Shown here piece by piece: positions 1-44,234 of a stretch of DNA of 44,234 bases. The DNA lies in contig JADGQB010000006.1 of the NCBI GenBank assembly GCA_017882145.1, forward strand, positions 1 to 44,234, read 5' to 3'. A model generated the notes under the pieces. The model was not told where the DNA came from. It saw only the letters and a list, made by a program, of their open reading frames with translations, and ran no database searches. Made by a program: the position numbers and the translations under genes. Each line of letters starts with the position of its first letter. Position 1 is the stretch's first letter. The stretch is from Anaerolineales bacterium. Its GTDB lineage: Bacteria; Chloroflexota; Anaerolineae; Anaerolineales; Villigracilaceae.

Positions 1-1979
1 AGAATGCCCTTGCCCTGCTTGCCGCTCGATTCGTCGATGAGTTGCTCCAACCAGGCACCCAACGGTGCAACCGCTTCATCGGCCAGAAAGGTCAGTTTGT
101 CACGGCCATCCACGGCCGCCTGGCCTAGTAACGCTCCAAGCACCAGGCCGGGGTTACGCGCTCCGCTGACGTCTGCAGCACACTGGCGCATCATCCAACT
201 GGCACGCAGGAGCATGTGCTCGACATCCAGACCGAGTAAAGCCGCCGGGACTAACCCGAAGGCACTCAAGGCTGAAAAACGTCCGCCGACGGCCGGATCA
301 GCAAGGAAGGTTTTGCGGAAGCCGCGTGCATTCGCCAGGGCTTCCAGGGAAGTGCCAGGATCGGTAATTGCAATAAAGTGCCGGCCATCGCCGCCAGTCT
401 GTTCCCAAAAATAATTGAACATTGCGTTGACTTCCGCCGTGCCCCCGGATTTGGAAGAAACTATGTATAGAGTCTGCGAGGGCGGAAACCGGCTGGCGGT
501 TTCCATTACCTGGGCAGGATCAGTGGAATCGAGGATGGAGAAGGTTGAAATCCCCTCACCCCTACCCCTCTCCCGAGGGGAGAGGGAAGTAGAAACGAGG
601 GAGAGAACTTCGGGTGCAAGCGAAGAACCGCCCATGCCAAGCAGGAGCGCATGTGTCAGGCCATCCGCGCGCACGCCGCGGACAAAATCGTTGATCTCCT
701 TGACGGCTGTGCGGGAACTATGCGGCAGGTCCAACCAGCCCATACGCTTGCGAGCATCTGCCTGCCCGGCCGGGTCAGCGGTCCAGAAGGTCGGATCATG
801 CGACCATAAACGGGCAGGACCGGCATCCGCGATCAGGCTGGCGACACGGCGTTTGATTGGAGCTGCCAAAGGTCCAAGTGCACTCACGGCAGCGGAACGG
901 CGTTCCTCGATAGCCAGAAGCATGGAGGCGAAGGCGTCCGAGAAGGATTTCACGCCCTCGGCTTCCAGTTCGGCAGTGACCCTGTCCATTGATATGCCCA
1001 GTGCTTCCAAGTCGGAGAGAGTCTGGCGCGCCCCATTAAGATCAGCAGAGATGGTGAGCTCAGCCTTGCCGTGATCACGGAATGCATCCAGGGTCTGGGG
1101 CGGGACGGTGTTGACCGTGCCCGGACCGATCAAGGTATTCACATAGAGCGTGTCGGGATAGGCTGGGTTCTTGGTGCTGGTGGAGGCCCACAGCGGGCGC
1201 TGGACAGAGCTACCAGCCGCCTTACAGCGTGCAAAACGGTCGCCACTGAATACCTTGAGGAATTCAGCATAGGCCAGTTTGGTATAAGCGATGGCGGCCT
1301 TCCCGCGCAGCGCTTTAGCTGCAGGGGTGGCAAGCGACTCGAGCAGGGCATCCACTTTCACATCCATGCGCGAAACGAAGAAGGAGGCCACCGAAGCGAT
1401 CCGGCGCACAACCAGGCCGGCGCTGAGGCGATCTTCAAGACCAGAAAGATAAGCATCCATAACTTCCCGGTAACGCTCCAGGGAGAAGATCAGGGTGGTG
1501 TTGACATTGATCCCGGCAGCAATGGCAGCACGGACGGCCGGAATGCCTTCAATCGTGGCTGGGATTTTTACCATCAGGTTCGGGCGATCGACCAATTCCC
1601 AGAGTTGTTTGGCCTGGGCAAGGGTTCCGGGGGTGTTGTGCGCCAGGGTTGGATTTACTTCCAGCGAAACGTAACCATCCGCGCCTTCGCTTTCGCGGTA
1701 GAGCGTCGAGAAAAGATCGCAAGCTTCACGGATGTCTTCGATGGCAAGCTGCCAAAAGATCGGCTCGGCCTCCCAGCCAGACCAGGCCATTGGGACAAGT
1801 GCCGGATCGTAGTCGTTGGTTTTGGCAATCGCATTCAGAAAAATGGAAGGATTGGAGGTGACCCCGCGGATATCACCGCGTGCGATCATGGCAGCCATTT
1901 GCCCGTTTTCAAGCAAACGGCGTTGGATGTTGTCATACCAGAGCGACTGACCGAGGGAAAATAATTCTTGAATTGTCAT
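1..1979 (-). CDS. tal-pgi: Bifunctional transaldolase / glucose-6-phosphate isomerase (3' end beyond window)
   Basis: The first 659 residues are visible; the C-terminus runs off the left edge. The N-terminal half is a transaldolase: GVTSNPSIF at residues 39-47, SLEVNP near 105, and the Schiff-base lysine K138 in LMVKIPAT. It transfers dihydroxyacetone units in the pentose phosphate pathway. From about residue 390 the chain becomes phosphoglucose isomerase, with GMGGSSLAPEV near 447-457, LDSTDP, and the sugar-phosphate signature SSKSGGT near 507. The isomerase interconverts glucose-6-P and fructose-6-P. Such fusions are known in several phyla including Chloroflexota and usually exceed 900 residues. 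Both activities are cytosolic. rpiB lies 12 nt upstream on the same strand, so a pentose-phosphate operon is likely. Oddity: about 16 residues after GMGGSSLAPEV are encoded by a dispersed palindromic repeat (551-586) without breaking the frame. Fusion identity is confident; activity of the interrupted isomerase domain is not shown. Confidence 0.95.
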   Translation of the reverse strand, partial: MTIQELFSLGQSLWYDNIQRRLLENGQMAAMIARGDIRGVTSNPSIFLNAIAKTNDYDPALVPMAWSGWEAEPIFWQLAIEDIREACDLFSTLYRESEGADGYVSLEVNPTLAHNTPGTLAQAKQLWELVDRPNLMVKIPATIEGIPAVRAAIAAGINVNTTLIFSLERYREVMDAYLSGLEDRLSAGLVVRRIASVASFFVSRMDVKVDALLESLATPAAKALRGKAAIAYTKLAYAEFLKVFSGDRFARCKAAGSSVQRPLWASTSTKNPAYPDTLYVNTLIGPGTVNTVPPQTLDAFRDHGKAELTISADLNGARQTLSDLEALGISMDRVTAELEAEGVKSFSDAFASMLLAIEERRSAAVSALGPLAAPIKRRVASLIADAGPARLWSHDPTFWTADPAGQADARKRMGWLDLPHSSRTAVKEINDFVRGVRADGLTHALLLGMGGSSLAPEVLSLVSTSLSPRERGRGEGISTFSILDSTDPAQVMETASRFPPSQTLYIVSSKSGGTAEVNAMFNYFWEQTGGDGRHFIAITDPGTSLEALANARGFRKTFLADPAVGGRFSALSAFGLVPAALLGLDVEHMLLRASWMMRQCAADVSGARNPGLVLGALLGQAAVDGRDKLTFLADEAVAPLGAWLEQLIDESSGKQGKGI
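551..586. repeat. Pyrimidine-rich palindromic repeat embedded in the tal-pgi coding sequence
   Basis: A C-rich head (551-565) is followed by CCCTCTCCC (566-574), loop GAG, and GGGAGAGGG (578-586), a perfect 9-bp stem. Elements of this appearance (CCCTCACCCC then a CCCTCTCCC hairpin) are known from spacers of many bacterial genomes. Here it is in frame within the isomerase half of tal-pgi and encodes the peptide SPRERGRGEGIS. That it is a mobile or REP-like repeat is inferred from its appearance; only one copy is in this window. Confidence 0.7.
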
Positions 1980-1991
1980 GTTCTTCACCCA

Positions 1992-2447
1992 TCAACCTTC
2001 CAATTTCCTGACCTTGGCAACCCGGCGGGCATGGCGTTCCTGCCCGGGATCATAACCAATGAAACGTGCCGACAAAAAAGCTGCAATAATTTCCCCAGCC
2101 GGCCCGGGTCCGATCACACGCGGTCCCAGGCACAGGACGTTCATATCATCGTGTTCGACCCCCTGGTGGCCTGAATAGGTATCGTGGCAGACTCCTGCGT
2201 AAATGCCTTTCAACTTATTGGCTGCTATGCAGGCCCCCACGCCAGAACCGCACAATAAAATGCCGCGTTCGGCCTGACCGGTCTGGATAGCCTGACCTAC
2301 CTTCAGGGAGAAATCGGGGTAGTCATCGAGCGGATCGAGGTGGTCCGCTCCCAGGTCGAGCGGAGTATGTCCGAGGCGCCGTACGACTTCCAATACCATT
2401 CCCTTAAGCGGAAAACCGGCGTGGTCACAGGCGATTGCAATCTTCAT
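1992..2447 (-). CDS. rpiB: Ribose-5-phosphate isomerase B
   Basis: RpiB/LacAB family, 151 residues, close to the usual 145-150. It interconverts ribose-5-P and ribulose-5-P in the cytosolic non-oxidative pentose phosphate pathway. Visible signatures are ACDHAG near the N-terminus, YPDF, the active-site Cys in LLCGSGVGACIAANK, the HDD loop, and a basic RHARRV tail. Two in-frame ATGs are present. AGGAG (2456-2460) lies only 2 nt from the first (2453) but 8 nt from the second (2447), so I place the start at 2447 (MKIAIACDHAG). tal-pgi begins 12 nt downstream, so co-transcription is likely. The assignment is firm; the start is probable. Confidence 0.95.
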   Translation of the reverse strand: MKIAIACDHAGFPLKGMVLEVVRRLGHTPLDLGADHLDPLDDYPDFSLKVGQAIQTGQAERGILLCGSGVGACIAANKLKGIYAGVCHDTYSGHQGVEHDDMNVLCLGPRVIGPGPAGEIIAAFLSARFIGYDPGQERHARRVAKVRKLEG

Positions 2448-2459
2448 GATCATCTCTCC

Positions 2460-3093
2460 TGCCAGCTAAAATCGGCCTGATTCTACCATGCCGAGGATGA
2501 AAAGCCTTGGCTGGGAGGATTTTCGATTTTAAATTTTTTATTACCCCTTAGAATAACCATGGACAGGCTGATTGTTGGTCGACGAATGGAATATGGAGAA
2601 TGGGTTCTGACGGGAATAGTTTTTGAGGCACAAAGGAGAAACAATTATTGATTATTTCATCAAGATGAATAGGGCTTTCATAAAAGTGCATCAATGCCTG
2701 GGAGGAATTAAAGTCCATTAATTTGCCTTTTCCGCGGAACGAATAATTGGAGGTGTGAGAAATGAAGTGAAGATTTGCCTGTAAAGCAACCTTTGCGAGG
2801 CTGCCATGATCAGATACGACCGGATTATAGAACAAATGTACTGTTTATGCAAGCGCTGATCAGGAGGAAGACAATAAACAACCACATATTTTTATGTTAG
2901 CAAGCCCAAATAAATCCCAATTTTCTCCAACAAATCCACTTCTGTTCCATGCCATAATGGGATTTAACGAGTCTTATGATAAGTACACCATACGTATTCC
3001 AAATAAATAACAAAAAAGGGAAAGCCGGAAGGGATGTGTCCGGCACAGCGAACAACAAAAAAATGGGGCCAGCACGAGAGAGAGGCGACAATC
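2460..3093. other. AT-rich spacer with one doubtful open frame
   Basis: This stretch is clearly more AT-rich than its surroundings. The only sizeable open frame that is not a shadow is on the minus strand at 2548-2835 (95 codons). It starts with TTG, has no ribosome binding site, and resembles no family I recognise. It could be a decayed gene or chance. I see no convincing terminator or complete promoter for either flanking gene. Confidence 0.4.
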
Positions 3094-3849
3094 ATGCCAA
3101 CGCAGGTGTTATTCAAGAACGAAGAGCATGCCAATTATCTTCTCGAGGATTCCACTCATGGGAAATTTGGATATTCCAACCAGCATTTGATCATCCATAA
3201 CGAGCGAGCGATGCTGCTGGACCCAGACGGGCACAAGGTTTACCCGTATGCGAATGGTGAACTATCAGCCCGAATGCCGCGGCATCGAATTGAATATGTT
3301 TTCTTATCGCACCGGGATCCGGATTTACTGGTTTCACCAGACGCCTGGTTGGCGATCAGTGAAGTTCAAGCCTTGTTAACGAATACGTGGCTGGACTTCA
3401 TTTTACACTTCGGCATGGACGGGGTTACCTCCGACCGTATCACGTCCATTCCACATGAAGGAATGACTCTCCACCTGGGAGGCTCTCCACTGATGATCCT
3501 GCCAACGCAATTTCTGGCCTCAGGCACCAATTTCCAAATTTACGATCCCATCTCCAAAATTCTATATTCCGGCGACCTGGGCGCTTCAGCGGGTATTGGC
3601 TACACAATCGTCGAGGATTTCAACGATCACATCCAATACATGCGCGGATTCCACCAGAACTATTTAGCCTCGAACAAGAGCTTCAAGCTATGGGCAAAAA
3701 TGGCTAGGCAATTTGAGATCGATATGATCGCCCCACAGCACGGTGCAATACTTACAAAGAAAACACACGTATCGGCTTTTATCGATTGGGTGGAAAACCT
3801 GCCGAGCGGGGTGGATCTTGAGGATCAGGTAAACAAGCTGCCGGTCTAA
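3094..3849 (+). CDS. Metallo-beta-lactamase-fold protein of the flavodiiron / ODP type
   Basis: 251 residues, the size of single-domain flavodiiron-like (ODP) proteins that lack the flavodoxin module. The fold is indicated by FLSHRDPDLL (H73, D75, D77), the YSGDLGAS loop (D161) and IAPQHGAI (H216), in the order of a diiron site. Family members bind two irons and either reduce O2/NO or act as oxygen sensors. The stretch before D161 (FLASGTNFQIYDP) matches the ODP segment usually written FLHSxGNF, but the histidine position is Ala142, so one expected iron ligand seems to be missing. The longer frame starts at 3034; I chose 3094 because a purine-rich GAGAGAGG precedes that ATG and the extra N-terminus has no family match. 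No partner gene (rubredoxin, chemotaxis or PAS protein) is adjacent. Fold confident, chemistry uncertain. Confidence 0.8.
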   Translation: MPTQVLFKNEEHANYLLEDSTHGKFGYSNQHLIIHNERAMLLDPDGHKVYPYANGELSARMPRHRIEYVFLSHRDPDLLVSPDAWLAISEVQALLTNTWLDFILHFGMDGVTSDRITSIPHEGMTLHLGGSPLMILPTQFLASGTNFQIYDPISKILYSGDLGASAGIGYTIVEDFNDHIQYMRGFHQNYLASNKSFKLWAKMARQFEIDMIAPQHGAILTKKTHVSAFIDWVENLPSGVDLEDQVNKLPV

Positions 3850-4156
3850 TTTACTTAGGTGGGTACAAAAAAGTAATCCCATATCAAAAGCAGTACAAAT
3901 CGAGCAAATCGACCCTGTTGACTATGGCAAAGCCAGTCTGACTGCCTACGCAACTACCAGTCGACAGTTTGTAATGCGCTTGTAGTGTTTCTACGGAGGC
4001 AGGTAAGATACACTGACGATCGCGTTACAAATTAGCGTAATTGGACACATGTCGTAGAACAACCACATAAACAGTCATGGTAAACCAGTTGTCAACTCAT
4101 AGCTTGTATGCAATAATAAAGCCGGCATCCTCCAATCCCCAAAAGGAGCAATAGAT
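3850..4156. other. Spacer before the coiled-coil/zinc-ribbon gene
   Basis: No gene recognised in 307 bp. The only legible signal is the promoter listed at 4089-4117. The rest shows no stable hairpin or open frame on either strand. Confidence 0.5.
4089..4117 (+). promoter_or_regulatory. Sigma70-type promoter of the 4157 gene
   Basis: TTGTCA (4089-4094), 17-nt spacer, AATAAT (4112-4117): each box matches the consensus at 5 of 6 positions. The predicted start near 4124 gives a leader of about 33 nt that contains AAAAGGAG just before the ATG. Confidence 0.55.
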
Positions 4157-5221
4157 ATGGCAACCCCCAATCCCGTCGAACAATTTTCAGATGACCTGCG
4201 TGCGTTACAGAACAAAATCGGCTCATTACAGCAAAGCGTGCAACTAACCAAGGCGCGTGACAGCGTGGAAGACGTTCAAACCAGCGTCAACGGGATGGCC
4301 CAGCGCATCCTGAGCCTGCGCACGCGCGGTTACGTTTTCGAGAAGGATCTGGAATCACAGGCGCAAGCGTTCGTTACATCCTGGGCGCTGTTGTACCCCA
4401 ACCTGCAAGCGCAGATCAACCTGCAATCCAACTCGCTCCTGAACGCGCTGCGCCCGGTTGAAATGCAGATGCCGCAACTGGCGTCGATGGCCGGCAACCC
4501 GGCGATGGGGCGCGGTCTGCTCGCCAACCTGCAATCGGCCGTGGAGGGGGTGGAGAGCAAAGTCAGCGCCTCAGAACGGGCGATCGAGGGGATGTATGAC
4601 CAGTTCAACAACCAGGTCTACGCGGCTACGAAGCACCTGAACGATATCGAATATATGGTCACGCAACTGGCCGAAGCCTCCTTCCAGCTGCTCCCCACCG
4701 AAGCGGGTATTGCGGCGGTCAAGGCAGTCTGGTGCAAGGCCGGCAAGGAACAAAAGGAAGACCCGGAAGGTGTGCTCTATCTCACCGACCAGCGCTTGCT
4801 TTTCGAACAAAAAGAAGAAGTCGCCACCAAGAAGGTGTTGTTCGTGGTGACCGAGAAGAAGAAGGTCCAGGGATTGCTACTAGAAGCGCCGGTGACACTG
4901 GTGGAAAAAGTGGACACCAGCAAGCAAGGCATGCTCAAGAATGAAGACCACATCGAACTGCGCTTCCTGAGCGGCGCACCACTGCAGGTGGCACACTTCC
5001 ATATCTGGCAGGAGAACGTGGCCTGGCAGGCATTGGTAAACCGCGCCAAAAGCAAGGATTTCGATAAAGGGCGCGCTGTGGAACTCGATCAGGCGGCAGT
5101 GGACAAGGTCAAAGCCGCCCCGGCGCAGTGCCCATCCTGCGGAGGTAATATCACGACAGTAGTGCTGCGCGGCATGGACAGCATCAATTGTGAGTACTGC
5201 GGATTCGTGATCAGGCTGTAA
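4157..5221 (+). CDS. Coiled-coil / PH-GRAM-like / C-terminal zinc-ribbon protein, function unknown
   Basis: 354 residues, no signal peptide or membrane segment, so probably cytosolic. Residues 1-180 are almost entirely helical with heptad-like spacing, pointing to a long coiled coil. Residues about 185-300 look like a small beta-rich domain (GVLYLTDQRLLFEQ resembles the 'lets you see the ligand' strand pair of bacterial PH/GRAM-like domains). The C-terminus is a zinc ribbon with C325-P-S-C328 and C345-E-Y-C348. AAAAGGAG precedes the ATG and a good promoter lies upstream. The next gene is 96 nt away. The arrangement suggests an oligomeric scaffold or membrane-surface binder, but that is inference; I do not recognise a named family for the whole protein. 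Confidence 0.75.
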   Translation: MATPNPVEQFSDDLRALQNKIGSLQQSVQLTKARDSVEDVQTSVNGMAQRILSLRTRGYVFEKDLESQAQAFVTSWALLYPNLQAQINLQSNSLLNALRPVEMQMPQLASMAGNPAMGRGLLANLQSAVEGVESKVSASERAIEGMYDQFNNQVYAATKHLNDIEYMVTQLAEASFQLLPTEAGIAAVKAVWCKAGKEQKEDPEGVLYLTDQRLLFEQKEEVATKKVLFVVTEKKKVQGLLLEAPVTLVEKVDTSKQGMLKNEDHIELRFLSGAPLQVAHFHIWQENVAWQALVNRAKSKDFDKGRAVELDQAAVDKVKAAPAQCPSCGGNITTVVLRGMDSINCEYCGFVIRL

Positions 5222-5267
5222 TTTTACAAAAAGATTTTCTAAAGACAAGAGGAACGAAGGATTAGAA

Positions 5268-5321
5268 ATGAACAATTTTTTGAATATCTCTGCGTGGCTG
5301 ACTAAGGACACGAGAGGATGA
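5268..5321 (+). CDS. Possible 17-residue leader peptide ORF
   Basis: ATG at 5268 follows GAAGG at a good distance and opens a 17-codon frame (MNNFLNISAWLTKDTRG). Its TGA overlaps the ATG of the next gene as ATGA. The downstream gene has its own purine stretch (GAGAGG) too close to its ATG, so translational coupling through this short frame is plausible. There is no family evidence, and the frame could be chance. Confidence 0.3.
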   Translation: MNNFLNISAWLTKDTRG

Positions 5322-5692
5322 GTAAAGTGACTAGCGAAGTGCCTGCAGAGAAGTTGGAACAGTATAAAAAGTTGGTGGCGACAGTTCCAGGTGTGCCACT
5401 CAAAGGCGCCATGGTACCGTATACTTCCGTCAACGGACACATGTTCAGTTACCTGTCGAAAACTGGCATGCTGGAACTGCGGCTCCCGCAGGAGGCGCGT
5501 GAGACATTCCTCAAGAAATACAATGCAGCGCTCTCCAAGCAATATGGCGTGGTCCAGAAGGAATATGTAGAGGTGCCCGAGTCGCTTTTGGAAAAAACTT
5601 CGGAACTGCAGGAGTATTTTGGGATAAGCTTCGCCTACGTTAGTTCATTAAAGCCGAAACCAACGACCAGGAAGAAGGTTGACGAAGAATGA
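5318..5692 (+). CDS. Small TfoX-N-like / DUF protein
   Basis: 124 residues, soluble. The middle (GHMFSYLSKTGMLELRLP) and the closing PESLLEKTSELQEYF helix resemble the small alpha/beta fold of TfoX N-terminal-like proteins, which often occur as stand-alone proteins of about 110-125 residues. No catalytic residues are evident. Its stop overlaps the start of the LD-carboxypeptidase gene (ATGA at 5689-5692), so the two are co-translated. The family assignment is by pattern only; the gene itself is well supported by codon structure and the overlap. Confidence 0.65.
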   Translation: MSKVTSEVPAEKLEQYKKLVATVPGVPLKGAMVPYTSVNGHMFSYLSKTGMLELRLPQEARETFLKKYNAALSKQYGVVQKEYVEVPESLLEKTSELQEYFGISFAYVSSLKPKPTTRKKVDEE

Positions 5693-6651
5693 AACTATTG
5701 ATCGGAAGATCTATACTACCGGGAGCAACTATCGGGATTGCATCCCCTGCCAGCCCAGCCTCACGCTACTCGGATATATTGAGAGGGATTGCCTGGTGGG
5801 AATCGCACGGTTACCGGGTTAAACTGGCTGAAGGCGCACTCGAGAAATCCGATTACTTCGCCGGCAGCCCGGAAAGGCGCGCCAAAGATCTAATGGCGTT
5901 ATTTGAAGATCCGGAGGTGGATGCCATCCAATGCCTGCGTGGGGGATACGGATCAGCCGAAATCATCCCGCTTCTGGATTTCGACCGGATTGCGAAGAAT
6001 CCGAAGGCTTTCATCGGTTTCTCAGACATCACCGCCCTGCACTGTGCGATTCTGCAGTTTAGTGGGTTGGCGACGTTTTACGGCCCGTCCCTGACCTCGG
6101 TTGGAGACCCGGGGTTTCCTGAATTCACATCCAGCCGGCTGCTGTCGGTTCTGGCAGGAAAGACCACCGGACCCATTCCACACAACCCTGAGGATCCATT
6201 TCTCGGGAAAATGGCACCCGGCAAGGCCAGTGGCCGCCTGGTGGGAGGCTGCCTGTCTGATCTGATCCACACCCTGGGCACAGCCTGGGAAGTCAATCTG
6301 GAGGAAGCGATCTTCATTTTTGAAGAAGTCGGCTCAAGTCCGCACGGGATCGACCGTGCACTGCTGCACCTGACGCAGGCTGGGAAGCTAAAGAATGTGC
6401 GCGGCGTTGCAATCGGCGATCTATCAGGTTGCGAATTTGACGAAGGCGGCGGTTCCCCATTTCCTAGAACGAAAAATCTGGAGGAAGTGCTGCAAGCGCG
6501 CCTGGGTGGTCTGGGTGTCCCGGTCGTGTATGGGTTCCCCTTCGGGCATGGCAGCCATTTTGCAACCCTTCCGTTAGGTGTGACTGCCAGGCTCGATGGA
6601 GATGAGGGCAGCCTGGAGGTAACGGAGGCTGCACTATCTGCCGGGGGTTGA
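5689..6651 (+). CDS. ldcA: LD-carboxypeptidase (muramoyltetrapeptide carboxypeptidase, peptidase family S66)
   Basis: 320 residues, the usual size for S66 peptidases. They remove the terminal D-Ala from murein tetrapeptides during peptidoglycan recycling; some relatives (MccF) instead cleave microcin C-type compounds. Visible landmarks: PGATIGIASPASP at 11-23, CLRGGYGS at 82-89, the nucleophile S112 in GFSDITALH, GRLVGGCLSDL at 182-192, the glutamate in IFIFEEVG (E212/E213), and H287 in PFGHGSH. The Ser-Glu-His triad looks intact. There is no signal peptide, consistent with a cytosolic recycling enzyme. The start overlaps the preceding stop by ATGA. A perfect hairpin lies 18 nt after the stop. 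Confidence 0.93.
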   Translation: MKLLIGRSILPGATIGIASPASPASRYSDILRGIAWWESHGYRVKLAEGALEKSDYFAGSPERRAKDLMALFEDPEVDAIQCLRGGYGSAEIIPLLDFDRIAKNPKAFIGFSDITALHCAILQFSGLATFYGPSLTSVGDPGFPEFTSSRLLSVLAGKTTGPIPHNPEDPFLGKMAPGKASGRLVGGCLSDLIHTLGTAWEVNLEEAIFIFEEVGSSPHGIDRALLHLTQAGKLKNVRGVAIGDLSGCEFDEGGGSPFPRTKNLEEVLQARLGGLGVPVVYGFPFGHGSHFATLPLGVTARLDGDEGSLEVTEAALSAGG

Positions 6652-6668
6652 AACCCACAGATCACCTG

Positions 6669-6691
6669 TGCCTGCGGAACTAGCGCAGGCA
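6669..6691 (+). other. Inverted repeat after the LD-carboxypeptidase gene
   Basis: TGCCTGCG and CGCAGGCA form a perfect 8-bp stem with a 7-nt loop, 18 nt past the stop codon. No T-run follows, so it may protect the 3' end or terminate weakly. Confidence 0.45.
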
Positions 6692-6835
6692 GGATACAAA
6701 GTCGTCTACCCTAAAAGGGTGCTGTGCGAAAGCAGATTGACCGGAAGCTTCATACGGATTTCGCTGTCTCATCGGATAAAATAATCAGGTGATTATTCGC
6801 GAATCGATGTTACAAAATCGTGCGAGGAGAAAACC

Positions 6836-7447
6836 GTGTCTCTGAATTTACAAGGCAATTTTGAAGTCAAGGTTTTTCCTGCGACAGCTGAGCGCTGGAA
6901 GGATTTGGAAGCCCTTTTCGGTCCAAATGGTGCATATTCTGGTTGCTGGTGCATGTACTGGCGATTGAAAAGAGCGGATTTTAGCAAGATGAAGGCGGAG
7001 AGCAGAAAAGCGCTTTTGAAAAACATGACCAGCAATAACGAGGTGCCCGGACTTCTTGCATATATTGATGATCAACCCATCGGCTGGTGTTCGATCGGCC
7101 CGCGCGAAGATTATGCCAGTCTGGAAAAATCGCGAACTCTTAAGCGGATAGATGCTACACCAGTTTGGTCGATCGTATGCTTCTTCGTGGCAAAACCGTT
7201 CCGCAATAAAGGCATCCTGTCCAGATTGCTGCACGGGGCAGTCAATTACGCCGAACAACAAGGCGCCAGAGTAATTGAAGGTTATCCGATCGACATGCAA
7301 ACCCACAAATTGGCCGGTCAGACGCTAAAGGGGTGTTCAGGTTACATGGGCATTGCTTCCATTTTCAGAGCGGCAGGTTTTGTAAAAGTGGCAGAGGCAA
7401 ATGAAACACAGCTTATCATGCGTTTCACGGTAAAAAACAAGAAATAA
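6836..7447 (+). CDS. GNAT-family N-acetyltransferase
   Basis: 203 residues with a GTG start preceded by GAGGAG at good spacing. The core shows a GNAT layout: an N-terminal helix after a conserved GCWCMYWR segment (residues about 36-43), beta strands GLLAYIDDQPIGWCSIGPRE, then the acetyl-CoA pyrophosphate loop in VAKPFRNKGILSRLL, and the C-terminal FRAAGFVKV. GNAT enzymes transfer acetyl from acetyl-CoA to amines; the substrate cannot be read here. The GCWCMYWR-type subfamily is common in Firmicutes and Chloroflexota and lacks a known substrate. It is monocistronic by spacing (184 nt upstream, 246 nt downstream). Confidence 0.88.
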   Translation: MSLNLQGNFEVKVFPATAERWKDLEALFGPNGAYSGCWCMYWRLKRADFSKMKAESRKALLKNMTSNNEVPGLLAYIDDQPIGWCSIGPREDYASLEKSRTLKRIDATPVWSIVCFFVAKPFRNKGILSRLLHGAVNYAEQQGARVIEGYPIDMQTHKLAGQTLKGCSGYMGIASIFRAAGFVKVAEANETQLIMRFTVKNKK

Positions 7448-7693
7448 CCTGTTTTCGGTAGTAAAGAGTAGGAGTCGCCAATGCTAAGAGGCTGCCGCCA
7501 TATCCCCGGATGGCAATTGGAATGCCAGTTATTAAACCCATGTGAGGAATTCGGAGCATGAAATGCTATCCGAATCTTACCTTCTTACTCATTCAAAAGT
7601 TGATAAAATCCATTGATTGATATTGGATGGTTACATTTGGAACATATCTGTCTTCCACTGTACTCCATACGAAGGAATAGATCCAGAGGCAAC

Positions 7694-8134
7694 ATGAAAT
7701 GGAAAAAAGGGAAAGGCAAGTTAAATCTATTCGATCCGCTGCTCGGTACCTGGCAGGCAGAAGCGCCGTCTGAATTGGGGCCGGTCAAGTGCAAACGCGA
7801 GTTCAAGAAAGTGCTGGCAGGAAAATACATCCAACTTACGGCTGTCTGGGAATTTGTCGATAGGTCTTACGTGGAACAGGCGATGATCGGCGTCAACCCT
7901 GAAAAGGAAATCGGTTTTTGGTCTTTTACATCCGACGGTAAGCAATCGACCGGGAAGTTGGCCAACGTAAAAGATGTTCATCCGGAGGCAATTGGTTTTG
8001 AAGCGCACATGCCGGCGGGTCTGGCCAGGATGGTGTATTGGCCTGATGGAGAAAATGGTTTTTATTGGGCAGTCGAATCCATGACAAAAAAAGGCTGGAA
8101 CAGATTTGTCGAACACCATTACCTACCGGATTGA
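7694..8134 (+). CDS. Small lipocalin-like (DUF1579-type) protein
   Basis: 146 residues from the ATG at 7694, which follows CAGAGG; an open frame extends upstream to a TTG at 7613 but with no binding site and no family match. The opening FDPLLGTWQAE followed by alternating strands (KREFKKVLAGKYIQLTAVWEF, GFWSFTSDGKQSTGKL, GENGFYWAVESM) is typical of small lipocalin-like barrels such as DUF1579. There is no signal peptide. The methyltransferase gene starts 11 nt downstream, so the two are probably one transcript. Ligand and function are unknown. Confidence 0.7.
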   Translation: MKWKKGKGKLNLFDPLLGTWQAEAPSELGPVKCKREFKKVLAGKYIQLTAVWEFVDRSYVEQAMIGVNPEKEIGFWSFTSDGKQSTGKLANVKDVHPEAIGFEAHMPAGLARMVYWPDGENGFYWAVESMTKKGWNRFVEHHYLPD

Positions 8135-8145
8135 TTGGAGGGAAT

Positions 8146-8934
8146 ATGACTTACAAACCGGAAGCTGTGAGAAAAGCATACGACGAGATCGCGGAAAAAG
8201 AAGACAAATTCGAGAAGGAATTTTCTCTACGCAACCAGGTCCCCCGGGAATTCATTAAGAAGTATCTCAAGCCATCCGATAATGTTCTGGATGCAGGTGG
8301 CGGATCAGGTATTAATGCAATTATGATGGCCCGAGGTTGCAAAAGAGTTACGCTGGTGGACATCTCACCAAAGATCCTGGAATTGGCGGCAACAAATATT
8401 CAAGAAGCCGGATTGACCGAAAAAATCAACATTATGGAGGGCAATATTGCGGACCTTGGTCAGTTTAGAGAGGCTGAATTCAGCTTCGTAGTTTGTGTTG
8501 GAGGTACATTATCTTATCTTCTGGAAAAAGGGCAGCAAACCATCCAGGAATTAGTGCGAGTGGCGAAGAGAGGCGCCACCCTGATCATAGGTTGTGATTC
8601 CAAATTTGGCTTTGTGAGATGGCTCTTTAATCAATCCGATGCAGAAAACCAACTTGAATCTGCGATAGAGGTGTACGATACAAATGAATACCAGGCCGCA
8701 GAAGGTGTGTTTGCCCGTCTTTACACTGTCAATGAGTTGACAAGACTGTTGGAAGATGCGGGATGTGAGATTATTGAAATCGCTTCAACCCCGACCCTGG
8801 TTGACTCATGGGAGCAAAGTTCGTACCCAAAAGAAAAGCAGCGGAAATTGCTCGATCTGGAATTAAAATTTTGTTGCTTGCCAGAACTGCTTGGAATGGG
8901 GCATCACCTATTTTGTATCGCCCGCAAAATGTAA
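8146..8934 (+). CDS. Class I SAM-dependent methyltransferase
   Basis: 262 residues. Motif I is VLDAGGGSGINAI (D49 to G54 region), followed by the acidic end of strand 2 in VTLVDISPK, motif II INIMEGNIADL, and a post-motif region FSFVVCVGGTLSYLL. This is the Rossmann SAM-binding fold of methyltransferase_11/25 type proteins. The substrate is unknown. I use the ATG at 8146 with TTGGAGGG in front; the frame is open further upstream into the previous gene but that extension is a shadow. It sits 11 nt after the lipocalin-like gene and 100 nt before a second methyltransferase. Confidence 0.9.
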   Translation: MTYKPEAVRKAYDEIAEKEDKFEKEFSLRNQVPREFIKKYLKPSDNVLDAGGGSGINAIMMARGCKRVTLVDISPKILELAATNIQEAGLTEKINIMEGNIADLGQFREAEFSFVVCVGGTLSYLLEKGQQTIQELVRVAKRGATLIIGCDSKFGFVRWLFNQSDAENQLESAIEVYDTNEYQAAEGVFARLYTVNELTRLLEDAGCEIIEIASTPTLVDSWEQSSYPKEKQRKLLDLELKFCCLPELLGMGHHLFCIARKM

Positions 8935-9034
8935 AATGGAATTCTCATGAGCAATGGCATTCGCAACCTGGTTTTTAAGACCAAAACCGAAGGCCGCAAA
9001 AAAAACACACGAGCTGTCCCTGGAGGCTTAATAG

Positions 9035-9778
9035 ATGGATGCAGAAAGGCCGGATGAACCAAACGGATGGAGCGAAGAAACCAGCCACGATTTCATCAAT
9101 TATGGCCGCTATATCGTGCCTGAGCGGGATACCCAAATGCAAATCATTTGCAGCCTGCTCTCAGACCTGGATTCTCCCGGAATCATCCTGGATCTTTGCT
9201 GCGGGGAGGGGCTCCTGGAAGAAATATTAATGGATAAATTCCCGACGATCAGCATCCAGGGGCTGGATGGTTCAGATGAAATGCTGCAGAAAGCCAGTCA
9301 GCGTTTGAGCCGATTTGGGGAAAGGTTTCGAGGCGGGAAATTCGAGCTGTCATCGCCAGCCTGGCGCAAACCCGGTCACCCATTCAACGCGGTGGTCTCA
9401 TCGCTGGCGATCCACCATTTGCTTGGGCCGCAGAAACAAGCCCTTTTTATGGATGTGAAACAGATGCTGAAACCCAATGGTATATTCATAATTGCGGATG
9501 TCATTGAACCGGGTCCGATGGGGAAAGAGCTGGCGGCCGTAACTTTGGATGAAATCGTACGAAAGCGCTCGTTCGAACTTGACGGAAATAGCTCCGCTTT
9601 TGATTTCTTCAAGCGGGAGGGCTGGAATATTTTTCGATATCTCGATCCGGAAGACATCGATAAGCCCTCGCCTTTGTTTGATCAACTAAAGTGGCTTGAA
9701 CAAGCTGGTTTTGTCGAAATCGATGTCCACTGGATACTGGCCGGCCATGCAATTTTCAGCGCACGGAAAGCAAAGTGA
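9035..9778 (+). CDS. Class I SAM-dependent methyltransferase (second copy, different family branch)
   Basis: 247 residues. Motif I is ILDLCCGEGLL (D53 to G58), then IQGLDGSDEML for the ribose-binding acidic residue, FNAVVSSLAIHHL (post-motif I with the HH pair common in methyltransferase_11/12), and MLKPNGIFIIADV. The C-terminal GFVEIDVHWILAGHAIFSARK is typical of small-molecule methyltransferases of UbiE-like shape. The substrate is unknown. The ATG follows TGGAGG. It is only distantly similar to its neighbour at 8146, so they are not a recent duplication. The LysE-type exporter begins 24 nt downstream, suggesting co-transcription. Confidence 0.9.
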   Translation: MDAERPDEPNGWSEETSHDFINYGRYIVPERDTQMQIICSLLSDLDSPGIILDLCCGEGLLEEILMDKFPTISIQGLDGSDEMLQKASQRLSRFGERFRGGKFELSSPAWRKPGHPFNAVVSSLAIHHLLGPQKQALFMDVKQMLKPNGIFIIADVIEPGPMGKELAAVTLDEIVRKRSFELDGNSSAFDFFKREGWNIFRYLDPEDIDKPSPLFDQLKWLEQAGFVEIDVHWILAGHAIFSARKAK

Positions 9779-9802
9779 TCCAGTTTGTAGCAGGACATCC
9801 GA

Positions 9803-10417
9803 ATGGATCTTAATTTCCTGCTCCGGGGTCTGATCATCGGCTTCTCAATTGCCGCGCCGGTTGGGCCGATCGGCATCCTGTGCATCCGGCGTACATTAAA
9901 CGGGGGACGCATTTCCGGCCTGGTATCCGGGCTGGGGGCAGCCACAGCGGATTCGATCTATGGCTGCGTTGCAGGATTCGGGCTGGCTTTCATCTCAAAT
10001 TTCCTGGTCAAGCAGCAAATATGGCTGCATCTCATCGGTGGCGCATTCCTGTGCTATCTGGGGATCAAGACCCTGTTGGCAAAACCTGCAAACCAGGCAG
10101 CCGCAGCCCGGGAAAACGGCTTGTTGGGCGATTATGCTTCAACCTTTTTTCTAACGCTCACGAATCCCATGACGATCATTTCGTTTGCAGCGATCTTTGC
10201 CGGGTTGGGGTTGGCAAGTACACGCGGGAATTACGGATCTGCAGGAATCCTGGTCCTGGGGGTTTTCATGGGTTCAGCCTTATGGTGGCTCGTTCTGAGC
10301 AGTGGGGTTGGCATATTCCGCAAAAAATTCAATACCAACAGCTTGCAATGGGTTAACCGGATTTCAGGCTTAATCATCACCGGTTTTGGTTTGTTTGCAC
10401 TGCTGAGCGCAATATAA
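9803..10417 (+). CDS. LysE/RhtB-family amino acid exporter
   Basis: 204 residues with about six hydrophobic segments. The family signature is at the N-terminus: GLIIGFSIAAPVGPIGILCIRRTLNGG, with PVGP and the following RxxLxxG, then GAATADSIYG and LTNPMTIISFAAIF in the middle. LysE/RhtB proteins export amino acids or similar small solutes from the cytosol by proton exchange. Which solute cannot be told. It lies 24 nt behind a methyltransferase gene, so it could export that enzyme's product, but this is only a guess from position. Confidence 0.9.
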   Translation: MDLNFLLRGLIIGFSIAAPVGPIGILCIRRTLNGGRISGLVSGLGAATADSIYGCVAGFGLAFISNFLVKQQIWLHLIGGAFLCYLGIKTLLAKPANQAAAARENGLLGDYASTFFLTLTNPMTIISFAAIFAGLGLASTRGNYGSAGILVLGVFMGSALWWLVLSSGVGIFRKKFNTNSLQWVNRISGLIITGFGLFALLSAI

Positions 10418-10467
10418 AGCCATACGATAATTTACAATAGTCACACATTACCGTAAGGAGAAATATT

Positions 10468-10932
10468 ATGACCACACTTATAGAATCCAGTTCTAAATTG
10501 CTCTCTGGCGCCCTACCCGGTACATGGGAACTCCTGTCGAGGGTTGATGTGACCGGTTCCGGTGAGCGACGACTAGATCCGGCATTGGGCGACGACCCGA
10601 TAGCGATCCTGATCTATGATCGTTCCGGACACTTTGCCGCACAGTTTATGAAGCGCGATCGGACCACCCCCATTACAGACGCAACCGCCTCGGCAGGCAA
10701 CAATAGCCGGGCACAAGGCGGCTACGATGCGTACTTCGGAACATACTCCGTTGACGATACGCTGGGAACAGTCACGCAGCATCTTGTTGGAGCCCTTTCT
10801 CAAGAAAACGTCGGCGACGTGCTAACCAGAACCATGACGGTTGAAGGCAATAATCTCACGATTCAGCTCCGGACCAACTCTTTTCAAGGTGAACCGATCC
10901 TACGTACCCTAGTATGGAGACGGGTCGGGTAA
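10468..10932 (+). CDS. Lipocalin-like domain protein
   Basis: 154 residues, preceded by AAGGAG. The pattern LPGTWELLSRVDVTGSGER, then ILIYDRSGHFAAQFMKRDR, then GGYDAYFGTYSVDD and ILRTLVWRRV at the end fits the lipocalin-like family (Lipocalin_5), in which a single domain forms a calyx. Proteins of this family often occur next to oxidoreductases and acetone- or polyketide-related genes, but no such neighbour exists here. There is no signal peptide. Function unknown. Confidence 0.78.
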   Translation: MTTLIESSSKLLSGALPGTWELLSRVDVTGSGERRLDPALGDDPIAILIYDRSGHFAAQFMKRDRTTPITDATASAGNNSRAQGGYDAYFGTYSVDDTLGTVTQHLVGALSQENVGDVLTRTMTVEGNNLTIQLRTNSFQGEPILRTLVWRRVG

Positions 10933-11123
10933 GAACCGTTGAAAAAAAGGATATTAGATAAAACATGCTGTAATAAAGGAAATCAGGATATAATTTGAAT
11001 GGATGGAAAGTTGGCATCCACAGCTCGAAAATAAGAATCAGATGAAAGATTCTGAACTGGTCTTTATGATAAGCCTGCCCGCACGTTTCTTCGAGTTTGA
11101 TGGATCTGGAGGAGGAAAATTTC

Positions 11124-12707
11124 ATGACACCCAAACATTCATTCGTTCAATCGAAATTCTATTCACTAATCATCGTATTGGTCATTTCCAGCCTGCTTTT
11201 GGCTGGCTGCGGCCTGGTGCCTACAGCGGCTCCCACGCCTGATCTGTCCGCCTCTGTCCCGAGCCCCACACCCCAGGTAGTGCTGGATACACCGGCAGCT
11301 ACAGTCCCGGCCGGTCCCGCCGCTACCCAGGTACCAGTGGCTACTGCGACTGCCGTTCCCCCTACGGCTGTCGTGGCTACGGCCCAGGTAGTTTTGCCGA
11401 CATTAACACCCCTCGTTGTCAATCCAACGCTCCAGCCGGCGGTGGTCAATACGCTACCGGGAGCAAGCATTGTCTTCACTCCCGGGACAACCGCGGCGGT
11501 GGTGCTGGGTACGACACAGCCGGGACAGGTTTTGACCTATACCCTGGACGCATCCCAGGGCCAACCCTTGATCCTGATCATGGATGCCCCTAAAAATGAC
11601 GTAACCCTGGGGGTTTTCGAGCAGAACGGCAACGTGTTGCTTAACCCGGCCAACCGCTGGACGAACTGGCAGGGAATACTGCCTGCAACCGAACGCTACA
11701 CCATCCAGGTGACAGGCGGCGCGACGGTTGAGAACTTCAACCTGACCGTCAAGATCGCACAGGTGGTTAATTTTGCCTCCGGTACCAGCTCGAGCACTCT
11801 GAACGGCACAACCGTTTTAGGATACCTGTTTGATTATGCGCTAACCTGCTCAGGCGGCCAAACCATGACCGCCAGCCTGAACGTACCCTCCACAACGGCT
11901 TATCTGGATATCTTCGGGATCGTTTCCGGGACGCTCCTGGCCGATGCTGCCCGGGCCAACAACTGGACCGGCGTGCTGCCACAAACACAGCAATACGTGG
12001 TGGAGGTTGTTCCAATCAATGGCATGGTGATCAATTACAGCCTGACGCTTTCCTGCACCGGCACTGCGGTGAACAATGCGAATACTACCTCCACGGTAGG
12101 CAGCATTACCATCGCCCCCGGATCGACTGCGGCGGTCAGGCATGGCACGGTCGCACCCGGGCAGGTGGTGACCTACACCCTGCAAGGCAACCAGTACCAA
12201 CCGCTGGTCCTGAACATCGGGACCGTTGGTTCCAGCAAGAACGATGTGTATCTGGGAGTGCTCTATCCGGATGGGAGTACGTTTGTAAGCCCTTCCAAAA
12301 AATATTTGAACTTTCAATGGCGGCTGCCCGTGACCGGGATGTACACGATCCAGGTCTTCGGCGGTGCCACGACCGAGAGTTATGAACTGACGGTCAAACT
12401 GCCCAAGATTGTGTATTTTGCCGAAGGCACCAGCTCGATCACAATCAAGAGTGCAACGGAGCAAGGTTTCGTTGTTTCCTACGCGCTTTACGGCAATTTC
12501 GGACAGACCATGAATGTGAGCCTGAACGTTTCGTCCGATGTAGCATATCTCGACGTTTTCGGGCTGGAATCCGGTGGGCTGTTGAGCTACACGGATAAAG
12601 CCAGCTCGTGGAAAGGCGTCCTGCCGCAAACGGAGCAGATTATTGTCGAGGTCATTCCAAGAGGCGGGCAGATTGTACAATATTCGGTGACGATCTCGAT
12701 GCATTAG
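11124..12707 (+). CDS. Lipoprotein with four PPC-like beta-sandwich modules from an internal duplication
   Basis: 527 residues. A signal peptide ends in LLLAGC, so Cys29 would be lipidated and the protein anchored outside. A Pro/Thr/Ala-rich linker covers about 31-115. Then four modules of about 100 residues start near 119, 216, 330 and 431. They alternate A-B-A-B: modules 1 and 3 share PGQVxTYTL, KNDVxLGV and YTIQVxGGAT; modules 2 and 4 share FAxGTSS, SLNVxS, AYLDxFG and GVLPQTxQ. This is a duplication of a two-module unit with a DNA period of about 640 bp. The fold resembles bacterial pre-peptidase C-terminal domains, often adhesive or stabilising. No enzymatic domain is present. I chose ATG 11124 because GGAGGAGG precedes it and it gives a proper signal peptide. 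A strong terminator follows. Confidence 0.85.
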   Translation: MTPKHSFVQSKFYSLIIVLVISSLLLAGCGLVPTAAPTPDLSASVPSPTPQVVLDTPAATVPAGPAATQVPVATATAVPPTAVVATAQVVLPTLTPLVVNPTLQPAVVNTLPGASIVFTPGTTAAVVLGTTQPGQVLTYTLDASQGQPLILIMDAPKNDVTLGVFEQNGNVLLNPANRWTNWQGILPATERYTIQVTGGATVENFNLTVKIAQVVNFASGTSSSTLNGTTVLGYLFDYALTCSGGQTMTASLNVPSTTAYLDIFGIVSGTLLADAARANNWTGVLPQTQQYVVEVVPINGMVINYSLTLSCTGTAVNNANTTSTVGSITIAPGSTAAVRHGTVAPGQVVTYTLQGNQYQPLVLNIGTVGSSKNDVYLGVLYPDGSTFVSPSKKYLNFQWRLPVTGMYTIQVFGGATTESYELTVKLPKIVYFAEGTSSITIKSATEQGFVVSYALYGNFGQTMNVSLNVSSDVAYLDVFGLESGGLLSYTDKASSWKGVLPQTEQIIVEVIPRGGQIVQYSVTISMH

Positions 12708-12716
12708 GATTAGTTC

Positions 12717-12759
12717 AAAAGGATAAGTCGGGATAAATTATCCTGACTTATCCTTTTTT
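12717..12759 (+). terminator. Intrinsic terminator of the PPC-like lipoprotein gene
   Basis: AAAAGGATAAGTC pairs with GACTTATCCTTTT, extended inwards by GGATAA/TTATCC, making an almost 20-bp stem with a minimal loop and ending in T6. It starts 9 nt after the stop codon. Confidence 0.9.
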
Positions 12760-13134
12760 AGGGGCAACATAATGAATCTCACACACTGTGATGTTCCAAT
12801 TAGGGTGGAAAAACACACAATTTTTGGCAAGTGTTGTCTAATTCCTTTAAAATAATTGGGGATTTTTACGGATATTTTCTAATTTTTCCCTAAGCTTCTC
12901 TTAACCGATTCGTAAGAATAAGACTACATAATTCAGACATATTTTGTCATATTAATACCGCGTCTGGTTGACCATCGCATCATTTACCCCATCCAGATGC
13001 ATTCAACTACCGACGGGCAAACCTGACAGGTTTTCAGTGTTGTTTGGTTATGTTCTCTCAAGGCCTCCTCGGAGGTCAACTAATACAGTTTTAGTTGGGA
13101 GACAGGTATCTGTTTTCCAAGAAGGAGAGGTAGT
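12760..13134. promoter_or_regulatory. Long leader of the exported beta-propeller gene
   Basis: No coding frame. The first 180 bp are AT-rich. The last 120 bp contain a series of small inverted repeats: AAACCT/AGGTTT (about 13020-13035), GGCCTCC/GGAGGTC (about 13061-13076) and AACTAA/TTAGTT (about 13078-13098). Then AAGAAGGAGAGG provides the ribosome binding site. I cannot pick a convincing -35/-10 pair. It may be a structured 5' UTR, but no known riboswitch consensus fits. Confidence 0.4.
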
Positions 13135-14232
13135 ATGAAACGTTTTACTTATCCGTTGGGAGCTTTTCTATCGGTACTCCTTCTGGCATTAACACCGGTA
13201 ACGGCGAACGCCAGCAGCTCCTTTCTCGGTCAGTTCAATACGCTAAGCGTGGTAGCTTCAACCGTACCAGCCAATGGTGACATCAATCCTTATGGGATTA
13301 TGGTGGTTCCCCGGACCGTCGGAAACCTCATCAAAGGCAATGTTTTGATCAGCAATTTCAATAACAGCAGCAACCTGCAGGGAACTGGGACAACAATCGT
13401 TGAAGTATCCCCTAAAGGCGTAATGACAGTTTTTGCCAATCTCAAAAGCAGCAGCCTGCCGGGTGCTTGCCCGGGTGGTGTTGGCTTGACCACAGCTCTG
13501 AGTGTACTTCGATCCGGCTGGGTGATTGTCGGCAGCCTTCCAACCAACGATGGCACGGCAGCGACCGCCAAAGCTGGCTGTCTAATTGTTTTAAATAGCA
13601 AAGGGAAAGCGGTGGAGACTATTTCAGGCAATGGGATAAATGGCCCATGGGATATGACACTTGTGGATGGTGGTTCCAGCGCCACTCTGTTTGTCACCAA
13701 CGTATTAAACGGTACTGTTGCAGCCAGCCCGAAGGTAGTTTACAAGGGCACGGTCTTGCGAATCAACCTCTCAATACCGGATGGAGATAAGCCTAGAGTA
13801 ATGTCCAGGAAGGTTATTGGCTCCGGATTCCAGGAGCGCACCGATCCGGCTGCATTGGTAATCGGCCCAACCGGCCTGGGTCTCGGCTCGGATGGGACAC
13901 TATATGTGGCGGACACTCTGCCGAATCGTATCGTTGCCATCCCGCACGCACTGACCCGCAATTCAGATGCAGGCACTGGTAAAACGGTGTCGAGTAACGG
14001 TGCTTTAAATGGTCCACTAGGCTTGACAATCGCTCCCAACGGAAACATCCTGGCAGCTAATGCCGCAGACGGAAACCTGGTCGAGATCACGCCTGCCGGC
14101 GTTCAGATCGCCACAAAAACGATTGAGCCCGGCGGAGCGGGTACACTCTTCGGCCTGGCAATTGTCCCGCAAGGAAGGGGCGTTTATTTCGTTGATGACG
14201 GAACCAACCAATTAGGCCTGCTTAGCAAATAA
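13135..14232 (+). CDS. Exported NHL/SMP-30-like beta-propeller protein
   Basis: 365 residues. A Sec signal peptide (MKRFTYPLGAF then a leucine-rich core, cleavage near TANAS at about 27) has no lipobox cysteine, so the protein is secreted. The mature part is a run of beta-propeller blades with NHL-like turns: GPTGLGLGSDGTLYVADT, NGPLGLTIAPNGNILAAN, and GTLFGLAIVPQGRGVYFVDDGTNQLGLL. These repeats resemble SMP-30/gluconolactonase-like propellers without evident metal ligands. The start follows AAGGAGAGG. Neighbours on both sides are also exported, but in separate transcripts. Function unknown; it may bind surface sugars or proteins. Confidence 0.82.
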   Translation: MKRFTYPLGAFLSVLLLALTPVTANASSSFLGQFNTLSVVASTVPANGDINPYGIMVVPRTVGNLIKGNVLISNFNNSSNLQGTGTTIVEVSPKGVMTVFANLKSSSLPGACPGGVGLTTALSVLRSGWVIVGSLPTNDGTAATAKAGCLIVLNSKGKAVETISGNGINGPWDMTLVDGGSSATLFVTNVLNGTVAASPKVVYKGTVLRINLSIPDGDKPRVMSRKVIGSGFQERTDPAALVIGPTGLGLGSDGTLYVADTLPNRIVAIPHALTRNSDAGTGKTVSSNGALNGPLGLTIAPNGNILAANAADGNLVEITPAGVQIATKTIEPGGAGTLFGLAIVPQGRGVYFVDDGTNQLGLLSK

Positions 14233-14290
14233 AAAACCAGCCCCAATCGAGAAAACCTGACTAGAACCCCGCCTGGATCCAAAGAATGGC

Positions 14291-14342
14291 GGAACCCGCT
14301 GCCAAGCACTGGAAAAGTGTAGGAAGCGGGTTCCCGTTTTTT
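14291..14342 (+). terminator. Intrinsic terminator of the beta-propeller gene
   Basis: GGAACCCGC pairs with GCGGGTTCC (9 bp); an inner CACT/AGTG stem sits in the loop; CG then T6 follows. It terminates rightward transcription before the convergent gene that ends at 14470. Confidence 0.85.
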
Positions 14343-14469
14343 GGATGTTATGAAATGAGCAATTTTGCTTTATGCCATTGGCAGATATAGATCTTTCCGG
14401 AAGCAACGCCGGTTGCGAAAACGTATCAAGCCTTATTGCCAAAAAGTTAGAGGATTGGCTGAACATCTA

Positions 14470-16077
14470 TCAGGAGCCAGTCACCCAAATGAAATTATCG
14501 GGGGCAGATGATGAAAGTGTGCCGACCTGGACGGGGTTGCCTTTGGCAAGCTCCAGGAAATACAGTTGAAGGGTGGTGTTTTGATCAATGAGATCATGGT
14601 AGGTAAAGAACAGGCCGGAGGAATCTTGCCGCCAGATGATCGGCCCGATGCCTTGAGGATCCAGGCCGGCGGGCAGGTCCACCGTGCGGATCAGAGAGCC
14701 ATCGTCAGAATAGACCTGCAGGTTGGCAGCGATGGCGATCCATTTCAGACGGTCGGGGGAGACAGAAATCTGATCGGCCTGGACACCGGCGGGAATAAGT
14801 TTCCCTTCTGAAGTTAAATACTGGATCGCCTGGTTGTCATGATCGTTGACGAGAAACAAATGCTCCGGGATATGTCCAAGAGGAAAAAACTGTGAAGGAT
14901 TACAGCAGCCCCAGGGACCGAGCGAATTTACCCGGACCTGCTTCAAGCTGGTGGTGTTCACAAGAAATATCCCAGTCGAGAAATCAGTGCTGGTATACGC
15001 CCACGGCCAGGTTGGCGTGTTGGCGTTCAGAACCACCCAATTCCCGTATGGGATGTAAGCATATTGACTGTATGAACCCTGCCAAATCTCTGATGTTTTA
15101 CCTGTATTAACATCGACCAGTTTCAAGTCATACGATCCGGGACCGTTGGCTCCATTGGAATCAACGTAAGTGGTATCGTCCAGCCAATCGCTGGAAGTGA
15201 CAATCTGAGGGGTGCCATTGGATAGCTGATTTATCGTAGCTCCGTCCACCAAAGTGGCGTAAACATTGAATTGCATGCCCTCGCCGACCGAATAAGAACT
15301 GCCATCCAGGATCCACTTCCCATCCGGGGACCAGGAAATCCATTGGACTTCCTCCGGACCGGAGCTCAGGCGCTTGATTGAGCCGGTTTCGGAATCGTAA
15401 AGATAGAGGTCGGATGAAAGCCCATCCATTTGCCCGGCGAAAGCCAGGTATCGACCATCCGGGGACCAGTCCAGAGACTGGGTGATGCCGAGGATGAAGG
15501 CATTCCTTAACGTGTCTGCAGTCAAATCCGGTTGGCTCAACTGTCCGGCGGCCTTGGTGAAAATGTCCGGATAATCCTTTGACAATAACGGCGTGACCAC
15601 CTGCACTGTACCATCCGGCACTCTCATCAGGTTGAGGGTCAGATCGGTGGCATCCGGCCCGGCTGCCCCAAAAGCCGTTCCGGCGGATCCGGTGTAATAG
15701 GCCAGCCATTTTCCGTCGGGCGAAAGCGTATTGGATAACGGCAGCGAATTGGCAGAAGCGTCATAATTGGCAGGAAAGAAGGTGCTGGACTGCCCCTGTC
15801 CGTCCGCATCCAGGAGCGTGAGGACGGAGCGGCTGCCAGACTGGTCCCGGTAAGCCAGGTAGGGGCCGCTGGTGTGCAAAGATTGGCGCGGCTTAGCGGG
15901 TGTGGATGAAACCGGCGCTGGGGTAGGCGGGGTGACGGTTGAGGCTGGAACAGAGCTAGGGGAAAGGGTGTTGTTGACCGTAGGCGGCACTTGAGTGGCA
16001 AGGCTGCCTGGTATCGTGCAGCCGAAAAGAAGGATGAAAACGATCAAGGATAATGCGGAGAGCTTATTAAGTTTCAT
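14470..16077 (-). CDS. Lipoprotein with TolB-like WD40/PD40 beta-propeller
   Basis: 535 residues. The signal peptide ends LLFGC with Cys20 as the lipidation site, followed by a Thr/Pro/Ser-rich linker (about 25-70). The propeller has recognisable PD40 blades: NTLSPDGKWLAYYT, LDWSPDGRYLAFAG, ISWSPDGKWILDG and weaker later blades. This is the fold of TolB and of the N-terminal domain of prolyl oligopeptidases, but no peptidase domain follows, so it is probably a binding protein on the cell surface. AAGGAA precedes the ATG. The aminotransferase gene ends 31 nt upstream on the same strand, so it may be the second gene of that transcript. Confidence 0.85.
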   Translation of the reverse strand: MKLNKLSALSLIVFILLFGCTIPGSLATQVPPTVNNTLSPSSVPASTVTPPTPAPVSSTPAKPRQSLHTSGPYLAYRDQSGSRSVLTLLDADGQGQSSTFFPANYDASANSLPLSNTLSPDGKWLAYYTGSAGTAFGAAGPDATDLTLNLMRVPDGTVQVVTPLLSKDYPDIFTKAAGQLSQPDLTADTLRNAFILGITQSLDWSPDGRYLAFAGQMDGLSSDLYLYDSETGSIKRLSSGPEEVQWISWSPDGKWILDGSSYSVGEGMQFNVYATLVDGATINQLSNGTPQIVTSSDWLDDTTYVDSNGANGPGSYDLKLVDVNTGKTSEIWQGSYSQYAYIPYGNWVVLNANTPTWPWAYTSTDFSTGIFLVNTTSLKQVRVNSLGPWGCCNPSQFFPLGHIPEHLFLVNDHDNQAIQYLTSEGKLIPAGVQADQISVSPDRLKWIAIAANLQVYSDDGSLIRTVDLPAGLDPQGIGPIIWRQDSSGLFFTYHDLIDQNTTLQLYFLELAKGNPVQVGTLSSSAPDNFIWVTGS

Positions 16078-16108
16078 GTCTTGTTCCTTCGCCCTTTATA
16101 GGCCCTTC

Positions 16109-17458
16109 TTATTTCACTGCCTTGTCGGTTTCTTCCAAAGCCTGGTCGAGTACTGCAAAGCCTTCCTGCAACTGCTCTGTGGTGATAGGCAGAGGCGGGA
16201 TGATCAGCACGGTGTGCCAGTGAGTATAAACATATAAACCATGCTCCAGGCAGGTTTTGCGAAAAGCGGCCATCTCCGGGCTGGAGCCGTTCCAGGGCGC
16301 CAGCGGCTCTTTCGTTTTCCTGTCCTTGACCAGCTCGAGGATCCCGAACAGGCCGATCGAGCGCACATCGCCAACGGAGGGGTGCGTCTCGCCCAGATCT
16401 TTCAGGAGGCGGTTCAGAACCGGACCCAGCTCGGCGGCATGTTCGACCAGTTTATCTGCACGCATGACATTTATATTAGCAACTGCGGCTGCCAGAGAAA
16501 CCGGGTGGGAGGTGTAGGTTAAGCCCGACTCGAAGGTGCGCTGGTCGAAAGCCGCTGCGATCTCGGGCTTCATTGCCACGGCTCCCAGCGGGGCATAAGC
16601 TGAGGTCAGACCTTTGGCCATGGTCATGATATCCGGGATGACGCCCCAGTTATCGACTGCAAACCACTTACCCGTGCGGCCAAAGCCGCTCATCACTTCG
16701 TCGGTTACCATAACGATCCCGTAGCGGTCACACAGCTTGCGAACACCCTGCAAGTACCCCTCCGGCGGGACAATGATCCCATTTGTGCCGGTGACCGATT
16801 CGATCAGGATAGCCGCGATCGTCTCCGGACCCTCGAAGCGGATGATCTCTTCGAGATGGTTAAGATAATCCTGGCAGAATTCCGCTTCGGAGATATCCGG
16901 GGTGGTGCGGTGGAAAGTGGAACGATAGCGGTACGGGTCCAGGAAGTGTACAACGCCCGGCATCAGTCCCGGCTCCCAGGCCACCCGGCGCGGGTCGCCG
17001 GTCAGCGCCATCGCCCCGGCGCTGGCGCCATGATAGGAGCGGTAGCGGCTGAGCACCTTGAAACGGCCAGTGTAGCCGCGCGCCAGTTTGATGGCATTCT
17101 CATTGGCATCCGCCCCGCCCAGTGTGAACAGGACCTTGGTCAATTTTCCGCCCGGTGAAACCTGCGCCACAAGTTGGCTCGCAACCGCCCGGACTTTGGT
17201 GGCCATGCCGGGCGCGGCATAAGGAAGTTCACGCGCCTGCGCCACCATGGCTTCAATGACGCGTTCATCGCCGTGCCCGATGTTGACACACATGGTCATC
17301 GAGTTGAAATCCAGGTAGCGTTTGCCGGAGGTATCCCAGAAGAAGACGCCTTTGGCAGATTTTATCGGGATGGGGGCTACTTTTGCCTGTGCCGACCAGG
17401 TCCAGAAGACGTGTTCTTTGGAAAGCGGGAGGATTTCATCGTCGGGAAGATCAAACAT
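16109..17458 (-). CDS. Class III PLP-dependent aminotransferase (omega-aminotransferase type)
   Basis: 449 residues, typical length. Landmarks are GGADANENAIKLAR at 114-127, the YHGAS loop at 142-146, D253-E254 in VTDEVMSGFGRTGKW, and the PLP Schiff-base lysine K282 in MAKGLTSAYAPLGA. A glycine/serine-rich SGLTYTSHP follows. Enzymes of this group transfer the terminal amino group of compounds such as beta-alanine, GABA, taurine or putrescine to pyruvate or 2-oxoglutarate. The sequence style is near the taurine/beta-alanine group, but the substrate cannot be assigned without alignment. It is transcribed divergently from the MFS operon with 281 bp between them. CGAGG precedes the ATG. Confidence 0.9.
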   Translation of the reverse strand: MFDLPDDEILPLSKEHVFWTWSAQAKVAPIPIKSAKGVFFWDTSGKRYLDFNSMTMCVNIGHGDERVIEAMVAQARELPYAAPGMATKVRAVASQLVAQVSPGGKLTKVLFTLGGADANENAIKLARGYTGRFKVLSRYRSYHGASAGAMALTGDPRRVAWEPGLMPGVVHFLDPYRYRSTFHRTTPDISEAEFCQDYLNHLEEIIRFEGPETIAAILIESVTGTNGIIVPPEGYLQGVRKLCDRYGIVMVTDEVMSGFGRTGKWFAVDNWGVIPDIMTMAKGLTSAYAPLGAVAMKPEIAAAFDQRTFESGLTYTSHPVSLAAAVANINVMRADKLVEHAAELGPVLNRLLKDLGETHPSVGDVRSIGLFGILELVKDRKTKEPLAPWNGSSPEMAAFRKTCLEHGLYVYTHWHTVLIIPPLPITTEQLQEGFAVLDQALEETDKAVK

Positions 17459-17649
17459 GGCAGCCTCGTTTTGTGCATTTCTCTTTTAAAGGATTAGTGA
17501 CAAACATGTGTAATTCACTACACTGGCCACAAAGTAATGCTAATGAAAAGAAATAAGAAAAGGAATTCCGTGTTTTGGTTCTTCAAGGCTTGAGCATAAG
17601 GGCAAATAGGAGTTTCCAGGCTATTATAAAGGTATTTTGGTTCAGGGGA

Positions 17650-17699
17650 TTGACATGGATTTACAGGTTTGGTATGATGAAACTTACCGACCGGTAAGT
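17650..17699 (+). promoter_or_regulatory. Consensus promoter with a palindromic operator over the start site
   Basis: TTGACA (17650-17655), exactly 17 nt, TATGAT (17673-17678). Immediately after lies ACTTACCG-AC-CGGTAAGT (17682-17699), 8-bp arms around a 2-nt centre, which covers the expected start near 17685. The TACCGNNCGGTA core is the kind of site bound by TetR-family repressors. A TetR gene ends this gene cluster, so autoregulation of the exporter operon is the natural reading. Confidence 0.85.
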
Positions 17700-17739
17700 A
17701 AGCAATATATCCATTATTGAAAAGGATCTCTCCAAGGCT

Positions 17740-19149
17740 ATGGACGATAAAACCCGCAACCGTGTACTGATCGTGCTTTTCCTGGGTGTGCTGATGGGCG
17801 CGCTGGATATTGCCATCGTCTCACCTGCGCTTACCCCCATCCAGGCCTATTTTGGCGTGGATGAACGCGCCAAATCCTGGGTCTTCACCATTTACGTGCT
17901 GTTCAACCTGATCGGCACGCCCTTGATGGCAAAACTCTCGGACATCTTTGGGCGGCGATCGATCTACATACTCGATATCAGCATGTTTGCGGCGGGCTCG
18001 CTGGTGGTGGCGCTTGCGCCGCACGCTCTATTTTCGGTGCTGCTGGTCGGGCGCGCTCTGCAAGGCTTCGGAGCAGGCGGAGTCTTCCCGGTAGCCAGCG
18101 CGGTGATCGGCGACTCGTTCCCGCCTGAGAAACGCGGCGGCGCGCTTGGATTGATCGGGGCGGTCTTTGGACTGGCTTTCCTGGTCGGCCCGATCCTGGG
18201 AGGGATCATCATGTCCTTTACCGTCTGGCAGTGGCTTTTCATCATTAACCTGCCAATTGCGGTGATCGTCATCGTACTGGGATTACGCCTGCTGCCTGCC
18301 ACCCACCCTGAAACCCGGCGCGCCTTCGACTGGGCTGGCATGCTCGTGCTGGGTGGGCTGCTGACCGCCATGGCATACGCTCTCAACCAGATCGATACGC
18401 AGAATTTCTTTGCCAGCCTGGGCTCTCTAAATATATGGCCCTTCATGGTCCTGGCAATCGTGCTGATGATTGTATTTCCGATCATCGAACGGCGTGCCGA
18501 AGATCCTGTTCTGCGCATACAGCTCTTTTCCAGCCGTCAATCCGTACTGGCCAGTGCCCTGGCAGCCGGAGCCGGGCTGGGTGAAGTTGGCATGGTTTTC
18601 ATCCCCTCTCTGGCTGTGGCAGCCATGCCAGCCATCATCAATAAACATACCGCCAGTTACCTGCTTATGCCGGTGGTGCTGGCGATGGCAGTCGGCAGCC
18701 CATTGGTTGGCCGGATCCTGGACAAAGCCGGCTCCAAGCTGGTGGTGCTGGCTGGCAGCGTTCTGGCAGCCATCGGGATGATCATGCTGGGCATCCCGGC
18801 CGTCACCTCGGTGCTGGCGCTTTTCATCATCGCCGGTATTGTGATTGGGTTGGGCCTTTCGGCCCTGTTGGGTGCACCGGTGCGTTATATCATGCTGAAC
18901 GAGGCGCCTGCCAACGATCGGACCGCGGCGCAGGGCGCCATCACGCTCTTCACCAGCATCGGGCAATTGACCAGCAGCGCACTGGTAGGAGCAGTGGCGG
19001 CTTCCCAGGGCGGTGGCGTGAAAGGCTACGGCTCGGCTTATCTGGTCATCGGGGGCATCGCCGTAGTATTGGTGTTACTGACGATCGGTCTAAAAAACCG
19101 CAACGAAGAAATGGCTACGGTCCAGCAGGTGCAGGCCGCTGCCAGCTAG
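17740..19149 (+). CDS. MFS drug-type exporter (DHA2 / EmrB-QacA type)
   Basis: 469 residues with about 14 predicted membrane helices. The N-terminal LFLGVLMGALDIAIVSPALTPI is the DHA2 signature (first helix with the D), and motif A is seen as LMAKLSDIFGRRSIYIL. Motif C-like GAVFGLAFLVGPILGG is near 145-160. DHA2 proteins pump drugs, bile salts, fatty acids or siderophores out by proton antiport. It starts 41 nt after the operator and is followed by a membrane protein and a TetR regulator on the same strand. The last 20 residues are polar and cytosolic. The substrate is unknown, but the TetR context fits induction by the exported compound. Confidence 0.92.
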   Translation: MDDKTRNRVLIVLFLGVLMGALDIAIVSPALTPIQAYFGVDERAKSWVFTIYVLFNLIGTPLMAKLSDIFGRRSIYILDISMFAAGSLVVALAPHALFSVLLVGRALQGFGAGGVFPVASAVIGDSFPPEKRGGALGLIGAVFGLAFLVGPILGGIIMSFTVWQWLFIINLPIAVIVIVLGLRLLPATHPETRRAFDWAGMLVLGGLLTAMAYALNQIDTQNFFASLGSLNIWPFMVLAIVLMIVFPIIERRAEDPVLRIQLFSSRQSVLASALAAGAGLGEVGMVFIPSLAVAAMPAIINKHTASYLLMPVVLAMAVGSPLVGRILDKAGSKLVVLAGSVLAAIGMIMLGIPAVTSVLALFIIAGIVIGLGLSALLGAPVRYIMLNEAPANDRTAAQGAITLFTSIGQLTSSALVGAVAASQGGGVKGYGSAYLVIGGIAVVLVLLTIGLKNRNEEMATVQQVQAAAS

Positions 19150-19195
19150 AGCTGGCATTTGTGTTCTTGATACAAAAGAAGAAAGAGAGTAATGT

Positions 19196-19912
19196 ATGTC
19201 TGAGACTACCACGATGTGGATGGAAGTCGGCTTCGATGTGGCCTACCTGGTCGCCATTTGGGTGCTGGTGGCGGTCATGATCCGGCGCTTTGGCCGGGTG
19301 AGCAAGGCGGACCAACCTGTGGCTAAATGGGTGCTGATCGCTTTCGGCCTGCTGGCCCTGGGCGATACCGGTCACGTAGGCATGCGCGTGGTGGCCTATG
19401 CCATGGGAAATATTGGATTGACCGTCAGCCTGTTCGGAGCCCGCCTCCTGCTCGTCGGAGTGGGGTCATTTGCTACCGCCTTCACATTGACGTTTTTCTA
19501 TGTGCTGATGCTGTTCGCCTGGCAGGCACGCTTCGGCCGAAGTTTTGGCTGGTTCGAATGGCTGCTGATTGCGTGCGCCGCAATTCGACTGGTCATCCTG
19601 GTGCTGCCTCAAAACGAATGGAATAGCCTCGCTACTCCTTATTTCTGGAGCATAACCCGCAATATCCCACTGCTGGTTCAGGGGCTGGGCGTGGCTTACC
19701 TGATCCTGCGCGATGCCATTAAATTGAAAGACGGTACATTTTCCTGGATGGGAGTCATGATCCTGGTATCCTATGCCTGTTACGCTCCGGTGATATTATT
19801 CGTCAGCCAGATCCCATTGCTCGGCATGTTGATGATGCCCAAGACCCTCGCCTACCTGGCCGTAGCATTTATTGCGTTCTTCGCTCTGTACCCAAAAAAG
19901 AGCACTGCATAG
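19196..19912 (+). CDS. Seven-helix integral membrane protein, unknown function
   Basis: 238 residues with about seven hydrophobic segments and short polar loops. Conserved-looking positions include GDTGHVGMR in the second/third helix region and a Trp-rich loop (WFEWLL). There is no signal peptide or known motif. It lies between the MFS exporter (46 nt upstream) and the TetR gene (53 nt downstream), so it is probably expressed with the pump and may share its substrate. It does not look like a pump itself. GAAAGAGAG precedes the ATG. I do not recognise a family name. Confidence 0.75.
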   Translation: MSETTTMWMEVGFDVAYLVAIWVLVAVMIRRFGRVSKADQPVAKWVLIAFGLLALGDTGHVGMRVVAYAMGNIGLTVSLFGARLLLVGVGSFATAFTLTFFYVLMLFAWQARFGRSFGWFEWLLIACAAIRLVILVLPQNEWNSLATPYFWSITRNIPLLVQGLGVAYLILRDAIKLKDGTFSWMGVMILVSYACYAPVILFVSQIPLLGMLMMPKTLAYLAVAFIAFFALYPKKSTA

Positions 19913-19950
19913 TGAATCCTCTGCCCCTCTCCTGGTGAACCGGGCGGGGA

Positions 19951-19956
19951 TATAAT
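19951..19956 (+). promoter_or_regulatory. -10 element next to the TetR start (possible leaderless promoter)
   Basis: TATAAT lies 9 nt before the ATG at 19966 and 6 nt before the in-frame GTG at 19963. No ribosome binding site lies between, and no good -35 is found at 16-18 nt. A start about 7 nt downstream would make the mRNA leaderless. Confidence 0.45.
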
Positions 19957-19965
19957 ATTCTTGTG

Positions 19966-20547
19966 ATGACCACTCCCGAGTCTGGATTGCGCGAAAAGAT
20001 CCTGGCAACAGCCAAAAGCCTGTTCATCCAACACGGCTATCATGGTTTGGCTATGCGCCAGATCGCCGAAGCCCTGGATGTTTCCAAACCGGCGCTGTAT
20101 TACCACTTCAAGGACAAGGAGCAGCTTTTCCTGGCCATCCTGAGGCTGTATCTGGATGAAATGGAAACAGCCATCGACCGGATCACAGCCCAACCCGTGA
20201 CCAGCCGGGAAAAAATCCGGGACTTTATGAAATACATCCTGGCCCAGCCGCCCGAACAGCGCGCCATCATCCGGCTTGCCAGCCAGGAGATGGGGCAATT
20301 GTCCGACCCGGCGCGCAAATCCTTTGAAACGATCTACCAGGAAAAATTCATCGGAAAAATCGAAGCGATGCTGATTTCTGGGATGGAGCACGGTGAGTTC
20401 ATCGCGGTCAGGCCCGAGGTGGCCACCTGGACCTTGTTGGGGATTATGTATCCTTACTTTTATCCGGCAAACACGGGGGATGGCGGCCTGCCGGAGGATA
20501 TCATTCAACAAATCATAACCGTCTATATGGACGGGATCGTTATTTGA
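19966..20547 (+). CDS. TetR/AcrR-family transcriptional regulator
   Basis: 193 residues. The N-terminal helix-turn-helix is clear: LREKILATAKSLFIQHGYHGLAMRQIAEALDVSKPALYYHFKDKEQLF, with the recognition helix in VSKPALYYHF (about 41-50). The C-terminal domain is a helical ligand pocket of unknown specificity. It is the third gene of the exporter cluster and very likely binds the palindrome at 17682-17699, releasing it when a substrate of the pump is present. I chose ATG 19966; GTG 19963 is an alternative. A -10 box right in front suggests it can also be transcribed alone. Confidence 0.93.
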   Translation: MTTPESGLREKILATAKSLFIQHGYHGLAMRQIAEALDVSKPALYYHFKDKEQLFLAILRLYLDEMETAIDRITAQPVTSREKIRDFMKYILAQPPEQRAIIRLASQEMGQLSDPARKSFETIYQEKFIGKIEAMLISGMEHGEFIAVRPEVATWTLLGIMYPYFYPANTGDGGLPEDIIQQIITVYMDGIVI

Positions 20548-20588
20548 CACGCAGGTGACAGTTCTCCTTACGGGCGCGCTGCGTGGAG

Positions 20589-21173
20589 ATGGCTGTCAAA
20601 TCAGTTCACCCAATGAATCTCAGACCTGCGGTCCCCTTCCCTTATAAACGTATCGTCGTGGTCGGTGTGACCGGCTGCGGTAAATCCATTCTGGCAGAGA
20701 GTTTGGCAGGCAACCTTGGCCTGGAATTCATCGAGCTGGATGCCTTATACTGGAAACCGGGTTGGGTCGAATCCAACCCGGATGAATTCCGCGAAAGGGT
20801 CAAGACGGCGATAGGCGCCCCAGCCTGGGCGCTGGCCGGGAATTACAGCCAGGTGCGAGAATTGGTTTGGCCGCGTGCCGAGGCAGTGATCTGGCTGGAT
20901 TACAAGTTTCAGCTGGTCTTCCGGCGCTTGGTGAACCGCACCTGGCAGCGCTGGCGAACAAAGGAAACCCTGTGGGGCAGCAACTACGAACGTTTATGGC
21001 CTCAGTTCAAAATCTGGTCAAAGGAAAGCCTGTTTTATTGGCAGGTGAGGAGTTACAGGCGCCATAAGCGTCTATATCCACAACTATTTGCCAGCCCGGA
21101 CTACGCCCACCTGAAGGTCTTTCATTTCAAAACGCCGGGGGAGATGGAAGAATGGTTGGCTTCAATAACCTGA
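20589..21173 (+). CDS. P-loop kinase-like protein (adenylate kinase / topology-modulation FlaR-like)
   Basis: 194 residues. Walker A is GVTGCGKS at 26-33, then FIELDALYWKPGW, which is the substrate loop of the FlaR-like 'DNA topology modulation' / adenylate-kinase-related family, and VIWLDYKFQLVFRRLVNRT with the lid arginines. A second Arg cluster (QRWRTKETLW) follows. Members are small nucleoside/nucleotide kinases of uncertain substrate. The start is uncertain: ATG 20589 or ATG 20613 (after which a typical N-terminus would begin); neither has a good binding site. It lies 41 nt after the TetR gene. Confidence 0.82.
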   Translation: MAVKSVHPMNLRPAVPFPYKRIVVVGVTGCGKSILAESLAGNLGLEFIELDALYWKPGWVESNPDEFRERVKTAIGAPAWALAGNYSQVRELVWPRAEAVIWLDYKFQLVFRRLVNRTWQRWRTKETLWGSNYERLWPQFKIWSKESLFYWQVRSYRRHKRLYPQLFASPDYAHLKVFHFKTPGEMEEWLASIT

Positions 21174-21318
21174 GGTTCCGTGCAGGCATGCTGCCAACAG
21201 AGATAAACATTTTTTGGCTTGATTAATACTGAAAAACTGGTTCTTACAGGTTTTATATCCAGTTTATCCCCCTCTATCTCTGGTTGTTTTTTGTCGCAGC
21301 CTAGAATATCAATACACT

Positions 21319-21813
21319 CTAAACGCTTTGCCGAAGGCGTTTCACCAGTTGCAGCAGCCCAAGAATTGCCACGATCGCCAGCAGGAGCAGCCAACCGAAG
21401 GAAATCTGCAAACGAACAATCAGCGCCGCCAGGGTCAAAGCCAGGCTTAGGCCCCCCACTCCAGCCAGGCGCATGAGATGCTGCTTTTCCAATAGACGCA
21501 GGTTATCTTCGGGGGCAGCCCGCCGCAAGCGCCGGGAAAAATCGGCCAGATCCCAGGCCAGCAGGCTCCCTAAAACGCTGATCGCCAGAAGGAATGGGCT
21601 CAAGCCAACCCAAACCCCCAGTGCAGACGCACCCGTAAAGATAAGCATGCCCAGGGAAGCCGCCCAATCCAAACGACGCCACTGCGACAACAGCCAGAGC
21701 AAGCCAATAACGAGACAACCGATCGCTACCAGGGGCAAATCGAATTGGAAATAGCCCGCCGCCAGCGGAAGCATGCCTGCCAGGATGCAGATGGTTTCAG
21801 CAATTATTATCAC
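21319..21813 (-). CDS. Small integral membrane protein of the MoxR/DUF58 operon
   Basis: 164 residues with about five hydrophobic segments. A polar helix (ADFSRRLRRAAPEDNLRLLEKQHLMRL) separates the two halves. The start is GTG at 21813, with AGGAG lying inside the end of the DUF58 gene, so it is translationally linked to that gene. It is the last gene of the five-gene operon. No family recognised. Confidence 0.72.
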   Translation of the reverse strand: MIIIAETICILAGMLPLAAGYFQFDLPLVAIGCLVIGLLWLLSQWRRLDWAASLGMLIFTGASALGVWVGLSPFLLAISVLGSLLAWDLADFSRRLRRAAPEDNLRLLEKQHLMRLAGVGGLSLALTLAALIVRLQISFGWLLLLAIVAILGLLQLVKRLRQSV

Positions 21814-21816
21814 CGG

Positions 21817-23100
21817 CTATCTCCTGATGGCTCTGATCCAGGCAGCCGGCCGCCCAAGTCCTGCCAGGCCAACCTGGTCAAACGGCCGGGCCACATCCCA
21901 ATCCAATACCTGCAGTCCGGCATGCCGAAGTTTGTTTAACAACATGGCGCGTTCCATGCGAACAATGCGCCCGGCCAGAGCGCTCTCCGGGAGTTTTGGC
22001 AAATAAGCCAGTTCAAACCGGACCGGGTCGGGGCTGATGACCATGACCTGGTAGCCGCGGGCGCGCAATTGCAGCAACACGTCATAATCCGCTGGTACCA
22101 ATGGAGAGACCAGCACGATTTGTGAATGCGCCGGGAAAAACTGAGTTGGGATGTGGGCGAGGTCGGCAAAGACCAGGCTTTCACCCGGTTCAGCGCGCGC
22201 CAGGGATTGCAGGATCCGTTCTCGCTGGATTTTGCCGTAACCCGGGAAAGTCCAATGCAGGTAATGCCCGTACAGCAGCATTCCAACCCGGTTCCCCTGG
22301 GTCAGGAACGCATCCGCCAACGCGGCAGCGGCCTGCACCGAATACTCAAAAAGCGAATGACCTGCCCGCAAGGTATTGGCTCGCAGTCGGCCATCCAGCA
22401 CAATACCTACGTCGGCTACACGCTCCTGCTCGAATTCATTGGAATACAGGTTCTCAGGGTGACGGGCGCTGATGTTCCAATTGATCCAACCGGGCGGATC
22501 GCCGGGCGCGTAGTCGCGCACTCCGAAAAATTCCACCCCCGGCCCCCCCAAGTGCGCCGGGATCGTCCCGGAATAAACATTCGTCCGGCGAGGACGGATG
22601 GCCACCCGCTGGATACGCATTACAGGCGGCAGAACGAACAACTGGCCATGGACAGGAAAACTTTTCTTGCGATGAAGGAGACCGAATAGATCGCTGGCCT
22701 CGACCTTCACTTCCGTAAAAGCATAATAGCCGCGCGGGCCCTGGATGTCATACGACCAGGAAAAGGTTCTGCCGGATGCCAGGGAGAGCAGATGGTGGTT
22801 CGAACCACCCCGTACCTGCAGACCAGCCGGCAGGATATCTTCCAGGAACACTTCTTCCAGCGCAGGGCCGGTATTGGAGACGGCCAACGTCACCCGCACC
22901 GGGGAATCGATCGCGGCGCGTTCACTGCCCAGGCTGCGACGGATCTGCAGTTGGATTGTCTCTGGCGCGCGCGCCAGGCCAACCAGCAAATATAAAACCA
23001 CGGGCACAACCAGCGCCAGCAGTTCGCCGCGTAAGGTCGCCAGTCCGGCGATGACCAGTATATAGGCCAGGGAGATCAGGAGAAATATACGTCTTACCAT
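21817..23100 (-). CDS. DUF58-domain protein (vWA-like), MoxR partner
   Basis: 427 residues. Two membrane helices at the N-terminus (about 1-45) are followed by a beta-rich domain and the DUF58 core: GVEFFGVRDYAPGDPPGWINWNISARHPENLYSNEFEQER is the diagnostic motif. The following vWA-like part has VADVGIVLDGR, where the MIDAS position of true vWA domains reads D-x-G rather than DxSxS. DUF58 proteins almost always pair with MoxR ATPases; together they are thought to help assemble or activate envelope or metal-containing proteins. It lies 22 nt behind moxR. No clear ribosome binding site precedes the ATG. Confidence 0.92.
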   Translation of the reverse strand: MVRRIFLLISLAYILVIAGLATLRGELLALVVPVVLYLLVGLARAPETIQLQIRRSLGSERAAIDSPVRVTLAVSNTGPALEEVFLEDILPAGLQVRGGSNHHLLSLASGRTFSWSYDIQGPRGYYAFTEVKVEASDLFGLLHRKKSFPVHGQLFVLPPVMRIQRVAIRPRRTNVYSGTIPAHLGGPGVEFFGVRDYAPGDPPGWINWNISARHPENLYSNEFEQERVADVGIVLDGRLRANTLRAGHSLFEYSVQAAAALADAFLTQGNRVGMLLYGHYLHWTFPGYGKIQRERILQSLARAEPGESLVFADLAHIPTQFFPAHSQIVLVSPLVPADYDVLLQLRARGYQVMVISPDPVRFELAYLPKLPESALAGRIVRMERAMLLNKLRHAGLQVLDWDVARPFDQVGLAGLGRPAAWIRAIRR

Positions 23101-23122
23101 GGCAGACAGATAAAATCAGGGT

Positions 23123-24109
23123 CTATGCGCCGGTACCATTTGAATTAGCGCGGCTGGGTAGCACCGGAACCGGCACCCTGGCAAATACATCCGCAATTAC
23201 ATCTTCGGCCACCTGGTGTGACATCCAGTATTCAGGCTGCAGGATCAGGCGGTGGCTCAACACAGGTAGGGCGAAACGCTTGATGTCATCCGGGAGAACG
23301 TAGAGGCGGCCTTGCAACGCGGCGTAGGCTCTGGCCATTTTGAGAAAAGCCAGTGAACCGCGCGGGCTGGCCCCAACCGCAACGCGCCGGTCCTGGCGGG
23401 TTTCAGAGACGAGGCTGGCGATATACTGCTCCAGGTCCGGATCAATGTGGACAGTTTCGAGCTGCCGGCACATTTCCAGAAACCGCCCGGCGTCCGTAAC
23501 CTGCTGCAGTTGGACAACCTCCTGCTGGCGTTCGCGCCGCCTGCGCAGGATCTCGGCCTCCTCCTGAACGCTCGGATAGCCGACCTTCAGTTTTAGCATG
23601 AAACGATCCAGTTGCGCCTCGGGCAACGGAAATGTGCCTTCGTACTCGATCGGATTCTGGGTTGCCAGCACCAGGAAAGGTTCGGGCAGCCGCTCGGTCT
23701 CGCCATCCAGGGTTACCTGGCCTTCCTGCATGGCCTCCAGCAAGGCCGACTGGGTCTTGGGAGAAGCGCGGTTGATCTCATCCGCCAGCAGGATATTGGC
23801 AAAGACCGGTCCCTTACGAAGCTCGAAGCGATTATTGTCTCGGTTGAAGATATAGCCACCCGTGATATCCCCAGGCAGCAGGTCCGGGGTGAATTGGATT
23901 CGTTTGAATTCCAGCCCAAGCGCAGTGGCGAAACTGCGGGCGATCAAGGTCTTGCCGAGGCCGGGATAATCTTCCAAAAGAACATGCCCTCCCGTCAATG
24001 CGGCAGCCATGATGCTCTCCAGGAGAGTGCGCTTCCCTACCACAGCCCGTTCCACTTCAGCAATTACCTGGCCGACTGTTTCGGACAGCTCAAGCTTGGT
24101 TTTATCCAC
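23123..24109 (-). CDS. MoxR-family AAA+ ATPase
   Basis: 328 residues, typical length. Walker A is EDYPGLGKT (46-54), Walker B ILLADEINRA with D110-E111, sensor 1 ATQNP with N152, and the MoxR-specific TFPLPEAQLDRF at 159-170. The C-terminal lid carries ASPRGSLAFLKMARAYAAL. MoxR proteins are chaperone-like ATPases that act with DUF58/vWA proteins. The start is GTG, 6 nt after GGAGG, which supports this choice. In the operon it follows two membrane proteins (one with DUF4129) and precedes DUF58. All five genes point the same way. Confidence 0.95.
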   Translation of the reverse strand: MDKTKLELSETVGQVIAEVERAVVGKRTLLESIMAAALTGGHVLLEDYPGLGKTLIARSFATALGLEFKRIQFTPDLLPGDITGGYIFNRDNNRFELRKGPVFANILLADEINRASPKTQSALLEAMQEGQVTLDGETERLPEPFLVLATQNPIEYEGTFPLPEAQLDRFMLKLKVGYPSVQEEAEILRRRRERQQEVVQLQQVTDAGRFLEMCRQLETVHIDPDLEQYIASLVSETRQDRRVAVGASPRGSLAFLKMARAYAALQGRLYVLPDDIKRFALPVLSHRLILQPEYWMSHQVAEDVIADVFARVPVPVLPSRANSNGTGA

Positions 24110-24174
24110 TGCGTGCCTCCATAAGGTTGGATGGAAATCGCCGTGACGAAAATGAAATCTTCACTGGTTCACGA

Positions 24175-24738
24175 TTATTCCAGACGATCCTTCAACTCAG
24201 ATTCAAGGAATTCGACCGCCTCGTTCACATCCAGGTCAAAAGGAGTGGGCTGCCTGCGCATAAAGGGCAGCGCAGGCAGCGGGAAATCAACGAACGACTT
24301 TTCGAGGCCGGCCTGCAAATAGGTCTGAAGCTCTTCCGGTGGAACCCGGCCGCGCTTTCCCAGGCGGATATCCATTTCACGCTTGAGCTTGGCCAGGCGA
24401 TTGGCGATCATCCATTTATAGTAATTCCCCTTGCCGGTCTTCGAGATCCAACCGGACAGGCTCTCCACCGGACCCAGATCAGGTTTGGGCGGTTCGTCAT
24501 ATCTCCGGCCGCCGGAATACCAGTTTAACAGGCTGGTGCTGGCGATCAGAACCAGGCCTGCCAGCAGCACGATCCACAAGAGCAATTGAGGAATTGCGGC
24601 ATAAAACAGATTCAACACCCACCACAAGTAAGCCAAGGGGGTGATGACAGTCCGGCGGATGACATCCTGCAGGAAAAAAGCCAGGATTACCGCAACCACC
24701 AGCCCGGCTGCAGCAAGCAGAAGGTGGCGGCGTTTCAT
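24175..24738 (-). CDS. Membrane protein of the DUF4129/MoxR operon
   Basis: 187 residues: two hydrophobic helices (about 5-25 and 48-70) and a soluble C-terminal part with a basic segment ending in a charged helix (NEAVEFLESELKDRLE). Its ATG overlaps the stop of the DUF4129 gene as ATGA (24735-24738), so the two are made together. I do not recognise the family; position suggests a structural part of the complex served by MoxR. Confidence 0.75.
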   Translation of the reverse strand: MKRRHLLLAAAGLVVAVILAFFLQDVIRRTVITPLAYLWWVLNLFYAAIPQLLLWIVLLAGLVLIASTSLLNWYSGGRRYDEPPKPDLGPVESLSGWISKTGKGNYYKWMIANRLAKLKREMDIRLGKRGRVPPEELQTYLQAGLEKSFVDFPLPALPFMRRQPTPFDLDVNEAVEFLESELKDRLE

Positions 24739-25625
24739 CTATCCACCCCACAGGCCTGCAGGACCACTGTCAGGCAGGCAACCGCTTCAGCCGTCTCCTC
24801 GTGATTGGCCTGCCCGGTCCCATAGCGGGCAGCTTCGAACAGGCGTGTCAGCCTCCGGACAGCCTCAGCCGGTAAACCGGCGGTTTCCAGGCGGGAAGCG
24901 AATTCGCTGGCGGTTAAGTCCATGCGGCGCTGCAGGCCGTGCCGGTAACTAACCACTTCGCTCATGCGCGCATAGGCTTTTATGATGGTGTTCTCCCAAT
25001 CCTGACCGGAGGAGATATCCGCCAGGCTGCTGCGGGCGATCTCCGCCAGGTTCTCCAAAGGTTGGGAGTCCCGGTTCATTCGCTGCCTGCGCAGCCACCA
25101 GCGTCCGGTCAGGAAAAGGATGGCTGCCAGCACCAGCACCACCCCCAGGCTGACCAGGTAGAGCAGCGAGTTGGGAACCTGCGGTGGGTTGAAGACCTCT
25201 GGCGCAGATTCCGCCCCGGGCGGGGTATTTGCATTGGACCCGACCGACCCGACCAGGTCGAGCCCCGCAAATAAATTGCGAAAATTATTAAGGAGATAAA
25301 AAAGGGCCAGGACGAACAAGGCAAAGCGCAGGAAGTACAGGATAATGCGTTTGCGCAATTCAGGCGAAAAGAATGAGGCCACGATGACGATTAATATAAA
25401 AACCAGGCTCCAGAATATGAGCTGCTTCCAAAGTGGGATATCGGCGATCTGTGCGGCGATCTTCTCGACAGAGACCTGGATGGTGGTGGATTCTCCGCGC
25501 GCAAGCGGGCGGCCAGGCTGGAAATGGATATTCCCCAGCCCCATCGCCAGGACCACCAGCATCAGCACGGCAAAGGCTGCCAGAAAGATTACCCAATTCT
25601 TGTGGGCGAAAAATCTCTTTAACAT
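24735..25625 (-). CDS. Membrane protein with C-terminal DUF4129 domain
   Basis: 296 residues. Hydrophobic segments lie near 12-30, 67-87, 94-112 and 155-175. The soluble C-terminus (about 205-296) has the DUF4129 pattern: WENTIIKAYARMSEVVSYRHGLQRR, then LTASEFASRL and VRRLTRLFEAARYGTGQA. DUF4129 commonly occurs with MoxR, DUF58 and a transglutaminase-like protein. This is the first gene of the operon. A TACAAT box lies 9 nt before the ATG with no ribosome binding site, suggesting a leaderless transcript. Confidence 0.88.
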   Translation of the reverse strand: MLKRFFAHKNWVIFLAAFAVLMLVVLAMGLGNIHFQPGRPLARGESTTIQVSVEKIAAQIADIPLWKQLIFWSLVFILIVIVASFFSPELRKRIILYFLRFALFVLALFYLLNNFRNLFAGLDLVGSVGSNANTPPGAESAPEVFNPPQVPNSLLYLVSLGVVLVLAAILFLTGRWWLRRQRMNRDSQPLENLAEIARSSLADISSGQDWENTIIKAYARMSEVVSYRHGLQRRMDLTASEFASRLETAGLPAEAVRRLTRLFEAARYGTGQANHEETAEAVACLTVVLQACGVDR

Positions 25626-25634
25626 GGCGCAGGA

Positions 25635-25640
25635 ATTGTA
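25635..25640 (-). promoter_or_regulatory. -10 element of the DUF4129-MoxR-DUF58 operon (possible leaderless promoter)
   Basis: TACAAT on the minus strand ends 9 nt before the ATG at 25625. The gap contains no purine-rich binding site. No good -35 is seen at 16-18 nt spacing. Confidence 0.45.
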
Positions 25641-25791
25641 CCAGAATCCTAATTAAGATAAGAATGGTACTCTATGGGGTGAATAGTGCTTTCCTGGAGT
25701 TGCAGCTGAAAGGATTTTAACCATGAAGTTGCAAAGAAGGTAAAGAATTCCAAGCCGCTGCCCATTTGGGATGATCAACAAATTGATAGCT

Positions 25792-26157
25792 CTATTGCAC
25801 CTGGTTACGCTGACTAAGTTTTTCGCGTTCATGCTCCCAAATCTCTACAAGTTTTCTGAAATAGCCGGCGATCAATTCCAACTCTTTTTCGGAATAGCTC
25901 GAATTCAAGGTGTCTATGGCCTGCCTGCCAGAAGCGAAAATGGCGCCCACTTCCGCGGTCCTTTCATCAGTCAGAACAATTAATGTGCCGCGCCGGTCTT
26001 GTGGATTGGGGCGGCGCTCAATCAAATGGGCTTTCTCAAGCCGGTCAAGCATGGCTGTAGTGGCGCCGGAGGTCAGGCCGGTATAGCGGGCCAGTTCCGA
26101 GGGGGTGGCCAGCCCCTTGAAAAAGATGAGCGCCAGGCATTCCATATCGGTGACATT
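25792..26157 (-). pseudogene. MarR-family regulator, 5'-truncated
   Basis: The visible frame encodes the winged helix of a MarR protein: VTDMECLALI, then ATPSELARYTGLTSGATTAMLDRLEKAHLIERRPNPQDRRGTLIVLTDE (wing and DxRRG), and the dimerisation helix to the stop. The N-terminal helix and dimer segment of about 40 residues are absent. In-frame sequence upstream of 26157 no longer matches MarR and contains no ATG; the first usable ATG is 26145, within the remaining fold. The neighbouring VOC gene on the other strand is truncated at the same point. I therefore read it as a remnant, although a short protein from 26145 cannot be excluded. Confidence 0.72.
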
Positions 26158-26418
26158 GACGTACCAGCCGGCAGCCGATGGATATCCATGGAGTTCCCGG
26201 GTGGCGGCACATCCATAAATCTCACCAACGTATATGAAAACATGCAGCCGGGAACCATGAAGCTGTACCTTTCAACTCCGGATATTGAAGCAGCATACAA
26301 GGAATTGAAATCCAAAGGCGTCAAGCCAACGCATGAGATTACACGTGCCGGCTGGGGAACATCTTTTGATTTTCGTGACCCGGATGGCAACCAGTGGCTG
26401 GTTGTGCAGGCAAAGTAA
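26158..26418 (+). pseudogene. VOC (glyoxalase/bleomycin-resistance fold) protein, 5'-truncated
   Basis: The C-terminal part of a VOC protein is clear: DVPAGSRWISMEFPGGGTSINL, then GTMKLYLSTPDIEAAYKELKSKGV, and the closing SFDFRDPDGNQWLVVQ with the usual metal/edge DPDGN turn. About 45 N-terminal residues, including the first beta-alpha-beta-beta unit, are missing; the frame upstream (from 25999) reads the antisense of the MarR gene. The first internal ATG is 26188, with no binding site. A complete VOC protein of this type has about 125 residues. Confidence 0.72.
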
Positions 26419-26553
26419 GTTCAGTGCTCTTTCCTTAACAAAACCCAAACAAAATTGTCAGACAAAAGTAGGGCAGTCGTTGAGCAGACGTCAAGCAAAT
26501 TTTAGGCAAAATGATAAGATATTGGTGTTTGACAATTTCTTAACCCTTCTTTT

Positions 26554-26587
26554 CAAGCGAGCCAGGAGCGGAGTCCTGGCTCGCTTG
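26554..26587. repeat. Perfect 14-bp inverted repeat
   Basis: CAAGCGAGCCAGGA and TCCTGGCTCGCTTG flank a 6-nt loop GCGGAG. This GC-rich hairpin lies alone in the 295-bp spacer between the VOC remnant and the DUF309 gene. No T-run follows on either strand, so it is not a standard terminator. The rest of the spacer holds no recognised gene. Confidence 0.75.
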
Positions 26588-26697
26588 ATTCTCTGCTGAT
26601 TTAACAGAATGGTATCAAGATGGATGCCGGCTGGCCAAATCCGCTTGCGACTTCATCCATTTATGACACAAAAATGGGTCAGGGAGAACAGAAATGA

Positions 26698-26703
26698 TAT
26701 AAT
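26698..26703 (+). promoter_or_regulatory. -10 element of the DUF309-fabL operon (possible leaderless promoter)
   Basis: TATAAT, then 10 nt without a ribosome binding site, then ATG at 26714. No convincing -35 is seen. The same layout occurs at two other loci in this window. Confidence 0.45.
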
Positions 26704-26713
26704 TTCACCCACC

Positions 26714-27133
26714 ATGTCCGATTTGAACACACCAGATTCTTCCAACTGCCGCGGAGCGCTCCATCCAAAAGCCATCGAGGGGATGGAGTTGTTCAACGCC
26801 GGTCATTACTTCGAGGCGCACGAGGCGCTGGAGGCCGCCTGGCGGGATGAAACCGGGCCGGTTCGGGACCTTTATCGCGGCATCCTGCAGGTGGGGGTCA
26901 CCTACCTGCACATCCGTCGGCACAACTACGATGGGGCGATCAAGGTCTACCAGCGCAGTCTTAAATGGCTGCGACTGTGGCCGGATACCTGCCGGGGTGT
27001 GGCAGTCGGACAGCTGAAGAGCGACCTGGAGGCGGCCATCGGAGCAGTAAAAAAGCTGGGGCCGGAGCGTATCGCCGAATTTGATATATCTCTGCTGAAG
27101 CCGGTGTTGTATTCCATAAGCGAAATCCAATGA
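26714..27133 (+). CDS. DUF309-domain protein
   Basis: 139 residues. The DUF309 signature is intact: GMELFNAGHYFEAHEALEAAWRDETGPVRDLYRGILQVGVTYLHI (about residues 22-67), with the HEALExxW and the YRGILQ helices that form the fold. A second helical pair follows. The function of DUF309 is unknown. Its stop overlaps the fabL start as ATGA, so it is co-translated with an enoyl-ACP reductase, which hints at a link with lipid metabolism. I take ATG 26714; the longer frame from 26609 has no support. Confidence 0.88.
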   Translation: MSDLNTPDSSNCRGALHPKAIEGMELFNAGHYFEAHEALEAAWRDETGPVRDLYRGILQVGVTYLHIRRHNYDGAIKVYQRSLKWLRLWPDTCRGVAVGQLKSDLEAAIGAVKKLGPERIAEFDISLLKPVLYSISEIQ

Positions 27134-27906
27134 ACAATTCCCTGTTGTTTTCCGGTAAAGTTGCCCTGGTGACAGGCTCGGGGCGCGGGATCGGGCGGGC
27201 AATCGCGCTATATTTCGCCAGCAGCGGTGCAGATGTGGTCGTCAACTTCTTCCGCAATCGTGCGCCGGCCGAAGCGACTGCTGCCGAAATCGAGAAATTG
27301 GGGCGGCGTGTACTGCTGGTCAAAGCTGACGTAGGCGATCTTGAGGATCTAAACCGGCTCTTTGACGAAACCGAACTGGCCTTTGGCGGGCTGGATATTT
27401 TGGTACACAATGCGGCTTCGGGCTATAACCATCCGGCATTGGAGCAAAAACCCAAAGGCTGGGACTGGACCATGAATATCAATGCACGCGCCTTTTTATT
27501 CGCAGCGCAGCGCGCGGCAGGCCTGATGGAAAAACGCGGCGGCGGGAGCATCGTCAGCATTTCCAGCCCCGGTTCGGGGCGGGTGCTGCCGGATTACGTA
27601 GTGGTAGGCGCCAGTAAGGCCGCACTTGAAGCGCTTACGCGTTATCTGGCAGTGGAACTCAGCCCCAGGAACATAATAGTCAACGCGGTCTCACCTGGCA
27701 TTGTGGAAACCGATGCGCTGAAACACTTCGATCTCCTGCGACAGGCAGGCCTGATCCAGAAAGCCGTAGCAGCCACGCCGGCCGGGAGGTTGGTCACGCC
27801 GCAGGAGGTGGCGGAGGTGGTCGGATTCCTGTGCACACCCGCGGCTTGCATGATCCGCGGACAGGTGATCGTGGTGGATGGGGGTTACACACTCCCGGCA
27901 AATTAA
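27130..27906 (+). CDS. fabL: Enoyl-[acyl-carrier-protein] reductase of the FabL type
   Basis: 258 residues of the short-chain dehydrogenase fold. The cofactor site is TGSGRGIGRAIA (15-26), and the NNAAS-like motif reads HNAASG (93-98). The region WDWTMNINARAFLFAAQRAAGLMEK, the SISSPGS strand, and LEALTRYLAVELSPRNIIVNAVSPG follow Bacillus FabL closely. The catalytic pair is Y156 and K163 separated by six residues (YX6K), the hallmark of enoyl reductases, rather than the YX3K of ordinary SDRs. FabL reduces trans-2-enoyl-ACP with NADPH in the last step of fatty-acid elongation and is less sensitive to triclosan than FabI. The gene overlaps DUF309 by ATGA. High confidence for the family; the activity is inferred from the motif. 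Confidence 0.9.
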   Translation: MNNSLLFSGKVALVTGSGRGIGRAIALYFASSGADVVVNFFRNRAPAEATAAEIEKLGRRVLLVKADVGDLEDLNRLFDETELAFGGLDILVHNAASGYNHPALEQKPKGWDWTMNINARAFLFAAQRAAGLMEKRGGGSIVSISSPGSGRVLPDYVVVGASKAALEALTRYLAVELSPRNIIVNAVSPGIVETDALKHFDLLRQAGLIQKAVAATPAGRLVTPQEVAEVVGFLCTPAACMIRGQVIVVDGGYTLPAN

Positions 27907-28031
27907 CAGATCAATGGGATGGATGGGGGATATGTTGTCATGGAAGATTAATTTATAAATTATATAAAATAATTATATTTATTAATCAAAAGATTGGTGG
28001 CATGCAACCAATTTCTTCCTGGAGAACGCAC

Positions 28032-28394
28032 ATGAAACTAAAAGCCATTCTCATGATAGTTTCCATTATTCTGCTGACTGCCTGCAGTATGAAGACCAGC
28101 CCAACAGATGCCGGGAATCAACCCTTGATCCCGGTCACAGGCGAAAAAAACGTAACCATCGACAATTATGCCTTCAGTCCGGCGGACTTGACTGTCAAGG
28201 TAGGCACAACGGTAACATGGACAAATAAGGATGCGGCCGGGCATAACGTGATCGCCACCGACAACTCCTGGGGTTCCTCCAGCCTCTTGAAAACGGGACA
28301 ATCCTACCGCTACACCTTTACCAAGGCCGGGACATATCCCTATCATTGTGGCATTCATACCGAGATGAAAGCAACGATCACTGTAGTGAATTAA
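28032..28394 (+). CDS. Plastocyanin-like blue-copper lipoprotein
   Basis: 120 residues. The signal peptide ends LLTAC with lipid-anchor Cys18. The cupredoxin domain carries the copper ligands H71 (AAGHNV), C106 and H109 (YHCGIH) and M112 (TEM), in the order of type 1 copper proteins. YAFSPADLTVKVGTTVTWTN is the usual first strands. It would carry electrons or hold copper on the outer face of the membrane. The start at 28032 follows GGAG. No respiratory gene lies beside it. Firm assignment; partner unknown. Confidence 0.93.
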   Translation: MKLKAILMIVSIILLTACSMKTSPTDAGNQPLIPVTGEKNVTIDNYAFSPADLTVKVGTTVTWTNKDAAGHNVIATDNSWGSSSLLKTGQSYRYTFTKAGTYPYHCGIHTEMKATITVVN

Positions 28395-28642
28395 GACAGC
28401 AATGCTGTCTCTCTAAATGACCCTAGTGCTAGCCTGACGTTTCAGGCAATGCTTCTGGAAGAAAATTTATAATCACCACTTTTTTGCCCAAAAAGGAACC
28501 TTCCAAGGGAGACAAGTCCTAAAAATTGCGCTTATGCGAAATTGCTGCCGGGATCGCCCTGCACTGACCGAATATGACGAACATCTTTTATCCATTCGTT
28601 AGTAATATTGTCCGAATATTCGTTCTCTGCGATTGACTTTTG
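28395..28642. other. Spacer between the cupredoxin and RRM genes
   Basis: It opens with AGACAGC-AAT-GCTGTCT (28394-28410), a perfect 7-bp hairpin overlapping the cupredoxin stop codon, without a T-run. The rest shows nothing recognisable. Confidence 0.45.
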
Positions 28643-28718
28643 TGTTAGAATAAGCTCACTTGCAGTAGGAATCGTGTGCATTTATGCCGCCAGCCCTGTA
28701 CAAGGCTGGTGGATTTTT
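28643..28718 (+). promoter_or_regulatory. Extended -10 promoter and terminator-like leader hairpin of the RRM gene
   Basis: TGT-TAGAAT (28643-28651) is an extended -10 element. About 30 nt after the expected start, CCGCCAGCC (28687-28695) pairs with GGCTGGTGG (28704-28712), one G-U wobble, 8-nt loop, followed by A-TTTTT (28713-28718). This has the form of an intrinsic terminator placed inside the leader, 40 nt before the coding region. It could work as an attenuator. Confidence 0.5.
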
Positions 28719-28757
28719 GCAAGCCCGCTGCCCCACTCAAAAGGAGAGAATGTAGAA

Positions 28758-29171
28758 ATGGAAACAAAGATTTATGTAGGCAACCTGTCCTACGATACCA
28801 CCGAGGATGATTTGCGCACGCTCTTTGCCCAGGCAGGGACGGTCGCATCGGTGGCTCTGATTAAAGACCGCGACACGGGGCAATCCAAGGGCTTCGCGTT
28901 TGTGGAAATGAGCAACCAGAGTGAAGCCGAGAAGGCCATCCAGACCTTCAATGGTTACACCCTTTCCAACCGGCCTTTGAAGGTCAACTTGGCCCGCCCG
29001 CGGGAAGAACGCAGCTTCGGCGGTGGTGGCGGTGGCGGTTACAATCGCGGTGGTGGCGGTGGCGGTGGCGGCGGCGGTTATGGTGACCGGCGCGGCGGAC
29101 CCGGCGGCGGCAATCGCGGTGGCCCGGGCGGCCCTGGCGGCAAGGCTCGTGGCGGCCAGCGCAGATATTAA
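28758..29171 (+). CDS. Glycine-rich RRM RNA-binding protein
   Basis: 137 residues. A single RRM spans 3-82 with RNP2 IYVGNL (5-10) and RNP1 KGFAFVEM (44-51), both with their aromatic residues. A low-complexity tail follows (86-137) of Gly, Arg and a few Tyr (RGG-like). Bacterial Rbp proteins of this layout, known from cyanobacteria and other phyla, bind RNA and are often induced by cold; the tail resembles eukaryotic glycine-rich RNA-binding proteins. AAGGAGAG precedes the ATG. The leader has a terminator-like hairpin and a perfect terminator follows the gene. Monocistronic. Confidence 0.95.
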   Translation: METKIYVGNLSYDTTEDDLRTLFAQAGTVASVALIKDRDTGQSKGFAFVEMSNQSEAEKAIQTFNGYTLSNRPLKVNLARPREERSFGGGGGGGYNRGGGGGGGGGGYGDRRGGPGGGNRGGPGGPGGKARGGQRRY

Positions 29172-29182
29172 GAAATAATAAG

Positions 29183-29216
29183 CTCCCGCAAGTCAGACTT
29201 GCGGGAGTTTGCTTTA
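29183..29216 (+). terminator. Intrinsic terminator of the RRM gene
   Basis: CTCCCGCAAGTC and GACTTGCGGGAG are perfectly complementary (12 bp, effectively a short loop), followed by TTTGCTTT. It lies 11 nt past the stop codon. Confidence 0.88.
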
Positions 29217-29244
29217 ACCTGAAAAGAGCGTAGAGGCGAATAAC

Positions 29245-29679
29245 GTGAATATTGGATTATTCATGCTGTGGTACTGGAGTGCCTATATTGCTGTAACGCT
29301 AGTGGGAATAGGGCATACGATTTTTAATTGGAAAATATTAAAAATGGAAATCAAGGTGGAAAAAGTCGCCAGTATGTACGATATTGTTCCTTACGCAAAA
29401 ACTGTACCATTTCACCCACTTTATAACATTATCATTTGGCCGATCTTCGCCTACATTTATCTCTTACAGACAACCCCGGCGAATGTTTGGAAAGCTGCAC
29501 TTGTTTTGGGCGGGAGTTGGACACTCATTACGATTGTTTTCGATTTGTTCGGATGGGTGATCATAAAACATCCCTGGAGAATGACTTTCCGGGAAATGTA
29601 CGTGGATTATCAACCCTGGATAACCCTGATCTATATTTCCATCTTTGTAAGCCCTCTAATCGCTGCATTATTCATTTGA
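29245..29679 (+). CDS. Small integral membrane protein, unknown family
   Basis: 144 residues with about four hydrophobic segments. The segment ending LVGIGHTIFNWKIL, the loop VPFHPLYNIIIWPIF and the strongly aromatic RMTFREMYVDYQPW are visible but unassigned. The GTG start at 29245 is preceded by AGAGG. It is not part of an obvious operon, since a terminator separates it from the RRM gene and the next gene is convergent. I do not recognise it. Confidence 0.68.
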   Translation: MNIGLFMLWYWSAYIAVTLVGIGHTIFNWKILKMEIKVEKVASMYDIVPYAKTVPFHPLYNIIIWPIFAYIYLLQTTPANVWKAALVLGGSWTLITIVFDLFGWVIIKHPWRMTFREMYVDYQPWITLIYISIFVSPLIAALFI

Positions 29680-29746
29680 AGTTGTTTTTTTATTCAGAAG
29701 ATCCATAGAATAAGCTGCCGGGACCGAAGTGGATCTCGGCTTCCTA

Positions 29747-30451
29747 TCATTGGTTTATTCGAAAGGTACGGGCAATCTTATCAAAAATCAGGATCCAATT
29801 GCGAAATTCATCGTAATGAGAAAGGCCTGAAAGGATCCAGACGGTATCCCCATCCTTGATGAAATAAATCGCTTCTCCCATTGGCACACTATTAAAAATC
29901 ATTTGCACTTTTAATCGCAGTGCCTCGTAGGTTCCAATTTGGAAATTCTTCTTTTCCAAAAAAGTCATCTGAGGAGTGAACTGTGTGAGACCTTCTTGAA
30001 CAAAATCATCCAGGTTGGATAAAGTTGTTTTCTCATTGGTTAAATTTACGCTGACAATAAATCCATTGCCATTTTCATTTCCGTTTTCAGCATATAAGAG
30101 GTAACCACCATCACTTTTTTGAACGAACTCGGCCGGCATCCATAACTCCACCTTTTCGTATTTAGCCTGTTTCCATTCTCCCGGGATAAGAGATTCATAA
30201 GTGGTCGCTGTAAACGTTAGGCTGGGAAGGATTGGAGTAGGAGATGAAAATGGTGTACGGGTTGGCAAAGGGCTGGAAGCCGCTTGATTTTCCTGGGTAG
30301 GTGGATTCGTTATGCCATTCAAAGATGTCATCTTTCCCAGGATCATTATCGCTGCAAAACCCATAATCCCAATCGTAGCCAACCCCAGACAGGCAAGAAC
30401 GATCAATTGTGTAACGGTCATTCCAAGATATCTTTGTTGGTTATTATGCAT
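29747..30451 (-). CDS. Membrane-anchored exported protein with Ser/Thr/Pro linker
   Basis: 234 residues. One transmembrane segment (about 12-38) without a lipobox, then a linker rich in Pro, Thr and Ser (about 48-78), then a domain of about 145 residues beginning YESLIPGEWKQAKYEKVELWMPAEF. That opening and the closing HYDEFRNWILIFDKIARTF resemble the PsbP/DcrB-like fold of exported proteins, a tentative reading. A TATAAT box lies at 30473-30478 on the minus strand, and GGGAG precedes the ATG. Confidence 0.7.
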   Translation of the reverse strand: MHNNQQRYLGMTVTQLIVLACLGLATIGIMGFAAIMILGKMTSLNGITNPPTQENQAASSPLPTRTPFSSPTPILPSLTFTATTYESLIPGEWKQAKYEKVELWMPAEFVQKSDGGYLLYAENGNENGNGFIVSVNLTNEKTTLSNLDDFVQEGLTQFTPQMTFLEKKNFQIGTYEALRLKVQMIFNSVPMGEAIYFIKDGDTVWILSGLSHYDEFRNWILIFDKIARTFRINQ

Positions 30452-30498
30452 GGGCTATCTCCCTTTTTCCTAATTATAGCTGAAATTGTTAAAACATT

Positions 30499-31131
30499 TT
30501 ATCCCACCAGGATGGTCCGGGCGGGTGCGCCATCCGATCCGACCAGCTTGAGCGGCAGGCAATACAGGCTGTAAGTCCCGGGGGCAACGGCGCTCAAATC
30601 CAATCCTTCTATAATAACGATCCCGGCGGTCAGCAGTGCCCGGTGAGTCGGGATGCTCTGGTGGTAAGGCGCCACAGAGAGATAATCGATGCCAACCAGT
30701 TTCAGGTCGTGCTGAACCAGCCATTCCGCTCCATCGGCTGAAACGCCGACAAAGCCGGTATCAAATCCATTTTCCCCACGTTTCCAGTGATTTGAATTGC
30801 GGGTTTTCAAAAGCAAGCGTTCCGTACCGGGCAGAATGGCGGCGTGATCCAAAACCTGTGCGTCGATCACCGCCACATCTTCCGGAATTTGAACCACGCA
30901 GGCCGGGCCAACCAGGATATCCAGCGAGAGCGACTCAACTGTACGGTGGTCGTTCAGGAAATGGTGCGGCGCGTCCACATGCGTACCGACATGGACTCCA
31001 CATGCCAGGCGTGAAACATTGTCATGCGCCCCGGCATCCATGGAGGAGACCTTCTCGAGCACCACCTGCGGGTCGCCAGGCCAGACCGGCAGTTCGGGGG
31101 AAATCGGGAGGGAGATATCATAGATTTTCAT
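30499..31131 (-). CDS. Cyclase-family metal-dependent hydrolase (kynurenine formamidase-like)
   Basis: 210 residues. The family signature is HVGTHVDAPHHF (47-58): H47, H51, D53 and the following H57 are the metal ligands of KynB-like enzymes. The second conserved part is VGIDYLSVAPY, and the C-terminus has EGLDLSAVAPGTYSLYCLPLKLVGSDGAPARTI, typical of the 'cyclase family' (PF04199). Members hydrolyse N-formylkynurenine, isatin or other amides and cyclic compounds; no tryptophan-catabolism gene is next to it, so the substrate is open. AAGGTGA precedes the ATG. The CapA-like gene ends 15 nt upstream on the same strand. Confidence 0.9.
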   Translation of the reverse strand: MKIYDISLPISPELPVWPGDPQVVLEKVSSMDAGAHDNVSRLACGVHVGTHVDAPHHFLNDHRTVESLSLDILVGPACVVQIPEDVAVIDAQVLDHAAILPGTERLLLKTRNSNHWKRGENGFDTGFVGVSADGAEWLVQHDLKLVGIDYLSVAPYHQSIPTHRALLTAGIVIIEGLDLSAVAPGTYSLYCLPLKLVGSDGAPARTILVG

Positions 31132-31146
31132 GGTTCACCTTTTATT

Positions 31147-32856
31147 TTACCAGCCTGCGACAGTGAATATGCGTTGCAAGAACTGGGTGCGCTCGGCAGG
31201 GGTCATCTGGCGTGGGCGGGCGTAATCTTCGATAATGTAGGTTAACAATTCCGTTCCAATATACTTTCCATCGTAAAAAACATGCCGATCAACAAAGCTC
31301 TGGGTTGTCTCCAGACTGAACATTTGGTCAAAGAACAAATTCCCCGGACCATAATGAATAAACGAACCGTTGTCCAACTCCATTGAAGCCGGTTCGTGGG
31401 CCTGGCTGCCGCTGACGATGACCGCGCCGGCTTCCGCCATGCGGCGAAAATCTGCCTGTTCTTCGGGGGTTGGGTTGGGCTGGTAATATTCGCTATATTG
31501 AAAGGTCATGATCGGGAGATAACCTTGAGAGCGCAGACGGGTGATCTCGGCAGCCATATCGTCCAGGTTGCAGGGCGCGGATCCGGGACGGTTGTCCGTG
31601 GCCCAGTCGTCAGCCGGCCCGGCAAAGTTGCAACCGATGAAAGCCAGCCGGTTGCCGTGATTCTCCTCCAGGGCCGGTTGGAGCGAAGACTGCAAATCCC
31701 GGCCTCCGGCAAAATATTTCCAGCCGAGCTGGTCATACATGTCCAGGGTATTCAACAAATCCGCCGGGCCGTAATCCAGCAGATGATTGCCGGATAGTTC
31801 GACAATGTCAACGCCAATATCCTGCAGCAATGCGATGTAACGCGGGTCGCTGCAAAACCTAAGGCTCTCAGTCCATGGTTCAGGTTTGGGACAATTCGCA
31901 TCGAACGAAATTTCATTGCTGACATGCGTCAGATCGGCGGCGCGCAGCACGCTGCGGATTTCCTCACCCGGATAAAGTATGCCATGGCTCTCCATCCGGT
32001 CGGCTGTGGCACGTACCAGTGCTGTGACGCCCGTCATAGCCAGTACCGTCAACTTGTTCGGATCTCGATTTGTTGCCGGAAGGCTGAATGATGAAGGTTG
32101 AAGCGAAAAAATGATTTTGAGAGGGTAGGCCGCCGGCTCGAAATCGTTGTGGATCGGAGATTGACCATCCACACTGAGGACTTTCCAGCGCGGATCGAGC
32201 GCCTCGAACGGAATGATTGCCCAGGCCGGACGGTCTGCCCAGACTGAATCGACCAGCTGGTCGGCGGAGGCCACTCGTACGGCTCCGGAAGCGGGCGCGC
32301 CCCACAGAGCGCTGAATGCGGCCAGGGTGGGCTTATCAATCCATAAATAGCGGCCGGCAAAGGCTCCCGAAGGTGTCCCGGCCCAGGTACTTTGGATATC
32401 AGCCATTGAAACACCGTCGGTCAGGGTCGGGAAAGGTGCCACGAGCGCATAGATCCAGACGGAGGCAGGCTGATTGTCGATCGTAGATTGCTGGTTGTTG
32501 ATTTCCAGGCGTTCCGTGGCCGCATCCGGTGTTTCCACAGATGGCAAACCGGAGGCCAGGGCAAATTGACGCAGGGTTTCCGGGACGGCAGGGGAAATCC
32601 ATAAAGAGGCTGGAACGGGCGTGAGAGTCGGTTGAGGCGGTTGAGTTGGCTGGTCCTGACTGGAGAGCGGAACCGGGGTATCCGCAGGGGCCGGGGTGAA
32701 ACCTTCCGGCTGAAAAGGTGTGAGCGAAGGCGCTAAAGAAATTATTGTAGGAGCGGCGGCAATGAGGGGGGATTTACCCCACAGGTTTCCGCATGCGGCC
32801 AGTAACAGGCTGCAGGCTAAGGCGCACTGGCAAAGAAGAAAGCGGCTTTTGCGCAT
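31147..32856 (-). CDS. CapA-family (PGA_cap) lipoprotein with extra N-terminal domain
   Basis: 569 residues from ATG 32856 (GGGGA in front; an in-frame TTG at 32868 is possible). The signal peptide ends LLLAAC with Cys22, followed by a Pro/Thr linker (about 30-80). The region to about 245 resembles a periplasmic binding-type domain (WIYALVAPFPTLTDGVSMADIQSTW, then VRVASADQLVDSVW). From about 270 the CapA/PGA_cap metallophosphoesterase-like domain begins, with DIVELSGNHLLDYGPADLLNTLDM, VSGSQAHEP and FIHYGPGNLFFDQ. CapA-type proteins act in poly-gamma-glutamate or related surface polymer work. Two segments (about 117-128 and 250-259) are made of short tandem DNA repeats and look like in-frame insertions. 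Confidence 0.88.
   Translation of the reverse strand: MRKSRFLLCQCALACSLLLAACGNLWGKSPLIAAAPTIISLAPSLTPFQPEGFTPAPADTPVPLSSQDQPTQPPQPTLTPVPASLWISPAVPETLRQFALASGLPSVETPDAATERLEINNQQSTIDNQPASVWIYALVAPFPTLTDGVSMADIQSTWAGTPSGAFAGRYLWIDKPTLAAFSALWGAPASGAVRVASADQLVDSVWADRPAWAIIPFEALDPRWKVLSVDGQSPIHNDFEPAAYPLKIIFSLQPSSFSLPATNRDPNKLTVLAMTGVTALVRATADRMESHGILYPGEEIRSVLRAADLTHVSNEISFDANCPKPEPWTESLRFCSDPRYIALLQDIGVDIVELSGNHLLDYGPADLLNTLDMYDQLGWKYFAGGRDLQSSLQPALEENHGNRLAFIGCNFAGPADDWATDNRPGSAPCNLDDMAAEITRLRSQGYLPIMTFQYSEYYQPNPTPEEQADFRRMAEAGAVIVSGSQAHEPASMELDNGSFIHYGPGNLFFDQMFSLETTQSFVDRHVFYDGKYIGTELLTYIIEDYARPRQMTPAERTQFLQRIFTVAGW
32079..32106. repeat. 7-nt tandem repeat within the CapA-like gene
   Basis: Four imperfect heptads on the plus strand, GAAGGCT GAATGAT GAAGGTT then GAAGCGA, read on the coding strand as LQPSSFS. 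Tandem GAAGGAT-type heptads are commonly seen in spacers; here the unit lies in frame between the N-terminal and the CapA domains. Confidence 0.55.
32471..32507. repeat. GATTGTxGAT-type tandem repeat within the CapA-like gene
   Basis: Degenerate copies of GATTGT/GTAGATTG/GTTGAT lie in a row and encode the peptide EINNQQSTIDNQ. This kind of low-complexity repeat is typical of spacers in Chloroflexota-type genomes. It keeps the frame. Confidence 0.5.
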
Positions 32857-32870
32857 TGAGTTCCCCAAAA

Positions 32871-33983
32871 CTACCCGTCGGCCAGGCGTAATTCGGCCAG
32901 GCAGGCCTTTTTAAGCGCAGCTTTATCCACTGTAACACCAAGCCCTGGAGCGGAGGGCACATCGATCGTACTGCCGGGATCCAGCTTGAAGCGCTCATGC
33001 GTGATATCCCTGGCATAGTAGCGATCGGAGGCGGATATATCTCCCGGAAGGCTGAATCCTGGCAGGGAAGCCAACGCCAGGTTTGCGGCCCGTCCGACAC
33101 CGGTCTCGAGCATCCCACCGCACCAGACCGGGATACCCTGCGCCCGGCACAGGTCATGGATGAGGACAGCCTGGCTCAACCCGCCCACCCGTCCGGGTTT
33201 GATGTTTATAATCTTGCAGGCGTCCATTTCGAGAGCCGAGCGGGCATGCTGCAGGCTGAGGATGCTTTCATCCAGGCAGATGGGTGTGTGAAACTGTTTC
33301 TGAAGCTTGTGATGATTCCAGAGATCATCCTCATCCAGCGGCTGTTCGATCAACAGCAATTTCAAACGATCCAATGGACGTAAAACCTGGCAGGTCTCGA
33401 GCGTATAGGCCGAGTTGGCATCCACTTGCAGAGGGATATGCGGGAAAGCCCTTCGGACGGCTTCGGCGTCGCCAACATCCCGACCGGGCTTGATCTTGAT
33501 CTTGATGCGCCCGTAGCCGTCAGCCAGGTATTTCTCAACCCTTTTTACCAGCGCCTCGGGGTTTTCCTGCAGGCCGACCGAGACTCCCACCTCCACACGC
33601 GCCCGCAGGCCGCCCAACAAATCCTTTAGGCTTTTTCCAAGGCGTTTGCCATGCAGGTCCCAGAGTGCCATTTCCACCCCGGCCTTGGCCAGGTTGTGGC
33701 CGCGGATGTTTTTCACGCGCGTTTGGAATTCGGCTGCATCAGTTATGGGCAGGTCGAGCAGCCTGGGGGCAACAAAATCTTTAAGGATATGCCAGGCGGT
33801 GCCGGTGGTCTCATAATTGTAGCCGGGTTCACGGTCCACCGCACATTCACCCCAGCCGGTCAGACCTTCCGATTGGATGGATACGAGGATACATTCACGT
33901 GCGTGCGTGACCCCAAATGAGGTCTCGAACGGTGAGACGAGCGGCATGGAAATGTGATGAAGAGTAAGCGAGTCCAGTTTCAT
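32871..33983 (-). CDS. menC: o-Succinylbenzoate synthase / N-acylamino acid racemase (enolase superfamily)
   Basis: 370 residues from ATG 33983, the usual 368-375 for the MenC/NSAR group; the longer frame begins with TTG and has no family support. Active-site residues are clear: the KxK pair in IKIKIKPG (K163, K165), metal ligands D188 (VDANSAY), E213 (LIEQPL) and D238 (CLDES), and the general base K262 (NIKPGRVGG). The GGMLETGVGR loop also fits. MenC dehydrates SHCHC in menaquinone synthesis; close relatives racemise N-acyl amino acids, and many do both. No other men gene is in the window, so NSAR activity is an equal possibility. It sits in a co-directional run (14 nt before the CapA-like gene, 32 nt after the next). 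Confidence 0.88.
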   Translation of the reverse strand: MKLDSLTLHHISMPLVSPFETSFGVTHARECILVSIQSEGLTGWGECAVDREPGYNYETTGTAWHILKDFVAPRLLDLPITDAAEFQTRVKNIRGHNLAKAGVEMALWDLHGKRLGKSLKDLLGGLRARVEVGVSVGLQENPEALVKRVEKYLADGYGRIKIKIKPGRDVGDAEAVRRAFPHIPLQVDANSAYTLETCQVLRPLDRLKLLLIEQPLDEDDLWNHHKLQKQFHTPICLDESILSLQHARSALEMDACKIINIKPGRVGGLSQAVLIHDLCRAQGIPVWCGGMLETGVGRAANLALASLPGFSLPGDISASDRYYARDITHERFKLDPGSTIDVPSAPGLGVTVDKAALKKACLAELRLADG

Positions 33984-34015
33984 AGGATGGTTAAGGGTCC
34001 GAATAGTTGAAAAGG

Positions 34016-34522
34016 TCAGGAACAACGCATGTCCAAACCGGGATCCAGGTCCAGGTGAAAGGTATAGACCAGGTAGAGGTGGTCGCGCGGCTGGTCGGGA
34101 GAGTCCAGCCAGGCCGATAGCGCGGCCAACTCAGGTGGCAGCCAGTTGCGGCCCGCTTCTGGGAATTCGCCATTTTCGATGAACATCAACCCATCTCCCA
34201 GACCGGTGTAATCCTGACCGGCATAAAAAGAGCTGATGGCCTGCCGGTCGCCGCTATAACGGCGCAGCTCACCCACGAAATAATTGCAGTGGTTGCCATT
34301 GCCTGAAATCAGGCCAACATATTTCTTATAGGAAACCGGGCTCGTGTTGGCCGGGTGACTTATCCGCCGGAACGCCTGGGAGTAGCGGTAGAGGCCATAA
34401 TCATGGAGCAGAACATCCCTTGCAAATGGAAAAAGCAGAATGGCACACAGGATCAGGCAAGCTGCCAGGAGAGTGGAGGTAATACTCAGGACAAAAGGTT
34501 TCGAAAGACGTTTCGCAACCAT
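34016..34522 (-). CDS. Membrane-anchored protein, unknown function
   Basis: 168 residues: one N-terminal hydrophobic segment (about 10-32), the rest probably outside. Conserved-looking features are GLISGNGNHCNYFVGELRRYSG, the tyrosine-rich FYAGQDYTGLGDG, and an aromatic-acidic C-terminus ending in a cysteine. I do not recognise the family. It lies 33 nt after the zinc-ribbon gene and 32 nt before menC, on the same strand, so it probably belongs to their transcript. Confidence 0.7.
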   Translation of the reverse strand: MVAKRLSKPFVLSITSTLLAACLILCAILLFPFARDVLLHDYGLYRYSQAFRRISHPANTSPVSYKKYVGLISGNGNHCNYFVGELRRYSGDRQAISSFYAGQDYTGLGDGLMFIENGEFPEAGRNWLPPELAALSAWLDSPDQPRDHLYLVYTFHLDLDPGLDMRCS

Positions 34523-34555
34523 CTCGATCTTTGAAGTGTCAAGGTGACAGCCACA

Positions 34556-35191
34556 TTACTCTGGTTCTTCTTCCGGTAAGTTCTCCAGTGCGGGTTGGTC
34601 TTCTTCAGGGAGATTTTCCGCAGCCGGTTGCTCTTCCTCCGGTTGTACTTGCGCGGCAGGCAAATCTTCCTCAGGCAGATTTTCCGGTTCCAGGTTTTCT
34701 TCCTGGGGTAAACTTCTGACAACATCTTCCATGGTCGTGCCTTCCTTACGCATCCCCGGGGCTGGCGTACCGCAATACGGGCAGATATTCCAGGGTAGTT
34801 CCATCAACCTGCCACAGGAATGGCAGGGTTTGCGCAGTTTTGTCTGGCAGGTCGGGCAGACCTGCCAATCATCTTTGATGTGACGCTCACAGCCTGGACA
34901 GACGGACTGGTCCTCGATCGATTGTAAAAGCGCCTCTTCTTCCAGGGTTTGCTGGTATTCCTCCTCCAGCGTGCGCGCCGGGCGCAGGATCAGATAGACC
35001 AGAACACCCGGCAGGTTCAACAACGCCACCATGAGCGCGGCCAGGATATGCACCAACCGGTCGCGATGACGGGAACGCATGTCGCGATAGGTCCATACCA
35101 CCAGTGCGACCCACAACGCCACCAGGAAGGCTCCGGCCAGGCCGGTCAGGACAAGTGTGAGGCTGCTAAGGAATGTCGGGTCCAAGGTCAT
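34556..35191 (-). CDS. Two-helix membrane protein with double zinc ribbon and acidic repeat tail
   Basis: 211 residues. Two hydrophobic helices (about 12-34 and 46-68) joined by RDMRSRHRDRL resemble the PLDc_N/SHOCT-type membrane hairpin. A double zinc ribbon follows with four CxxC pairs: C98/C101, C112/C115, C123/C126 and C137/C140. The tail (about 160-211) is acidic and repeats ENLPEED(L/Q)PA and close variants four times. The zinc ribbon would lie on the cytosolic side and the tail may bind partners. Function unknown. It lies 15 nt after the aspartase/fumarase gene. Confidence 0.82.
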   Translation of the reverse strand: MTLDPTFLSSLTLVLTGLAGAFLVALWVALVVWTYRDMRSRHRDRLVHILAALMVALLNLPGVLVYLILRPARTLEEEYQQTLEEEALLQSIEDQSVCPGCERHIKDDWQVCPTCQTKLRKPCHSCGRLMELPWNICPYCGTPAPGMRKEGTTMEDVVRSLPQEENLEPENLPEEDLPAAQVQPEEEQPAAENLPEEDQPALENLPEEEPE

Positions 35192-35205
35192 AAAGTCTCT
35201 CCAAT

Positions 35206-36657
35206 TTATCCACCGCTACTACCGCCGGCGATGCCGCCTTCGGTCAATTTGCGCAGATCGGCCAGGGCGGCTTCGATTTCTTCAGGAGTCACCGGGCGAT
35301 CCTGGTCTCGGTGTTTCAGCGCGCCGAGGCGGGCTTTTTCCAGCGCCACTTCGCGGATGGCCAGGTTACGCTTGAGGGCTTCCTTGACCAGCGCAGCGCC
35401 CTGGCTGTAGCCGATAAGCGGGTTGAGGGCGGTGACGACAATGGCATTCTTCGCCAGCCAACCGGAGGCCTTTTCCTTGTTGGCCGCCACACCTTGCACG
35501 GCCCGCAGGCTGAAGGCTTGCACCGCTCCAATTGTGACCTGCATGGCTTCGAACAGGTTATGGGCAATGATCGGCATCATCACATTCAGTTCCAGCTGCC
35601 CGGCCTGGGCAGCCAGACTTACGGTGGTATCGCAGCCGATCACGTGGAACATACTCATATCCAGCATTTCAGCCATGACCGGGTTAACCTTGCCCGGCAT
35701 GATACTCGAACCAGGTTGGACTGCCGGCAAACGGATCTCGTCCAGCCCGGTGGAGGGACCGGAGGCCAGCAGGCGAAAATCGTTGGCAATTCGGATCAGA
35801 GTCAAGGCCAGGGTGCGCAGGGAACCTGAAAAATCGACCGCATCTGCCATGGACTGCATCGATTCGAACAGATTATCGGATTCAAATAATTGCAGGCCGG
35901 TCAATTCGCACAATTTCTTGACCATGCGAGCGTGATACTCCGGATGGGCGTTCAATCCAGACCCTACAGCAGTCCCGCCGATCCCCAGCCGCCGCAAGCC
36001 ATCGGCCGAGCGCTTGATTCTCATCGCATCGCGTTCAACAGCTTTGGCATAGGCGCCAAATTCCTGTCCCAGGCGCACCGGCACAGCATCCTGTAGATGG
36101 GTGCGGCCGGATTTGACCACATCATCAAACTCGACGGCTTTCGCTTGTAGAGAAGAGCGCAAATCTTCGAGCACCGCCAGCAGTTCATCCAGCCGCCACA
36201 GGCAGCCCAGCCGCAGCGCGGTGGGAATCACATCGTTGGTGGACTGCGCCATGTTGACATGGTCATTGGGATGGACACGGTACTCGCCCAATCCCCCGCC
36301 CAGGATTTGCGTGGCCCGGTTGGCAATGACTTCATTTACATTCATATTGTGGCTGGTGCCGGCGCCCGCCTGGAAGGGGTCCACGACAAATTGATCATCC
36401 CATTTGCCGTCGATCACTTCCTGGGAGGCTTTCAGGATGGCATCGGCGCGTTCCACATCCAGCAGGCCCAGGTCCAGATTGACCTGTGCGGCAGCACGCT
36501 TGATCACCGCCATGGACCAGATGAAAGCCCGCCAGGGTTTCAGGCCTGAGATCGGGAAGTTCTCTACGGCCCGCTGTGTCTGCACACCGTACAACGCCTC
36601 AGCCGGTACCTGTAATTCTCCAAGGCTGTCACGTTCGGTACGAGTGTTTTTTGGCAT
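35206..36657 (-). CDS. Aspartase/fumarase superfamily lyase, probably aspartate ammonia-lyase
   Basis: 483 residues from ATG 36657 (GGAGG at about 12 nt; the frame is open to 36717 but without family match). The superfamily signature GSSIMPGKVNP is intact, as is the HPNDHVNMAQSTND loop and SGRTHLQDA. These enzymes add or remove water or ammonia across fumarate. The C-terminal half reads AAQAGQLELNVMMPIIAHNLFEAM and VVTALNPLIGYSQGA, which is nearer to aspartate ammonia-lyase than to FumC, so I lean to AspA (aspartate to fumarate plus NH3). FumC cannot be excluded without alignment. A TATAAT box lies at 36684-36689 on the minus strand. Confidence 0.9.
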   Translation of the reverse strand: MPKNTRTERDSLGELQVPAEALYGVQTQRAVENFPISGLKPWRAFIWSMAVIKRAAAQVNLDLGLLDVERADAILKASQEVIDGKWDDQFVVDPFQAGAGTSHNMNVNEVIANRATQILGGGLGEYRVHPNDHVNMAQSTNDVIPTALRLGCLWRLDELLAVLEDLRSSLQAKAVEFDDVVKSGRTHLQDAVPVRLGQEFGAYAKAVERDAMRIKRSADGLRRLGIGGTAVGSGLNAHPEYHARMVKKLCELTGLQLFESDNLFESMQSMADAVDFSGSLRTLALTLIRIANDFRLLASGPSTGLDEIRLPAVQPGSSIMPGKVNPVMAEMLDMSMFHVIGCDTTVSLAAQAGQLELNVMMPIIAHNLFEAMQVTIGAVQAFSLRAVQGVAANKEKASGWLAKNAIVVTALNPLIGYSQGAALVKEALKRNLAIREVALEKARLGALKHRDQDRPVTPEEIEAALADLRKLTEGGIAGGSSGG

Positions 36658-36713
36658 GTCTACGGGTTTCCTCCAGGTGATTATACACCGGGAAGGAAAA
36701 TCAAAAAACAGAC

Positions 36714-37094
36714 TCACCCCGATTGAATAATGCTGCGGGTTGCCGATAACAGATACAACAGGAAATCCATATCGACCGGCTTGGTCAGGACCGTTTTTAT
36801 TCCCTCGCGCAAACCCTGCTGGATCAGGTCGTCAGCCGCATAAGCCGTCATGAATATCGTGACCAGGCCGGGATGGGTCTGGCGGGTTGCGCGGTACAGT
36901 TCCACCCCATTCATATCCGGCATGATCACGTCTGTCAGCAGGACATGCACAAGATGATCGCGCAGGATCGCCAGGGCGGCAGCTCCGGAATTCGCGATAT
37001 AGACCTGATGGCCCTTGGCATCCAGAACATCTGCCAGCGCGCTGGCCATGGATGCGTTATCGTCCACGATCAGTACCGACAGGGAAGCGAGCAT
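36714..37094 (-). CDS. Stand-alone response-regulator receiver domain
   Basis: 126 residues, a CheY-like receiver without an output domain. The acidic pocket is D11-D12, the phosphorylated aspartate is D55 in LLTDVIMPD, followed by T83 (FMTAYA) and K105 (LTKPVD). It lies only 3 nt after the histidine kinase gene on the same strand, so it is almost certainly the phosphate acceptor of that kinase. With no DNA-binding domain, it must signal through protein contact or pass phosphate on. Confidence 0.93.
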   Translation of the reverse strand: MLASLSVLIVDDNASMASALADVLDAKGHQVYIANSGAAALAILRDHLVHVLLTDVIMPDMNGVELYRATRQTHPGLVTIFMTAYAADDLIQQGLREGIKTVLTKPVDMDFLLYLLSATRSIIQSG

Positions 37095-37097
37095 GCC

Positions 37098-39734
37098 TCA
37101 TTTATCCTGAACGGGTAAATAAACCGTAAAGGTACTGCCCAGACCGACCTGGCTGTTTACTTCGATCCGCCCACCATTGGCCTCCACCAGTTTCTTGCTG
37201 ACGGGCAGCCCCAACCCGATACCTTTCACTTTGGTGGTGAAAAGCGGCTCGAAGATTTTTAGTAGATTTTCGGGGGTGATGCCACTGCCCGTATCTTTGA
37301 CTGTGATCGCCACCTGCTCTTTTATCTTAATAGCCGAAATGGTCAACTGCCCGCCCTGCGGCATAGACTGGCAGGCGTTAACGGTGAGGTTGCCCATCAC
37401 CTGTTCCAACTGGCGCGGATCTGCAAGAACAAGCGGGAGGTCCCCAGGGATATCCATCGTGCCCTTCACAGTCTCCGGCAATGGGAAGCGCTCCAGCGTG
37501 TGCTTAACTATTTCACCCACAGATACCGGCTGCCGGTCAGACGAAATCACACGGGCGAAATCCAACAGGTCGCTGATGATCTTATCGGCATTTTGCACTT
37601 CATGTTCGATCATGGCCAGATGCTGCCGTATCTTTTCACTGGCGTCCGGTTGAACCATTTTCAGGTAATAGATGGAAGTATTGATCACCCCCAATGGGTT
37701 GCGCAGTTCGTGTCCCACCCCGCCTGCCAGTTGTCCCAACACCGCCAGTTTCTCCTGAACCAGGAGTTTCTCCTGGGCCTGACGCAGTTCACGCGTGCGT
37801 TCTTCCACCATCTCCTCGAGCCGTTCAGAATATTCTTTTACCTTCTGCTCGGCGCGTTTACGATCAATTGCGATGGCCACCTGTGTGGAGACATATTCCA
37901 ACATGTGCTGCTCGCGCTCCCCGTAGGCATTCGGGTCGGTATAATGCTGAACCACCATGACACCGATGGTTTTACCTTCTACAATCAATGGCACGCCCAG
38001 CCAGATCGCAGACGCCACCCCCAGCAATTTCACTTCACCCTGGCGTTCCAGCTCGTCATGAACCGCCTGGGTGCATAACAAGGATTTACCCATCCTCAAA
38101 ACGTAGGCGGTCAAACCCTTGCCAGGCTGGAGGCCATCCACGAAGGGCTGATCGGCGGCGTCCATGAAATAAGGAAACCGGAGCAGGTTTTCGGCTTCAT
38201 CATACAACGTGATATAAAAATTCTCGGCTGGCATCACGGACGAGATGATCTGGTGGATTTGAGGATAGAGTTCGTCCAGGGAACGGGTCGTTTCGGCTGC
38301 CGAAGCAATCTGATAGACGGCCTTCTGAAGCGTTTGGGTTTGCTTTCGCTCGGTGATATCCTGGATTGAGCCTTCAAGGATGCCCTGATCGGGATACAAA
38401 TGTGAAGAAGTGATACAGGTGCGCTGTTCGCCTTGTTTGGTAAGGAGCACAAACTCAAAATCGGTCACATGACCCTGATCCTTCAGCAATTGCACCATCC
38501 TGTCACGTTCCAGTTTATTCGCCCACAAATCGACTGAAGGCCTGCCTTTTATCTCATCATAGGTGAAGCCAAGGATTTCAAGGTACTTCTCATTAAAATC
38601 CAGAATTTCCGAACCATCCAGACGCGTCCGGAACATGCCTACTTCAGAATTGTTGAAGAGATTCCGATACTTTCTTTCGTTCTGGCGTAAAGTCTCCTCT
38701 ACTTGCTTGCGCTCGGTGATGTCATGTGCCAGGGCAATAACAATATCCTGGCCAAAATAGATCCCTTTCGACAAAAGGATCTCCTGCGGGAAGATTTCCC
38801 CGTTGGAGCGCAGGCCCCAGAATTCGAATTGCTGAGGCTCGCCACCCAAGGCCTTTTGAAAGGCCCGCTCGTACATCGCCTTGTTATTTTTTCCGGGCGC
38901 ACCGAGGTTGGCTGGAAGCTTGCCGATGAAGAATTCCCTGGAATAACCATACATCCTGAGTGCACCCGGGTTAACATCCTGGAAACGGCCCTGTTGGTTC
39001 TGTATGAAGATCCCCTCTGTTACGCTATTGAAAAGCCCGCGGTAGCTGGTTTCGCTCTCCAGCAGCCCCTGCTCAGCCAGCCGGCGCTCGGCGATTTCCT
39101 GCTGGGCTTCGTGGTACAAGCGCGCCGACTCCAACCCAAGCGAAATGATATCGGCAACGGATTGGATCATCCGTGTATCTGATTCGCTGAACGCGTCGAC
39201 ACGATCGCTTTCGACATTAAGGGCGCCAAGCAGAATTTCACCACTGCGGATGGGAGCAACAAATTCACTCCGCAGGGCAGGCGCTTCGGTCGTGTGTACG
39301 TCTCTTACATAATCGGGATCCAGCAAAATATCCCGCGCCCATTGAACCTGTCCGGTTTGAAAAACGCGTCCGATTATGCCTTGATGGACCGGATATGTGG
39401 CACCCATTTCAGCCGCAAGAATGCCGGCGGCTGCGCACACTACCCAGTGTGTTTCGGATTTGTCCGGTAAGGCAATGCAGACATGCGGGTAGCTGGTCAG
39501 CCTGACAATGGTTTCTACGGCAGATTGCACCACCCGATCAGCATCCAGTTGGCCGCTTAACGCACGTAGAACCTGAAACAAAACCTCCTGTTGCAGGGTC
39601 ACCTGATTCGTCCCAATAACTTTCGCCGGTTTTGCCGCAGTTACCTTGTTCCCGTTAGCCTGGCGGGTTCTACGCGAGGAACTGGCAGGTGTGCGAATCT
39701 TTGGCTGAGCAGCTGGTTTCTTCTTTTGAGTCAT
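37098..39734 (-). CDS. Soluble GAF-PAS-PAS-GAF sensor histidine kinase
   Basis: 878 residues from ATG 39734 (GGGAG in front). A basic low-complexity N-terminus (1-45), GAF domain (about 50-205), PAS (about 225-345) ending HDITERKQ, second PAS (about 350-465) ending QDITERKQ, second GAF (about 475-625), a short coiled coil, HisKA with the phosphorylated H675 in GGVGHELRNPLG, then HATPase with N-box, DTGSGITPENL and GIGLGLPVSKKL. No membrane segment is seen, so it senses cytosolic signals (small ligands, redox or light-independent cues). Its partner is the receiver that follows 3 nt downstream. Confidence 0.95.
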   Translation of the reverse strand: MTQKKKPAAQPKIRTPASSSRRTRQANGNKVTAAKPAKVIGTNQVTLQQEVLFQVLRALSGQLDADRVVQSAVETIVRLTSYPHVCIALPDKSETHWVVCAAAGILAAEMGATYPVHQGIIGRVFQTGQVQWARDILLDPDYVRDVHTTEAPALRSEFVAPIRSGEILLGALNVESDRVDAFSESDTRMIQSVADIISLGLESARLYHEAQQEIAERRLAEQGLLESETSYRGLFNSVTEGIFIQNQQGRFQDVNPGALRMYGYSREFFIGKLPANLGAPGKNNKAMYERAFQKALGGEPQQFEFWGLRSNGEIFPQEILLSKGIYFGQDIVIALAHDITERKQVEETLRQNERKYRNLFNNSEVGMFRTRLDGSEILDFNEKYLEILGFTYDEIKGRPSVDLWANKLERDRMVQLLKDQGHVTDFEFVLLTKQGEQRTCITSSHLYPDQGILEGSIQDITERKQTQTLQKAVYQIASAAETTRSLDELYPQIHQIISSVMPAENFYITLYDEAENLLRFPYFMDAADQPFVDGLQPGKGLTAYVLRMGKSLLCTQAVHDELERQGEVKLLGVASAIWLGVPLIVEGKTIGVMVVQHYTDPNAYGEREQHMLEYVSTQVAIAIDRKRAEQKVKEYSERLEEMVEERTRELRQAQEKLLVQEKLAVLGQLAGGVGHELRNPLGVINTSIYYLKMVQPDASEKIRQHLAMIEHEVQNADKIISDLLDFARVISSDRQPVSVGEIVKHTLERFPLPETVKGTMDIPGDLPLVLADPRQLEQVMGNLTVNACQSMPQGGQLTISAIKIKEQVAITVKDTGSGITPENLLKIFEPLFTTKVKGIGLGLPVSKKLVEANGGRIEVNSQVGLGSTFTVYLPVQDK

Positions 39735-39840
39735 CACGAATCTCCCGGAAGGCGCTTCCTCCTACCGCTATCACCCTTTATAATGCATAGATTCATCTCA
39801 TTGTACAGCTTTTTATGGTTTTATTGTGGGTAGCGAATAC

Positions 39841-39876
39841 CAAAAGAAAACCCGGCGTCTGGGTAAGACCCCGGGT
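39841..39876 (-). terminator. Intrinsic terminator of the ABC importer operon
   Basis: On the minus strand ACCCGGGGTCT pairs with AGACGCCGGGT (one C-C mismatch) around loop TACCC, followed by TTTTCTTTTG. It lies about 86 nt past the stop of the solute-binding gene. Confidence 0.82.
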
Positions 39877-39962
39877 AATCTGTTAATTATTATGGCTGCT
39901 TTCCGCCCATCCCTTTCAAAGCGAGCTGGGCGATAAGCAATTGAATTTCGTAATCGAGGGCA

Positions 39963-41042
39963 CTAGCCTCCGGCGGCGATGGTGGTCCAACCGGTTACGA
40001 CGGCTTGCATGGCTTTGGTAAAGGAATCAAAGCCGGTTGGGAAATGCAACTTCCCATAAGCACTCTCGGGGAGCAGTTTGGCAGCCACATCCGCGGGCAG
40101 CACAACATCACTGCGGGCAGGATGAGCATAGCCCTGTGCCAGCATGACCTGACCCTCATCCGACAACAGGAAGTCCTGTTCGAGTTTGGCTGCGTTTGGG
40201 TGCGGAGCAACGGCGCTGATGTACTCGGCAAACAGCATACCGACGGTTGCATCCGAAGGGATGATAACTTTCAGGGGCAAACCGGTGGCATCCCGCTTGG
40301 CGAACCCGTCGAAATCATAGACAATTGAAATAGGGCACTCACCCTTCTGGACGGCGGCGACGTTCAGTACCACGCCCTGGCGCCAGTTGCCGTTATCGCG
40401 CAGAGTCTTGAAGAAATCCAGGCCGGGCTGAACATTGGTCTCGCTCCCGCCATGAGCATAGGCAGCGGCCAGCACAGAACCGGTGGCATAGGAGGATTTG
40501 CTGGGGTCACGGCTGCAAACCATATCCTTATACTCGGGTTTCAGCAGGTCGTCCCAGGTCTGGGGGAGGTTCTTGACCAAGTCGGTATTAACCAGGAAGC
40601 TAATGGCGCCCCAGTAGGCGACTGCCCAACGGCCCTCGGCATCCTTGAAGTTGGCCGGGATCTTGTCCCAGGAGGTATTCTTGTAGGACATGGCCAAATT
40701 GTTTTGGATCAATTGACCGACAAAGTCGAAACCGATGTCGGCGACATCCATCACTGGAGCGTCCTTCTCGGCCAGCAGGCGGGTGACCTGCTCGGCGCTG
40801 GTCATATCTGTATCGGTGTGAACCACACTGTACCGTGTCTGGAGAGTCTTCCATATGTTGCCCAGGTTGACCCAGTCATCCGTCATACCATAGCTAACGA
40901 TTTGGCCTTCGGCCTTTGCGCCGGCGATCTTGAGCGCCTGCGTGTCCGCGGTCGCCTGGGTAGGCTTCGCAACCGGTGCGCAGGCAGCCAGCGGGATCGC
41001 CAGCATGGCGATCAATGCAACAATCGTAAAAGCTTTTTTCAT
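39963..41042 (-). CDS. ABC importer solute-binding lipoprotein (family 1/ iron-AEP-polyamine type)
   Basis: 359 residues from ATG 41042, preceded by AAGGAG; the frame upstream to 41093 has no signal peptide. The signal peptide ends LAAC with lipid Cys21. The mature part has the two-lobe pattern of family 1 binding proteins for Fe(III), polyamines, thiamine or 2-aminoethylphosphonate: YGMTDDWVNLGNIWKTLQTRY, then AYWGAISFLVNTDLVK, PQTWDDLLKPEYKD, and FLLSDEGQVMLAQGYAHPAR near the end. The residues needed to tell the substrate cannot be read by eye. It is the last gene of the cluster and ends in a terminator. Confidence 0.9.
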   Translation of the reverse strand: MKKAFTIVALIAMLAIPLAACAPVAKPTQATADTQALKIAGAKAEGQIVSYGMTDDWVNLGNIWKTLQTRYSVVHTDTDMTSAEQVTRLLAEKDAPVMDVADIGFDFVGQLIQNNLAMSYKNTSWDKIPANFKDAEGRWAVAYWGAISFLVNTDLVKNLPQTWDDLLKPEYKDMVCSRDPSKSSYATGSVLAAAYAHGGSETNVQPGLDFFKTLRDNGNWRQGVVLNVAAVQKGECPISIVYDFDGFAKRDATGLPLKVIIPSDATVGMLFAEYISAVAPHPNAAKLEQDFLLSDEGQVMLAQGYAHPARSDVVLPADVAAKLLPESAYGKLHFPTGFDSFTKAMQAVVTGWTTIAAGG

Positions 41043-41112
41043 TTCATTCTCCTTTTCTTTTGATAAATTCCACCCGGGCGGGTGGTTTTTCACGACAAAA
41101 CTGATTTACAGC

Positions 41113-41922
41113 CTAACGGCCAATAACGTGGGTAGACTCGCGGCCACCCTTGCTGGTGACCCATATGATCAGGAGTGAGGTCACCCAGGCAACTACAAAA
41201 CTGATGACCGCCAGCGCGCTTGCCTGGCGTCCATCCTGACGGGTGAATTCGACCAGGTAAATTGGGAAAGTCTTAAAGCGCGTCCCAACCAGCAGGTTGG
41301 TAAGGGTATATTCTGCAAAAACGGTTGAAAAAACCAGCAGGCAGCCGCTGATGATACCCGGCAGGATGTTCGGAACGATAACCCGCACCAGGATAACCCA
41401 GCCACCCGCACCCAGGCTCTGTGCGGCCTCGGTCAGCACGCGGAAATCGATCGCCTCCAGGGCGTTCACAACCGGGCGGTACATAAACGGCAGCGATAGC
41501 ACCATGCAGGCTGCGATCAAGATGGCAGGATGGTTGATGATCGGGAGCGGCACCTTCGAATAGAAACGGATCAGAGCCAGGGCCAGGACCACCCCCGGCA
41601 CCCCAAAGGAAAAGCTGGTGATCAATTCCACGATCGGCTTCCCCTGCGGCACTCGCAGTTTCATCCAGTAGGCAGTCGGGGTGACCAGCACCAGCAGGCA
41701 AAACATGGTCGCGAACGAGGCGATAAAAGAATTCTTGAGAGTCATGAGGAAAGCCGGGTGGGAAGTGACGGCTACCCACCAGTCCAGGGTCAGGCCCTCC
41801 GGCCAGATGGTGCGGTCCCAGCGTGTGGAGATCGAGAATATGAAAGTAGCGATGACCGGCACGATCATGAACAACAGGAACAGGGTGATCACCACCGGTC
41901 GCCAAACTTCCCTGGCTTTCAT
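41113..41922 (-). CDS. ABC transporter permease (second subunit)
   Basis: 269 residues with about six membrane helices. The EAA loop that docks to the ATPase is EAAQSLGAGGWVILVRVIVPNILPGI (about 170-195). It is the PotC/PhnV type. Its ATG overlaps the stop of the first permease gene as ATGA at 41919-41922. The longer frame reaching 42240 is a shadow of the other permease. No ATPase gene follows. Confidence 0.92.
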   Translation of the reverse strand: MKAREVWRPVVITLFLLFMIVPVIATFIFSISTRWDRTIWPEGLTLDWWVAVTSHPAFLMTLKNSFIASFATMFCLLVLVTPTAYWMKLRVPQGKPIVELITSFSFGVPGVVLALALIRFYSKVPLPIINHPAILIAACMVLSLPFMYRPVVNALEAIDFRVLTEAAQSLGAGGWVILVRVIVPNILPGIISGCLLVFSTVFAEYTLTNLLVGTRFKTFPIYLVEFTRQDGRQASALAVISFVVAWVTSLLIIWVTSKGGRESTHVIGR

Positions 41923-42794
41923 GCCCTGGCCTTCCTGGCGCGGTTCGAAAGCAGCATATATCCGATTACGCAGGCCGACATGATAAGCAAGGAAATGATC
42001 GACAATGCATCCGCCAGTTCCGGAGCCAGCTGGACTTCGCCTCGGATCAAGGCAGCAATGCGGATGGTGATCAGGTCTACATCGGATCCCGTCAGGGTCC
42101 AGGCAGTTGCGTAGGCGCCAAACGAGTTGGCAAACAGCAGCAGGAAACCGCTGGCCAACGAAGGGAAGAGGATAGGTAAGGCCACTCTGACCCAGTACTG
42201 GTAGGTGGAGGCGCCCAAGTTCAGGGCGGCTTCGCGCCATTCACGTTTCAGTCCGTGCAGGGAGGGAAGGATCAGCAGGATCATCAGCGGCAACTGGAAA
42301 TATAAGTAGGCTATGGTCAGGCCGGAGATCGAATAGATGCGGAAACTTGGATAGAGGTGAATACCCACCTGCTTCAAGAGCAGGGTGATAATGCCGGTCG
42401 ATCCCAGGATGACGATAAAGGCGAAGGCCAGCGGCGCACCGCCGAAATTGGTGGTCACGTCTGAGAGGGCGGTCAGGGCATTTTGAACGAATTTATTTTT
42501 CGTGGTTATGATGGCGTAGGCTACCAGAGTGCCGAGCACCATTCCGAGCAAAGCCGTGGTGGCGGAGATCTTGAAGGTGTTTCCAAAAGAGCGCATGAAA
42601 ATCGGCTGCATGGCCTGGCGATAGAACTCGAGGGTCAGGATACCCTTGCTGGTCAGGCTTGAGCGGATGGTGGTTAGAAGCGGCAGGAATTCAAATGCCA
42701 GACCAAAGAAGAAGAATGGCAACAGACCCAGCCAGGCCGTCCAGGCGAAGGCGAGTTTTTTAGCAGGACGGATGGAGGTGGTAGTGACAGACAT
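41919..42794 (-). CDS. ABC transporter permease (first subunit)
   Basis: 291 residues with about six membrane helices; N-terminal cytosolic tail. The EAA loop is REAALNLGASTYQYWVRVALPILFPSL (about 206-232). It is the PotB/PhnU type that pairs with the next gene as a heterodimer. The start ATG at 42794 lies 2 nt after the stop of the MBL gene, with only a weak binding site, so it is translated by coupling. The longer frame to 43007 is a shadow. Confidence 0.92.
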   Translation of the reverse strand: MSVTTTSIRPAKKLAFAWTAWLGLLPFFFFGLAFEFLPLLTTIRSSLTSKGILTLEFYRQAMQPIFMRSFGNTFKISATTALLGMVLGTLVAYAIITTKNKFVQNALTALSDVTTNFGGAPLAFAFIVILGSTGIITLLLKQVGIHLYPSFRIYSISGLTIAYLYFQLPLMILLILPSLHGLKREWREAALNLGASTYQYWVRVALPILFPSLASGFLLLFANSFGAYATAWTLTGSDVDLITIRIAALIRGEVQLAPELADALSIISLLIMSACVIGYMLLSNRARKARA

Positions 42795-42796
42795 TC

Positions 42797-43546
42797 TTAT
42801 AAAACCAGGTGCAGGCCATCCACGGCTACCTGCAATTCGCCATGATAATGATTGCGGACTTGTGCCAAAACGTCTGCAGCCAGCGCTTGGGGATAGAGAT
42901 GGGTAAGGACCAGCGCCTCCACTTCTGCCTGGGCGGCAATGATCCCAACATCTTCGGCGGTCAGGTGATCTTGCGTCTCCCAGCCCTCCGGGAAAGAGCA
43001 TTCGCAAACCAATACGTCCGCAGCTTGCGCCAAACCCGCCAACTCGCCATAGCGTGAGGCATCCCCGGAATACACCATACTATGTTCGCCATCTTCCAAT
43101 CGGTAAGCCACGCTGTGCGAGGTATGCCCGGTCGGGGCTGCCTGGATTTTGAGGTCCCCAATGAAAAACTCATCACGGTAAACCTGGCGTACTTGCAACT
43201 GGTATTTTTCGGGTACTAATTCGGGATAGAGGGCATACAAACGTTGGAGGAAATCCTGGCTGCCCTGGCAAGCAGTGATCGCGAAGGGCTGCTTGCGCTC
43301 GGCCCCCGGGGCATAATTGAAGACCTGTAACAAGGTGGCAATGTCGAGACTATGGTCGGGATGGAGATGGGTGAGTAGAAGCGCATCCAGCTGATCGTAG
43401 GTCGTGCCGGAGAGTTCCAGGCGGGCCAGCGTTCCCGGTCCGATATCCATCAGCAGGTTTTGACCGCCCGCACGCACCAGCAACCCCGCTGAAGAATGGT
43501 TCTTGACGGGGACTGCTGTACCGGTTCCGAGAAGATGGATATCCAT
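42797..43546 (-). CDS. MBL-fold hydrolase (RNase Z / PhnP-like)
   Basis: 249 residues. The zinc motif is LTHLHPDHSLD: H60, H62, D64, H65, followed by H141 (PTGHTSHS), bridging D162 (YSGDAS), H194 in DHLTAEDVG, and H216 (LTHLYP). This set matches the RNase Z/PhnP branch of metallo-beta-lactamase phosphodiesterases. As the first gene of an ABC importer operon, it may act on the imported compound, for example a phosphodiester, rather than on tRNA. There is no clear ribosome binding site at the ATG. The promoter is about 120 nt upstream. Confidence 0.88.
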   Translation of the reverse strand: MDIHLLGTGTAVPVKNHSSAGLLVRAGGQNLLMDIGPGTLARLELSGTTYDQLDALLLTHLHPDHSLDIATLLQVFNYAPGAERKQPFAITACQGSQDFLQRLYALYPELVPEKYQLQVRQVYRDEFFIGDLKIQAAPTGHTSHSVAYRLEDGEHSMVYSGDASRYGELAGLAQAADVLVCECSFPEGWETQDHLTAEDVGIIAAQAEVEALVLTHLYPQALAADVLAQVRNHYHGELQVAVDGLHLVL

Positions 43547-43671
43547 GATGAGCGGGGGGATCTCTGGGATGTTGCGGGTTTGAATGGCTGAAGAATGGAG
43601 TTTGGGATGGAATAACTCGTTATATGTCGAGAGATTTAATCAATCCCTGGCATGTATTGAATGTTATTAAA

Positions 43672-43712
43672 ATTATAACAATAAGGGACACAAAAGTCAA
43701 TGATAATCATTG
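43672..43712 (-). promoter_or_regulatory. Promoter with Fur-like palindrome over the -35 box
   Basis: On the minus strand TTGACT (43695-43700), 17 nt, TATAAT (43672-43677). CAATGAT-T-ATCATTG (43698-43712), a perfect 7-1-7 palindrome, overlaps the -35. Its core agrees with the 19-bp Fur consensus at 14 positions by my count. A repressor bound here would block the MBL-ABC operon. Confidence 0.75.
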
Positions 43713-43749
43713 CTTATTTCTTTATAATAACGATTAAACACAACATAAA

Positions 43750-43778
43750 TCAAAACAATAAAAAACATATGTATGTTT
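43750..43778 (-). terminator. Probable weak terminator after the GHMP kinase gene
   Basis: AAACATA-CA-TATGTTT (43763-43778) is a perfect 7-bp inverted repeat; on the minus strand it runs on into TTTATTGTTTTG. It lies 22 nt after the kinase stop. The stem is AT-only, so it may instead be an operator. Confidence 0.5.
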
Positions 43779-43799
43779 GATTTAGACGAGATTCGTAGT

Positions 43800-44234
43800 C
43801 TATCCGCGATAAGTTACGTGCAATACCCCAAATTTGTCGCAGCCGGCCGAAGAGCCTGTGAAAACATAGGGCTCGGACTTGCTCCAGGCGGCATATTGTT
43901 CGACAACCCGCCGGAAGGCGTCTTCCGCATCCGGGCGGTTCCAGCCCAGGATGGCGACGGTGCCGCCCGCTCCTCCGCCGGTGATCTTGGCCCCGAGCAA
44001 GCCGTGGCCTTTTTCCGTCCGCACCAATTCGACCAGCTTATCCGTAGCGCCGGAACCCAGCCCGCACTGGCTGTATCCAAGGTGGGCGAGGTACATCAGT
44101 TCACCCAGCAGGCTGCCGCAGGTATCGTCAATATTATCCACAGGCCTGGAGAGCAGGCTGAAGAAACTCTGCACGCGCCAATTCTCTTCCACGGCGTAAC
44201 GCGTGGCGGCGCGCACCGGATAAGTGACTTCCGG
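43800..44234 (-). CDS. GHMP-family sugar kinase, C-terminal part (5' end outside window)
   Basis: 145 residues are visible; the frame continues across the right edge. The C-terminal GHMP motif is LGAKITGGGAGGTVAIL, preceded by YSQCGLGSGATDKLVELV, which resembles L-arabinokinase/galactokinase-type kinases (YSxCGLGSxGTDxLVxLV). The end, FTGSSAGCDKFGVLHV, is also of that group. These enzymes phosphorylate the anomeric or another hydroxyl of a sugar with ATP. The substrate (galactose, arabinose or other) cannot be decided without the N-terminus. Confidence 0.85.
   Translation of the reverse strand, partial: PEVTYPVRAATRYAVEENWRVQSFFSLLSRPVDNIDDTCGSLLGELMYLAHLGYSQCGLGSGATDKLVELVRTEKGHGLLGAKITGGGAGGTVAILGWNRPDAEDAFRRVVEQYAAWSKSEPYVFTGSSAGCDKFGVLHVTYRG

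Follow-up and report, generated by a model that had tools for sequence, protein, structure and literature searches.

A probable deletion scar joining the 3' remains of divergent marR and VOC genes, beside a candidate small RNA element, in an Anaerolineales genome

How did a MarR-type regulator gene and a VOC gene on opposite strands come to lose their beginnings at one and the same place? The question is raised by a locus in the window, that is, the whole stretch of 44,234 nucleotides of an Anaerolineales bacterium that was analysed here. The two genes and their meeting point are the following.

25792..26157, minus strand: 3' part of marR, about 121 codons and the stop, missing 37 codons at the 5' end, the start codon and the promoter
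26158..26418, plus strand: 3' part of a VOC gene (glyoxalase/bleomycin-resistance fold), 86 codons and the stop, without the first 33-41 codons and start
26155..26179, no strand: junction, the proposed deletion scar, with about 0.3 kb gone if the parent was like three intact marR-VOC loci

The scar is present in the assembly. An earlier note on this DNA had placed the switch from minus-strand MarR to plus-strand VOC homology near 26158, and this proved accurate, the MarR homology ending at 26157-26160 and the VOC homology beginning at 26158-26179. The note had also stated that 40-50 residues were missing from both N-termini; both proteins are indeed truncated, but this figure was too high, the measured losses being 37 residues for MarR and 33-41 for VOC. 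The homologies themselves are not due to chance (best matches in other genomes 6.5e-45 for the MarR fragment and 5.4e-28 for VOC). Residue 37 of a full-length MarR from the same family aligns at window base 26160, and in the intact MarR of locus L128 37 residues stand before the first one kept in the window, which amounts to 37 of about 158. For VOC, residues 39-42 of the relatives align at window bases 26170-26179, and a MAFFT alignment would place residue 34 at 26158 if the first weakly similar residues are counted; the window protein thus lacks 33-41 of about 123 residues. In accordance with these positions, the MarR frame from its internal ATG (25792-26145) matches PF01047 at 7.2e-13 over profile positions 7-58 of 59, compared with 2-58, covered by residues 38-94, in an intact relative, so that the protein keeps almost all of its winged-helix domain and has lost what precedes it. 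This N-terminal region ahead of the winged helix has a role in MarR dimerization. The VOC fragment matches PF00903 at 6.5e-13 over profile positions 35-119 of 121, where an intact relative covers 2-119, and the domain is incomplete.

Neither remnant carries a stop or a frameshift, and therefore either the loss happened recently or the frames are still under constraint. The first marR start codon after the preceding stop is the internal ATG at 26145, before which we saw by eye no Shine-Dalgarno-like sequence. The VOC frame is open through the antisense marR to a TTG at 25999, giving an ORF of 139 codons, and its codons at 26098-26187 include no ATG, GTG or TTG ahead of an internal ATG at 26188. 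No promoter of the kind scanned was found within 150 bp on either side of the junction; over 25600-26750 the consensus promoter scan gave one weak site far to the left, not above shuffles. Operator patterns were no commoner in the window than in shuffles, and none lay at the junction. The MarR remnant thus has its PF01047 domain without the N-terminal region and without a start, ribosome site, promoter or operator of its own. Because neither remnant has a good start or promoter, and because MarR has lost the region before the winged helix, both are probably pseudogenes. Short proteins might nevertheless be made from both remnants, the compact form being a working one; both frames are open and MarR keeps 40 of 45 near-invariant positions. 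We consider this highly improbable given the missing promoter, starts and N-terminal region, and given that the five changed positions (5/45) are the most among 54 MarR rows. Such counts have to be read with care as a sign of relaxed constraint after truncation: the MarR and VOC counts are high, but intact relatives come close (L128 with 4/45 is next for MarR; for VOC, 3/17 changed in the window is approached by 3/15 in intact L111 and 3/16 in intact L036). Truncation relative to homologues is a standard mark of bacterial pseudogenes (PMC11078800), and the marR and VOC remnants, both shorter than their intact relatives and lacking the 5' part, share this mark with 5'-truncated pseudogenes described in bacteria. 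The difference is that one event appears to break two genes here, and that ours are putative pseudogenes.

The arrangement from which the remnants derive was sought among relatives. In the family (152 genomes), the MarR fragment had 53 matching places at E <=1e-20, the window among them, spread over 51 genomes, and the other 52 together with two order-level loci (L009, L012) made up a partner census of 54 loci. The nearest recognised divergent gene was DUF1801-like at 50 loci and VOC at 3, with none recognised at 1; the census recognises only genes in its query set, which was extended by the VOC of L128 once that locus had been read, and the DUF1801-like query itself scores below the Pfam cut-off. 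The three VOC-facing loci, L002 (contig 330 of the same genome), L011 (same genus) and L128 (same family), are the relatives with intact divergent marR-VOC genes for which the earlier note had advised a search, and their marR and VOC genes stand 85-89 bp apart from start to start. At the one locus with no recognised divergent partner, L170 (G470:C44, in another genome), MarR is also N-truncated, matching from residue 60; neither the trees nor the counts of upstream motifs include it.

The intact loci indicate what may have stood between the two genes. All 53 loci with a complete N-terminus have AAGATACT in the 130 bp ahead of marR, and 51 of them have it within 110 bp; among random 110-bp pieces of the same loci, searched on either strand, it occurs in 35 of 1060, a control that may include the upstream regions themselves. 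A promoter-like TTGACA-N17-TATCTT directed toward the divergent gene is found at 48/53 loci, including all three VOC-linked ones, which also carry TTGTAA or TTGAAA-N17-TATAAT toward marR. The upstream sequence may be the operator of this MarR. No palindrome of 16-20 bp was common to the nine intact loci examined, and a palindromic operator was set aside. At the DUF1801-linked loci (L006, L007 and others) the conserved upstream sequence is usually shared with the DUF1801-like gene; in the part of the literature that our search covered, no paper combined marR and DUF1801. Divergent pairs of a marR gene and its target sharing an intergenic operator are known, for example hucR-uricase (PMC5487221). 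The parent we propose would resemble this type in having a regulator and an enzyme-like gene in divergent orientation, 84-88 bp apart, with overlapping promoter-like sequences; it differs in that the window is without the shared region and both 5' ends, and in that the operator here is putative.

Does the window MarR belong with the VOC-linked loci? A maximum-likelihood tree was built from 57 rows, namely 53 relatives, the window and 3 outgroups. In it the window MarR falls together with the three VOC-linked rows and no others (support 95/94). The same split was recovered in 988/1000 bootstrap trees without the outgroup and in 987/1000 without the outgroup and L128, a run for which the program warns that long branches meet. 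The grouping does join long branches, and of the marR rows that belong to the group of interest, the window has the longest end branch (0.62). Against a VOC-linked origin, the highest raw identity of the window MarR is to a DUF1801-linked protein (L119, 67%), and the rows nearest to it by path length are also DUF1801-linked, the latter because the VOC-linked branches are long. Intact divergent marR-VOC pairs that group with the window marR are thus found at 3 of 54 loci. Their VOC proteins belong to other subfamilies than that of the window, with 28% (L011 copy) and 33% (L128) identity to it; a pair with the same VOC subfamily, and with it the exact parent pair, is absent among the loci examined.

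The parent may also have been larger, with the order marR, DUF1801-like gene and VOC, the DUF1801-like gene having been lost in the same deletion. Consistent with this are the predominance of DUF1801-like partners (50/54) and locus L163, where a weakly similar VOC (25% identity) lies about 0.8 kb from marR, past the DUF1801-like gene. We regard it as unlikely, since the relatives with which the window MarR groups are the three loci that have VOC directly beside marR.

The distribution of the VOC subfamily bears on another explanation, namely that the two genes were never partners and that illegitimate recombination joined their 3' ends during or after insertion. At 1e-15 the subfamily occurs in 15 of 400 sampled genomes of the phylum, the window's own included, and 12 of the other 14 belong to one distant family other than that of the window. 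When the DNA surrounding 26 VOC-relative loci was searched at E 1e-6, this MarR was absent. Moreover, the own genome holds a second 5'-truncated VOC of the subfamily, C295 (L220:1492-1692), which has 66 codons, covers only positions 68-121 of the PF00903 profile and sits inside its contig; in the ORF facing it, Pfam recognised no partner. The explanation is nonetheless quite unlikely, as it needs a coincidence to produce both the orientation seen in the three intact marR-VOC loci and the MarR grouping. Two more VOC relatives were detected in the own genome at E <=1, C112 (L052/L221) with a TAG stop within the match and C124 with an open frame. Since the intact VOC partners are of other subfamilies and the VOC relatives lack this MarR, the partner of the MarR lineage seems to change. 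This suggests a lineage that swaps partners, mostly DUF1801-like and, in a small group, VOC of different subfamilies, with the upstream sequence conserved.

The surroundings of the two remnants add a further layer, which the earlier note had missed, as the region between the flanking genes looks like an insert.

24735..25625, minus strand: left flank gene, DUF4129 (Pfam profile match; relatives)
26714..27133, plus strand: right flank gene, DUF309 (Pfam profile match; relatives)
25650..26690, no strand: approximate extent of the insert, from flank comparison in four relatives, with ends placed by eye
25661..25669, plus strand: 9-bp direct repeat AGAATGGTA, copy 1, near an insert end; weak
26606..26614, plus strand: 9-bp direct repeat AGAATGGTA, copy 2, near an insert end; weak
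26449..26592, plus strand: noncoding element conserved across the family, here in a decayed copy (candidate small RNA gene and promoter region), from DNA and model matches
26553..26588, plus strand: hairpin of the noncoding element, 15/15 pairs, including some in which both bases differ from other copies

In four genomes of the same family (G014, G015, G016 and G019) the DUF4129 and DUF309 genes stand next to each other in divergent orientation, their matched parts 59-160 bp apart, and the piece carrying marR and VOC is an insert relative to these genomes because 1,089 bp separate the same genes in the window. The flank genes were each searched in 36 other genomes, of which 9 carry both. In G009 and G017 a single contig carries the two, about 3.4-3.5 kb from each other, and in G006, G012 and G045 they are on separate contigs. 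That they adjoin in only 4 of these 9 genomes, and do not do so in G006 and G009 of the same genus, counts against a model of insertion followed by deletion. The G+C content is 0.43 at both insert ends (25650-25949 and 26400-26699), which is also below most surrounding genes, compared with 0.57 in the middle (25950-26249). As a target-site duplication there was just the 9-bp repeat, which was equalled in 15 of 500 shuffles and was set aside. A plasmid collection searched with the DNA of the region gave no match. Among 10 other genomes of the genus, DNA matches were limited to the element at 26449-26592 and a short stretch of DUF309, the marR and VOC parts being unmatched outside the own genome. 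All three recognised parts of the insert (marR, VOC and the noncoding element) look decayed.

As this is a draft assembly of 448 contigs, 86.75% complete, it might be asked whether the locus is complete in the genome itself and about 0.3 kb was dropped during assembly. A DNA search of the own genome with 25650-26620 returned the region itself and, beyond it, nothing but a marR paralogue (66%) and two copies of the 26449-26592 element (71%). Among matches up to E 1, no other part of the assembly supplied the missing 5' half of marR or of VOC. A collapse driven by repeats is unlikely because no near-identical second copy and no separate 5' halves were found. Moreover, both insert ends join flanks that are neighbours in the four relatives. 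Taken together, we judge an assembly collapse very unlikely.

The reading that we favour, and consider likely, is that of an insert-borne marR-VOC pair hit by one deletion of about 0.3 kb, with both remnants now probably pseudogenes. An acquired or duplicated divergent marR-VOC pair would have sat in the insert between the DUF4129 and DUF309 genes; a single internal deletion would then have taken 37 marR codons, the shared promoter/operator and 33-41 VOC codons, fusing the remains head to head. The size is the sum of what would be missing if the parent was like the intact loci: 111 bp from marR, 99-123 bp from VOC and an intergenic stretch of about 86 bp. That one deletion struck a divergent marR-VOC pair was already the proposal of the earlier note, and it is supported by the three intact pairs, by the MarR grouping and by the promoter/operator-like sequence that is absent here. 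The scar is an ordinary case of gene decay. It offers a testable case in which one small event would have disabled a regulator along with its likely target and the promoter they shared, and in which intact relatives show what was lost.

Wider interest attaches to the conserved element beside the scar, which is the more novel of the two. Its canonical form, of which L003:1501-1646 is a copy, was matched in 134 of 152 genomes of the family and in 85 of the 88 of good quality, with at least 1-6 matches per genome, a lower bound because the search scored few candidates in each. An alignment of 21 copies contains repeats of the type GCGTAGGGnAA, a TAATAT box, a pyrimidine core and the hairpin; in canonical copies the upstream repeats are phased at 11 bp and the box is -10-like. 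The core, GAUUUCUCUUCUCCUCCUUU, is nearly invariant, and its 20-nt form GATTTCTCTTCTCCTCCTTT is exact in 40/40 loci (L179-L218), a count that is not independent, since one place was fetched twice, 15 loci built the model and 20 were found by it. In the copy at C434 (L004) one core base is absent. The copy in the window differs at 7 of 20 core positions and scores 42 bits, compared with up to 103 elsewhere. In the predicted fold, 5 of 16 pairs are changed on both sides, all of them in the hairpin. A second predicted helix of 5 pairs, between part of the core and AGGxGA just before it, shows no pair altered on both sides, and most of it is disrupted in the copy of the window.

When the model was run with strict filters against 400 genomes of the phylum, the element turned up in 41: 25 from the family (the own genome included), 10 more from the order and 6 more from the class, with no match outside the class. 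No Rfam family matched at the gathering thresholds, and up to E 1 no Rfam match overlapped the element in six canonical loci; the literature within reach of our search described no small RNA for this class. The element may be transcribed, and its core may pair with ribosome sites. On balance, we lean towards 26449-26592 being a decayed copy of an undescribed, class-wide small RNA gene, which may act as a post-transcriptional regulator with a core able to pair with Shine-Dalgarno sites. If the element is a small RNA, it would count as a new family by the standard of Rfam. The AbcR RNAs of rhizobia are small RNAs with CU-rich anti-Shine-Dalgarno motifs (PMC7143759), and the element resembles them in its CTCCTCC stretch followed by a hairpin. 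It differs from them in being a candidate RNA of other sequence, from another phylum and with no Rfam match, and in that its consensus fold pairs part of the CTCCTCC stretch in a weak helix. Among the 8 copies for which neighbours were listed, that of L003 is followed downstream by two genes assigned by Pfam to the HD-domain and prephenate dehydrogenase types, and similar ORFs were recognised by eye after the element at L144 (both), L148 (HD-domain type) and L145 (prephenate dehydrogenase type).
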